From: Methylococcaceae bacterium
GTDB taxonomy: Bacteria; Pseudomonadota; Gammaproteobacteria; Methylococcales; Methylomonadaceae
Reading direction: 5' to 3'
DNA: 49,089 bases
NCBI GenBank assembly: GCA_012965425.1
Contig: DTSI01000133.1
Span: 1-49,089, forward strand
Shown piece by piece: positions 1-49,089 of this stretch. The first letter of the stretch is position 1. Each line of letters starts with the position of its first letter. The notes below the pieces were generated by a model, which saw only the letters and a list, made by a program, of their open reading frames with translations, did not search any database and was not told where the DNA came from. The position numbers and the translations under genes were made by a program.

Positions 1-1733
1 TTATGTGACGAGTCCGTGCCATCACCTCCTGTCGCTGTACCACCACTAATGTTCAAGTTCGTGGTCACCACCGTATCACTTGCACCATTTAAGGTAACGG
101 TATAAGCCAAGACATTACCTTCTTCTACCGTCGATGCATCGCCAATGTTGATAGTCGGATCAGGTGGCGGTGGCGGTGGCGGTGGCAAAGCAGGATCAGT
201 AATGCCACCCAACACACTAGCACTATTACTACCCGCTAATGTCGCTGTCACCGTATAATTTTCAAGCGCCTCGCCATCTGGATCATTTTCTATAGTCTGT
301 ACATAAACATCAATACTGGTCACACCGACTGCAAACGTAACACTGTTACCAATAGGATTACCATTAATATCGAAAAACTGAGTTGTGTCATAATCACTGT
401 CATCCGCAGTACCATTGGTTAAACTCAAGTCAACGGTTAAAGCACTTTCATGCGCTTCACTCAATTTAACAGTAAACAATGCAAAATTGCCTTCTTCCAC
501 CGTAGTACCTTCTACGCCTGTACCTTCCACAATGACAGTCGGCAAATCAGGAGTAACATTAATACTAACCGTAGCCGAACTCTCTCCATTAAAACCATCT
601 GTCATGGCGTAAGTAAAACTATCCTGACCATTAAAGTCAGCAGCGGGTGTATAAGTAAAACTACCGTCTTCATTCAAAGTAACAGTACCGTTAGCAGGCT
701 GCTCAAAACCTGTTACAGTTAATACTTCACCATTATCCGCACCGGTATCATTTAGTAATACGCCACTGCCTGTACTAATAGTTATCGGCGTGTCTTCTTC
801 TGTTACATAGCTGTCATTAAATGCTTCGGGTAGGTTATCATCATCATAAATGGTAATAACAACTGAATTTACCTCTGGATTTATGGTCGCATTAACTGCA
901 TCTACTAAAACAATATCAAACTGTTCATCACCTTCGACCAAATGATCTTCAACTATCTCAACTGTGACCAGTAATGTGGTTTCTCCTGTAGGGATGGTAA
1001 CTGTATTAATTACGTCACCATTAAACCAGTCTTCAGGGTTATCCGCTGAAAATGAACGCAGCTCATAAGTCACCTGTACACCCTTATCAAATACCTTATT
1101 CAGACTTATGACAAAAGTAACCTGTTTTGTACTTTCACTGGTTCCTTCCAGAACACTTACTGCATTTCCTTCAACAATCACCGGATTTTCTAGTGTTACT
1201 GTAGACCCTGACCCTTCTGTAACTGCAAGTGCCCCATCCTCCGCAAGAGAAACAGAAACGACAGGCAAAACTGGTATTCTAGGATCTAAGAGCAATTCTT
1301 CCTCAACTACATTGACTGATCCTGTTGCCGTTGTATCAAATCCTGTATCGGCTAAGACTTCTTCTGCCGTTCTATCGATGGTTGGGATATATATCCCGCC
1401 GCCATCGGTGGGTTCACCTTCCCCTGCTGCCGTTTCCTCTAACAACTGGGTTGGGTCTGCCCCTTCTGCGATTAATTGTTGTAGGGCTTCGACATCGGCC
1501 TGATTGGTTTCTTGGGCCGGTGCTTTATTTTGGTTATTTTCGATTAAGGCATTTAGGAATGAATCTGTTTCAAGTGGCTCTGGCTCTACTGCTTTTACGC
1601 CCTCAGTGCTTTCTAGCCCCTTTTGGTTTTGTTGGGTTTGTTCGCCCTTAACACCTTGCGCCCGATCGGTTTGCGGTTCTGTGTTCTCGCTAACACTGTC
1701 TGGGTCTGTTTTTATTAGGGTGGGTTCGGCCAT
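1..1733 (-). CDS. Giant LapA-like RTX/Calx-beta adhesin, N-terminal part (runs off left edge)
   Basis: The frame is open from ATG 1733 to the window edge with no stop, so about 577 N-terminal residues are seen. Around residues 81-104 lies a helical stretch ending in LLEETAAGEGE. This fits the retention module of LapA-type adhesins, where LapG cuts at the TAAG dialanine site. Two acidic beta-rich domains resembling Calx-beta repeats follow (one ends near VVITIYDDDN), then a cadherin/VCBS-like domain (GVLLNDTGADNGEVLTVTG) and more Calx-beta-like units separated by an eight-proline linker. No Sec signal is visible, as expected for type I substrates with a C-terminal signal (not in view). The start has a GGAGAG ribosome site inside the upstream TolC-like gene, 1 bp away, so the two are co-transcribed. 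Role inferred: surface adhesion, controlled by lapD/lapG at 27.7-30.3 kb. Confidence 0.9.
   Translation of the reverse strand, partial: MAEPTLIKTDPDSVSENTEPQTDRAQGVKGEQTQQNQKGLESTEGVKAVEPEPLETDSFLNALIENNQNKAPAQETNQADVEALQQLIAEGADPTQLLEETAAGEGEPTDGGGIYIPTIDRTAEEVLADTGFDTTATGSVNVVEEELLLDPRIPVLPVVSVSLAEDGALAVTEGSGSTVTLENPVIVEGNAVSVLEGTSESTKQVTFVISLNKVFDKGVQVTYELRSFSADNPEDWFNGDVINTVTIPTGETTLLVTVEIVEDHLVEGDEQFDIVLVDAVNATINPEVNSVVITIYDDDNLPEAFNDSYVTEEDTPITISTGSGVLLNDTGADNGEVLTVTGFEQPANGTVTLNEDGSFTYTPAADFNGQDSFTYAMTDGFNGESSATVSINVTPDLPTVIVEGTGVEGTTVEEGNFALFTVKLSEAHESALTVDLSLTNGTADDSDYDTTQFFDINGNPIGNSVTFAVGVTSIDVYVQTIENDPDGEALENYTVTATLAGSNSASVLGGITDPALPPPPPPPPDPTINIGDASTVEEGNVLAYTVTLNGASDTVVTTNLNISGGTATGGDGTDSSH
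163..186. repeat. Four GGTGGC hexamer repeats inside the adhesin gene
   Basis: Four tandem copies of GGTGGC on the plus strand encode, on the minus strand, most of a run of eight prolines between two Calx-beta-like domains. Such short in-frame repeats can change copy number by slippage, which would lengthen or shorten the linker without breaking the frame. Only the repeat itself is seen; variation is inference. Confidence 0.6.
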
Positions 1734-1734
1734 T

Positions 1735-3078
1735 TTAACTCTCCTTCGCGACTACTTTATTGTCAGCGGTTACTTTCGATCCTTCGGCTAGTTTTTTAAT
1801 GTATGTGTCTAACGACCCTATGGCATTAAGAATGCGGTATTGGGCGTAGTGGTAGTCATACTCTGCATTGACTTTATCGACTTCTGCCTGATAGACCTCA
1901 CTTTTGGTGTCGAGCATATCCAATAAGGTTCTTCGGCCAATTTTAAATTGCTCGACATACCCCTCATACGTTGCCTCACTGGCTATAAATCGCTCAGTTA
2001 AATAAGGAATTTGCCTGTCTAATGCCTCGTAAGCTCGCCACGATAAACGCAGCCCTTCTTCGACTTCTCTTTTGGTTTGGTCACGAATTTTTTTAGCCAC
2101 ATTAACTAACTGTGCGGTTTCTTGTTTTTTGTGTAAATCTTTAGTGCCATTGAACAAGTTATATTTCAGTTTTAGCAACATAGTTACATCATGGTCTTTA
2201 CCGTCAAAACCGGCTTGGTTTTCATCCCAACTGCCTGCGACTTCAAAATCAAGCTGTGGGTAATAAGGCGCTTTTGCCGCTTCGTACTGTGCTTGTCCTT
2301 CTTCAATATCTGCATTAGCCGACTTTAAGACCGGGTGATTTTCAAAGCCACTGTCTATTGCCTCTAGTAACGTGTCCGGTAAGCCTTCAACCTGTGAGGG
2401 GAGTAGTAAATGATTAGGCATTACCCCAACGACTGCTTTATAGCGACTTAAGGCATCTTGATAATTGTTGTTGGCTGCTATTTCGTTTGATTGCGCATTG
2501 GTTAAACGTACCCGTACCTGCTCGTTATCTGCATCACTCCCAACACCGGAATTAAACCGCGCTTGCACCTGGGTGAATATTTTTTTATGTGCTTCTACAA
2601 ATTCTGCAGATAATTTTAAGATCCGTTGATAGCGCAAGACATCTAAATAAACCGCTGTCATCCGCAGGAGAATATTTTGTGCGGTTCCATTTAAGCTAAA
2701 TGCCGCTGCTTTATGCCGTGCTGCTTGGCGATCATATTCTGCATCCGAACCAAAGCCTTTAAATAAGTTTTGGTTAAACACTAAGGAAAGTTCTGAACGG
2801 GTTAAATTAACATCGCTACCATTGGGGTTTTTCTCATAACTGGTTTCATGACCAATAGCGCCGGTTAAATCCAGCGTTGGTAGGTAGTCGCCGATAGCGC
2901 CTTGTCTTGCTTGCTCGACTGAGGACACATTCGCCTGTTCGCGCAAAATATCTGGGTGGGCCGATAACACCGTGCCTGCCACCTCATGCAAGGTTTCTCC
3001 CATTGATACAATCGGAAAGAACCCCACCACAACCCCGATAAAAATCGTTTTTATTATCTTCACATTGCAACCCTTCAC
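1735..3078 (-). CDS. lapE: TolC-family outer membrane channel of type I secretion (LapE-like)
   Basis: A 447-residue protein with an N-terminal hydrophobic signal segment (KTIFIGVVVGFFPIVSMG) and the two-fold repeated helical organisation of TolC-family outer membrane efflux proteins. The phrase ARQGAIGDYLPTLDLTGAIGHE is typical of the family's first strand entry, and Gln/Ala/Glu-rich coiled coils follow. The first possible start is GTG at 3078; a second GTG at 3063 has AAGGG about 8 nt upstream and would give a more usual signal peptide start (MKIIKTIF...). It lies directly upstream of the adhesin (1 bp gap), so it probably forms the outer membrane exit duct for it together with LapB and LapC at 6-9.5 kb. 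The symbol rests on this context rather than on a unique motif. Confidence 0.85.
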   Translation of the reverse strand: MKGCNVKIIKTIFIGVVVGFFPIVSMGETLHEVAGTVLSAHPDILREQANVSSVEQARQGAIGDYLPTLDLTGAIGHETSYEKNPNGSDVNLTRSELSLVFNQNLFKGFGSDAEYDRQAARHKAAAFSLNGTAQNILLRMTAVYLDVLRYQRILKLSAEFVEAHKKIFTQVQARFNSGVGSDADNEQVRVRLTNAQSNEIAANNNYQDALSRYKAVVGVMPNHLLLPSQVEGLPDTLLEAIDSGFENHPVLKSANADIEEGQAQYEAAKAPYYPQLDFEVAGSWDENQAGFDGKDHDVTMLLKLKYNLFNGTKDLHKKQETAQLVNVAKKIRDQTKREVEEGLRLSWRAYEALDRQIPYLTERFIASEATYEGYVEQFKIGRRTLLDMLDTKSEVYQAEVDKVNAEYDYHYAQYRILNAIGSLDTYIKKLAEGSKVTADNKVVAKES

Positions 3079-3345
3079 CCCTTAAACAACATTTTGTTAT
3101 TTATTCCTAAAAGGTAATTTGTGCAATTTTTACACCATAATATCCTATGCCTGATCTCTCAACACTCTTTATAGGGACACTGTTATGTTAACAACCATTA
3201 TGCGTTGCAATATGCCATTATTTTGATTTTAGGAATTAAGATATGACTCAATTTGAAAATTATGACCGTTAAAAAACAGCCTCTTTATTAGGGCTTTATA
3301 AAAATTAAACTATAGTTTATGTATTGTTCAGTTTAGGAAAAACAG

Positions 3346-3678
3346 ATGGTCTTTGTAACCAGAAACAGCCAGCAAAAAATCATTGCACTCTACAGTGAAT
3401 CTGGCGCCAACCATGATGAAGAAATGAATATTAATTCTGATGAGGTCATTGCGTTTTTAAAAAACCTTGAGAGCACTACACCTAATTATTTAGACTTATT
3501 GCAATCGGATTTAGAATTTATTCGAGTGATTGATGATTTAATTGAAGTTCTCTTAAAAAAGAACATTATCACGATTACTGACTTTCCTAAACCCGTGCTG
3601 GCCAAAATGATGACCCGACGGGGTATTAGAGATCAGTTGTCGCCGTTAACCGGGATTATTCAGACTGACCATACTTAG
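3346..3678 (+). CDS. Small conserved protein annotated in relatives as tryptophan-synthase-beta-like
   Basis: A 110-residue soluble, acidic protein starting MVFVTRNSQQKIIALYSESG, preceded by TTAGGA 9-10 nt before the ATG. I recognise it as a short gammaproteobacterial family that databases often label 'tryptophan synthase subunit beta like'. It is far too short to be TrpB and has no PLP lysine motif, so the label should not be read as enzymatic. Conserved-looking features are the central helix FIRVIDDLIEVLLKKNIITITDFP and the C-terminal MTRRGIRDQ. It stands alone on the plus strand between two minus-strand genes and ends at a bidirectional terminator. Function unknown. Confidence 0.75.
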   Translation: MVFVTRNSQQKIIALYSESGANHDEEMNINSDEVIAFLKNLESTTPNYLDLLQSDLEFIRVIDDLIEVLLKKNIITITDFPKPVLAKMMTRRGIRDQLSPLTGIIQTDHT

Positions 3679-3756
3679 CCGACACAAGATAAAGACTCAC
3701 CCAAGCTAAGTTTCTTTATTAACCCAGCACCTTCTTGCCACTTATTCTCAGACATA

Positions 3757-3784
3757 AAAAAAGGGCACTGTCCGTGCCCTTTTT
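3757..3784. terminator. Bidirectional rho-independent terminator
   Basis: A perfect 6-bp stem, GGGCAC and GTGCCC, with a five-base loop is flanked by A7 on the left and T5 on the right. It therefore works for the plus-strand gene ending at 3678 and for the minus-strand transketolase gene ending at 3805. Confidence 0.85.
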
Positions 3785-3804
3785 AACGTTAAACGAAAAG
3801 CGCT

Positions 3805-5703
3805 TTAGAGCAGTTCTTTCACCTTAGCGATAATCCCTTGCGGATCAATACCCTGATGTGGGAACTGCTCCCACAGACCTCCACAGCCTTCCTGATGCGT
3901 GCCTAAGTACGCATAAGCCGGTGCATGGCCACGTTCTAACAACCACGACCCGAAACGACTGCCTAAACCGGTTTTACGGTTAAATGATTCAACCACTAAC
4001 ACCATGGACGACTGGCCAATTTTAGCCATCATTTCTTCATCGATTATATTCAACGTGGGCTTGTTGATTAACCCGACATCAATGCCTTCGGCTTTTAAAC
4101 GCTCTACCGCATCTAAAGAACGGTATAAGGCCTCTCCAAAACTGACCACATAGCCTTGGGTCCCTTCTCGAATGACTTCGTCTTGTCCGACAATAAAGCG
4201 ATACCCTGAGCCAAAATAGTCATTGCCTTCGGTATCTAAAATATTAGGTACCTTTGAGCGGGTTGAAAAAACAAAACGAACGCCGGGTTGAAAGAAGATT
4301 GTTTCAACACAAGCACGCATCTGGTTCGGGTCGGCCGGAAAATACAAGCCGGTATCATACGCATCACTTAAACCATTATCGGCAAACATATTGTTTAACC
4401 CAAAATGACAGGTATTATCAGCCATATCGTCAATACCCGAATGAGAATAATGACTCAACACATTTGAATGATTGAGTCGGGCCATGGTAATTTCAGAAAT
4501 ACACATTTCCAAAAAGGCACTAAAGGTACCAAAAATACCTTGTTTCCCGGCTTCCATACCAAAGCCTGCCGCTGCGGAAAAATTACCCCGCTCCATAATC
4601 CCTGAAGAAATAAAAACCTCAGGAAACGCTTTGTGGATTTTAATGAGGCCGCACGAGCCTTCAAGATCACTGTCAATCACCCGCACCGAATCTATTCTTT
4701 CAGACTCTGTCATACGGTCTAAAATATCCACCACTGCATCGCCAAAAACGCCCCGGTTCGCATCCCAAATATCCCCCGATCCTAAAAAGTCTTTCTCTTG
4801 TTTGGGCGCCTCTATGGTTTTTAACAAATCCGCTGAGGCTTGCTGATTATTGGCTTCTAAATAGTCCACTGCCAATTTAACCGAAATCACATCGTGCCCA
4901 TGGGTTGACCCCTCAAGGCCTTCAATCCCCGGACACATAGGCCGTTTATTAACCACGGCAACCGGTCCATCGGTGGTAACCGCCGTACAAATTCGTTGAT
5001 ATAAATCATCAATATCTTCACCGTCGCCTTCTAAAACGGTCACCCCATGCCCTCTCAGCGTTTGTGCGACAGTAAACCCGGTTAAATAATCAGAGGGGTG
5101 ACCGGCAATGGTGACATCATTGTCATCAATAATTAATTTTACATTTAAATTTTGAGCCACAGCCAAACGCGCGGCTTCTGCATCGTTGCCTTCTTGTTGT
5201 GAGCCGTCTGAACCTAAACAAAAAAGTACTTTACGCGGGTTCGCCATAGCCACCCCATTAACATAGGGCCACATATGCCCTAACCGACCCGAACTAAATT
5301 TAACCCCCGGGGTAAAGCCTAATTCCGGATGTCCGGGTAAATGTGAATGGGCTGCACGATACTGCATTAAGTTCTCTACCGGGAGCTCGCCGTGCAGTGC
5401 CGCCATTAAATACTGGGTACCCACACGGTGCCCTGCTTCATCAAAAAAAATGGGCACGTATTGATCGCTAGCACCACGAAACAGGGCGTCCATAATCATC
5501 ACTTCCGGCACGGTATCAAACGGCCCCCCCGAATGACCCCCAACGCCACGAGCCGCCCCTGTGGCGGTAAAAAACACTAAAGCGTCGCGGCAAAGTTGTA
5601 TATTTGCTTTTAAAGCCGTTCGTTGGTCATCAGACAGTACCGGATTATTAGCATCCAGCGCTATGGGTTGATAAGCATCAAGATCAATCGGAAATTCAGT
5701 CAT
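3805..5703 (-). CDS. Divergent transketolase (ThDP-dependent)
   Basis: About 632 residues. Transketolase landmarks are GVGGHSGGP near the N-terminus, HLPGHPELGFTPGVKFSSGRLGH, and the ThDP/Mg motif GSDGSQQEGNDAEAARLA followed by DDNDVTIAGH. In the pyrimidine-binding half, GIMERGNFSAAAGFG carries the glutamate expected to activate ThDP. The canonical GHG after the first motif is replaced by AGHRVGTQYL, and the length is below the usual ~660, so this is an atypical branch. Substrate is not assured: pentose-phosphate C2 transfer is the family reaction. The ATG at 5703 is chosen because GAGGAAAG lies 7 nt upstream; the earlier in-frame GTG at 5718 overlaps that site. It sits alone between lapC and the 3346-3678 gene and is probably its own transcription unit. 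Confidence 0.8.
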   Translation of the reverse strand: MTEFPIDLDAYQPIALDANNPVLSDDQRTALKANIQLCRDALVFFTATGAARGVGGHSGGPFDTVPEVMIMDALFRGASDQYVPIFFDEAGHRVGTQYLMAALHGELPVENLMQYRAAHSHLPGHPELGFTPGVKFSSGRLGHMWPYVNGVAMANPRKVLFCLGSDGSQQEGNDAEAARLAVAQNLNVKLIIDDNDVTIAGHPSDYLTGFTVAQTLRGHGVTVLEGDGEDIDDLYQRICTAVTTDGPVAVVNKRPMCPGIEGLEGSTHGHDVISVKLAVDYLEANNQQASADLLKTIEAPKQEKDFLGSGDIWDANRGVFGDAVVDILDRMTESERIDSVRVIDSDLEGSCGLIKIHKAFPEVFISSGIMERGNFSAAAGFGMEAGKQGIFGTFSAFLEMCISEITMARLNHSNVLSHYSHSGIDDMADNTCHFGLNNMFADNGLSDAYDTGLYFPADPNQMRACVETIFFQPGVRFVFSTRSKVPNILDTEGNDYFGSGYRFIVGQDEVIREGTQGYVVSFGEALYRSLDAVERLKAEGIDVGLINKPTLNIIDEEMMAKIGQSSMVLVVESFNRKTGLGSRFGSWLLERGHAPAYAYLGTHQEGCGGLWEQFPHQGIDPQGIIAKVKELL

Positions 5704-5904
5704 CGTTACTTTCCTCACAAATTAAGGGTTAATTTAAATTTACAGCCGTAGAGTTAGTTTTCTCCATTGTGGTAAATATATAACGCCTCCAAGGCTTTAG
5801 CTGCCAACTTTTTTCAATAAAGACAATCAGTTAGAGTACTCCTTTAAATTACCCAAAGGGAAGAATTTTCGTGAGCTAGGTAAAAATTACGCACACACCC
5901 GCAT

Positions 5905-5924
5905 AGCACCAAGAGGGTGCTTTT
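5905..5924. other. Small hairpin between lapC and transketolase genes
   Basis: AGCACC and GGTGCT pair around a five-base loop and are followed on the plus strand by T4. No plus-strand gene ends nearby, and on the minus strand, where lapC ends at 5965, the stem has no U-tract. It may be a weak end for the lapBC transcript or chance. Confidence 0.3.
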
Positions 5925-5964
5925 TAATACCTTTGAGGGTTTTGAGTGCTTACGTTAAAAGCCG

Positions 5965-7410
5965 CTACCGTTCTCTTAATGCTTGCTGTTTTGCTCTTAA
6001 TACCGGTTTTAATAAATAGTCCATAATGGTTTTCTTGCCGGTAATAATATCCACCGTTGCTACCATCCCTGGAATAATCGCTAACGGCGCTTGCTCTGTT
6101 CCTAAATGATTTTTATCCGTTCTGACCTTTACTAAATAAAAACTCTCGTCTTCTTCAATCACCGCATCCGGACTGATATGCTCTAATTTAGCCTTTAAGC
6201 CGCCATAAATAGTAAAGTCATAGGCGGTAAACTTAACGACAACATCCTGATTCGGCCGGATAAAGGCAATATCAGTCGGCTTAATTTTAGCCTCAACCAC
6301 CAACGATTCATCCAACGGTACGATTTCAATAAGATCCATACCCGGGCGCACGACCGAGGTGATGGTATTGGCTAAAACCCGCTGCACAACCCCTCTGACT
6401 GGCGAGCGAACGGCGGTGCGTTTGACCCGGTCTTTTGCTGCCACTGTGGTTTCTGAAATCGTGGTGTAATCGGCTAATATGGCATTGAGTTGCTCACGGG
6501 ATTCATTCTTAAACTGAAATTTGCGTTCATCTCGTTTGCCTTCTAATTCTTCAACTTCCATCGCTAAGCGCGGTATTTCCAGCTTAACGCTGGCTAATTC
6601 TCCCAACACGTCATTAACACTTTTTTCTAACCGAATCACCTCTACTTCAGAAATAGCGCCTTTAGCAACTAAGGGGGCGGTCATTGCCAACTCTTTTTGC
6701 GAGAGTGCTACGCTCTTTTCCAGAAAATCCTTACGCGAGTTAATTTCTATAGCGCGTTGTTTAATCTGCTTAATCTGGCTTTCAAAAGCCGACAAGGTCG
6801 CTTCCAGTTCCTGATGTCTGGCGAGATATAAATTCCGCTCTTGCTTGACCACTTCCGTAAAGTCTTGTTCCAAGTCTTCTGGAAAGTCTAATGCCTTTTC
6901 CTCAATCTCGGCTAATAAACGATATTTCCTAACCGTTAAGACCTGTAGCTTTTTATTAATTTCTTCTAAACTCGCTGCAAACTGCGTGTCATCGATCCGA
7001 AGTAATATCTGCCCTTTTTCAACCGTATCGCCGGCTTTAACTAACACTTCTGAAATAATACCGCCTTCCATATTTTGTAACACTTGCAATTGTTGCGCCG
7101 GAACGGCCTTGCCCTGCCCTACTGTCACCTCATCAATTTCAGCCCAATTAGCCCACATAATAAAGACCACGACAAACACTAAAACGATTACGATCAACTG
7201 ACGTGCCCCCTGTGGACTGCGCAGTAATATCGCTTCGCTACGGTCAGACATAAAGCCATAATCTTGCGCATTAATCAGCGCGTAATCTTGTTCTGACAAG
7301 GGACGCTCATCGCCGAGCATTTGTGCTAACCACTGCTCACGGCCACGACGGCTCAGCCGGGCTAAACGCTCGGTTAGGGCTTGCTTAATTTCAATTACTT
7401 TAGGATGCAT
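5965..7410 (-). CDS. lapC: HlyD-family membrane fusion protein of type I secretion (LapC)
   Basis: 481 residues. A cytoplasmic N-terminal stretch leads into one transmembrane segment (about residues 70-88, LIVIVLVFVVVFIMWANW), then the lipoyl/barrel sandwich half GQGKAVPAQQLQVLQNMEGG. A long alpha-hairpin coiled coil (about 150-310) follows, then the second half with VRSPVRGVVQRVLANT and the C-terminal beta-barrel MVATVDIITGKKTIMDYLLKPV, the standard HlyD/PrtE/LapC ending. It bridges the inner-membrane ABC transporter and the outer-membrane TolC-like channel. The start lies 1 bp after the lapB stop, so the genes are translationally linked. The cargo is most likely the giant adhesin at the left edge. 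Confidence 0.93.
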   Translation of the reverse strand: MHPKVIEIKQALTERLARLSRRGREQWLAQMLGDERPLSEQDYALINAQDYGFMSDRSEAILLRSPQGARQLIVIVLVFVVVFIMWANWAEIDEVTVGQGKAVPAQQLQVLQNMEGGIISEVLVKAGDTVEKGQILLRIDDTQFAASLEEINKKLQVLTVRKYRLLAEIEEKALDFPEDLEQDFTEVVKQERNLYLARHQELEATLSAFESQIKQIKQRAIEINSRKDFLEKSVALSQKELAMTAPLVAKGAISEVEVIRLEKSVNDVLGELASVKLEIPRLAMEVEELEGKRDERKFQFKNESREQLNAILADYTTISETTVAAKDRVKRTAVRSPVRGVVQRVLANTITSVVRPGMDLIEIVPLDESLVVEAKIKPTDIAFIRPNQDVVVKFTAYDFTIYGGLKAKLEHISPDAVIEEDESFYLVKVRTDKNHLGTEQAPLAIIPGMVATVDIITGKKTIMDYLLKPVLRAKQQALRER

Positions 7411-7411
7411 A

Positions 7412-9559
7412 TTAAGTGCCCTGTTGCATTTGCAGCGACGTTAACACCACATCTTTAGGACCGTCGGCCACGACTTGGCCTTGCTCTAAAATAATGATCC
7501 GATCCACCCAAGCTAATAACGGATTTCGGTGGGTATTTAAAATAACCGTTTTACCCTCTAAAAAAGGTTTTAAATTATTAATCAGCTGATCTTCACTGCG
7601 CTTGTCTAAAGAACTACTGGGTTCATCTAACAAGACAATGGTCGGATTAGACAAGATTGCCCGCGCTAATGCTACGCACTGGCGTTGTCCTCCGGAGAGC
7701 CGTTCACCCCGCTCCCCAACGGGCAGATCAAACCCTTCTGAATGGCTGGCGGCTATTTCTGCCGCCCCGGATAATTGCGCGGCCTTTAACACATCGTCAT
7801 CACTGGCATACGGGTTAGCATAGGTAATATTGTCTTTTAAACTACCAAAAAATAACACCGGATCTTGTCCGACATGCCCGATGTTGCTACGCAATTGTGC
7901 AGGGTCCCTATGACGAATATCAATCCCATCCATACGAATCACCCCATCGTCAACTTCATATAAATTCAAAACCAATCGTTGCAAGGTGGTTTTTCCCGAA
8001 CCCACTCGACCAATAATTCCTACTCGTTCGCCCGCCTTAATCGTGATGCTAATATTTTTAAGCGACTGCTGTTGTTCATTGGGATAACTAAACGCGACTT
8101 TCTCAAAAGAGATTTGCCCTGATAGTGCGCCTTGGTGAATAAATGTTTCCCGCTCCTGATTTTCCCGGGGTTTAGCCATCACTTCATTCAAGCCAATTAA
8201 CGCAGCCTTCGCGTAATAATAGCGGGTCGCTAATCCGGCCACCTGGCCCATGGGCGCTAATACCCGCGCCGATAACAATACCACCGCGATTAAGCCCCCC
8301 ATACTTAATTCACCTTCGATAATGCTATAGACCCCGAAGACAATCATGCCGGTTGAAACCATTTGTTGTACTGCGGTCGCCACGGTCGTACTTGAGGCGG
8401 AAAGCAAACGAGATTTAACCCCCCAATCAGCAATATAACCAGTCGCCCGCTCCCAACGGCTTTGAAGCGGCCCTTCTGCATTGAGTGTTTTAATCGTTTC
8501 TAACGCGCTAAGACTTTCTATTAAGGTGGCATTTTTCTGCGCTGTTTCGCGCATGGTTTTATCCACCGATTCTCGCAAGGGTTCTTGGATAAAAAAGCTA
8601 TATAAGGCAATAATAATAACGCCAACTAAAGGCACAACCACCAACCAACCGCCGACCCAATAAATAACCGCTAAAAACACCAGAACAAAGGGTAAATCAA
8701 CCACACTGGTAATGGTTGCTGAGGTAATAAAGTCGCGAACGCTTTCAAAGTTTTTTAAATTGTTGGCAAAGGCCCCGACCGAGGCTGGCCGGTTGGATAA
8801 CTTCATCCCTAAGACTTGTTCAAAAATCGCTGCCGACAGTAACACATCCGATTTCTTACCGGCAATATCGATGCAATAACCGCGCAAAGTCCGAAGAATA
8901 AAATCAAACACATAAACAATCAAAACACCTGAGGTTAACACCATCAAGGTTTCGACTGCCTGATTGGGCACCACCCGGTCATAGACATTCATCACGTATA
9001 AAGGACTGACCACGGCAAAGAGATTAATTAACAACGAGGCTAACAATACATCACGATAAATGCGCCAAGACCTTAATAACGTTCCCCAAAACCAACTGCG
9101 AGAACGGACCGTTAGCAATTCAGGTGTTCTTTCATCAAACCGGTGGGCTTTAGTCACCAAGAATAGTTTGCCACTGTAGTCCTTAGTCAACTCATCTAAA
9201 CTGGTTTCAATATTTCCTTCGGCTTCAGGGATATATAAAGTGGCTGTTCGTTGGCGCTCATCAACAGCTAACAATACCGCCGAACGATTATCTTTTAACT
9301 GAATAACAGCAGGCAAGACCAACCCCGACACCGCTGTTAAAGACCGCTCGGTTAATTTAGCGGTTAAACCCACACGTGCGGCAGCACGAATAAATAATTC
9401 AGGGGTTAATTGGTTATTCACCAACGGCAGTCCTGCCACTAACGATTCGGCAGACACCGACTGACCGTGGTGTTTTGCAAAAAACAACAGGGCCGCTAAC
9501 AGTGAATCCTCACCGGTCGGCAAATCTAAACGTTCAGGTAATACCAGAGCTTCGATCAT
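7412..9559 (-). CDS. lapB: Type I secretion ABC transporter with degenerate C39-like domain (LapB)
   Basis: 715 residues. Residues 1-135 form a C39-peptidase-like domain without the catalytic cysteine motif (the region reads GEDSLLAALLFFAKHHGQ), as in exporters of uncleaved RTX/LapA substrates. A six-helix permease follows (about 160-440), then the ATPase: Walker A GRVGSGKTT, signature LSGGQRQ, Walker B IVLLDEPSSSLD and the H-loop NTHR. It energises export of the adhesin through LapC and the TolC-like channel. It heads a two-gene operon with lapC. There is no strong ribosome site at the ATG; the upstream 170 bp separates it from the terminator of the next gene. Confidence 0.94.
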   Translation of the reverse strand: MIEALVLPERLDLPTGEDSLLAALLFFAKHHGQSVSAESLVAGLPLVNNQLTPELFIRAAARVGLTAKLTERSLTAVSGLVLPAVIQLKDNRSAVLLAVDERQRTATLYIPEAEGNIETSLDELTKDYSGKLFLVTKAHRFDERTPELLTVRSRSWFWGTLLRSWRIYRDVLLASLLINLFAVVSPLYVMNVYDRVVPNQAVETLMVLTSGVLIVYVFDFILRTLRGYCIDIAGKKSDVLLSAAIFEQVLGMKLSNRPASVGAFANNLKNFESVRDFITSATITSVVDLPFVLVFLAVIYWVGGWLVVVPLVGVIIIALYSFFIQEPLRESVDKTMRETAQKNATLIESLSALETIKTLNAEGPLQSRWERATGYIADWGVKSRLLSASSTTVATAVQQMVSTGMIVFGVYSIIEGELSMGGLIAVVLLSARVLAPMGQVAGLATRYYYAKAALIGLNEVMAKPRENQERETFIHQGALSGQISFEKVAFSYPNEQQQSLKNISITIKAGERVGIIGRVGSGKTTLQRLVLNLYEVDDGVIRMDGIDIRHRDPAQLRSNIGHVGQDPVLFFGSLKDNITYANPYASDDDVLKAAQLSGAAEIAASHSEGFDLPVGERGERLSGGQRQCVALARAILSNPTIVLLDEPSSSLDKRSEDQLINNLKPFLEGKTVILNTHRNPLLAWVDRIIILEQGQVVADGPKDVVLTSLQMQQGT

Positions 9560-9663
9560 TTATTTTAACAGCCAGACTATTGATAAAATAATACGGCATC
9601 TAGCCATATTGACTATGACTGTAGTGCAAAAACGGGCGTTAACAAGGCGTCTTTTTCAGGCGC

Positions 9664-9690
9664 AAAAAAAGGCCCACTTTACGCGGGCCC
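9664..9690 (-). terminator. Rho-independent terminator of the DGR-island distal gene
   Basis: Read on the minus strand: GGGCCCGC, short loop, GTGGGCC, then T7. It lies about 40 bp after the stop of the GlcG/HbpS-like gene and closes the island's transcription before lapB. Confidence 0.85.
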
Positions 9691-9730
9691 AAATCTGCTC
9701 ATTTAAAGTGGATCAATTTTTCTAGCTTTC

Positions 9731-10576
9731 CTAAGGAGCAATTTCAATAGGGTGATCACCAACTATGCCAGCATTTACACCTACATTGCCTGCTCCTGTA
9801 CACACCGGATGACCAAAACCACCCGTACTTACCCCATCAAGGCCTAGGTCAAAAATAATGTTGTCGCTACCATCGCTATTAACCCCGCTTGGGACATAAT
9901 CTAACCCCAGCGCATCACGAACTCGCCAGGCAATGTTATGGTCGGCACACGAGCTGTCACCACTGACACCAATCGCGCCGATCAATTTCGGCTCATCACC
10001 ATCGCCTAATGTATAAAGCGCCAGACCGCCGCCGAAAACATTGACCCCGCCGATACGGTGATTGACCATAGGGTCATTATGTTGACCAAAATTTCCAGCA
10101 TTACCTTTATAAGCTGTTTTGGTATCGACTGGGTTACTGAATTGTAGGCCAAACAACGAGCCGCCCGGCTGTGTAGGCGCCCATAAATTAGCCGTTGATA
10201 ACGCTAACCCTGGCAAACCAAACGCAATGGCAGTATTGGCCTTTTGCGCCGAGATCACCCGACTGCCCAACCATTGGTCATTAAGCCCCTCGCCTGTTTT
10301 GGTCACCGCACAAACGGTACCGTCAGGCCCGACCACCGTGGCCCACATTTCTAAATCAAAACCGCCATTACTAGATAGATAATCATTTAAAGGGTCATCA
10401 TCATCTGGGTCTTCACCACCAACAAATACAGAGGCATTTAATTGTGCAGTTAAATTTTCGTGGCCACCAATCGCCTCCATCACAGCGTTACAAACTTCAT
10501 CATTATCATCACCCGCTAATAGCGCACCGGAAAATCCTAGTGCACTGACTACCATTAACATTACTATTTTTTTCAT
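9731..10576 (-). CDS. Exported GlcG/HbpS-like (DUF336) protein
   Basis: 281 residues. A clear Sec signal peptide (MKKIVMLMVVSALGFSGALLAG) is followed by an acidic linker and a domain matching the GlcG/HbpS haem-degrading-type fold. The markers are MEAIGGHENLTAQLNASVFV, TVVGPDGTVCAVTKTGE, SAQKANTAIAFGLPG, GGVNVFGGGLALY and the hallmark IGAIGVSGDSSCADHNIAWRVRDALG. In this family the domain binds haem or small ligands; here the substrate is unknown. The protein has acidic Asp-rich inserts (GGEDPDDDDP) and four or more cysteines, in line with an exported form. The start has GAGG 6 nt before the ATG. It is preceded by leader repeat A and ends at its own terminator. Being exported and next to a type II secretion operon, it is a possible substrate (inference). 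Confidence 0.85.
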   Translation of the reverse strand: MKKIVMLMVVSALGFSGALLAGDDNDEVCNAVMEAIGGHENLTAQLNASVFVGGEDPDDDDPLNDYLSSNGGFDLEMWATVVGPDGTVCAVTKTGEGLNDQWLGSRVISAQKANTAIAFGLPGLALSTANLWAPTQPGGSLFGLQFSNPVDTKTAYKGNAGNFGQHNDPMVNHRIGGVNVFGGGLALYTLGDGDEPKLIGAIGVSGDSSCADHNIAWRVRDALGLDYVPSGVNSDGSDNIIFDLGLDGVSTGGFGHPVCTGAGNVGVNAGIVGDHPIEIAP

Positions 10577-10708
10577 CTTCGACCTCGTTCAAGAATTTTT
10601 CTTTTTAAAAACCCTTTACACCTTCTTCTTAATGCCTGGGTTAAACCGATGCGGCCTAACCCTTAAGTGCTTAGGTTGATTCCTATTCCCGCTGAAATAG
10701 TTAAGATA

Positions 10709-10980
10709 GAGTCTAGAGAGAAGGGAATATTTAACTATTGGATTAAAGGACTAGAGGCGGGTTTTTTAACCCTATGGGGAATAGCATAAAAAACAAAAAA
10801 GATTTTAAATCAATAACTTAAAGCATGACCCACGGCACAAAAAAATTCACTCCCAGTAAAAAAAGGCGGTTCAAGGGAGATTAACAGCCATTGCATTTTG
10901 CAAGAGATAAAACTACCCAGTCGCTAACATTCACCATTCGTTTTAACATCATGATTCTGAATATTACCGACAACAACATT
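10709..10980 (-). repeat. Leader repeat, copy A (gene-free stretch 10577-10980)
   Basis: This ~270-bp block is a near copy of 13172-13444 (copy B) and shares its two ends with 16168-16310 (copy C). It begins (plus) with GAGTCTAGAGAG, contains the palindrome-like GGGTTTTTTAACCC at 10759-10772, and ends directly at the stop of the RT remnant. Between the block and the gene start at 10576 there are another 130 bp without a recognisable gene. All three copies lie upstream of a signal-peptide gene read on the minus strand, so a shared promoter or operator is the simplest reading. No clear sigma-70 promoter can be fixed by eye. Confidence 0.85.
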
Positions 10981-11596
10981 TTAGTGTGCGGTTTTTTGTT
11001 TCAACACAAACTTGGCTATGCCTCCTGATAAATAAACATAGTTCCACCATCTGCTGGCCAAATTTTTAAATAACAATTTTTTGCGCAGTTTATGGGTTTT
11101 GTAGTGCTTCAGTATGCCCAGATAAGCATTCATACTGCTTAGGAAAGCCGCCTGCTTCTGCTTGCTGGGTTTCTGCACTAAAACCTGTGCATTTTGTTTT
11201 TGAATCGCATCATAAAAATTGCCCTGAGTGCGCTTAGTAATATAGATGCGGTGTGGTTTGATGACAGTACCTAAAAACTGTACGCCTTTTGAATAATGCT
11301 GCCAATAGATTTTGTTGGGATGTAAGCGCAGCTGTAAATGTTCTAGTAATCTGGCCTTAATCACAGGAATAAGTGATTTCAAAACATCTTTATCTTGATG
11401 CACCAGAATAAAATTATCGACATAGCGACCATAATAGCGAATTTCCAAATCATGCTTAATAAAATGATCAAAGCCATTCATATAAAAGTTGGCAAAAACC
11501 TGGCTGCTCAGGTTACCTATCGGTAAACCGCACTCTGTCGGAACGTGCGATGACTGGCGTGGCCTCTGATACAAAATCAAATAAAGACAGTTGCAT
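10981..11596 (-). pseudogene. Second DGR reverse transcriptase copy with internal deletion
   Basis: The 3' 560 bp (10981 to about 11540) are very close to the 3' half of the RT at 13445-14000, encoding CGLPIGNLSSQVFANFYMN, the DGR-type motif 4, through to the C-terminus KFVLKQKTA. At about 11541-11545 the sequence jumps to the first ~50 bp of the same gene (ATG at 11596, MQLSLFDFVSEATPVIA). Roughly 600 bp coding for the fingers and first palm motifs are missing and the junction changes frame. The catalytic box reads YVDN instead of YxDD (one metal-binding Asp changed to Asn). This is a dead remnant of a tandem duplication. Its upstream flank still carries the spacer hairpin of a DGR. Confidence 0.9.
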
Positions 11597-11616
11597 AGAC
11601 TTTAATCCGTACGAAA

Positions 11617-11648
11617 ACACAGGCAACAAGATCAATTGCTGCCTGTGT
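11617..11648 (-). other. Spacer hairpin, copy A (TR-RT spacer equivalent)
   Basis: ACACAGGCA (11617-11625) pairs with TGCCTGTGT (11640-11648), a 9-bp stem. It is homologous to the hairpin at 14673-14704, but the A-T pair at 11621/11644 replaces the C-G pair there. In this copy the hairpin follows the thrombospondin-repeat gene instead of a template repeat. Confidence 0.75.
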
Positions 11649-11689
11649 GTCTAACGTTAGCTGTATTAGTTTCAACTTAATTTTAAAGT

Positions 11690-13126
11690 TTATTTTTTCT
11701 TTATTTCAATTGTTGATTCACCTTGGAAAAGTCTTCCATTTAGTAATGAACCTTCAATTAACAGATCAAGTTCATCCCCATTACTTGCACCACTAAAAAT
11801 ATCACAAAGTGATGATCTCGATAGATGCATTGTACTATCTGCATCGCCATCATTATCAATGTCACTTAAATGCAACCTATCATGTTTTTCATAAACGTAT
11901 TGATCATTAACACTCAATGAATTTAAATCTATTGAAGAGGCTTCAAACTCTCCATCTGAAAGAACTAGGATTGGAAGAACTGCTTTACTTTTAGGAGATC
12001 CTTTACAATTTAAACTTTCAGGACCAATAAAAAGTGCTGCGTTTAAATAGTCACATTCGTCACCGATTCCATTTCCATCGGTGTCCATCTGATCTGGATT
12101 ATATGCATCGACACAGTTATCACAAACATCTCCTACTTCATCACGGTCAGAGTCCAATTGATCGTTATTTGGAGTTAAAGGACAGTTATCATCCTCATCT
12201 GATATCCCATCATTATCTGTATCAATAAATGCATAATCTAATGCTGTTACCTTAATATTTACCTTGTGCCCCATATCTGAAGATACATCATCTTCAGCTT
12301 CTGAGTAATCTGCATAAAAGAAATTTGGTCTAGAAAGGTCACCATTTGAATTATGTAATGGCGCTAATCCAAATTTTAAAATATTCTCACCTCCACCATA
12401 GTTTTGAAAAACCGATGATCCTCCAGGAGATGGTCGAGAACTAAAACTAATAGTAAAATATTTTGTTCCATAATAGGCTTGAGAAGAAAAGTTTCTTTCA
12501 TGACTAATAACTTCTTCCTTATACTCTCCCACCGTATCTCCGTCGTTATCAACACCTCCACCGTAAACATGTAAACCTATTCTTAATACTGCTTTAGATC
12601 CATCATCAATTCGACCAAGTAACAAACCGGCACTTATTTGAGTGGGAGGAGATTCTGAATTGAATGTTGAAGCTATGCCTCTAATAATATGATTAACATC
12701 AATGTTATAACCTACATCATCAGGATCATTCACAGTGAACTTAATCTCATAACCCACTTCCCTTAAATAAATAAGTGCAAAGTCAGGAGCTTCAGGTTGT
12801 ATAACCTTATGACCCATAAACCATTGAAAGTGAGTGCTAAATGTTGACTCGAGTCCTTCGGTTGTAACACTAGTTGTATCTACAATGTCTGACCTTAACT
12901 CTCTAACCACATAGTTACCTGTTGCTGCAATTTCATCAGGCGATCCTAAATTATTAGTACTAATGTTTGATATAGTGACATTTGCTGCGTGAACCTGTCC
13001 CACGACAATACACGCTAATAAAAAAGCAGAGAGGTTCGGAATCCTGATTTTCATTGCGTAATTTACTATTTGTGTAAGCATAAAAAAAGAATAGGACGTC
13101 CAATCTCGTTTATGTGATTTTTTCAT
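11690..13126 (-). CDS. Exported thrombospondin type-3 repeat (Ca-binding) protein
   Basis: 478 residues from the ATG at 13126, which has GAGGAGG 8-9 nt upstream; an earlier TTG at 13153 has no such site. The N-terminus is a long, basic leader ([11 protein letters not shown]...) before a hydrophobic core and an AXA-like end (VVGQVHA, about residue 47), so another start at the ATG 13054 is possible. Residues ~48-290 form a beta-rich domain I do not recognise, with several YGGG/GGGE patches. Residues ~295-360 hold thrombospondin-3 calcium repeats ([45 protein letters not shown]). A C-terminal domain with a further [10 protein letters not shown] loop ends the protein; a PEP-CTERM-like or sorting tail is absent. 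Codon use (AGA, ATA, low GC) looks more AT-rich than the neighbours, which fits acquisition. It sits between leader repeat B and an RT remnant, where the DGR proper has variable protein, avd and TR. Confidence 0.85.
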
Positions 13127-13141
13127 AATTAGTTCCCTCCT

Positions 13142-13162
13142 CAGATTTATCAAATAACTCTG
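13142..13162 (-). promoter_or_regulatory. Leader hairpin upstream of the thrombospondin-repeat gene
   Basis: CAGATTTAT and ATAACTCTG form a 9-bp stem (one mismatch) with a CAA loop. It ends next to the GAGGAGG ribosome site and lies ~10 bp from the start of leader repeat B. A longer hairpin occupies the same position at 16131-16167, without sequence identity, so position rather than sequence is shared. Confidence 0.45.
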
Positions 13163-13171
13163 TCACACGTT

Positions 13172-13444
13172 GAGTCTAGAGAGGGAGGGAATATTTAACT
13201 ATTGGACTAAAGGACTAGAGGCGGGTTATTTAACCCTATGGGGGATAGCATAAAAAACAAAAAAGTTTTTAAATCCATAACTTAAAGCATGACCCACGGC
13301 ACAAAAAAATTCACTCCCGGTAAAAAAAGGCGGTTCAAGGGAGGTTAACAGCCATTGCATTTTGCAAGAGATAAAACTACCCGACTGCTAACCTTCAGCA
13401 ATCGTTTTAACCTCATGATTCTGAATATTACCGACAACAACATT
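13172..13444 (-). repeat. Leader repeat, copy B (gene-free stretch 13127-13444)
   Basis: Closest relative is copy A (10709-10980), with only scattered differences over ~270 bp. Relative to copy C it has an extra ~70 bp (from CATAAAAAAC to the TTCACTCCC region). The palindrome-like core GGGTTATTTAACCC is at 13223-13236. Near its left-hand end (about 13380-13415) it still resembles the 3' end of the luxR gene that borders copy C (both share TAACCTCAT), so the copies seem to derive from the luxR-downstream region. It lies between the RT stop and the thrombospondin-repeat gene. Confidence 0.85.
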
Positions 13445-14652
13445 TTAGGGTGCGGTTTTTTGTTTCAACACAAACTTGGCTATCCCTCCTGATAAATAAG
13501 CATAGTTCCACCATCTACTGGCCAAATTTTTAAATAACAATTTTTTGCGCAACTTATAGGTTTGGTAGTGCTTCAGTATGCCCAGATAAGCATTCATACT
13601 GCTTAGGAAAGCCGCCTGCTGCTGCTTGTTGGGTTTCTGCACTAAAACCTGCGCATTTTGTTTTTTTATCGCATCATAAAAATTACCCTGAGTGCGCTTA
13701 GTAATATAGATGCGGTGTGGTTTGATGACAGCACCTAAAAACTGTACGCCTTTTGAATAATGCTGCCAATAGATTTTGTTGGGATGTAAGCGCAGCTGTA
13801 AATGTTCTAGTAGTCTGGCCTTAAGAACAGGAATAAGCGATTTCAAAACATCTTTATTTTGATGCACCAGAATAAAATCATCGACATCGCGACCATAATA
13901 GCGAATTTCCAAATCATGCTTAATAAAATGATCAAAACCATTCATATAAAAGTTGGCGAAAACCTGGCTGCTCAGGTTACCTATCGGTAAACCACACTGC
14001 GCCGGCGAGTGAAACAAACTCTTATCTGATGGCAAGCCATCCCAGGCACTGCGCTTACTTTTGATGATGCAGTGTTTGGAAGGGTCGTAAAAAATAACCT
14101 AATGACACAGCGATAACAGCAGGGATTTATCATTTTTTAGATATTTTTTCTCAATAAAGTCCTGCAATTCAGCAAACAACAGCGTTTTGTTAATGTGCAT
14201 AAAAAAACCCTTGATATCAAGTTTTAGCACAAAACAATCCTGTGTGTAATTATGAGAACATTGTCGTATAAACCGGTCAATGCGCTGTATGCCGAAATGC
14301 GTGCCCTTGCCCTTGCGACAGGCATAACTGTCATGGATAAAAATTTTTCAAACAAAGGGTTCAGTTTATTGATGATCAGATGATGCACTACCCGGTCACG
14401 AAAGTCGGCGGCGAATATTTCCCGCTTGACCGGCTTGTTAATAATAAAAGCAATAGACTGACCGGGCTGGTAACGGCCATCATTAATTTCAGTGCACAGT
14501 TTAAGCAGATTAGCTTCATAATCCATTTCGAACGCTAAGGCATTAAGGGTGTTGCGTTTATTACTACGGCACTGGGAATAGGCCTCAAACAGGTCGGCAA
14601 GTGCGATAACTGGCGTGGCCTCTGATACAAAATCAAATAAAGACAGTTGCAT
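13445..14652 (-). pseudogene. DGR reverse transcriptase, full length but frameshifted and interrupted
   Basis: From ATG 14652 (MQLSLFDFVSEA) the frame encodes the typical DGR-RT start through REIFAADFRDRVVHHLIINKLNPLFEK. At the homopolymers 14339-14348 one base is missing (T5 where T6 would restore the frame). The next frame gives HDSYACRKGKGTHFGIQ and LKLDIKGFFMHINK (motif A), then an in-frame TAG at 14099-14101 where relatives have a sense codon. Reading resumes with CGLPIGNLSSQVFANFYMN, the SQ-type motif diagnostic of DGR RTs, and the catalytic box, which reads DVDD (RYYGRDVDDF) instead of YxDD. Repaired length would be ~402 residues, normal for DGR RTs. Three independent lesions argue for a dead enzyme. 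It follows TR and spacer hairpin, the classic DGR order. Confidence 0.9.
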
Positions 14653-14672
14653 AGACTTTAATCCGTACGAAA

Positions 14673-14704
14673 ACACCGGCAACAAGGTCAGTTGCTGCCG
14701 GTGT
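14673..14704 (-). other. DGR spacer hairpin between TR and RT
   Basis: ACACCGGCA (14673-14681) pairs with TGCCGGTGT (14696-14704). On the transcribed strand an alternative fold adds GCAAC/GTTGC inside. The second copy at 11617-11648 keeps the stem with a compensatory change (C14677-G14700 against A11621-T11644). The spacer between TR and RT is known in the Bordetella phage DGR to be part of the RNA recognised for cDNA synthesis, so this may be the corresponding RNA element. Confidence 0.7.
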
Positions 14705-14721
14705 GTCTATCGTTAGCTTTG

Positions 14722-14847
14722 TTTAAAACCCCGAACAGCACGTACTCTGTTGGTGTTGTTCTTGTTGTTGTTCTGGTTCCACGCGTTGTTACTATTGTTC
14801 TCCGTAGAACTCCAGTAGTTGTTATTAGCAAAACCACCCACAACGTT
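14722..14847 (-). repeat. DGR template repeat (TR)
   Basis: This 126-bp non-coding segment aligns with the 3' end of the variable protein gene (15384-15533). On the minus strand it starts AACGTTGTGGGTGG and ends GTACGTGCTGTTCGGGG. The middle is packed with AAC/AAT (Asn) codons, the usual look of a TR, because adenines mark the positions to be randomised. About 18 of about 20 base differences to the VR before the 3' end fall on TR adenines. The TR lacks 24 bp (eight codons) that the VR has within the AAC-rich part. An open frame that crosses it is not a gene. Confidence 0.93.
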
Positions 14848-14984
14848 TTATAAAGGCGTTTTAATAAACGCAAGGTCTCTCACGCTTATCTTGGCTTAAC
14901 TGCTCAATATGAACAGTCCCTTTATCGCTTTTAAACAAAAGCATGCTCACTTGCTATCACCGTAACAACAGCAATTCCAGCGTC

Positions 14985-15326
14985 TTACGAGCTGGCATTA
15001 CGCCAACCAGTAACCTGTTTGCCTATGCTGTCCATTAACACCGTTAATTCGGCTTGTTTTTTAAAGGACACGACTTTTAAATCAACACACAGGCGTATTT
15101 CTAACTTAACTAACTCAAACTCATCTAAAAAACGTTCCAACAACTCTTTTTTTTGCGTTGACTTATTGGCACGATAAAGACTCCTCACCAGTTGTAGGGC
15201 ATCACGTTTCATATCTTGCCCTAAGGTGTACTTATACTCTTTGGGAAAATCTTTACTCACGTCAAAAATCTTCAGTATCAGTTTATAAGTATCCCGGTAA
15301 ACCGGTAAATCGTAATAAAGTGCCAT
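14985..15326 (-). CDS. avd: DGR accessory variability determinant, four-helix bundle (Avd)
   Basis: 113 residues, intact, basic and all-helical: MALYYDLPVYRDTYKLILKI, then DFPKEYKYTLGQDMKRDALQLVRSLYRAN, the signature of the bAvd/23S-rRNA-intervening-like four-helix family found in DGRs. Two more helices follow (LERFLDEFELVKLEIRLCVDLKVVS and a final one). In studied DGRs Avd is a pentamer that binds RT and RNA and is needed for cDNA synthesis. The ATG follows GGAGG by three bases. It lies between the variable protein gene (57 bp downstream of its stop) and the TR, in the same direction, so one transcript would cover target, avd, TR and RT. It is the only apparently undamaged part of the mutagenesis machinery here. 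Confidence 0.92.
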   Translation of the reverse strand: MALYYDLPVYRDTYKLILKIFDVSKDFPKEYKYTLGQDMKRDALQLVRSLYRANKSTQKKELLERFLDEFELVKLEIRLCVDLKVVSFKKQAELTVLMDSIGKQVTGWRNASS

Positions 15327-15383
15327 AAGCCTCCAAAAAATCGCCCGCTCCGCGGGAAAGAAAAGAGTTAAATAGATGAATAG

Positions 15384-15533
15384 TTAAAAAGCCCGCACAG
15401 CACGTACTCCCTTGGCGTCGCCCTTGCTGCTGCTGTACTGGCTGCCATTGGTGAAGATCTGGGACCACGCGGTGATACTATTGCCCTGCGTAGAACTCCA
15501 GTAGATGCTACTAGCAAAACCACCCACAACGTT
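15384..15533 (-). repeat. DGR variable repeat (VR)
   Basis: 150 bp at the 3' end of the target gene, running to the stop codon. It matches the TR at 14722-14847 apart from adenine-site changes and a 24-bp block (residues 214-221, NGSQYSSS) absent from the TR. The 3' GTACGTGCTGT stretch is identical in TR and VR and corresponds to the initiation-of-mutagenic-homing region; just beyond it GTG/GTT and GCT/GGT differ, as IMH and IMH* usually do. Confidence 0.93.
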
Positions 15534-16088
15534 ATGTTGTTCATATAAATATTGCAGTTCAAGCTTGGAAGGTAAATGCCAGCAATTAGATGTTGATGGA
15601 AAAATAGTCGTAGAACAGTCCAGTTCAACAGTTATGACGGTGGTGTTATACGATGCCGCAGCTTCGATAGCAGCAAGCCAAATCAGACTCGGATCCTCAC
15701 CATTATTATAATCTCCTACTTGTGCTTCCAAACCATGTTGGCCGGAACCATCGACATAAAATACTATTCCATCATCAGGGCCCGTATCACCCCAATAATA
15801 AACCTCACCTGCCGCAGCATCAGCACCTGCTGGACCTGTATCTCCTTTAGCCCCTGTATCTCCTTGAGGACCAGGTGTTAGAGTAATATTGTTTATTAAA
15901 TCTATAATATATTGATCAGCACTTTCAGCTTCAGCTTTGATTTGTGCTATTTTTCCTTTGCTGTTTTCAGCTTTTCCGTTGACGATATCAATTTCTAGAT
16001 TATCTTCCGCTGCAAATGCGGTATGAGTCAGTACTAAGGATAATCCGATGGATACCGCTAAAGGCTTGAGCCTAAAATTATATTTCAT
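15384..16088 (-). CDS. DGR target: exported protein with collagen-like stalk and DUF1566/C-type-lectin-like variable domain
   Basis: 234 residues. Sec signal peptide at 1-26 (SLVLTHTAFA end); helical segment 30-70; a short collagen-like stretch of GXX triplets at about 73-94 (GPQGDTGAKGDTGPAG). A C-terminal domain of the Lcl/DUF1566 type runs from about 96 to 234, with CWHLPSKLELQYLY and YWSST, and ends in VRAVRAF. That ending is shared by many DGR variable proteins with the formylglycine-enzyme/C-type-lectin fold. Residues 186-234 are encoded by the VR. Positions that differ at TR adenines are 193-195, 202, 205, 206, 209, 211-213, 223-225 and 227, clustered as a ligand-binding surface would be. 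The ATG has GGGAGA 6-7 nt upstream and leader repeat C further up. Likely role: cell-surface or secreted ligand binding (inference). Confidence 0.92.
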   Translation of the reverse strand: MKYNFRLKPLAVSIGLSLVLTHTAFAAEDNLEIDIVNGKAENSKGKIAQIKAEAESADQYIIDLINNITLTPGPQGDTGAKGDTGPAGADAAAGEVYYWGDTGPDDGIVFYVDGSGQHGLEAQVGDYNNGEDPSLIWLAAIEAAASYNTTVITVELDCSTTIFPSTSNCWHLPSKLELQYLYEQHNVVGGFASSIYWSSTQGNSITAWSQIFTNGSQYSSSKGDAKGVRAVRAF

Positions 16089-16130
16089 TTTTTATCTCCC
16101 GACATCAGTTTAAATTTTTTCAAAATTAGT

Positions 16131-16167
16131 TTCCTGTGCAGTTTTATAAAATAAAACTACACAGGAA
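16131..16167 (-). promoter_or_regulatory. 17-bp leader hairpin upstream of the DGR target gene
   Basis: TTCCTGTGCAGTTTTAT (16131-16147) and ATAAAACTACACAGGAA (16151-16167) form a 17-bp stem with one G-T-type pair and an AAA loop. It abuts leader repeat C and lies ~43 bp before the ATG of the variable protein. It may act in the 5' untranslated RNA or as an operator. As a terminator it would lack a proper U-tract on the coding strand. Confidence 0.6.
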
Positions 16168-16310
16168 GAGTCTAGAGAGAGGGGAATATTTAACTATTGG
16201 ACTAAAGGACTAGAGGCGGGTTTTTTAACCCTACGGGGAATAGTAAAAAAAAGACGGTTAAAGGGGGTTATCAGACTTTGCATTTTGCGAGAGATAAAAC
16301 CACCCGACCG
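16168..16310 (-). repeat. Leader repeat, copy C
   Basis: Shares with copies A and B the start GAGTCTAGAGAG, the ATTTAACTATTGGACTAAAGGACTAGAGG region, the GGGTTTTTTAACCC core (16218-16231) and the end TTGCATTTTGCGAGAGATAAAAC. It lacks the ~70-bp middle insert of A and B. It starts exactly at the luxR stop codon and runs toward the DGR target gene, so it is the whole luxR-target intergenic region. Confidence 0.8.
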
Positions 16311-16958
16311 CTAAGGGTCAGTAGTGATTCTAACCTCATTTAACATCAAGATTAACTTCACCCGGCCACTGACTTTCAGCTTACTAAACACCGCGCCTAA
16401 ATGCGCCTTCACGGTCCGCTCCGAAATGGTTAACCGTGCCGCCATTTTGGCCGTACTGTGTCCCTGATACACTAAAGCCACCACTTCTAGTTCTCTTGCG
16501 GTTAAACACGACAAGGAACGATACATAGGGTTTTTCGTTAACGGTTGATTATTATTTTTCTGTACTAATAAATGGATGACTTTCGGGATCAACCGACGCG
16601 GCACCCAGATCTCATTGTTTAACACCGCGTTAATCGTTTTGTGGATCAATACCGGGGCAACATTAATTTCCGAATAACCCGATATTTCCTGCATCATCAC
16701 TAAGACTTGTAATTGCTCCGAACAGTTTTCACCCAGCATCAGCAATTTTTCACCGTGGCTCATTAACGCGCCAATCTCTTCTGTCACTGTCGGTAACAAT
16801 AACGAGTCAAATACAATCAGATCCACCTTTACATGCTGTTTAAACGCCTCAACTTCTCGAACCGTCGCCACTAGTTGAACACGATGGTGTAACGTTAAGG
16901 TATCGGTCCAAAAGCCGACCCTTAACCCATCTTCGGTGAGCAAAATAATAGTCGCCAT
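16311..16958 (-). CDS. LuxR-type response regulator / transcription factor
   Basis: 215 residues. The N-terminal ~120 residues resemble a receiver-like domain (MATIILLTEDG at the start, VDLIVFDSLLL with the aspartate about residue 53) but lack a clear acidic pair and the Lys motif, so phosphorylation is doubtful. INAVLNNEIWVPRRLI precedes a canonical LuxR helix-turn-helix (LTARELEVVALVYQGHSTAKMAARLTISERTVKAHL). The layout recalls CsgD/VpsT regulators, but the c-di-GMP W[FLM][TS]R motif is WVPR here, so c-di-GMP binding is not supported. GAGG lies 5 nt before the ATG, 14 bp after the gspD stop, so it is the last gene of the type II secretion operon. It directly precedes leader repeat C and is a natural candidate to act on it (inference). 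Confidence 0.85.
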   Translation of the reverse strand: MATIILLTEDGLRVGFWTDTLTLHHRVQLVATVREVEAFKQHVKVDLIVFDSLLLPTVTEEIGALMSHGEKLLMLGENCSEQLQVLVMMQEISGYSEINVAPVLIHKTINAVLNNEIWVPRRLIPKVIHLLVQKNNNQPLTKNPMYRSLSCLTARELEVVALVYQGHSTAKMAARLTISERTVKAHLGAVFSKLKVSGRVKLILMLNEVRITTDP

Positions 16959-16972
16959 CTTATCCTCAACCG

Positions 16973-19108
16973 CTATGACGGACTGTCAATCAAAGCGGGG
17001 TATTGTACCGGCTCACTGTTTACGTCTGGGAAAACAAACCGTAATTTCTGCTTAAATTCTCGGGTAATCGCTCTTGAATCCCAGCGGTTTTCAACCACAC
17101 GGGGGGTTATTAAAACAATTAACTCGGTTTTCTCTTTGGTTTTGGTGGTACTGCCAAATAAAGCCCCCAGCACCGGTATCTTGTGTAATACCGGAATCCC
17201 TGAATAATCGATCACATCATTTTCGGCCATTAAACCGCCTAAAATGATCGTTTCACCGCTTTGAACCACCACGGTACTTTCGATCTTACGTTGTTGGATC
17301 GTCGGCGAATCGATATTACTTTGCACCGTGGGTATGGCCCGGTCTACGCTTTGCTTGATTGCCAGGGTCACCAAACCATTGGCATTAACACGGGGTTTAA
17401 CCTTCAACACCACGCCGGTTTCGCGCATTTGAATGGCACTGGTTTGAATCGGATTAGAACCGCCACTGGTGTTAGTCGACTCCGAGGTACGGATCGGCAC
17501 TTGATCACCGACCTGTATTAACGCCTCCTGATTATTTAATACCATCAGTGAGGGAGTCGATATGACATTAATTTTATTGTCTGTGGCTGCGGCATTCAAC
17601 ACCGCTTTAATATTACCGCTGGCAAAGGCATAGCCAAAACCACCGGTCGCGGCCCCAACCGCTAAGGCCGATGCACTTTGCAACAAACTGTCGCCAAAAC
17701 CATTCAAAGCGGTGACATTCTGGTCATTTAAATGACTAAAATACCAACGCACACCGTATTTAAGATCATCGGTTAAACTCACCGAGACGATCGTTGCATC
17801 GATCATCACTTGCAAGGGCATGACATCTAATTGTTTTAATACCTTTTTAACCACCTGATAATCTTGGGTACTGGCCGTCACGATCAAACTGTTGGTCGAC
17901 TCATCGGCAATAATACGGATAGCCCCTTGTTGCGATGCTATTTGACTCACCGCTTTTGACGCACTATTTACCGAGGCCGGTGGTTGTTTACGATTGGTAA
18001 CCCGCACCAAATTAGCTTTTGTGCCGCCGTTATTTAAAAACGATTGACCGGTAAAAATATTCGTTAATGTTTCAGCCAGCTTAACCGCATCGATGTGTTG
18101 TACGCGATAGACATTAACCCCGCCTGACGTTGTGCTACTACTCCGATCTAGTCTTAAAATCCAGTCCTCGGTATTTTTTAGGTATTGCGGCTGCCGGGTA
18201 ATCGCCAAGACAGCATTTAAGCGCTCAATACTTAAAAACTGTAACGCACCTGGATCGCTTTGCGCCGCTTTCAAACCAAACACCTGATGCAATTCCTCGA
18301 TCATTTTTTCAGGGTCAACATAGACCAAAGGGAACAAAGCAAACGATTTCCCCTGCATAAGGTGCACATCAAATAAACGCACCATTTCCAGCGCTCTGGC
18401 TATTTGAAAAGAAGGCCCTGCGATCAGTACTAAATTTCTAGCATGATCAACATACAAGTCCTTACCGCCGGCAAACAACGGCTTTATTACCTCGACAATC
18501 TGGGCTGCCTCGGTGTATTGAATCGGAACAATTTTCATGTGGTGCGTCCCTGACAACGACTCTTTGCCCAAAACCGCTGTTCGCCCGACCGACTCAGTAC
18601 TCGGTAATACCTGATACAAACCCTTTTCTTTAATTAAAACCGCATGGTTCATGGCTAGCACCATTTCCAGCACCGATAATAAATCTTCTTTATTAATCAA
18701 CTGCGTGGTTTGTAAATTAACCGTCCCTTTAACTTGAGGACTGACCGTGAAATTTAAAGCCAACATCTCTTCTAAAACAACATGTACAAATTCTTTTAAA
18801 TCCGCTTGTTCAAAATTTAACCGAAATTGCCCCTGCGCTTTATTTTTAACGCCATCGCTCATTAATTCAGGCTGTTTATGGGTGCTTTGGGTTAAAAAAT
18901 ATTGATACGGTTTTTTCTTTATTGCAGGGGGCTCAGGGGTGATTAATTTTGTATCCGCCAAAGCACTTGGGTTTTCTTTTGGCTTCTGGTTGCCAGGTAT
19001 AAGACTGAGCATTTGCATAGGTTTTGGACCCAGCATCTCACAACCGGTCAAACTCAATAACACGGCTAAAACACATAATCTTTTTAGAAGAAAGTTTTCC
19101 ATATCCAT
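16973..19108 (-). CDS. gspD: Type II secretion outer membrane secretin GspD
   Basis: 711 residues. An N-terminal lipoprotein-type signal with the lipobox LTGC (cysteine about residue 23) is less usual for GspD, which mostly has a plain signal peptide. The N0 domain starts near FRLNFEQADLKEFVHVVLEEML; N1-N3 repeats follow (VVEVIKPLFAGGKDLYVDHARNLVLI and KLAETLTNIFTGQSF). The secretin C-domain has VGDQVPIRTSE, VLKVKPRVNANGLVTLAIKQ, ILGGLMAEND and the closing KTKEKTELIVLITPRVV. It forms the outer-membrane gate. It stands after the gspC-like gene with 251 bp between, in which I see no gene; a weak internal promoter there is possible. Its lipobox could replace a GspS pilotin, none of which is visible (inference). 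Confidence 0.95.
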   Translation of the reverse strand: MDMENFLLKRLCVLAVLLSLTGCEMLGPKPMQMLSLIPGNQKPKENPSALADTKLITPEPPAIKKKPYQYFLTQSTHKQPELMSDGVKNKAQGQFRLNFEQADLKEFVHVVLEEMLALNFTVSPQVKGTVNLQTTQLINKEDLLSVLEMVLAMNHAVLIKEKGLYQVLPSTESVGRTAVLGKESLSGTHHMKIVPIQYTEAAQIVEVIKPLFAGGKDLYVDHARNLVLIAGPSFQIARALEMVRLFDVHLMQGKSFALFPLVYVDPEKMIEELHQVFGLKAAQSDPGALQFLSIERLNAVLAITRQPQYLKNTEDWILRLDRSSSTTSGGVNVYRVQHIDAVKLAETLTNIFTGQSFLNNGGTKANLVRVTNRKQPPASVNSASKAVSQIASQQGAIRIIADESTNSLIVTASTQDYQVVKKVLKQLDVMPLQVMIDATIVSVSLTDDLKYGVRWYFSHLNDQNVTALNGFGDSLLQSASALAVGAATGGFGYAFASGNIKAVLNAAATDNKINVISTPSLMVLNNQEALIQVGDQVPIRTSESTNTSGGSNPIQTSAIQMRETGVVLKVKPRVNANGLVTLAIKQSVDRAIPTVQSNIDSPTIQQRKIESTVVVQSGETIILGGLMAENDVIDYSGIPVLHKIPVLGALFGSTTKTKEKTELIVLITPRVVENRWDSRAITREFKQKLRFVFPDVNSEPVQYPALIDSPS

Positions 19109-19359
19109 TGATCCATGAGTGATAACCTTAAATTATGCAGGTCGTTATAACCGTATTCGCGCCAACAAAAAACACCTTTTGTATGGGTTGTTAGATCGTT
19201 AAAATACGGAACTAAAGACCTAAAAAAACTCAACGATTTATGGTTACTTAAACTAGTTTATAAAACGGTTATTGCTAGCGTAGTTGGAGAAAAATTCAGC
19301 AAACAAAACAAATGAGAATAGCTTTGTTGACTATTCATTAACCCGGCCTGAATCGAGGC

Positions 19360-19878
19360 TTAACGTTGAGGACGATTGGTTCTTTTAACGGTTCTTTTTT
19401 TCGGTGTGATTTTTTTAGGGTCGAACAGATCAAGCGTTTTTATAACCCCCTGCTTCCTTAAATAAAGCTTTTGCGCTGTGATTTTCTCAATCGTCCAATG
19501 ACCTAATTTATCACCCACCACTTTCTTAACCACCTCACGCTTGGCACTACTTGTTACCAACATGGCTTTGACAACCGTACCATCATGATAAATGCCCTTC
19601 AAATTCCATGGAAAAGAACCGCCCACGGGTCCCTTTGCATCCGTTAAAATATCTACCACACTCTTTTTTCTATCTTTTTGAAATAACGGCCGCTCAATCA
19701 TCTCATCACTTGCTGTTAGCACCGGTTGTTCTATTTTATTTAATACCCAAGACTCTGGGCTCGAATGATCGGTTACCGGCGGTTGAAACTGCTGCCAATA
19801 ATCATCCCCTAACAACAAAACCCATTCGATAACGACAATCAATATTAATGCGCTGATTAACCGTGACAAAATAATCAA
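19360..19878 (-). CDS. GspC-like inner membrane protein of type II secretion
   Basis: About 172 residues. One N-terminal membrane helix (LISALILIVVIEWVLLL) is followed by a proline-rich linker and the HR-like core NLKGIYHDGTVVKAMLVTSSAKREVVKKVVGDKLGHWTIEKITAQKLYLRKQG, the usual shape of GspC/PilP-type proteins that contact secretin domain N0. The C-terminus is very basic (KKRTVKRTNRPQR) and no PDZ domain is present, so it is a short version. The TTG at 19878 is preferred, with GGAG 7-8 nt upstream inside the gspM end; a TTG at 19902 is also open. Gene order (after gspM, before gspD) supports the role, but GspN- or PilP-like naming would also be defensible. Confidence 0.7.
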   Translation of the reverse strand: MIILSRLISALILIVVIEWVLLLGDDYWQQFQPPVTDHSSPESWVLNKIEQPVLTASDEMIERPLFQKDRKKSVVDILTDAKGPVGGSFPWNLKGIYHDGTVVKAMLVTSSAKREVVKKVVGDKLGHWTIEKITAQKLYLRKQGVIKTLDLFDPKKITPKKRTVKRTNRPQR

Positions 19879-19879
19879 T

Positions 19880-20431
19880 TCATCGCTCCATAAAACCGGC
19901 AACCGTTAAACTGACTTCTAATCTGGTTTGTTGACGTGATTTCGAAGACCGCTTATGGCGCTGCTTGATAGTTAAATCGGTTAAAAACAGTAAAGGCGTT
20001 GTGGTATCAATTTCATACAACAGTTTGCGCAAAGAAACAATATCCATAGCGAGTTTTACACTCAGGCTGATTTTATTAAAAGGACCTTCTTTGGCAACGG
20101 CTAAGACTTGTGTGCTCGATAACTCTCCCCCCACTTCGGTTATTAATGTGGTCAAAGATTTTTGGAGTTGTGCCGATGCTAATGCCGGCGTCACAGACGG
20201 ATAAAAAAGGGCGCTTTCTGCCAGCTCTTTTTTCTTTATCTTTATTTGTTGTAATGCGGCATCCTTTTTATTAACACTGGCTTTAATTTTAACCCGCCGT
20301 TGCTCTAAATCGTGCCGCTCTTGATATAAATCATGCGTGGTTGTCAGCACCGGTACGATCACAAACCCCAATAACCCCAACAAACAAAGAATGACTAACC
20401 CAGTGGCTTTAACACGCTCAGAGATTTCCAT
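19880..20431 (-). CDS. gspM: GspM/PilO-like type II secretion assembly protein
   Basis: 183 residues: a short cytoplasmic start, one membrane helix (LVILCLLGLLGFVIVPVL), a coiled coil (about 35-80) and a ferredoxin-like periplasmic domain (TLITEVGGELSSTQVLAV... ISLSVKLAMDIVSLRKLLYEIDTTTPLLFLTDLTI). This is the GspM (also called PilO-like) architecture that pairs with GspL in the inner membrane platform. It starts 9 bp after the gspL stop, and its end overlaps the start region of the gspC-like gene, in keeping with tight co-translation. Confidence 0.85.
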   Translation of the reverse strand: MEISERVKATGLVILCLLGLLGFVIVPVLTTTHDLYQERHDLEQRRVKIKASVNKKDAALQQIKIKKKELAESALFYPSVTPALASAQLQKSLTTLITEVGGELSSTQVLAVAKEGPFNKISLSVKLAMDIVSLRKLLYEIDTTTPLLFLTDLTIKQRHKRSSKSRQQTRLEVSLTVAGFMER

Positions 20432-20440
20432 AAACTTAAC

Positions 20441-21535
20441 CTAGGTTGAGAGCACTGTCATTTTAATTTTAAATCGTTCTAATCCGGTTCTTTTATTTTG
20501 CTTAACTGATGACGAAAAATGGACATCTTTTAACATAGCTGATGCCTCCAGCGTTGCAATCAGGCTGGATGCCACCGCAGAATAACCTTCAATACTCAGC
20601 GCTGATTCTTTATAAACAAAACCCACTAAATAAGTTTCGTTATCTAAACGCGCTGTTAACTCAGTGAGAACCGCTAACACATCCGGCGTCGACTTTTTCT
20701 TGGCTATCAAAAGATTGGCATCGGCGATCTTGGTCTTGAGTGATGATTGCTCATAATTCAGTTTCCAAATAGATTTTTGGTCGGCATTAACGTCTTGCTT
20801 TACTTTTTTCAAATAATACTGCTGAGATAACATCGGAAAAAAAAGAATCGTTGCAAGTAATAACACCACCAGCGCAGACAACCCTAAATGCGCATATGTC
20901 TGCCAATTGCTTACCCTAGGTATTTTCCGCCTTTCGGGTAATAAATTACACTGCAAAGCAACCGCTTCGGTCACTTCTGAAGCGTCTGTGTAATACACCT
21001 GTTTAACTGGAATTTGCCATGCCTTTAAATACGCCATGGCTTGATCTACCACCTTTCTTGGCACTACGACTAAATAGACCTTTACTTGCGGGTCATCAGG
21101 TAACGTTAGTATTTTGGCGTCATAATAAACTTGTTGAGGGTTAAAAGGGGTAATCCGAGCGAGCTCATATCCGATCAGTTGTTTGAAATTATCTTTAGCT
21201 GCTGCCGGCAAAATCAAGGTCTTTTCAATCGCCTGACCGGGGTTTAATTTAAACACACAGTGCACTACGTTATCGGCTCTTAATTTTGAAATCCAGCGTT
21301 CAAAACCTTGCTGCCCTGCTTCGGTTAACGGAAAATATTTAACCACCGCTGCCGCGGATTGTTGCGCTAATTGGGTTACTGTTAACTGTTGATCTATCAG
21401 TTCAAAATTAAGCTGTATCTGAGGCCTGAAAAAAACTTTCTTGATGACGGCGGGAATTAAAAATTCCAGCTCTGAAAACCACCACTGGAAAAATTGTTTA
21501 AGACCTTTAAACTCAATTTCTTGCTGTAAATTCAT
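20441..21535 (-). CDS. gspL: GspL-type inner membrane platform protein (PilN-like)
   Basis: 364 residues from the ATG at 21535 that overlaps the gspK stop (ATGA), which decides the start over an upstream open stretch. The cytoplasmic actin-like half binds GspE in the family: RADNVVHCVFKLNPGQAIEKTLILPAA, LIGYELARITPFNPQQVYYD and YLVVVPRKVVDQAMAYL. A membrane helix follows at about 230-250 (LGLSALVVLLLATILFFPML), then a coiled coil and a PilN/GspL periplasmic domain (LTARLDNETYLVGFVYKESALSIEGYSA). Together with GspM and GspF it forms the assembly platform. Confidence 0.88.
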   Translation of the reverse strand: MNLQQEIEFKGLKQFFQWWFSELEFLIPAVIKKVFFRPQIQLNFELIDQQLTVTQLAQQSAAAVVKYFPLTEAGQQGFERWISKLRADNVVHCVFKLNPGQAIEKTLILPAAAKDNFKQLIGYELARITPFNPQQVYYDAKILTLPDDPQVKVYLVVVPRKVVDQAMAYLKAWQIPVKQVYYTDASEVTEAVALQCNLLPERRKIPRVSNWQTYAHLGLSALVVLLLATILFFPMLSQQYYLKKVKQDVNADQKSIWKLNYEQSSLKTKIADANLLIAKKKSTPDVLAVLTELTARLDNETYLVGFVYKESALSIEGYSAVASSLIATLEASAMLKDVHFSSSVKQNKRTGLERFKIKMTVLST

Positions 21536-22473
21536 AGCGAATACCAAACCACTAGGGGTTCCAGCCCGGTCACAAACAAAGATTGTGAGGCATCGGTCTC
21601 TTGCCACATTACGGTATGCACTGCTGGTTTATTGAGCCCTGCTTTATTTGTCTTTACCAATGCTTCAATTCCTTTACTCAGTTGATACCCGACTTTTGCT
21701 TGTGCGATCAGAGAATAGTACTGATCTTCAGTATTTCTATCGCTACCCCGCCTTCTTTGCCCCGTACTAACCTCCTCTTCCACCGTTAGCATGCGTTGTT
21801 GATAAAGGTCAATAACGGTATGACTTTCAGGACCCTCTAAACCATTGAGTACGTCAACAGAGGCCAACGCCCTGTCGACCTTCTTACCTTTTGACCACAC
21901 GGTGAATAACGGTCTTAAATAGTCATAAACAACATCGCTCATTCCTAAAACCCATTGCAATTGTTGTACTGAGGAAAACAAACTATTGTTGGGCCTATAC
22001 AATAAACCCGATTGTTCATATTGCTTATATTCAGCCCCTCTTAAACGCAGGTAATCGTCCGAATCGCGCCAATCCAGAATCGCCTGAACCAATGTTTGGC
22101 GCTCATCTGCACTGGCTATTGCAGGCATTAAAACCCGGTCTAATAATCCCTCGTCGACGGTATTAAGATTTATTTTTCCTCGCTCTGAAAAAACTCTAAC
22201 TCGAATTTCAGCGCCCTGAAAATTAAAGCTATAAATACGCCCGTCTGGTATCCAACGTTCACCGACGGGTAGCGTTAACATTTTTTTTGCCACACTGATC
22301 CCTGACGCTGCAAACGCTTGTTGTTGAAATCCTTTTAAAACCGTTCTGCCTAAATCACTTTCCCGGCGTAAAATTTTAGTGAAACTTAACGCCAGCATTA
22401 TCAATAACACTAAAATCCATATCACCGCAATTAAGGCAAAGCCTTTATCCTTAGGCGCAAATAAACCGATCAT
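21532..22473 (-). CDS. gspK: Minor pseudopilin GspK
   Basis: 313 residues, the usual size of GspK, the largest pseudopilin that caps the pseudopilus. The prepilin site is KGFALIAVIWILVLLIMLALSF, with alanine in place of the family's usual Thr at +3 and no Glu5, as typical for GspK. FQQQAFAASGISVAKKMLTL and the inserted alpha-domain (INLNTVDEGLLDRVL, ILDWRDSDDYLRLRGAEYKQYEQSGLLYRPNNSLFSSVQQLQWVLGM) are standard. It overlaps gspJ by 4 bp and gspL by 4 bp. Confidence 0.93.
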   Translation of the reverse strand: MIGLFAPKDKGFALIAVIWILVLLIMLALSFTKILRRESDLGRTVLKGFQQQAFAASGISVAKKMLTLPVGERWIPDGRIYSFNFQGAEIRVRVFSERGKINLNTVDEGLLDRVLMPAIASADERQTLVQAILDWRDSDDYLRLRGAEYKQYEQSGLLYRPNNSLFSSVQQLQWVLGMSDVVYDYLRPLFTVWSKGKKVDRALASVDVLNGLEGPESHTVIDLYQQRMLTVEEEVSTGQRRRGSDRNTEDQYYSLIAQAKVGYQLSKGIEALVKTNKAGLNKPAVHTVMWQETDASQSLFVTGLEPLVVWYSL

Positions 22474-23123
22474 AAATCCATAACCGCTGTTAGGTTATCG
22501 GTTAAACGATCAGCTCTTGAGTCATCTATTTTTATAGCAAAAACCCATTCCGGCCAGTATCGACCATCTTTTGAGGCCAATTGTAACTTCACCCCTTTGG
22601 GGAGCGATTCTGTTTGCCACTGATCACGCCATATTGATTTTGTTTCACTATCCGCACCGGTGGCATAGTGCACGGTGACATCGGTTATATCGTCGACTAA
22701 AACTACCGTCTCACTGGGTAAATCATGGACATTAATTCTCGGATAAAAGGGGCGTAGAGAAACCGTTAGCGCACCTACGTTGGCATTAAATGCTAGGGTA
22801 AATTCATGCCACCCTTTTCGATCTGGATTGTGTTTGAGTTGGCCTATAAACGTAAAGCGGTCTTCAGTACCGCTAAACTGCGCGCTGTCTGAGGGTAAAT
22901 CCTCCACCGATAGCCCTCCCACGGTAGATAAATTCTGATCGATAAAACGATAAACAATATCGATCAGATTCATCCTTTGTGAACGCGAACTCATACTGGC
23001 CCAACTTTTATTCCCTAAACTAAACGCATTAAAAGCTAAGGTCATCATAATAGTAAACAGGGTCATTGCAATCAGCACTTCTATCAGTGTAAATCCTTTT
23101 TGGTTCGCTCCGCTTTTATTCAT
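22470..23123 (-). CDS. gspJ: Minor pseudopilin GspJ
   Basis: 217 residues with the class III prepilin site KGFTLIEVLIAMTLFTIMM. The globular part includes FIDQNLSTVGGLSVEDLP and the late strands WPEWVFAIKI, matching GspJ length. It forms the tip complex with GspI and GspK. Overlaps of 8 bp with gspI and 4 bp with gspK indicate coupled translation. Confidence 0.9.
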   Translation of the reverse strand: MNKSGANQKGFTLIEVLIAMTLFTIMMTLAFNAFSLGNKSWASMSSRSQRMNLIDIVYRFIDQNLSTVGGLSVEDLPSDSAQFSGTEDRFTFIGQLKHNPDRKGWHEFTLAFNANVGALTVSLRPFYPRINVHDLPSETVVLVDDITDVTVHYATGADSETKSIWRDQWQTESLPKGVKLQLASKDGRYWPEWVFAIKIDDSRADRLTDNLTAVMDL

Positions 23124-23508
23124 TGGCTTCCGTTAACATTAACCTGACTAATTCGATCTGGCGCTCTGACGGTGTACGCCCCCAAGCAACACGGACCGTC
23201 ACTTCCTTTAAGTGCACGCCATCCTTAACTGACCCTTGATCCAGAACATTTTCTAAAATATGCCAGCGATACTTTTCAGCACTTATGCCACTGACCACCG
23301 GTCTGGCTTGGGTCTCTGAAATCTTCACCTTTTCTAACAAGCCATTAGCCAATTGAGCGGCTAATAAATAATCTTCGGATACGCCAGCGCTTCTCAATCC
23401 GGTGGCGAATATTTTCATAACGACCATGGTGGTAATCGCCATCATGGAAAAAGCGACCAAGACTTCGATCATTGAAAAACCAGCGCTTTTAAAGGCCATC
23501 CCCTTCAT
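23116..23508 (-). CDS. gspI: Minor pseudopilin GspI
   Basis: 130 residues with prepilin site SAGFSMIEVLVAFSMMAITTMVV (Ser at +2 in place of the common Thr). QLANGLLEKVKISETQARPVVSGI and the closing VAWGRTPSERQIELVRLML follow, the standard GspI layout. The ATG at 23508 has AGGG about 7 nt upstream; another ATG at 23499 is too close to its own purine run. It nucleates the pseudopilus tip. Confidence 0.9.
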   Translation of the reverse strand: MKGMAFKSAGFSMIEVLVAFSMMAITTMVVMKIFATGLRSAGVSEDYLLAAQLANGLLEKVKISETQARPVVSGISAEKYRWHILENVLDQGSVKDGVHLKEVTVRVAWGRTPSERQIELVRLMLTEANE

Positions 23509-23509
23509 G

Positions 23510-23971
23510 TTATGACCCTAGCCTAGTGATTTTTCCGGTTAACCAATTTACTTCAATCTGTTTTTTATGGTTATCTAATTCCAACAACACCTGGGCTCCA
23601 CTGGATGATCCGTCTTTATAAAAAATGATTGATGCGATTTCATTTCCTGCATAATTTTTAGTTAAAATAACCAGACTCAACGTTAAATCCTCAGGTAGTT
23701 TCAAAGTCTGCTGCTGCCCTTGTACTTGATAAGTATTTTCGTACAGATTAAAGCGCACCGAAACAGCCTGTTGGGTACTGACGGCCTGAGTTCTTGCAAA
23801 ACGTAATGCCGAAACGACTTCACCGCCAACGGTTTTTAACTGTAGCGCAGGACTTACTTTTGAAAAATTAGCACCGACTACTGTCATCCCTAATAACACA
23901 ATGAGCAATACAACGATCAATTCAATGATCGTAAAACCAGACGCTCTATCCGTTGAATATTTTATTCCCAA
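23510..23971 (-). CDS. gspH: Minor pseudopilin GspH
   Basis: 153 residues with prepilin site ASGFTIIELIVVLLIVLLGMTVVGA. A beta-rich domain follows (LRFARTQAVSTQQAVSVRFNLYENTYQV), a phrase typical of GspH. It overlaps gspG by 10 bp and precedes gspI by one base. Confidence 0.9.
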   Translation of the reverse strand: MGIKYSTDRASGFTIIELIVVLLIVLLGMTVVGANFSKVSPALQLKTVGGEVVSALRFARTQAVSTQQAVSVRFNLYENTYQVQGQQQTLKLPEDLTLSLVILTKNYAGNEIASIIFYKDGSSSGAQVLLELDNHKKQIEVNWLTGKITRLGS

Positions 23972-24393
23972 CTGTTTATATCCTGATCTTCATTTTCTCC
24001 GCCCTCAGTGTTATCAGCCCCGTAGCTAAATAAGTCAAACGGCCCATGATCGCCTGGATATTGATAGTGATATTCATTGGCCCAAGCATCTTTAGGTATG
24101 AAAGATTTTCGTAAATATGGACCGGTCCAATTTATGACTGTTTCTGGTTTTGTGACCAAAACGTCTAATCCTTGCTCTGTTGATGGATAAACACCCACAT
24201 CTAACTTGTACATATCCAATGCCAGTGACAGATCTTCTATTTGAACTTTTACGGCCTTGGTTTTTGAGGTTCCTAAATGTTTCATCACTTGGGGCCCAAC
24301 CACTCCCATCAGCAAGGCAATAATGGCTAAAACCACTAACAGTTCCAATAAGGTAAACCCTTTTATTGCTGAATTTCTAATACTCTGCATCAT
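23962..24393 (-). CDS. gspG: Major pseudopilin GspG
   Basis: 143 residues with prepilin site KGFTLLELLVVLAIIALLMG. The hallmark calcium/loop region is DLSLALDMYKLDVGVYPSTEQGLDVLV...GPYLRKSFIPKDAWANEYHYQYPGDHGPFDLFSYGADN, ending GGENEDQDINSWE. It builds the pseudopilus shaft. GAGG is 6 nt before the ATG; it follows gspF by 9 bp. Confidence 0.96.
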   Translation of the reverse strand: MMQSIRNSAIKGFTLLELLVVLAIIALLMGVVGPQVMKHLGTSKTKAVKVQIEDLSLALDMYKLDVGVYPSTEQGLDVLVTKPETVINWTGPYLRKSFIPKDAWANEYHYQYPGDHGPFDLFSYGADNTEGGENEDQDINSWE

Positions 24394-24402
24394 TCAATTC
24401 CT

Positions 24403-25620
24403 CTAAAAAGCTAAATCATTCACACTTAAAATAGCCAACAAAATAGACACGATAATGGTTCCAATAATTAACCCTAATACCACTATCAATAACGGTTCTA
24501 AAATTGACAATAGACGTTGTATCGCTATTTGAACTTCGTTTTCATACAACTCAGCAACCCTTGATAACATTTCATCCAGATTGCCTGTTTCCTCACCCAC
24601 GCGTATTAATTGCCCTGCCATAATTGGAAACCAATCACTGGCCATTAATGTTTCAGATAATTTACCGCCCTCTTTTAACTGGCCGATGGTTTGTTTTACT
24701 AAGTCAGCCGTCAGACTGTGACTAACCGTGTCTTTCACTAACCTCAACGCCTTGTCGATGTGGACCCCGTTGACCAATAAGGTTTCAAGACTTCGACTAA
24801 ATGCAGCCACTTCCTTATTAATAATAATCTCCCCTAATAATGGAGTTTTCAGTAACCGCCGCTCCCATCTTGCCTGTCCTTTCGGGTCTTTTAACTGCAT
24901 ACCGATAACGCCAACTAACACCATGACAAGCGGTACCATAATCCACCCATAACGTAGTGTTGCATCGGCTACGGCTAACACTATTTGCGTTAAGACTGGT
25001 AATGCCTGGTCGGCATTTTCAAACATTTGTTTAAATTGGGGTACCACGAAAACCAACATCACCGCCATAGAAATAACCGACATGATGACCAAAATAACCG
25101 GATAAATAATCGCTGATATGACTGTCTGCTTAATCTCTTGGGTTTTCTTTAAATGTCCTGTCAAACTGTTCAAAGAGCCGCCTAAATCACCGCCCATCTC
25201 ACCGGCTTTTACCATACTTAAATAAAATGAATTAAATGACTCGGGTTGATTTCCCATCGCCTCTGATAACGGCAGCCCGGTGTTGATATCATCCACTAAT
25301 TGCAACACTTGGGTATTTAACTGTTCATCTTGTTCGGTTAATTGCGCCACGATTAACAGTGACTGATCTAACGGTAATCCTGACTGGACTAACACTGTGA
25401 GTTCACTGGTAAATAATAATAACTGCCTTAGATTCATACGTTGGCTTTTACGAGAACCCTTTAACGCCAGCCATCCAGGCTCACGTACCACCTTTAGCTC
25501 TAATGGAATACACCCTTTTCGCTGTAAGGCCTGAACGATAACCTCTTCTCCTTTAGCATGCCGGGTCCCTGTTTCTACTTCGCCTCGACCATTAATGAGT
25601 TTATAGGAATAAAATGGCAT
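24403..25620 (-). CDS. gspF: Type II secretion inner membrane protein GspF
   Basis: 405 residues, with the family start MPFYSYKLINGRGEVETGTRHAKGE and two copies of the T2SSF helical domain (LLLFTSELTVLVQSGLPLDQSL and AAFSRSLETLLVNGVHIDKAL). Three membrane segments are visible; the last (IVVLGLIIGTIIVSILLAILSVNDL) closes the protein. It is the platform protein around which pseudopilins assemble. Confidence 0.95.
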   Translation of the reverse strand: MPFYSYKLINGRGEVETGTRHAKGEEVIVQALQRKGCIPLELKVVREPGWLALKGSRKSQRMNLRQLLLFTSELTVLVQSGLPLDQSLLIVAQLTEQDEQLNTQVLQLVDDINTGLPLSEAMGNQPESFNSFYLSMVKAGEMGGDLGGSLNSLTGHLKKTQEIKQTVISAIIYPVILVIMSVISMAVMLVFVVPQFKQMFENADQALPVLTQIVLAVADATLRYGWIMVPLVMVLVGVIGMQLKDPKGQARWERRLLKTPLLGEIIINKEVAAFSRSLETLLVNGVHIDKALRLVKDTVSHSLTADLVKQTIGQLKEGGKLSETLMASDWFPIMAGQLIRVGEETGNLDEMLSRVAELYENEVQIAIQRLLSILEPLLIVVLGLIIGTIIVSILLAILSVNDLAF

Positions 25621-25622
25621 CG

Positions 25623-27314
25623 CTAACTATCGCTGATTACTCTCAAGACTTCTTCCACGGTGGTTATACCCAGCCGTGCTTTTGCCATGCCATCGAGATA
25701 CATCGATTGCATGCCTTCTTTAATGGCTTGCTCTTGAATTTGACGCTCAGAGCCATGTTCTAACAGCAGATGGGAAATTGATTCTGACATTTTCAAAAAC
25801 TCAAAAATAGCAATGCGGCCTCGGTAACCAACGCCATGACATTCCAGGCAGCCGCGCGCACGGTATAAGGTGCTCACCGCCTCTTTTGAATCATCGTTTA
25901 CATGCACATAGCCGTTCATTTCAATAGAACCTTCGTAAGGCTCTTTACATTCTGGGCATAATTTTCGGACTAATCGCTGCGCTAAAATGCCATTGATTGT
26001 CGACGTGAGTAGATACCGTTCTAAGCCCATATCTATTAATCGTGTCACCGCTGCACTGGCATTATTGGTATGTAATGTTGATAACACCAAGTGTCCGGTT
26101 AATGCTGATTGCACAGCTATCTGCGCAGTTTCTACATCACGCATTTCACCGACCATAATGACATCCGGGTCCTGACGAAGAATGGCTCTTAATGCTTTTG
26201 CAAAACTCAAGCCAATTTTTGATTGCACTTGAATTTGATTGATCCCTTTGAGTTGATATTCAATCGGATCCTCTACCGTCACTATTTTTCGTGCCGCATT
26301 ATTTAATCGTTTTAATGCGCTATAGAGCGTGGTTGACTTACCACTTCCGGTAGGCCCTGTTATCAACACAATCCCATTAGGCGCAGTTAACGTTTCAATG
26401 AACCGTTGAGCATGGCTATCATTAAAACCCAATACCGAAAACTCGAGTGCGACCGCCGATTGACTCAAAACCCGAATGACAATACTTTCACCAAACAACG
26501 TCGGTATCGTTGATACTCGAAGATCTAATTCTTTTCCCTGCACCTGAAATTTAATGCGCCCATCTTGAGGTAAACGCCTTTCTGCAATATTCATTTTGGC
26601 CATTAATTTAATGCGTGATAATACGGCGGCTGACGATACAGAAGTCAAATCTTCTACTTCAAATAACACGCCATCAATGCGCATACGAATTTTTAATACC
26701 CGCTCGAAGGGTTCAAAATGAATATCTGAAGCACGGTCCTCAACCGCCTTTTGCAAAATATGATTCACCGTTTTTATAACCGGCGCCTCACTTGCCAAAT
26801 CCTTTAAATGTTCTAAATCATCGTCATTGAGGTCCACAACATCGACATGACTTTGTTCAATACCTTCAGCATCTGCAGTGTGATTAAATTGTTTTTGCAA
26901 AAATACATCGATCTCTGACAAACGGGCAATTTTCTTAGTGATTTTCTTGCCAGTCAGCAAATTTAAAGCGTTATCAATATAATCACTACTTCCTTCACAG
27001 ACAGCAATGGTAATAGATTCACTGTCCGCCGCTAAACCAACAACATGATGATGTTTTAGAAAGTCTACCGAAACTTCACAATCTGTGAAGTCATACCCGG
27101 AAAAATCAGCGGTATTCACTACCGGTAAGTCCAATACCTTAGACCACGTCTTGGCTACCTCATCATCAGAACACAAGCCTAACTTAATCAACCAGTGTGA
27201 TAAAGAATGATCCAACGTACGGGCCTGCATATTACACGCCTTAGCCAAATCAGCGTTGGACAACGTTCCCGACTGTTTTAACTGCTCAAAAAAACACGAT
27301 TCAAAATCCTTCAT
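25623..27314 (-). CDS. gspE: Type II secretion ATPase GspE
   Basis: 563 residues. An N1E-like domain (about 1-150) is followed by a linker and the ATPase: Walker A GPTGSGKSTTLYSAL, Asp box TVEDPIEYQLKGINQIQV, Walker B ILRQDPDVIMVGEMRD, His box LTGHLVLSTLHTNNA. The tetracysteine zinc site CPECK...CLEC is at about 455-490. It powers pseudopilus assembly. First gene of the gspEFGHIJKLM-C-D-luxR run, so the operon promoter should lie in the 398 bp before it. Confidence 0.96.
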   Translation of the reverse strand: MKDFESCFFEQLKQSGTLSNADLAKACNMQARTLDHSLSHWLIKLGLCSDDEVAKTWSKVLDLPVVNTADFSGYDFTDCEVSVDFLKHHHVVGLAADSESITIAVCEGSSDYIDNALNLLTGKKITKKIARLSEIDVFLQKQFNHTADAEGIEQSHVDVVDLNDDDLEHLKDLASEAPVIKTVNHILQKAVEDRASDIHFEPFERVLKIRMRIDGVLFEVEDLTSVSSAAVLSRIKLMAKMNIAERRLPQDGRIKFQVQGKELDLRVSTIPTLFGESIVIRVLSQSAVALEFSVLGFNDSHAQRFIETLTAPNGIVLITGPTGSGKSTTLYSALKRLNNAARKIVTVEDPIEYQLKGINQIQVQSKIGLSFAKALRAILRQDPDVIMVGEMRDVETAQIAVQSALTGHLVLSTLHTNNASAAVTRLIDMGLERYLLTSTINGILAQRLVRKLCPECKEPYEGSIEMNGYVHVNDDSKEAVSTLYRARGCLECHGVGYRGRIAIFEFLKMSESISHLLLEHGSERQIQEQAIKEGMQSMYLDGMAKARLGITTVEEVLRVISDS

Positions 27315-27712
27315 GACCCCATTAAAATTACGCCCTGTGGACGTTAAGATTAAATAAAATATGACCCTGCTAAGGTGAACAACTTTAGGTCAACTCGTTG
27401 AGAAGCGTAGTCTACAAATCAGCAAATCCAATTTTACTGTCGCGATAAATACTTGTTAAGCCTCCCGACACCAGGCCCAATAACAAGCATTCATACTTAG
27501 TATGACCCCATTCCCAAGTGCGGTTGTCACCAGCCCTGTTTTAGCTGTTCAGATTTATCAACCCCTACCGATAGCTCATGCCTTACCTCCCTTTATTACC
27601 CGCCTATCCATCAGGCTTCAGCGTGTGAATCATTGCCTATCAGATTAAAATATTGCCCATGACTACTCACGACTGGTGATATTTCTAATACCTATAGCTA
27701 CTCTAGAAACAC
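27315..27712. other. Gene-free stretch upstream of gspE
   Basis: 398 bp between lapG and gspE, both on the minus strand. It should contain the end of the lapD/lapG transcript and the gsp operon promoter. I looked for a GEMM-type c-di-GMP riboswitch, which would fit the context, and did not find its conserved core. There is no convincing terminator or gene, only a few very short reading frames. Confidence 0.6.
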
Positions 27713-28354
27713 CTAAAAACTAACCTTTTCCATACGAAGATTTAAATCACGCCACAAATTGACTCGACTTGACTGACCCACTTTTTTACCGCGCCCTTGG
27801 GCTTTTGCCAACCACAAACCGGTACCGTTAAAACTATAAACGGGTAATAAGTCTTTTCGTTGCAATGCCGGCTTAATAGCGGTATCTAAATTATCCAAAA
27901 CCAACGGCACTGAACGCGGTGTTTCAAAATAAGTTAACACCATATGTGCCTGATTTAACTTAAGCGCCTTTACATAGGTTAAGCGCATCTTTTTATCGTC
28001 AATCCCTAATGCCTTCAAGGTAAAATATTTAGCAATGGCATAATCCTCACAATCACCGGCACCTTTAACTAGAAACTCCAAGGGCGTTGCCCAATAATCC
28101 TTAACGTTCCAGAGCTTACTATCGTCCACAAATTGGGTGCGCTGATTAAAAAAGTCATTAACCCTTGTTAATATTTCGCGGTCTGTTTGCGTCGGCTGAA
28201 CAGCCATCAATCCCCGCCAGGTGACGACTCTTTTTGCCGCAGGCATACCAAATTTTTCTTCTATGCGTTGTATTAATTGAGTTGTTAAATCTATTTGTGC
28301 CGCAACACTGAGGCAATAAAACAGCACTGACCCTATTAATAATCGTAAAACCAT
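27713..28354 (-). CDS. lapG: Periplasmic cysteine protease LapG (BTLCP family)
   Basis: 213 residues: signal peptide (LIGSVLFYCLSVAAQ), then the bacterial transglutaminase-like cysteine protease domain. The catalytic cysteine is in KGAGDCEDYAIAKYF (about residue 101), the histidine in NQAHMVLTYF and the aspartate in VLDNLD. The tryptophan at NVKDYWATPLEFL is also typical. In Pseudomonas LapG cuts the LapA adhesin at a TAAG site and releases it when c-di-GMP is low; the adhesin at 1-1733 has such a site. It follows lapD by 35 bp on the same strand. The family protease binds calcium, which fits the acidic pair after the cysteine. Confidence 0.95.
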   Translation of the reverse strand: MVLRLLIGSVLFYCLSVAAQIDLTTQLIQRIEEKFGMPAAKRVVTWRGLMAVQPTQTDREILTRVNDFFNQRTQFVDDSKLWNVKDYWATPLEFLVKGAGDCEDYAIAKYFTLKALGIDDKKMRLTYVKALKLNQAHMVLTYFETPRSVPLVLDNLDTAIKPALQRKDLLPVYSFNGTGLWLAKAQGRGKKVGQSSRVNLWRDLNLRMEKVSF

Positions 28355-28389
28355 TTGAGAGAACCTACCCTAGAGACCATAAATAAACG

Positions 28390-30309
28390 TTAAGTGCCTA
28401 GGTCACTCAAACTAAGCCCGGCAAACCCTACTTTTTTAAAATAATTAATATCACGCTTATCTCTAACACTTTCGGCCAACACAACGACCCCGAGTAAATG
28501 ACCTAATTCCTGCATCGACTGAATAAACTGTTGTTTACCTGAATCGCTATGAACGTCATTACTTAAATCTCTCGACAAGCGAATATAATCCGGTTTTAAA
28601 TCCTTAACCCGTTCAATAGATATGGAGTGGGTTTCAAAACGCTTTAACATGACTGACCCGTTATGATCATGGATAAAGGATACAAACGATTCGTAAGTCT
28701 TAATATCTTTGACGATGGAAAATGTTGAGACACTAAAAACAAGCTGTTGATGTAACTGCTTATTCTTTGTCATCAATTGTTTAAGCCAGTTTCTAAAATC
28801 AACATCCTGAATAGAAGCTAACGATAAATTAACAGCAATCGGATGCATCTTCGGGTTACTTTTGTATTGACTGATAACGGTATTAATGACCCCTTTATCG
28901 AGCTCCGTAATTAAATTAAATTTCTCCGCAATGGAGACAAATATACGCGCCGGTATCAACTCTCCAGATTCTGTTTGCGCCTGAATCGACGCTTCTTCCA
29001 AAATAGCTTTATTACCCTTTAATGCTTTAACTTGCTGAATATAATCGACTTGATAGTGATGATTACTAATAATTTCTGCCACTAAAGTATGCCACTGTTC
29101 AACGTTTCTAGCTTGTTCAATACGGTCTCTTAAGCAAAAGCCATTAAGCCCAATTAATTTAGCTTCTTCAAAAGCTTCGCCTGCTGCATTCAATACATCA
29201 TCGTTAGCATCTAAAAAATTAAACGGGGTAATACCCATATGCGCTACCGCTGCTTTGTTATATTTTTGTCCTAAGATAAAAAAATCATCTTGTATCTGCT
29301 TTGCCAATGCCAGGATTTGGCTCTCAGAAATCGCTTTAACTAACAACGCAAACTCCCCCCCATAAAAACGATAGGCTGATACTGAGAACTGTGCTGAATC
29401 TTGAGTCTTTTCTGCTAATACGTTAGCAAAATCTTTTAACAGAAGGTCTGTTGTTGCCATACCATGTTGCTCGACGAAACCGGCTAAATCGTCCACCTTA
29501 ATCAAAATAACAAAACCATTAACGTCACATGAAATTAATTGTTTCAAGGCGGTATCAAAACCATTTTTCTTAATCAATCCTGTCAATTCATCGCGCTGAA
29601 TGGCCTCCCCAATGCGTTTTAATTTACTGTTTAAATCATCCATCATGCCCTTAACCCTACTGGACATCAGGTTCATTGCGATCACCACATTTTTAAACTC
29701 AATAGTTCGTGGCAATTTTTCTATACTGCCAAAGTGACCTTTAGCAATCGCCAAAGACAACTGCTCCATATTCTTCAATGGCAATAAAATATATTTCAAG
29801 ATAAAAAATAAAATAAAGACCGATACCACTAACATCGCTAAAGACAACATTCCCGCATGTTGCGCTTGTTCATAGAGCTTTAAATAAGCAACGCCTGGAT
29901 TAATGGTCACTTCCACGACACCGGCCAAGACCCAACCGGCACTCATTTCACTTTCAGCAACGGCTGTTTCCATGGCTAATAACGCAACAAACCATGACGG
30001 TACGCCCTCTATGGGGTGGTCATTTTTCAGTGCCACAATCATTTCACCGTCAGGACCGACTAAATTAATTTCTTTATAATAACCCCGGTCAAAAATGGAG
30101 TTCATCATGGTCTCTACTACCGAGACATCCTCTGCTACAAGGTGTGGGCTTAATGACAACCCTAAGGATGTCGCCGTATCTTGCGCGTGAATCTTTGACT
30201 CAACCTCTAAATATTCCATAGTGTTATGAACACTCACGGCATAATTAATACTAAAGATCATGCAAAATAAACACGAAACCAATACCAATAATTGTTTATA
30301 TAAAGACAT
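28390..30309 (-). CDS. lapD: c-di-GMP receptor LapD (periplasmic output, HAMP, degenerate GGDEF and EAL)
   Basis: 639 residues from the ATG at 30309 (MSLYKQLLVLVSCLFCM), which matches the usual LapD start better than an upstream ATG-less extension. Order: TM1, LapD/MoxY-type periplasmic domain (about 30-150), TM2 (LSLAMLVVSVFILFFILKYILLPL), HAMP, GGDEF-like domain with FYGGEF in place of GGDEF, and an EAL-like domain in which EALxR is not kept (KGNKAILEEA). Both enzymatic signatures are lost, as expected of a pure receptor. LapD binds c-di-GMP in the cytoplasm and holds LapG in the periplasm. The lapD-lapG pair here is 26 kb from the adhesin it should govern. Confidence 0.93.
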   Translation of the reverse strand: MSLYKQLLVLVSCLFCMIFSINYAVSVHNTMEYLEVESKIHAQDTATSLGLSLSPHLVAEDVSVVETMMNSIFDRGYYKEINLVGPDGEMIVALKNDHPIEGVPSWFVALLAMETAVAESEMSAGWVLAGVVEVTINPGVAYLKLYEQAQHAGMLSLAMLVVSVFILFFILKYILLPLKNMEQLSLAIAKGHFGSIEKLPRTIEFKNVVIAMNLMSSRVKGMMDDLNSKLKRIGEAIQRDELTGLIKKNGFDTALKQLISCDVNGFVILIKVDDLAGFVEQHGMATTDLLLKDFANVLAEKTQDSAQFSVSAYRFYGGEFALLVKAISESQILALAKQIQDDFFILGQKYNKAAVAHMGITPFNFLDANDDVLNAAGEAFEEAKLIGLNGFCLRDRIEQARNVEQWHTLVAEIISNHHYQVDYIQQVKALKGNKAILEEASIQAQTESGELIPARIFVSIAEKFNLITELDKGVINTVISQYKSNPKMHPIAVNLSLASIQDVDFRNWLKQLMTKNKQLHQQLVFSVSTFSIVKDIKTYESFVSFIHDHNGSVMLKRFETHSISIERVKDLKPDYIRLSRDLSNDVHSDSGKQQFIQSMQELGHLLGVVVLAESVRDKRDINYFKKVGFAGLSLSDLGT

Positions 30310-30526
30310 ACCTAACCCCAAAGACACTTTGACCAACAAAACTAAGGGCGGTATTTATTCATGATGAATGCTGACTATGTGTACGACCTTCAAAACGATA
30401 CAGCCACCCTCTCAACTAGTTGTTAGTCTAGATGGCTCTTGTAGCGTTACAATTATCCGGCGAATAATAAACTGACTTAAATGATGTACTGGGTATAACT
30501 GTTATTACAATCTTCTTTACTCTTCA

Positions 30527-31009
30527 CTATCTGTCAGCAAGGCTGACGATTTTAGCACCACGCCTTATCTCACCAGCCGTTATCACAGTGGCGGTAATTC
30601 CACCGTGACCGCGCAGGGCATTATAACCACCGTATCCTAAGACTTCTTCCATACGCGAACAGGGATGGCACAAGCCTGTCATTTGTAAAACCACCCCGTC
30701 AATTTCAAACCGTTTTTTGGCTAAGGACAATAAATTAAAGCCTTCAACAACAATATTCCTACGTAATTGTTCAGGGGTGATTTCACGATCTAAAAAAGAA
30801 TTGAGTGCAGCAATATGTTCTGCTTGAATCAAGGTGACTTGGCGCTTCTTACTGTTAGCACTGTAATGATCCCCGACTAAACCTTGCTTTGGATTAACCT
30901 GAACCATCGAACAACTTTGCAACGGTTTCTTTTTATCAGGACGAATACCTATCCAACTGACAGTGCCTGCCTTGGCATCATTTTCCATTAAAGTTTTAAT
31001 CATTCTCAT
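30527..31009 (-). CDS. MOSC-domain protein
   Basis: About 160 residues. GTVSWIGIRPDKKKPLQSCSMVQV, the GLVGDHY loop, QVTLIQAEHI and the cysteine region QMTGLCHPCSRMEEVLGYGGYNALRGHGGI are the MOSC fold with its conserved sulfur-carrying cysteine. The family transfers sulfur to molybdenum cofactor or reduces oxidised N compounds; the substrate is unknown here. The gene overlaps the end of the radical SAM gene by 14 bp or more, depending on which ATG is used (31009, 31003 or 30988; none has a strong ribosome site), so the two are coupled. Confidence 0.85.
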   Translation of the reverse strand: MRMIKTLMENDAKAGTVSWIGIRPDKKKPLQSCSMVQVNPKQGLVGDHYSANSKKRQVTLIQAEHIAALNSFLDREITPEQLRRNIVVEGFNLLSLAKKRFEIDGVVLQMTGLCHPCSRMEEVLGYGGYNALRGHGGITATVITAGEIRRGAKIVSLADR

Positions 31010-32927
31010 ATGAATTTTGTATCGGTTCAATCAATGCAATCGCCTTCTCAATCAAATCGGATGGCACCGTTGTCTTATTAACAGGTGTTTCAAACCACGT
31101 TTCTACCGGATAATCAAAGCCTATTCCATGCATATAGTTATAAAGGGCTTTTTTCAAACCGAGGCCTAAACGTTGGTGATCGGTATTAACAGAATCCTGA
31201 TACTGAATATCATTTTGGGCAAACAAAACATTCTCATTAGGGATTAAGGTAATTTGGTAGTCTTCTGGTTGCTGCCCCACAGGGCTGTGTATCGTTGCAG
31301 CAAAACGATGCCAATAGGCAGAATGAATACAATTTTGCGCCATTAATTGCCTAACGCGCTCCAATGCGTCTACGGTTTCTTGTTCTGTTTGTGTTGGAAA
31401 GCCATACATCAAATACGCATGCACCAAAATACCGGCATTGGCAAAACCTTTGGTCACTCTTGCAACCTGCTCTACGGTGACCCCTTTTTTCATTAAGGTT
31501 AATAAACGATCTGAGGCAACTTCAAGACCGCCACTAATCGCAATACACCCCGAGTCCGCTAATAACTGACATTTTTCCGGCGTAAATGTTTTTTCAAATC
31601 GAATATTACCCCACCAACTAATCACTAAATTCCTCTCAATCAACCGCCTAGCTAAAGCAAACATAACTTTAGGCGGAGCGGCTTCATCGACAAAATGAAA
31701 CCCCGTTACCCCGGTTTCAGCAATTAAGGCCTCAATACGCTCAATAATAATATCGGCACCGGCTTCATCATATTGGCCAATATAATTTAAACTAATATCA
31801 CAAAAACTACATTGTGCCCAATAACAGCCATGCGCTAAGGTTAGTTTATTCCAACGTCCATCACTCCAGATCCTGTGCATCGGATTTAACATTTCACACA
31901 AGGATAAATAACGATTTAAGGGTAAGCCCTCATAACTCGGTGTCCCGACTGATTTATGCGGAATATCATGCAAACTTAGGTTCTGATTAAAATGGACTTG
32001 TGCATTTTTTAAATAAAAAGTGCGCACTAACTCAGATTCTTGGCGATCACCTTGTAGATACTCTAACAAGGTTAATAACGGCCGCTCCCCGTCATCTAAA
32101 CAAATATAATCGACATACTCAAAAAGCCGCGGCTCCTTTAATTGCCGCAGTTCCGTATTGACAAAACCACCGCCTAGAACAATCTTGATCGTTGGATTTT
32201 TTAACCGACAAAAATAAGCGATCTTTAAGGCACCCAACATATTCCCTGGAAAAGGAACGGTAATACCCACTACACTGGGTTGTTCTTGCTCTAGGGCCTC
32301 ATTAACTAATCCTTCCATGAGACGGTCTAAATAACCGGAACAATTCTGGAGTTCCCCATAAAGATCATCGAACTGCGGATTAGAAGCGGCCAGTTGCTCA
32401 CCGTAACGGGTCACCTCAAAAAAGGGGTCCACACCCTCTTGAATAACGGCACATAAATCATCAATAAATAACGTTGCTAAGAACTTAGCTTTATCTTGAA
32501 CACCCAGTTGACCAAAAGCTGCCCCCAGAACGTCACCTTGCGTAGACTCCATATCGCCTATTACATCGAATCGAGGTCCTTCGGGTAAAAAGGTTCTGGA
32601 TGCAATACGTATCGCTAAACTCGGGTCTTGGCCTTGTAAAAAACGAACGGCTGGCTCAACACCATTCACATAACTCTGAAAATCAGCCAAAAAAGCATAA
32701 ATAGCATCTGGCAATTCGTGATCATCAATCGCTTCAAAGCGCTCCTCAATAATTTCATAAATCGTCAATAGCCCGGATCGCGTTAATACTTTTAATAATA
32801 GCTCAATGGCTACATCACGCTGGGCGACTTGATAGTTCTGTGCCTTTAAAAAACCCGTTAAATACGCCGTTGCCGGATATGGCGTATTCAGTTGGGTCAT
32901 GGGAGGTGTCATTAATAACAGTTTCAT
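30996..32927 (-). CDS. B12-binding-domain radical SAM protein
   Basis: About 643 residues from ATG 32927 (MKLLLMTPPMTQLNTPYP; ATG 32936 is equally possible, neither with a strong ribosome site). The N-terminal half is a B12-binding-like Rossmann domain (EQPSVVGITVPFPGNMLGALKIAYFCRLKNPTIKIVLGGGFVN, then YVDYICLDDGERPLLTLLEYL). The radical SAM barrel carries CYWAQCSFC, that is CX4CX2C rather than CX3CX2C. The rest fits the family (GVTGFHFVDEAAPP, CIAISGGLEVASDRLLTLMKKGVT, YLMYGFPTQTEQETVDALERVR). No cobalamin His motif (DXHXXG) is seen. The product is unknown. Confidence 0.8.
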   Translation of the reverse strand: MKLLLMTPPMTQLNTPYPATAYLTGFLKAQNYQVAQRDVAIELLLKVLTRSGLLTIYEIIEERFEAIDDHELPDAIYAFLADFQSYVNGVEPAVRFLQGQDPSLAIRIASRTFLPEGPRFDVIGDMESTQGDVLGAAFGQLGVQDKAKFLATLFIDDLCAVIQEGVDPFFEVTRYGEQLAASNPQFDDLYGELQNCSGYLDRLMEGLVNEALEQEQPSVVGITVPFPGNMLGALKIAYFCRLKNPTIKIVLGGGFVNTELRQLKEPRLFEYVDYICLDDGERPLLTLLEYLQGDRQESELVRTFYLKNAQVHFNQNLSLHDIPHKSVGTPSYEGLPLNRYLSLCEMLNPMHRIWSDGRWNKLTLAHGCYWAQCSFCDISLNYIGQYDEAGADIIIERIEALIAETGVTGFHFVDEAAPPKVMFALARRLIERNLVISWWGNIRFEKTFTPEKCQLLADSGCIAISGGLEVASDRLLTLMKKGVTVEQVARVTKGFANAGILVHAYLMYGFPTQTEQETVDALERVRQLMAQNCIHSAYWHRFAATIHSPVGQQPEDYQITLIPNENVLFAQNDIQYQDSVNTDHQRLGLGLKKALYNYMHGIGFDYPVETWFETPVNKTTVPSDLIEKAIALIEPIQNSYEND

Positions 32928-33151
32928 AACGGTCATGATAAGTCTTAAAAGGGTCAGGTTACAAATAATCGTTACGCTTAAGATATAGTCGCCCAAGCCG
33001 ATGCTATCGTCCAATTACCCGAGTCTGTTATAACCGTTGTTTTAAATTTGTTCGGAAAGCAAAATAACGGTTTCATTTGTTTTTCAGCGTAGCGCCAATC
33101 ACTGATAAAATAACGCTTTCACCCACCATAAAAATAATTTCAGTAAACCTT

Positions 33152-34192
33152 ATGTCTAACCTAGTCTACTCAGCGTCACGCTCGGCAACCGATGCCTACC
33201 GCCTCGTTTCACGCCTGCAATTATCTTTTGTAGACGGTCTTGACGCTGTTGCCCGGTCTGTTGCAACACCGTGTGAAACGCATAACGTTGAATGGCTTCG
33301 TGACCATGGTAGCCACGGCGGTGGCAATCGTTATGGTTTAACCGGTCCGCTGTTTAATCGAAGTTCAGTGAATATTTCACAAGTGCATTATGATGATTTA
33401 CCCAGCAAAAAACTCGGCTCAGCAACGGCCCTTTCAACAATTATCCACCCAGATAATCCATTAGCCCCTTCTTTACATTTACACATTAGTTGGACAGAAT
33501 TTAAGAACAAAACAGGGTTCTGGCGTTTAATGGCCGATTTAAATCCCGCTATTGAAGACACCCACGCTACACAAACCTTTAATAACTGCCTTAAAACCGT
33601 CGCTTCCAAAAGTTATTTAGAGGCGAGTTCACAAGGAGACCAGTATTTTTATATTCCGGTACTCAAACGCCACCGCGGCGTTGCGCATTTTTACCTTGAA
33701 GGTTATCAAACAGACCGCCCTGAGGCTGACAGTGAGTTTGCCGGTGCTTTCGGGCAAGCGGTCATTCACTGTTACTTAACACTACTCAAACAAGCAGTCA
33801 CACAATCGGCTATCATCACCGAAGTACACTACCAACAACAATTGGATTATCACACCTTATATTTTCTGCAAGTCTTAACACTGGATCGCGGCACAACCTC
33901 AGGATTACTCATCCATGATCAAAACGATATTGGCATTTTAGCCTCACTGCCAGCCAACATTAATAAACCCCTACTCACTGCGTGGCAGAAAAAATTACCA
34001 CCGCTCCAAAACCAGCTATTAGCTAACATTCTTGCAGTTTTACCCGAACAGAGCCTCTGCCCTATAAACGATCAAACTAAAAAAGTGATTGCTACGACCA
34101 TCCGTTGCCATTATCAAGACAACCCTGCGTCCATTGATCTTCAGGCTAACGCAGCAAAAGCAACGCAGACTGTTGCCCATCACCGCGGTTAA
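33152..34192 (+). CDS. Divergent HemF-like (coproporphyrinogen III oxidase family) protein
   Basis: 346 residues from ATG 33152. The HemF core is visible: GGGNRYGLTGPLFNRSSVNISQVHYDDLPSKKLGSAT corresponds to the GGGG...GVNFSHVHG region, then ALSTIIHPDNPLAPSLHLHISW. The family's FGGGxDLTPYY motif has become RLMADLNPAIED, and the KHRxExRGIGGLFFDDL block has become LKRHRGVAHFYLEGYQ. Several residues linked to substrate binding are therefore missing and oxidase activity is doubtful. The C-terminal ~130 residues look like a further domain. It is transcribed away from the radical SAM gene across a 225-bp shared upstream region and converges on nhaD with 26 bp between. Confidence 0.7.
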   Translation: MSNLVYSASRSATDAYRLVSRLQLSFVDGLDAVARSVATPCETHNVEWLRDHGSHGGGNRYGLTGPLFNRSSVNISQVHYDDLPSKKLGSATALSTIIHPDNPLAPSLHLHISWTEFKNKTGFWRLMADLNPAIEDTHATQTFNNCLKTVASKSYLEASSQGDQYFYIPVLKRHRGVAHFYLEGYQTDRPEADSEFAGAFGQAVIHCYLTLLKQAVTQSAIITEVHYQQQLDYHTLYFLQVLTLDRGTTSGLLIHDQNDIGILASLPANINKPLLTAWQKKLPPLQNQLLANILAVLPEQSLCPINDQTKKVIATTIRCHYQDNPASIDLQANAAKATQTVAHHRG

Positions 34193-34218
34193 CCCTTGAT
34201 TGATATATCCGCGTTATT

Positions 34219-35601
34219 TTATCCGTTGATCAAAAGATGCATATAAATACTGGCAACGTACCCTAAAGCAATCGCCCAACTCCACCGCATATGACTAAAG
34301 AAAGTATAGTTTCCTTTAGATTGTCCCATTAAAGCCACACCTGCTGCAGATCCTACTGACAATAAACTACCACCCACTCCAGCCGTTAGAGTAACTAATA
34401 ACCATTGTGAAACATCCATTGCAGGCGACATCGATAAAATAGCAAACATCACCGGAATATTATCGACCACTGCAGAAAATAAACCGGCCACAATATTGGC
34501 TATAGTCGGACCCCAGCCACCATAAACCATTTCAGACACTTCGGCTAAATAACCCATTGTACCTAAACCACCCACACAAAAAATTACCCCAAAAAAGAAA
34601 AACAAGGTATCCCACTCAGCCTGGGCCACTTTATTAAAAATATTGAATTCACTAATATCAGGATTCTCTTTTTTATCGTGTAATTTAAGATAATAAGAAA
34701 AGAAAAATAAATAGGACAGACCGGTCATCATCCCCAAAAATGGCGGTAAATGTAATAACTGCTCAAAGCAAACCGCCGTGGCAATCGTCACAACAAATAA
34801 AGCGCACACAATAAAGCCGCCTTTCTTAACCGATACGGCTGCGCCACTGGTCTCCGGTAAACCCGTAGGAATCGAAAAAACCATAATCAAGGCAGGCACC
34901 AAGAAGTTGACTAGACTCGGAAAAAAAAGGGCAAAGAAACCAAAAAAGTCCACGTGACCCGACTGCCAAACCATCAAGGTTGTAATATCACCAAAGGGAC
35001 TAAATGCACCGCCGGCATTGGCCGCAACAACAATATTAATAAATGAAAGGGAGACAAATTTAGGCTTATCAGCACCCACGGCAAGAACCACTGAACCCAT
35101 CAAAAGGGCCGTGGTTAAGTTGTCGGCAACCGGCGATATAAAAAAAGCCAGAAAACCGGTAATCCAAAATAATTTTCGATAACTGTAGCCTTTCTTGATT
35201 AACCAACTGCGTAGTGCTTCAAAAATTTCTCGCTCGGTCATCGCATTGACATAGATCATGGCCGTTAATAAAAACAGCAATAATGCGGCGTACTCTAAAA
35301 GGTTATGATTAAGCGCTGCCTCTACAATTTCATGGCCGTGTTCAACCTGCTTACCCAGTATTGCAACCAGCACCCAAATTACGCCTGCCGCTAACAAAAC
35401 TGGTTTTGACTTTCTAAGATGAATAAACTCCTCAGCAATAACCAACCCATAAGCGATAACAAAAATAACAATAGCTAAAACACCCCAAGAAGAGTCTGTA
35501 GAATGCAGATTTGTTAACGATGTATCCGACGCTACAGCCGGTAACGAAAACATGACTGACATAAGCCCTAACACCCAAGCACTATAAAACGATTTAACCA
35601 A
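34219..35601 (-). CDS. nhaD: Na+/H+ antiporter NhaD
   Basis: 460 residues, polytopic. A signal-like first segment (WVLGLMSVMFSLPAVAS) is followed by about 11-12 membrane helices. NhaD/ion-transporter motifs: NLLEYAALLLFLLTAMIYVNAM, PVADNLTTALLMGSVVLAV, NIVVAANAGGAFSPFGDITTLMVWQ and, in the second half, FSAVVDNIPVMFAILSM and GSLLSVGSAAGVALMG. The paired DN motifs on antiparallel halves are the ion site of the family. It would export sodium in exchange for protons. Single gene with its own upstream region. Confidence 0.92.
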   Translation of the reverse strand: MVKSFYSAWVLGLMSVMFSLPAVASDTSLTNLHSTDSSWGVLAIVIFVIAYGLVIAEEFIHLRKSKPVLLAAGVIWVLVAILGKQVEHGHEIVEAALNHNLLEYAALLLFLLTAMIYVNAMTEREIFEALRSWLIKKGYSYRKLFWITGFLAFFISPVADNLTTALLMGSVVLAVGADKPKFVSLSFINIVVAANAGGAFSPFGDITTLMVWQSGHVDFFGFFALFFPSLVNFLVPALIMVFSIPTGLPETSGAAVSVKKGGFIVCALFVVTIATAVCFEQLLHLPPFLGMMTGLSYLFFFSYYLKLHDKKENPDISEFNIFNKVAQAEWDTLFFFFGVIFCVGGLGTMGYLAEVSEMVYGGWGPTIANIVAGLFSAVVDNIPVMFAILSMSPAMDVSQWLLVTLTAGVGGSLLSVGSAAGVALMGQSKGNYTFFSHMRWSWAIALGYVASIYMHLLING

Positions 35602-35710
35602 CTTCAGAACTCCTCAAATTAACAAATACAACGAACTAAAACACACCTCTAAATGAAGTGTCCGTCATATAAAAAAAAACCTTATTAAGAAAATAAAAAA
35701 ATCATGCGCT

Positions 35711-35884
35711 ATGGCACTATTGACAAAAACTTTGAATTGCATTACTCAAAAAGAGATGACTACAAAAAAACTATGGCTATTGTATCAAGAAACCATCAAG
35801 ATTTTACGGTATAAAATCAATGACATCCCGATAAACAAAGATCCTTTTGCCATTGAACCCATTACGGTCCATTTAAAGTATTAA
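35711..35884 (+). CDS. Possible 57-residue protein just before the hydrolase gene
   Basis: An open frame of 57 residues from ATG 35711 ending 4 bp before the ATG of the hydrolase gene, with no clear ribosome site. An inner ATG at 35756 is also possible. The tail IPINKDPFAIEPITVHLKY looks protein-like, but there is no recognised family. It may instead be an untranslated leader. Confidence 0.2.
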   Translation: MALLTKTLNCITQKEMTTKKLWLLYQETIKILRYKINDIPINKDPFAIEPITVHLKY

Positions 35885-35888
35885 AATT

Positions 35889-36413
35889 ATGCGAAAAATA
35901 ATGATTTACAACCACGGGAAAGACAGTCAGCCCTATACCGCTAAAACGCACGCGTTTAACCAGATTGCCGAAAAACAGGGCTATGAGACCCAAAGCATTG
36001 ATTACCGCGGTCAGAACGACCCTGATGCTCGGGTCTTACAATTACTGGCAACAGACTGGTCTGCATTTGATGAAATTGTCTTAGTCGGCTCAAGCATGGG
36101 TGCTTATGTCTGTGCCGTGGCCGCTGAAACCTTAAACCCTCAAGGACTTTTTTTACTGGCACCGGCTTTCTATTTACCGGGCTATCAACGAACCACTTTT
36201 AATATACCACCCCGTGCCATAACAGTCGCTCACGGCTGGCAAGATAGCGTTGTTCCCCCTGAAAACAGTTGGAAATTTTGCCAACACCACTCCGCCAACC
36301 TTACTGTTTGTAACGCCGACCACCGGCTGATGACTGTTTTACCATTTTTAACCGAAACATTTAACCGATTCCTGACTGATATAAATGCTACCGACCCAGT
36401 CGATAATTTATAA
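35889..36413 (+). CDS. Small alpha/beta hydrolase
   Basis: 174 residues, a minimal alpha/beta hydrolase of the YcfP/YqiA-like kind. First strand with IYNHGKDSQPY, nucleophile elbow VGSSMGAYV (serine about residue 69), acid in AHGWQDSVVP and the last histidine in NADHRLM. It has no signal peptide, so it is cytoplasmic. Substrate unknown; probably an esterase or thioesterase. It converges on the next gene with 24 bp between. Confidence 0.85.
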   Translation: MRKIMIYNHGKDSQPYTAKTHAFNQIAEKQGYETQSIDYRGQNDPDARVLQLLATDWSAFDEIVLVGSSMGAYVCAVAAETLNPQGLFLLAPAFYLPGYQRTTFNIPPRAITVAHGWQDSVVPPENSWKFCQHHSANLTVCNADHRLMTVLPFLTETFNRFLTDINATDPVDNL

Positions 36414-36437
36414 CATCCCCCCAAATAAGCTTCGTCC

Positions 36438-37436
36438 TTACGCCCTCACATAACCGTGTGCCTGGATGATTTTACATTTAAATTGACCTTCTATTTCCGG
36501 CACCGATTCCATAATCTCAACTTTACCTAACGGCAATAAATACATCTGTAATTTAACACTGACAAAACGCTTTTCCTTTTCCAACTCTAACTGTAAAAAC
36601 ACTTTTGTAATGGTTACCGTACGGTTCTTATTGACCATTCCTCCCACTAAAAAGAAGCGTCCTTCTTTATTTTCAAAATTCAAAGAAACTGATAATTGTT
36701 CTATCTCTTCATCTTGAAGCCGTTCAAAACTAATCTCTTCTGAATCGTCAGGAAATTTAGCACGCACTTGCGCTATCTCAGCAGTACATTGTGCTTTAAT
36801 CCTAAGCTGTTCAAATTCAACTTGCTTACGCCCGTCTAAGTATTCTTTTATTAATAACAGAATGACAATACTTAAAGTGAGAATACCCCAGAATAGAACA
36901 CTCCCACCCACCTCCAGAAACTCTATTAACAATAAAATAGTTATAAAAGTAAATAAGCAATACTTCCAAACAGACGGTTCATAATAGGTTGCTTCCAGCA
37001 TGATTTTGTAACGCTTCTTAATATTCTGCTCTGCATAAAAACCTTGAACGCCAATATAACTCCGCCATTCCTGAACTTCCTGAGCACTTGCAAGGTTACG
37101 TTCTTCATCAGAGAGTCTCTTATCGGCCTCACTGCCGTTATGACCTGTGTACCTACTCTCATCCTTTTGTACATTACTGAGTGAAAATATTACTTGAGAG
37201 ACCTTGCGTCGATACCAACCTTTACCGGCATCAAAAACAACCAGTTGCTCTTTCAGACGTCGAAAAATTTGCGGGACTGTTATTGCAACCTTGTGCTCAA
37301 TCACAAAAGGAAAAGGCAGGTCATTTTCATCTTGATTCAATGCTAGTTCTTTTGCTTCCGGCTGTTGATTGCTCAACTCTACTTTCACTAAGTCCGGCAT
37401 CGCCAGATTGGTGATAATATAAATCCAACCACTCAT
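36438..37436 (-). CDS. Membrane protein with degenerate T5orf172/GIY-YIG-like N-terminus
   Basis: 332 residues from the second ATG (37436), which has GAGG 6 nt upstream. The first ~85 residues (GWIYIITNLAMPDLVKVELSN, then FPFVIEHKVAITVPQIFRRLKEQL) follow the T5orf172 plan of MPxLVKIGYT...R. The YIG glycine, the catalytic arginine (PEAKELAL) and the EFF-type glutamate are absent, so nuclease activity is unlikely. Two membrane helices follow at about 165-205 (KYCLFTFITILLLIEFLEV and VLFWGILTLSIVILLLIKEYL), then a coiled coil and a soluble beta-rich C-terminus. I know of no function for this arrangement. Confidence 0.65.
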   Translation of the reverse strand: MSGWIYIITNLAMPDLVKVELSNQQPEAKELALNQDENDLPFPFVIEHKVAITVPQIFRRLKEQLVVFDAGKGWYRRKVSQVIFSLSNVQKDESRYTGHNGSEADKRLSDEERNLASAQEVQEWRSYIGVQGFYAEQNIKKRYKIMLEATYYEPSVWKYCLFTFITILLLIEFLEVGGSVLFWGILTLSIVILLLIKEYLDGRKQVEFEQLRIKAQCTAEIAQVRAKFPDDSEEISFERLQDEEIEQLSVSLNFENKEGRFFLVGGMVNKNRTVTITKVFLQLELEKEKRFVSVKLQMYLLPLGKVEIMESVPEIEGQFKCKIIQAHGYVRA

Positions 37437-37582
37437 AAGCATCCTCGACTCTCAAAATTATACTGGTTCATCACAGTTCACCCAACAAAGAATATACTAA
37501 CTTAAAAGGTTCTTATATTAATGTCTTTAAACATTAAATAAACTGACTCATGGCCAGCTAAATAACTAGGTGCTATTGCGCT

Positions 37583-39960
37583 TTAAAGAGTCGCAATAAT
37601 CCCATCCAACTTTTGCCAATCAACAGGTAATTCCAAGTAATAACTAAATGCATCAAACCTTGACAAGTCCGACTCAGGTCCTTTATTAGTTGCATTTTTT
37701 AAGGCAATCACTGGCATCCTCTGTTTATTTGTATGCAAAAACAGCTTTAATGGATCTACTTGACTCATCTGATATAAATACAAATCTATTATCATCAAGC
37801 CATAGTCGGTTAATTGGAGCTTTTCGAGTGCCTCCAAACAAGTAGCTACCGTATCAACATCATGACCTTTTTTTGTAATATACTTTTCAACCATTGTGTG
37901 TTGACAACACTATCATCAACAATCAAGACCCTAATTTCTTTTTCTCTCTGTTTCAAGAGCTCCGTTTTATGTTGATAACCCCCTAACCAATTAATTGCTA
38001 ACTGCTGTTGCAAACAAGAATATAATTCTTCCAAGCCCAAGGGTTTCATTAAAAATCCTGCGCCCCCTGCTGCTGTAAAAGCGACCTTATCTTCCTCTAA
38101 GGCACTGGCTGAAACAGCAATAACAACCCAATGATTATCATTTTCATTTAATTTCTTAGTCGTCTCAATACCATTCAAACCCGGCATTTTCAAATCCATA
38201 AAAATAAGGTCCGGTTTAACACTGCTAACAGATGCCAAACATTGCTCACCGCTTGCTACTGAATAAACCTTAAATCCTTTTTCAATCAATATTTCTTCCA
38301 TAAAAAGTCGATTCGCTAAATTATCATCAACTAGCATTATCGTTTGTTCCAAGCCCTCATAACCAATAGGTGTTACCGCCGCCGATACCTCAAAAGCAAG
38401 CTCACTTACCGGTTCAAGCACAAGCGTAAATTCAAAAACACTGCCTTCATTAACGACAGAATTAAACCTCATCTCTGAATCTAAAATCTCTGCGATTTTT
38501 TTACAGATGGCAAGCCCTAAACCCATCCCTTGGTTAACTTTCGGTGATACCCCCCGATAATAAGGGTCAAAAATACTGTCCATCTCATTTTGAGGTACCC
38601 CTTTCCCCGTATCCTCAATTTGAAAACAAAATTGATTATCGTTCTGGTAAACCCTTAAATAAACAGTGCCTACTTCAGTAAACTTAACCGCATTAGTAAC
38701 TAAATTGATTAATAACTGTCTTATTAACTTCGCATCCCCTAAAACATATTTGGGCAAGTCATTTAATATCTGTAATTTAAATTCAATCGCTGTTTGCTGG
38801 CATTGTTGTCTTGCAATTTGCTCTATTCCAGACAACAAATCCAGCAAATTAATTCTTCCATAGACAATATCAATCACATCCTTATCATGCACCCCGATTT
38901 CCAATAGGTCATTGATCATTAATAATAAAGAATCACCACATTCGTGAATAATAGCCAATTTTTCTTTATGCTTAGCCGTTAACTTTTGATCCTCTTCTAA
39001 GAGTTGGGTAAACCCTAACAAACCATGTAAGGGTGTCTTTAATTCATGACTAACATGCGCTATAAACTCACTCTTAACTTGGTCAGACCTTTTTAACTTC
39101 AACGTTCTTTGTTTTACCTCTTGATCTAAATTAGCAGTTAGTTGCAGCAATTTTTCTTTAGTCTCTTGATGAAACAAAAGCTCACTTTGTAAGCGTTCAT
39201 TTGCCTGAATCAAATCATTACGGTTCTTTTTCAGTTCCGTAACGTTCTGGCCAAAACCAATACACCCTATAATTTCTCCTCGGCTATTACGCTGCGAAGA
39301 AGAACTTAATAACACTTCGACAAGAGCGCCTTCCTTGGTTATCAATGGCAACTCATAAGAAATTGTTTCATGTCCCTTTAATGTGCCATCATGAATACAC
39401 TGAACTGATTCTTGATGATTTTCAGCTACAAAATTTTCAACCAATTTTTCACCTAAGACTTCTTAATTCGAATATCCAGTTAACCTTTCTGCACTCTTAT
39501 TCCATTCTGTTATACGACCGTCTAAATCAACACCAAAAACAGGTGCATTAGCCGTAGCAATCATCTCCTCATAATTATTTGAAAAAAGCCCCTTAAGAAC
39601 CGACGCCCCCTTTAACCAAATTAAAACGACCGTGATCACCGCTAAAATAATGGCACCCCCCTTAACTATAACTACTAAAGTAGAAACCTGATGTTCACCC
39701 GAACCGCTCACCATATGATTCAACTGTAGGAAAACGTCTGCACTCATCAAAATACCAAATAAGAGTATTACGCCGCCAAATCGCCGCTCTTTATTTTTTT
39801 TAAAAAATATTAGCAACGAAACTGTAATCGCTATTTTAGCCAAGATGCTCACAATATCTATCATCACAAGCAGGAGTAAAGTATCACTGTACGACTGAAA
39901 GTTCAGAGCATGGGGTATGAAACCCTGGGCATCTAAAATTGATTGAAAAAATTCTTGCAT
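37583..39960 (-). pseudogene. Hybrid histidine kinase, interrupted by a stop and a frameshift
   Basis: Three consecutive pieces read as one protein of ~793 residues. Piece 1 (39960-39463): about four membrane helices and a PAS start (FGVDLDGRITEWNKSAERLTGYSN), cut by an in-frame TAA at 39463-39465. Piece 2 (same frame, EVLGEKLVENFV...) has the PAS remainder, a coiled coil, the H-box FIAHVSHELKTPLHGLLGF, N-box LLINLVTNAVKF, G-boxes DTGKGVP and GMGLGLAIC, and a full receiver with FMDLKMPGLNG. The second receiver starts VLIVDDSVVNTQWLKSILQKK and is frameshifted at A7 (about 37868-37874), where eight A would restore it. Piece 3 (to 37583) completes it (GHDVDTVATCLEAL, MIIDLYLY). Either decay or sequence errors. 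Confidence 0.85.
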
Positions 39961-40088
39961 AATTGAGCCGTTACATAGGGTTGGTCAAAACCAGGTTATA
40001 GAATTGTTAATGCTGACACCTTTTAACTTTTACTCCTTTTTGCACTGTTTTAGTACCCGCCTAAAAGAAAAAATTCAAACTCTAGCGG

Positions 40089-42392
40089 TTACCTTATATT
40101 AATAGCAGCTAACACGATCTGTAACTCTTTCTCAACACCCGCGAGTTCATCCTCTAAAACAGTTACCGAAAGTTGATCTTGCCGACAAAAACCAGCTAAT
40201 TCCTGCGTTTTTAACACCAGCTTTTCAGCGCCAATAATAGCTGCACTTATTTCCAAGTTATGTACCTGTTTTTTTAACTGATCCTTCTGACCACTGCGCA
40301 ACGAAACCTTACTTAAGTCTCCAAAACCTGCAAATTGCTCCCTAAAAGTAGCTAATAATAATTGAAAGTTTTCCCTATCGCCGTGGCAGTAAGCAATTCC
40401 CAGCGTACAATTTAAAGATTGCTGTTCCGTTAATGGAACATCTGAAGGTTGTAGAATTCCATCCTCGACAAGGTTATCTTTTTTATCAGCACCCAACTGC
40501 TCAGAAAACCATGTAGCAAGCAAAAAAAGTAACTGTTCAAACGGTTGCGTTTTATGAAAACAGCCACTAACAGTGTCGCCCTTAAGCGATCTACTTACAC
40601 TGTCTAAATTTGAGGCTGACATGATGATAATGGGTAATAGTTTAAAAGCTGCTTGTGCTCTGATCGTCTTTCTTAACGTCAAACCATCCGTGTCGGGTAA
40701 ATTCAAATCCAACAGCACAGCATCAAAATCATGCGTTTCAAATTGCGCCCACATCTCGCCACCGGAACCCACACTTATTAAAACCAAGCCGTAAGTATCA
40801 CAAACTTCATGCAATAATTTACAACTGATAGTATCGTCTTCAACAAGTAATACTTTTCGCCCCTCAAGTTGTGACCTAACGGCACTCATATCTTGGCCAT
40901 ATTCAACGCCTGAGAGACCTGTATCTTTTTGTATCGTCTCCACTTGATCAACACCTGATTCACGCACCTTAGCTAAATCATCCGTCGCTAACCTAGCTAT
41001 AGAATTATCATGTAATAATGCCATCGCATGTTTTAGGTATTTGTCATGTCTCAGTAGCTCTTCAGAAATGCGATCGATAACGTCTATCGGCACTTCTTTA
41101 TCATTTTCAACGTCTAAAAGATCATCTGGTAAACATTTTGAGAACGTAGCATCCAAAGATTTGTATTCACCAAGCTGCTTATCAATAACCCTTAGTGGCT
41201 TTAAGATGTGACGATTAATTTGCCAATAAGTCAATGCAACAAAAATCAACACCAAACCAACTTCCAACTGATTAAAGTTGCTAAATAGTGTAGCGACAGA
41301 AAAGACATCAGATCGATCTACTGAAATAACGATAGTCCATTGCAAGGATGGAATCAGCTGAGAAAAAGCCAAGATTGATGGCGGTAAATCTGCATCTATT
41401 ATTGACGGTTCCCCCCACAATAAAGATGATCCCTTACTCGTTTCAACTTGTAAACCACTGGCAATTAGCAGTCCTTCTTCAAAATTTATCTCACCACTAT
41501 TATTACTAATTTCCCTTGCTAACCGCCTAATTTCTGGCTCCTGTTGTACCACATCAATCCGTTGTTGACGGCGACTCTCCAACACTGCGTTAACTTGTCT
41601 AAACTCAAAATTCTGAAGATAACCACCGGTCTCTGACACTTTATTTTCTGATGAGTCAACAGCAGGCATAGCAATGAGTTGCAAATTCCGGTCAACTAAA
41701 AATACATCACTATAGTAGCGATCCTTGATTATTTTTAATAATTCACTCAAGCCTTCAAGTCTGACATTAACCGTTGAAACCCCAATAAATTTTCCGTCAT
41801 CAATAATGGGCTCCGTTGCTGTTACCATTGGTTGCATTGAGTAAGGGTCCGTATAAGATTTTGACCAATAAATTCCACCCGGTTCTTTATAACGTGCCGG
41901 TACATACCACTCCTGATGATGATAGCCAGGGCCGTCTGCTAAATTATAATTATCATGAAAAATTAATTGGTTACTTTTATCTCGACCCCAAAAATAGCTA
42001 TCCCGCTCTTTTTTAGTATCAAACTTAAAGGGCTCCGGCCAGATACCACCGCCGGCAATTAAATATTCTGACCCGGGCGTTTCCATGATTGACTTAATGA
42101 TGGGTTTGATGATGTGACTATGTTCAGTGGAAACAGCGGGCATTAATTTAGCGGCATTAGCAAGGACTTGGGCGATAGTGCTTGCAGGTTCCAAATGCTT
42201 ATTTATGGCAAGTATGATGCGGTCAATATCTTTATAAGCTCTTTCACTTAACTCTTCGTCCATTTCTGGCTCAATCAAAAACATTAAAATCCATACATAC
42301 AACAGTCCGCCCACTATTGTAAAAACCAAAATATTTAATATTATTCGAATACTCTGTTCGCGTGAACCCACCCCTTGAAACGCTCTAGCCAT
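40089..42392 (-). CDS. Cache-REC-HPt signalling protein without kinase core
   Basis: About 767 residues; the ATG at 42410 or the ATG at 42392 could start it. TM1 (about 25-47) leads into a dCache periplasmic sensor (about 50-370, with GGGIWPEPF, YWSKSYTDPY and ATEPIIDDGKFIGVSTVNV typical of dCache_1). TM2 follows (VGLVLIFVALTYWQINRHIL), a HAMP-like linker, a receiver (VLLVEDDTISCKLL, LLDLNLPDTDG, IIIMSAS, HKTQPFEQ) and a histidine phosphotransfer domain with the histidine in KQVHNLEISAAIIGAEKL. There is no HisKA/HATPase. It lies 128 bp upstream of the hybrid kinase, same strand, and is likely its partner in a phosphorelay. Confidence 0.8.
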   Translation of the reverse strand: MARAFQGVGSREQSIRIILNILVFTIVGGLLYVWILMFLIEPEMDEELSERAYKDIDRIILAINKHLEPASTIAQVLANAAKLMPAVSTEHSHIIKPIIKSIMETPGSEYLIAGGGIWPEPFKFDTKKERDSYFWGRDKSNQLIFHDNYNLADGPGYHHQEWYVPARYKEPGGIYWSKSYTDPYSMQPMVTATEPIIDDGKFIGVSTVNVRLEGLSELLKIIKDRYYSDVFLVDRNLQLIAMPAVDSSENKVSETGGYLQNFEFRQVNAVLESRRQQRIDVVQQEPEIRRLAREISNNSGEINFEEGLLIASGLQVETSKGSSLLWGEPSIIDADLPPSILAFSQLIPSLQWTIVISVDRSDVFSVATLFSNFNQLEVGLVLIFVALTYWQINRHILKPLRVIDKQLGEYKSLDATFSKCLPDDLLDVENDKEVPIDVIDRISEELLRHDKYLKHAMALLHDNSIARLATDDLAKVRESGVDQVETIQKDTGLSGVEYGQDMSAVRSQLEGRKVLLVEDDTISCKLLHEVCDTYGLVLISVGSGGEMWAQFETHDFDAVLLDLNLPDTDGLTLRKTIRAQAAFKLLPIIIMSASNLDSVSRSLKGDTVSGCFHKTQPFEQLLFLLATWFSEQLGADKKDNLVEDGILQPSDVPLTEQQSLNCTLGIAYCHGDRENFQLLLATFREQFAGFGDLSKVSLRSGQKDQLKKQVHNLEISAAIIGAEKLVLKTQELAGFCRQDQLSVTVLEDELAGVEKELQIVLAAINIR

Positions 42393-42512
42393 AAGCGCCT
42401 CTACTGACAATCCTGCGTTTAGTTATCATAAAAAACCTGTTAACTTAATATAGTCACTCAGTCTGGAAAAATACCAACGCTTTCCTAAAACCTACCTTAT
42501 CGTCTCACAAAG

Positions 42513-43292
42513 TCAACAGCTTTTCCCTGTTAACTTATACATCCCACGTCCTAACCATTCTTTAACCGCTATTTTTAATTGCCCAAGGTGCCCAACCAAA
42601 TCCCAATCGACAGACCAGAAGTTTCCAGGCAATGTAGCGAAATCAACAGGGTATGGAATCACAACCCACCCTAGCTGACAAAAGACACTCACCGCGCGGG
42701 GCATATGCCAGCCCGTGGTAATCAATACCCAATTTTCACCCCCCGTTGGGTTCACTAAGCGCTTACTGAAATAAGCATTCTCCCACGTGTTACGCGACTC
42801 CGACTCAAAAATTATTCTCGTCAAATCCAAACCCTGTTCCTTAAAGAGTCTTCGAGCGACAGCAGTCGCCTTAAAATCCTGAGCTAATAACTGACCCGAA
42901 CCACCCGTGAAAAGCAGTTTAGCTGTTGGAAATTTCCGCGCCAATGCCATAAATGCCAAATCCCTCTCTGCAGCTTCCCCTAGATTAACGCTATCCCATA
43001 ACGAGGTTTTTTGGCTCTGCTCTGCACCACTCAACACAACAACACCATCAATATCAATCAATTCAGGATGAGCGGGATAATGACTTTCCAGAGGGTACAA
43101 CAACCAACTTCCCACTGGAAACAGCGCTATCAAAACAATGATGCCTAACAAAACCGTTAGTAATCGTCTCGCTGACCTGACACGACCGAAAGCCCACAAC
43201 CCCATCCCCAAAGCAAAAACAATAACCAGCAAACCATCTGGCGAAACGATTCCCCAAAACAATTTAGAACACCAAAAAAATATATCGTCCAT
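42513..43292 (-). CDS. DUF218 / ElyC-SanA-like envelope protein
   Basis: 259 residues, the same length as E. coli ElyC. Two N-terminal membrane helices (LLVIVFALGMGLWAF and LLTVLLGIIVLIALFPVGSWLLYPLE) are followed by the DUF218 domain: VVVLSGAEQ, AKLLFTGGSG, IIFESESRNTWENAYF and VLITTGWHMPRAVSVF. In the family this fold takes part in envelope and lipid-carrier metabolism. It is divergent from the next gene and not obviously in an operon. Confidence 0.85.
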   Translation of the reverse strand: MDDIFFWCSKLFWGIVSPDGLLVIVFALGMGLWAFGRVRSARRLLTVLLGIIVLIALFPVGSWLLYPLESHYPAHPELIDIDGVVVLSGAEQSQKTSLWDSVNLGEAAERDLAFMALARKFPTAKLLFTGGSGQLLAQDFKATAVARRLFKEQGLDLTRIIFESESRNTWENAYFSKRLVNPTGGENWVLITTGWHMPRAVSVFCQLGWVVIPYPVDFATLPGNFWSVDWDLVGHLGQLKIAVKEWLGRGMYKLTGKSC

Positions 43293-43402
43293 CCGCGCTA
43301 AACCCCTGCTATTTTTGTATACTGAGACAGTTTTTAATTAATAGCATAACTGTTATTCATATCAATCCAATCTGAACATGTACCGAACCCATCACCAATA
43401 GC

Positions 43403-44197
43403 ATGCGCTTAAAGATTAAATACCTTTTTGATAGCCTGCTAATCGCTTTATTTTTAACCGTCTATCCACTGACTGTAGATAGTGCAACGACGCCTGAAAC
43501 ACCCTATGAAATTATTAAGATACTGCCACATAATAAAACACTCTTTACCCAAGGACTAGAGATTAAGGCCGGTATCTTATATGAGTCTGCCGGGCACTAC
43601 GGTCATTCAACGGTCAATAAAATAGACCTTTCCAACGGCGTGATCCAACAACAATTACAACTGGATCACGCGATTTTTGCTGAAGGGCTCACCCATCTCA
43701 ACAATACCTTAATACTGTTAACCTGGAAATCTGAAAAGGCTTTACTGATTGATGCCGACACTTTCAAGATCATGGGTTCTCACTCTTTTACCGGAGAGGG
43801 TTGGGGAATTTGTTATGACGGAGAGTCTTTAGTCACCTCTAATGGCAGTGACCAGCTCACTTTTCGTAATCCCAACGATTTTCGGGCTACCCGCACCATC
43901 AGTATTGTGTTCGATAACCAACCGCTAGGTAATATTAATGAACTGGAATGCACTCACGGCCTTATTTATGCCAACATCTGGGGTCAAGATATCATTGCAA
44001 TCATCGACCCAAGCAGTGGCGAGGTTGTCAGTTTCATTGATTTATACGTCCTCTATGATCTAACTGCCCGCAATCATAATGAGGTTTTAAATGGCATTGC
44101 CTATAGTTCGGCGGAAGATGCGTTCTGGGTCACCGGTAAAAATTGGTCCAATCTCTACCTTATTAAACTAAGCCCCAACGATCCTCACTCACAGTAA
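43403..44197 (+). CDS. Glutaminyl-peptide cyclotransferase (beta-propeller type)
   Basis: 264 residues: N-terminal signal (LFDSLLIALFLTVYPLTVDS), then a plant/bacterial-type five-bladed propeller. Landmarks: ILPHNKTLFTQGLEI, LYESAGHYGHSTVNKID, FAEGLTHLNNTLILLTWKS, GEGWGICYDGESLVTSNGSDQLTFRNP, NELECTHGLIYANIWGQDIIAIIDPSSGEVVSFIDL and LNGIAYSSAEDAFWVTGKNW. The enzyme would turn N-terminal glutamine of exported proteins into pyroglutamate. It ends 9 bp before the convergent Nudix gene. Confidence 0.92.
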   Translation: MRLKIKYLFDSLLIALFLTVYPLTVDSATTPETPYEIIKILPHNKTLFTQGLEIKAGILYESAGHYGHSTVNKIDLSNGVIQQQLQLDHAIFAEGLTHLNNTLILLTWKSEKALLIDADTFKIMGSHSFTGEGWGICYDGESLVTSNGSDQLTFRNPNDFRATRTISIVFDNQPLGNINELECTHGLIYANIWGQDIIAIIDPSSGEVVSFIDLYVLYDLTARNHNEVLNGIAYSSAEDAFWVTGKNWSNLYLIKLSPNDPHSQ

Positions 44198-44206
44198 TCG
44201 CACTCA

Positions 44207-44641
44207 CTATCGCAGTGACGTTACCCGCCCTGTCATAACAAAATTATGATAATCCTCTAGTACCCTCGTATGATCGAATGCTAATACTTCTGGTATCGTG
44301 TTAAAGGTAAACACCCCACAGTCTTTAGCATCATCAGCTGCAACAGGAAATCCTTGCGCCTCAGCCACATAGACTGCTGTCACGGTATGGTTTCTAGGGT
44401 CTCGACTGGGATCAGAATACAGTCCTAACAAAGCGGTTAATCTAACAGATAACCCTGTCTCTTCTGCTGCCTCACGCATGGCTGCCATTTCCATGGTTTC
44501 ACCCAGATCAACAAAGCCACCGGGAATTGCCCAACCCAATGGTTCAAAAACACGTTCAATAAGTACAAAAGGTCGATCAGGCAAATCGACCAACTCAATA
44601 ATCGTATCTGCGGCTACGAGTGGCGTCACCGGTTTTGCCAT
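44207..44641 (-). CDS. Nudix hydrolase
   Basis: 144 residues with a full Nudix box (GFVDLGETMEMAAMREAAEETGL, GX5EX7REUXEEXGU). The later GLYSDPSRDPRNHTVTAVYVA is common in ADP-ribose and related pyrophosphatases. GGGAG lies 9 nt before the ATG. Substrate not assignable. Confidence 0.9.
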   Translation of the reverse strand: MAKPVTPLVAADTIIELVDLPDRPFVLIERVFEPLGWAIPGGFVDLGETMEMAAMREAAEETGLSVRLTALLGLYSDPSRDPRNHTVTAVYVAEAQGFPVAADDAKDCGVFTFNTIPEVLAFDHTRVLEDYHNFVMTGRVTSLR

Positions 44642-44713
44642 TGCACGTTCTCCCTTATTTTAACGTTAAAACTGGCAAATAAAAATCCATCATACTCTAA
44701 TTAACACCGGCTC

Positions 44714-45625
44714 TCATCGAACGAATAAAACCGACAGATCCAATGATAATAGGTATTTAGTGAACCGATACAATCCATATAAAATTGCCACCGGGAAAAT
44801 AACAGCATGCAAAACAAACACAACAATGAGTTCTAATAAATGTTCTGCCAAATTATTAACTATCGTCTTTAACTGCAATAACTGCTGTTCTAACTGTTTT
44901 TTTAATTCTGCTATTTGTAATTGTACATAAGCTTTAATATCCAAGGTATTTTTAACACGGCCCCACAGCGTTTCATCGCTCCTTGAATGTTGCTGTTGTT
45001 GATTTTGCATTGTTAACGCTATCGTCTGATAATCTTGCCCTAAGTCCTCAATGTTTTTATGGGTTTGTTTAATAACTAAAAATGAACGATTATATTGCGC
45101 ACTTAGAAACTGCTCATAAACCCCCGCATTTACAATAAACACAAACGGTATACTGAACCGCAAAAAAATAACTACCAGTGAAACCTTGAGCCAGAAACTC
45201 TTACTCTTTATCGAGACCTTCTCCGTCCAAATAAATAGAACCGTTAATAACAGAAGACCACTATAAATAACCCGACTCACTGGCCAGGCTGTTATCACCA
45301 TAAACACTTTCTCAGCACCGATAGCGGTCGTACTGGCGAGCATCACCCAAGAAAATTGTTCAACTAAATCATTAACAGGGTCCAATATCTGGCCGGGTGC
45401 CAACGTCATCCCTATGCCCAAAGGGACCAGCGCCAACTCAGTCCCTTGCATGACTGAAATAACAGCATTCAGCGCACGGCCCGACACAAAAGCCGTTGAT
45501 GCGTCATTAAAAGAATTATTTATATGGCTCTGCCCCATTACATCTAGTGCACCGGTGTAATTGAACTTCACCGCAACCAATAATAGCGCCGTAATAACAC
45601 CTTTAACCCACGCATTTTTTTTCAT
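44714..45625 (-). CDS. Conserved inner membrane protein of unknown function
   Basis: 303 residues. Signal-like first helix, then membrane segments at about 80-98, 105-130 and 140-165. A long soluble coiled-coil region (about 180-255, Gln/Lys-rich, QLEQQLLQLKTIVNNLAEHLLEL) and a final helix (LIVVFVLHAVIFPVAILYGLYRF) follow. The stretch APGQILDPVNDLVEQFSWVMLAST appears to be its most conserved part. I do not recognise a named family. Single gene, opposite to relA. Confidence 0.7.
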   Translation of the reverse strand: MKKNAWVKGVITALLLVAVKFNYTGALDVMGQSHINNSFNDASTAFVSGRALNAVISVMQGTELALVPLGIGMTLAPGQILDPVNDLVEQFSWVMLASTTAIGAEKVFMVITAWPVSRVIYSGLLLLTVLFIWTEKVSIKSKSFWLKVSLVVIFLRFSIPFVFIVNAGVYEQFLSAQYNRSFLVIKQTHKNIEDLGQDYQTIALTMQNQQQQHSRSDETLWGRVKNTLDIKAYVQLQIAELKKQLEQQLLQLKTIVNNLAEHLLELIVVFVLHAVIFPVAILYGLYRFTKYLLSLDLSVLFVR

Positions 45626-45833
45626 GTAAGTGATTCCAAAAAAATATGACTTAACTGGCTTTAGTCATTTAATCGCTGCCAACTATTGAGCTAAGGTATA
45701 CTGGAAAAAATCTTTTTCAACACACGTTAAACTAACCATTAATATCTGAAGTCTACACCGGTGAGCAGATCAACTGTTTAAAATTTAATCATTACACTTT
45801 CCTATGTTAATTGCGCATTGCTAAAACTCATTT

Positions 45834-47846
45834 ATGACCCTAGCTACTGAAGCAGTATTACTGACATCATTTCCTAAAAAAGAACAAGCACAAATCCAGC
45901 ACCTCATAAGACAATTATTATCACTGAAAGAAAGTGACCAAAATAGACGTCCTAAGGCGACCGATGTCATAAAAATCTTATATCCCCTTCATGTTGACAG
46001 CCATTGTATATTGGCGACTTTACTGAGCGATTCACGCTTAGAAAAAAGATATAACCCTGATCAGATCACCGCTTACTATGGCAAAGTCGTAACTCATTTA
46101 GTTCAGGATATACACTGGCTAAACCATCTGGCTGTTTATTCACCCACAACACATTCCAGACCGCATCAAGCTGAAACACTGCGCCGCATGGTATTAGCCA
46201 TGACTCAGGATATTCGGTCGATCATGATTAAATTCGCTTACCGAATTCAACGTTTGCGAAACCTCTCGCATGAAGATAAACAAGTACAACACATTATTGC
46301 CAATGAAACGCTTGAAATCTATGCGCCATTAGCCAACCGCCTTGGTATTAATCAATTCAAATGGGAATTAGAAGATCTGGCTTTTCGTCATTTAGACGCT
46401 GAACACTATCACGCTATTGCCAACTCACTCGCAAACAACCGAAATCAACGCGAAACAGTCATCCAAACCAATATTCACGCATTAACTGAATTATTAGCCC
46501 AGGAAAATATTACGGCAACCCTTTACGGCAGGCCTAAACACATCTATAGCATCTGGAATAAGATGCAAAAAAAACACCTTGAATTTGAAGAACTCTATGA
46601 TTTACTCGCTATTCGTATCATCGTTGCCAATACAACAGACTGCTACACCGTTTTAGGGTTAGCGCATAGCCATTGGCAATATGTCCCTAAAGAATTTGAT
46701 GATTATATTGCCAATCCTAAGGAAAATGGTTATCAATCATTGCACTCCGTTATTCTCGATCACACCGGCAACCGTATTGAACTACAAATACGAACACAAG
46801 GCATGCATGAACAAGCGGAACTGGGGGTTGCTGCCCACTGGCACTATAAAGAAGGGAAGGCTATTAATAAAACCACAAGAAATAATATAAGCGCGCTTCG
46901 TAAACTTATTGACGATCATGATTCTCAAACTGATTTACTGGAAAACTTTAAATCTGAATTGTTTTCAGATCGAATTTTCGTCCGCACACCCGCCGGTGAT
47001 ATTATTGATTTAATAAAAGGAGCAACACCGTTAGATTTTGCCTATACCATTCATACTGATATTGGTCATCGCTGCCGGGGTGCAAAAATAAATGGCGTAA
47101 TAAAACCATTAACACAACCGCTTCAATCGGGTGACAAAGTTGAAATCATAACGGCAAAACAGGCTATCCCAAATTACAACTGGACGCAGTTACATCTTGG
47201 CTTTTTAAAAACTCCCCGCGCACTTCGAAAAGTCAGAAGTTGGTTTAAGCAACAAAGTCAGCCCCTTAACACTAAAAAAACGCCTACACCGAAAGCATCC
47301 ACTTCCACCCCAATTACACCCTCAGTTATAGCCAACCAGCATTCTTCAGAAAAATTTAACCTGACCCCTTTACTGCCCCCTTCACAGCGGCATAACTACA
47401 AATCGGATGTTATTGTTTCAGAGCTTGATAATGTCTTAACCTCATTAGCTCACTGTTGTTCACCGGCTAAAGGCGACCCTATTATTGGTTTTATTTCAGT
47501 AAAAAAAGGAATTACGGTTCATCGCCAAAACTGTCGTAATATCACCGCCTTGACGCTGGAACAACAGTCGCGTCTTCTGGAGGTAAATTGGAGTCATACA
47601 AACGCTAAGCCTTATGCGGTTCCGGTTATCATTAAAGCGAGTAGCAACGATCATTTGCTTAATAATATCATGCAATTTTTTTTAACCAGAAAAGTACATA
47701 TATCAGATGTCACTCTACACACCGATTCTGATGCAACCGCAACGTTACTGTTATCAGTTCATATTACCGATACCCAAGAACTTGCATCACTCTTAGAGAA
47801 AGTCCTTCAACTCACAGATATCATCAGTGCTGCCCGGAAAAAATAA
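45834..47846 (+). CDS. relA: RelA-type (p)ppGpp synthetase
   Basis: 670 residues. The N-terminal hydrolase domain is degenerate: no HDxxED (the region reads HVDSHCILATLLSDSRLE). The synthetase domain has YGRPKHIYSIWNKMQKK, the acidic EFDD signature of monofunctional RelA (SpoT has RxKD), ANPKENGYQSLHSVIL and ELQIRTQGMHEQAELGVAAHWHYKEG. A TGS domain (FVRTPAGDIIDLIKGATPLDFAYTIH), the zinc/RIS region (HCCSPAKGDPIIGF...HRQNC) and a C-terminal ACT domain follow. It should make ppGpp on stalled ribosomes. It is shorter than the usual ~740 residues, with a trimmed N-terminus and TGS-RIS linker. No strong ribosome site before the ATG. Confidence 0.94.
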   Translation: MTLATEAVLLTSFPKKEQAQIQHLIRQLLSLKESDQNRRPKATDVIKILYPLHVDSHCILATLLSDSRLEKRYNPDQITAYYGKVVTHLVQDIHWLNHLAVYSPTTHSRPHQAETLRRMVLAMTQDIRSIMIKFAYRIQRLRNLSHEDKQVQHIIANETLEIYAPLANRLGINQFKWELEDLAFRHLDAEHYHAIANSLANNRNQRETVIQTNIHALTELLAQENITATLYGRPKHIYSIWNKMQKKHLEFEELYDLLAIRIIVANTTDCYTVLGLAHSHWQYVPKEFDDYIANPKENGYQSLHSVILDHTGNRIELQIRTQGMHEQAELGVAAHWHYKEGKAINKTTRNNISALRKLIDDHDSQTDLLENFKSELFSDRIFVRTPAGDIIDLIKGATPLDFAYTIHTDIGHRCRGAKINGVIKPLTQPLQSGDKVEIITAKQAIPNYNWTQLHLGFLKTPRALRKVRSWFKQQSQPLNTKKTPTPKASTSTPITPSVIANQHSSEKFNLTPLLPPSQRHNYKSDVIVSELDNVLTSLAHCCSPAKGDPIIGFISVKKGITVHRQNCRNITALTLEQQSRLLEVNWSHTNAKPYAVPVIIKASSNDHLLNNIMQFFLTRKVHISDVTLHTDSDATATLLLSVHITDTQELASLLEKVLQLTDIISAARKK

Positions 47847-47880
47847 GGCTAATTGCTAACTGTAACCATCCATAACAACG

Positions 47881-49086
47881 TTATGCTGACAAGACTGTTA
47901 CCACCGCATCCGTGAGCGTTTCAAGATCAGCTTCGCTTATAATATAAGGCGGCATTAAATAAACAAGACGATTAAAGGGTCGCAACCAAACACCGTTTTC
48001 AACGAATAACGGCTGTAACGTTGTCATCGTGATAGGCTCATGCATTTCCACCACACCAATTGCCCCTAAAACCCGCACGTCTTTAACTTGCGGCAACTTT
48101 CTACACGGCGCTAAACCCACCGCTAATCCTGCTGCAATCCTCTTAATACGCTGCTGCCAAGGCGAATCCAACAATAATTGCAAGCTCGCTAATCCTGCAC
48201 AACACGCTAAGGGGTTAGCCATAAAAGTGGGTCCGTGCATAAACACCCCAGGATCACCCTCGCTGATTATTGTTGCTACTTTTTGATGAACGAGCGTGGC
48301 TGCCAACGTTAAATAGCCACCTGTTAATGCTTTCCCAAGGCACAGAATATCCGGCGTCACCGTCCCATGCTCAAGCGCAAACAATTTACCGGTCCGCCCA
48401 AATCCTGTGGCAATCTCATCGAATATTAACAACACATCATAACGGTCACACAGTGCTCGTACCGCCGACAAATAGCTGGGCGAATAGAATCGCATCCCTC
48501 CGGCGCCTTGAACAATCGGTTCTAAAATAAAAGCCGCAATCTGTAGGTGATGCCTTTTAAGTAACGCTTCAACTGATTCTGTGTCTTGCTCTGAACAAGT
48601 TTCATCAAAACCACATTGAGGCGCATCTGCAAAAAATTGTGAAACTAAACCATGCGTGAATAAGCCATGCATCCCATTGACAGGATCACTCACCGACATC
48701 GCGCCAAAAGTATCGCCATGATAGCCATGACGTATGGTTAGCATCTTACTTTTACTCGGTTGCCCCTGTGCATACCAGTATTGAATCGCCATTTTCATAG
48801 CAACTTCCACCGCCACAGAACCGGAATCAGAAAAAAATACCGTTGTTAAAGGCGCCGGTGTTATTGCTACTAATTGCATTGCTAAATCAACTGCCGGTTG
48901 ATGCGTTAGGCCGCCAAACATGACATGCGACATCGTTTGAATTTGCTGCGTTAAGGCCGCATTGATCACCGGATGATTATAGCCATGAATCGCACTCCAC
49001 CACGACGACATACCATCAATAAGTTCAGAACCATCCATCAACTTCAACCGGACACCCGCAGCGGACGCAACCGGATAAAGAGGCGC
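47881..49086 (-). CDS. bioA: Adenosylmethionine-8-amino-7-oxononanoate aminotransferase BioA (5' end not in view or interrupted)
   Basis: About 402 residues are seen of the usual ~430. DGSELIDGMSSWWSAIHGYNHP, SHVMFGGLTHQPA, FFSDSGSVAVEVAMKMAIQYW, RHGYHGDTFGAMSVSDP, LIFDEIATGFGRTGKLFA, the PLP lysine in CLGKALTGGYL, and HGPTFMANPLACCAGLASL are diagnostic of BioA. It makes diaminopelargonate in biotin synthesis. Family-like sequence (APLYPVASAAGVRLKLMDG) continues upstream of the first possible start (TTG 49047) to the window edge, where positions 49087-49089 read TAG in frame. Either the gene is broken there or the true reading lies outside the window. Confidence 0.9.
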   Translation of the reverse strand, partial: APLYPVASAAGVRLKLMDGSELIDGMSSWWSAIHGYNHPVINAALTQQIQTMSHVMFGGLTHQPAVDLAMQLVAITPAPLTTVFFSDSGSVAVEVAMKMAIQYWYAQGQPSKSKMLTIRHGYHGDTFGAMSVSDPVNGMHGLFTHGLVSQFFADAPQCGFDETCSEQDTESVEALLKRHHLQIAAFILEPIVQGAGGMRFYSPSYLSAVRALCDRYDVLLIFDEIATGFGRTGKLFALEHGTVTPDILCLGKALTGGYLTLAATLVHQKVATIISEGDPGVFMHGPTFMANPLACCAGLASLQLLLDSPWQQRIKRIAAGLAVGLAPCRKLPQVKDVRVLGAIGVVEMHEPITMTTLQPLFVENGVWLRPFNRLVYLMPPYIISEADLETLTDAVVTVLSA

Positions 49087-49089
49087 CTA

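Follow-up and report, generated by a model that had tools for sequence, protein, structure and literature searches.

A diversity-generating retroelement that probably can no longer rewrite its adhesin-like target in a Methylococcaceae draft genome

We found a chromosomal diversity-generating retroelement (DGR) in a 49,089-nt stretch of Methylococcaceae DNA (the window, meaning the whole stretch analyzed). It was most likely active in the past and, with a shortened template repeat (TR) and two damaged reverse transcriptase (RT) copies, cannot rewrite its target as assembled; we give this reading a probability of about 0.86. In a DGR, errors at adenines arise when the RNA of the TR is reverse transcribed, and the resulting cDNA takes the place of a variable repeat (VR). 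The element would belong to a lineage found in methanotroph-type Gammaproteobacteria, Bacteroidota, Chlorobiota, Legionellaceae, and others. TR RNA would once have been copied, with the accessory protein Avd and the RT, into adenine-mutated cDNA that was written into the 3' end of the gene for an exported Lcl-like adhesin. The TR would have lost 24 nt after the last rewriting. The RT would have been duplicated in tandem, with both copies then damaged independently, leaving an element that could no longer mutate its target. Of these events, the retrohoming steps are assumed by analogy with DGRs in general. The reading frames of the target and avd are both still open, and the adhesin is thus probably locked in the form last written to it. 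The locus gives the impression of a preserved record of earlier rewriting, not of a working system.

Locus organization and host genome

The element lies on the minus strand in the usual DGR order of target, avd, TR, and RT (Table 1). An earlier sequence-only reading had placed the TR and VR where we find them and had given the order as Avd, TR, and RT. Positions and order both hold, but the RT is not an open gene, carrying a frameshift, an in-frame TAG, and an altered catalytic box (DVDD).

Table 1. Features of the retroelement and its duplicated segment, in window coordinates
Feature	Position	Strand	Basis
Target gene, 234 aa	15384..16088	minus	ORF, open
VR, 150 bp, at 3' end of target gene	15384..15533	minus	Program alignment to TR
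GC hairpin CCCGC-GGA-GCGGG, downstream of VR	15344..15356	minus	Sequence
avd, accessory protein, 113 aa, open	14985..15326	minus	ORF and Pfam bAvd
TR, 126 bp, without 24 nt present in related TRs	14722..14847	minus	Alignments
RT copy 1, broken, IGNLSSQ kept	13445..14685	minus	RVT_1 match and comparison with intact RTs
RT copy 2, tandem-duplication remnant, internal deletion of about 594 bp	10981..11580	minus	RVT_1 match and comparison
Duplicated segment (RT and downstream leader), paralogous to 10709-11662	13172..14718	minus	95.0% over 828 columns, 93.7% over 126 columns

The host genome is a draft of 2.32 Mb in 155 contigs, given as 99.77% complete, and its AMO/PMO-family gene (416 bits) is in line with the host being a methanotroph. 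The DGR and its duplicated neighbors are flanked by 16311-19108, with a LuxR-type regulator and a GspD secretin gene, and by 5965-9559, with a type I secretion ABC transporter and an HlyD-type adaptor. Rfam searches at gathering scores gave no match within the window. We sought the LuxR-type neighbor in four congeners to find an empty site, and no clear ortholog was found; nor was there an Avd or RT match in these four genomes, one of which is only 65% complete.

TR and VR differ mainly at template adenines

Program alignment of the TR to the VR gave 22 mismatches in 127 ungapped columns, concentrated on TR adenines (A, 18/45; C, 1/25; G, 2/30; T, 1/27). Adenines were thus changed at 18 of 45 positions versus 4 of 82 for the other bases (Fisher P = 1.3e-6), which bears out the adenine-directed differences noted from the sequence by eye. 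That reading had counted about 18 of about 20 differences outside the 3' end on adenines; with the 3' end left out (from CGGG on), the program count is close, at 17 adenine and 3 non-adenine among 20 differences. The rate of non-adenine differences in the core is 3/72. Both exceptions named earlier, G to C and C to G in the core, are correct, and two more (T to G and G to C) lie further towards the 3' end. Counted from the VR side, none of 27 adenines differs, so the direction is from TR to VR, with the TR as donor.

An ordinary duplicated gene segment with adenine-rich differences by chance could also yield two similar repeats, and other duplications do exist in the region. We used one of these as a control, comparing 13172-13998 with 10709-11534 and 14593-14718 with 11537-11662. 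Its 952 aligned positions show no adenine bias (A, 7/269; C, 16/188; G, 14/191; T, 12/304). Against chance duplication stand this unbiased control, the Fisher test, the absence of changes at VR adenines, the adjoining Avd and DGR-type RT, and the same adenine-directed pattern in most related loci that have a TR/VR alignment. We consider that explanation practically negligible; the element is a genuine DGR by descent.

DGRs also have a conserved 3' site at which TR and VR differ, and a hairpin after the VR. The site reads GGGG in the TR and GGGC in the VR of the window and of five of the six relatives compared, the sixth having GGGT and GGGC. Of 68 related loci, 53 have such a hairpin no more than 60 nt away, where mononucleotide shuffles predict 0.6.

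The target resembles an exported Lcl-type adhesin

The target protein has a signal-peptide-like start and a collagen-like stretch, both recognized by eye, and is predicted from its sequence to be exported. Its C-terminal end, which holds the VR, matches Pfam Lcl_C (DUF1566) at 34.6 bits, just under the cut-off of 34.9, and NCBIfam adhesin_Lcl at 5.9e-15 and 54.7 bits, far under the cut-off of 500. These results support the previous description of a signal-peptide protein with a DUF1566-type end. The target also matches PDB 8q4e (4.4e-08), whose molecule is printed as HbP1, which we take to be Legionella Lcl. In a DGR the VR is expected in a C-type-lectin-like domain, and the end of this target may be one. 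The AlphaFold model of the target, with a mean pLDDT of 41.1, was of too low quality for use. Like Legionella Lcl, the target combines a collagen-like stretch with a C-terminal domain of the same type, as judged by the two below-cut-off matches. The Legionella Lcl papers found do not mention a DGR in their titles or the opening lines of their abstracts; the target here, by contrast, is short and carries a VR. The Avd protein, the only Avd match in its genome, reaches 75.1 bits against Pfam bAvd PF22296 (cut-off, 40) and 66.1 bits against NCBIfam DivGenRetAVD NF033474, where the cut-off of 80 is not reached.

Both RT copies are damaged

Compared with the intact RTs of three related loci (L010, L017, and L019), RT copy 1 has a frameshift at about 14336-14344 and a catalytic box changed from YVDD to DVDD (13886-13888; GRDVDDF versus GRYVDDF). 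It also has an in-frame TAG at 14099-14101. Copy 2 lacks the internal segment listed in Table 1, and its catalytic box is changed to YVDN (11413-11415; GRYVDNF). Neither copy has the open RT frame with a YxDD box of a functional DGR. Both retain IGNLSSQ, which fits the DGR-type RT motif (I/V/L)GxxxSQ given in the DiGReF paper (PMC3521204). An RVT_1 search of the genome matched only these two copies and gave no third RT. The wording of the sequence-only reading, that diversity "was directed" at the target, was right in its past tense; a working element is not supported. That reading had not noted the three disruptions of one RT, the defective second copy, or the lack of a further RVT_1 match.

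The copies share two common stretches, at 95.0% and 93.7% identity. These stretches differ at 12 amino acid positions; copy 1 has the derived state at 6 and copy 2 at 3, with 3 ambiguous. Each catalytic change is absent from the other copy and from L016, L017, and L019, so both changes most simply postdate the duplication.

The lesions might instead be assembly errors in an element that is active in the living population, or other strains, or DNA missing from the assembly, might hold an intact copy. The assembly is a draft, single-base RT lesions could be assembly or sequencing errors, and the YVDD changes, lying inside the 95% repeat, are possible short-read chimeras. Assembly collapse between the copies is rejected as the cause of all lesions, because the frameshift and the TAG occur in a part of copy 1 that copy 2 lacks. 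The number of separate lesions, three in copy 1 and two in copy 2, and the lack of a third RT in the genome search speak against a still active element, which we regard as unlikely.

The TR was probably shortened after the last rewriting

The VR exceeds the TR by 24 nt, and their alignment requires one 24-nt gap in the TR. This gap is implied by the repeat lengths reported before (126 and 150 bp), although the apparent loss from the TR had been missed. All 12 related TRs that we aligned, chosen by us from loci with a TR/VR alignment, have sequence at the position of the gap; the segment is diverged in L023 and L031. We compared the segment in the window VR with 8 of these 12 relatives. In five (L010, L017, L018, L019, and L022) it is mutually identical and differs from the VR at four positions, all adenines; L021, L025, and L027 differ at five or six positions, four of them adenines. 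An insertion in the VR is rejected on these grounds, namely, that all 12 related TRs have sequence there and that the VR differs from the five identical TRs only at adenines. The length gap is most likely a deletion in the TR, the VR having been written by a longer template.

The last rewriting would then predate the TR deletion, and a TR shorter than the template that wrote the VR is a further point against an element active today. Since the VR retains sequence lost from its own template, this single locus preserves some of the chronology and illustrates how a DGR can die. In other loci too TR and VR differ in length, in both directions, so unequal length alone is no sign of decay. In L010, L018, and L023, the VR is longer than the TR, and several of the additional stretches are located within or next to AAC-rich tracts; the difference could reflect either slippage on the template or a TR that shortened later.

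Related loci and the state of their RTs

Scanning genome contigs for Avd gave 142 relatives, of which we kept the best 80. The titles of these 80 name Pseudomonadota, Bacteroidota, Chlorobiota, Spirochaetota, and Myxococcota. A phage origin was considered and rejected, the same scan of viral contigs having found no Avd relative. In an RT tree of 60 rows (58 of them loci; midpoint rooted, with a long-branch warning elsewhere in the tree), both copies cluster with the full-length RTs from other Avd loci. Their closest company is L017, L016, and L019, all Methylococcaceae, within a starred group of eight rows that includes two Bacteroidota loci. The joining of these two phyla in one RT group suggests transfer between them.

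The closest loci are all from Methylococcaceae metagenome-assembled genomes: L016/L010 (isolate WB-IL-06, on the same contig), L017 (Methylobacter sp. Day6-2_bin-251), and L019 (Methylovulum sp.). They resemble the window in Avd (85 to 90% identical), gene order, Lcl_C-like target end, and TR, and their RTs are the nearest in the tree. Unlike the window, they have full-length RTs with YVDD and TRs with the 24-nt segment. In the stretches of DNA compared, each has one RT match, none to ORF 11690-13153 or ORF 9731-10576, and no DNA match to the leader repeats of the window.

We could evaluate the RT in 76 of the best 80 Avd loci, calling it full length by length and frame, with a start within 2.5 kb downstream of avd and no catalytic box required. 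It was full length in 55, absent nearby in 10, partial in 8, and frameshifted in 3. One of the partial cases (L094) has an RT further downstream; with it discounted, the RT is broken or absent nearby in 20 of 76 loci, two of which (L018 and L056) lie near a contig end. Seven of the loci with no intact RT nearby (L020, L023, L024, L042, L063, L065, and L079), and others, have Avd proteins 62 to 80% identical to that of the window. A clear adenine-biased TR/VR pair persists in L023, L024, L063, and L065. Among the RT-absent loci, some show no TR/VR pair; each of these could be an orphan Avd gene, a second cassette, or a chimeric contig. With 20 of 76 Avd relatives lacking an intact RT nearby, adenine-directed TR/VR differences are a sign of past, not present, activity.

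Non-adenine TR/VR differences were not higher in 12 loci with a broken or absent RT than in 50 with a full-length RT (one-sided Mann-Whitney P = 0.28); this set leaves out 18 of the 80 loci (an alignment shorter than 100 columns or none at all, or an RT that could not be evaluated), and L010 to L013 were also excluded. We therefore rejected such differences as a clock for RT loss. That DGRs of this lineage regularly end by losing the RT, with the adhesin kept as last written, Avd retained for some time without an RT, and the VR recording a vanished template, would be a doubtful generalization.

Selection on the path to the present locus

Between the window and three relatives, dN/dS was 0.06 to 0.08 for avd, 0.06 to 0.14 for the RT pieces, and 0.22 to 0.43 for the target outside the VR; the RT pieces gave 0.08 to 0.11 among the relatives themselves. 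These ratios are path averages and, with several dS values above 1, rough. They fit a long functional past with recent loss and are no proof of present constraint. For RT copy 1 against copy 2, dN/dS was 0.29, not 1. Loci with full-length RTs span the non-adenine core rate given above; 38 of 50 have a lower one. From these two values, inactivation was recent or is not total. RT constraint on the path to relatives and the modest number of non-adenine differences are what a still active element would also show; we nevertheless favor a formerly active one, on the lesions and the TR described above.

Comparison with described DGRs

Inactivated DGRs in which the RT is broken by nonsense or frameshift and the TR and VR are still recognizable appear in the DiGReF paper (PMC3521204), and the window is like them in both respects. 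Those elements are said there to carry only adenine mutations, whereas the window also has the three non-adenine core differences and, unlike them, an apparent TR deletion after the last writing and a second RT remnant.

A report on Thiohalocapsa PB-PSB1 (PMC10907252) describes degenerate DGR loci beside complete ones. DGR machinery is missing or pseudogenised there as in the window, but a complete locus remains per class, and none was found in the genome of the window. A multi-DGR genome of this kind offers a precedent for a non-autonomous set of target, TR, and Avd that relies in trans on an RT encoded at another genomic site, and Avd, TR, VR, and hairpin are all kept here. In the assembled genome, however, RVT_1 matches nothing beyond the two copies, Avd occurs once, and there is a single TR, whose only matches are itself and the VR; we find service in trans very unlikely. 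Inactivated and degenerate DGRs being already in print, the kind is known; the window adds a further member and the detail of its TR history. Among the open-literature papers found for Methylobacter or methanotrophs together with DGRs, none describes such an element in bacterial methanotrophs in its title or the opening lines of its abstract.

Neighboring leader repeats

A conserved leader with a core of about 90 nt recurs on the minus strand at 16160-16340, 13164-13416, and 10708-10927, and again at 6448-6650 of another contig of the same genome, C74 (L103). It precedes four genes: the DGR target, ORF 11690-13153 (a TSP_3 match below the cut-off), the gene for an HbpS-like protein (9731-10576), and that for a 951-aa protein on C74, peptidase-like by eye. 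A 27-nt core pattern, allowing three mismatches, occurs four times in this genome and is absent from 40 relatives and from a reversed control. The leader is possibly a shared promoter or operator. We do not claim that unequal crossing over of leader A with leader C produced the duplication, since leader B is more similar to the C74 leader close to the gene start. Two of these leaders also have a short reading frame in common (13030-13160, and 6360-6437 of L103; 26 residues, 62% identical), directly ahead of the main gene.
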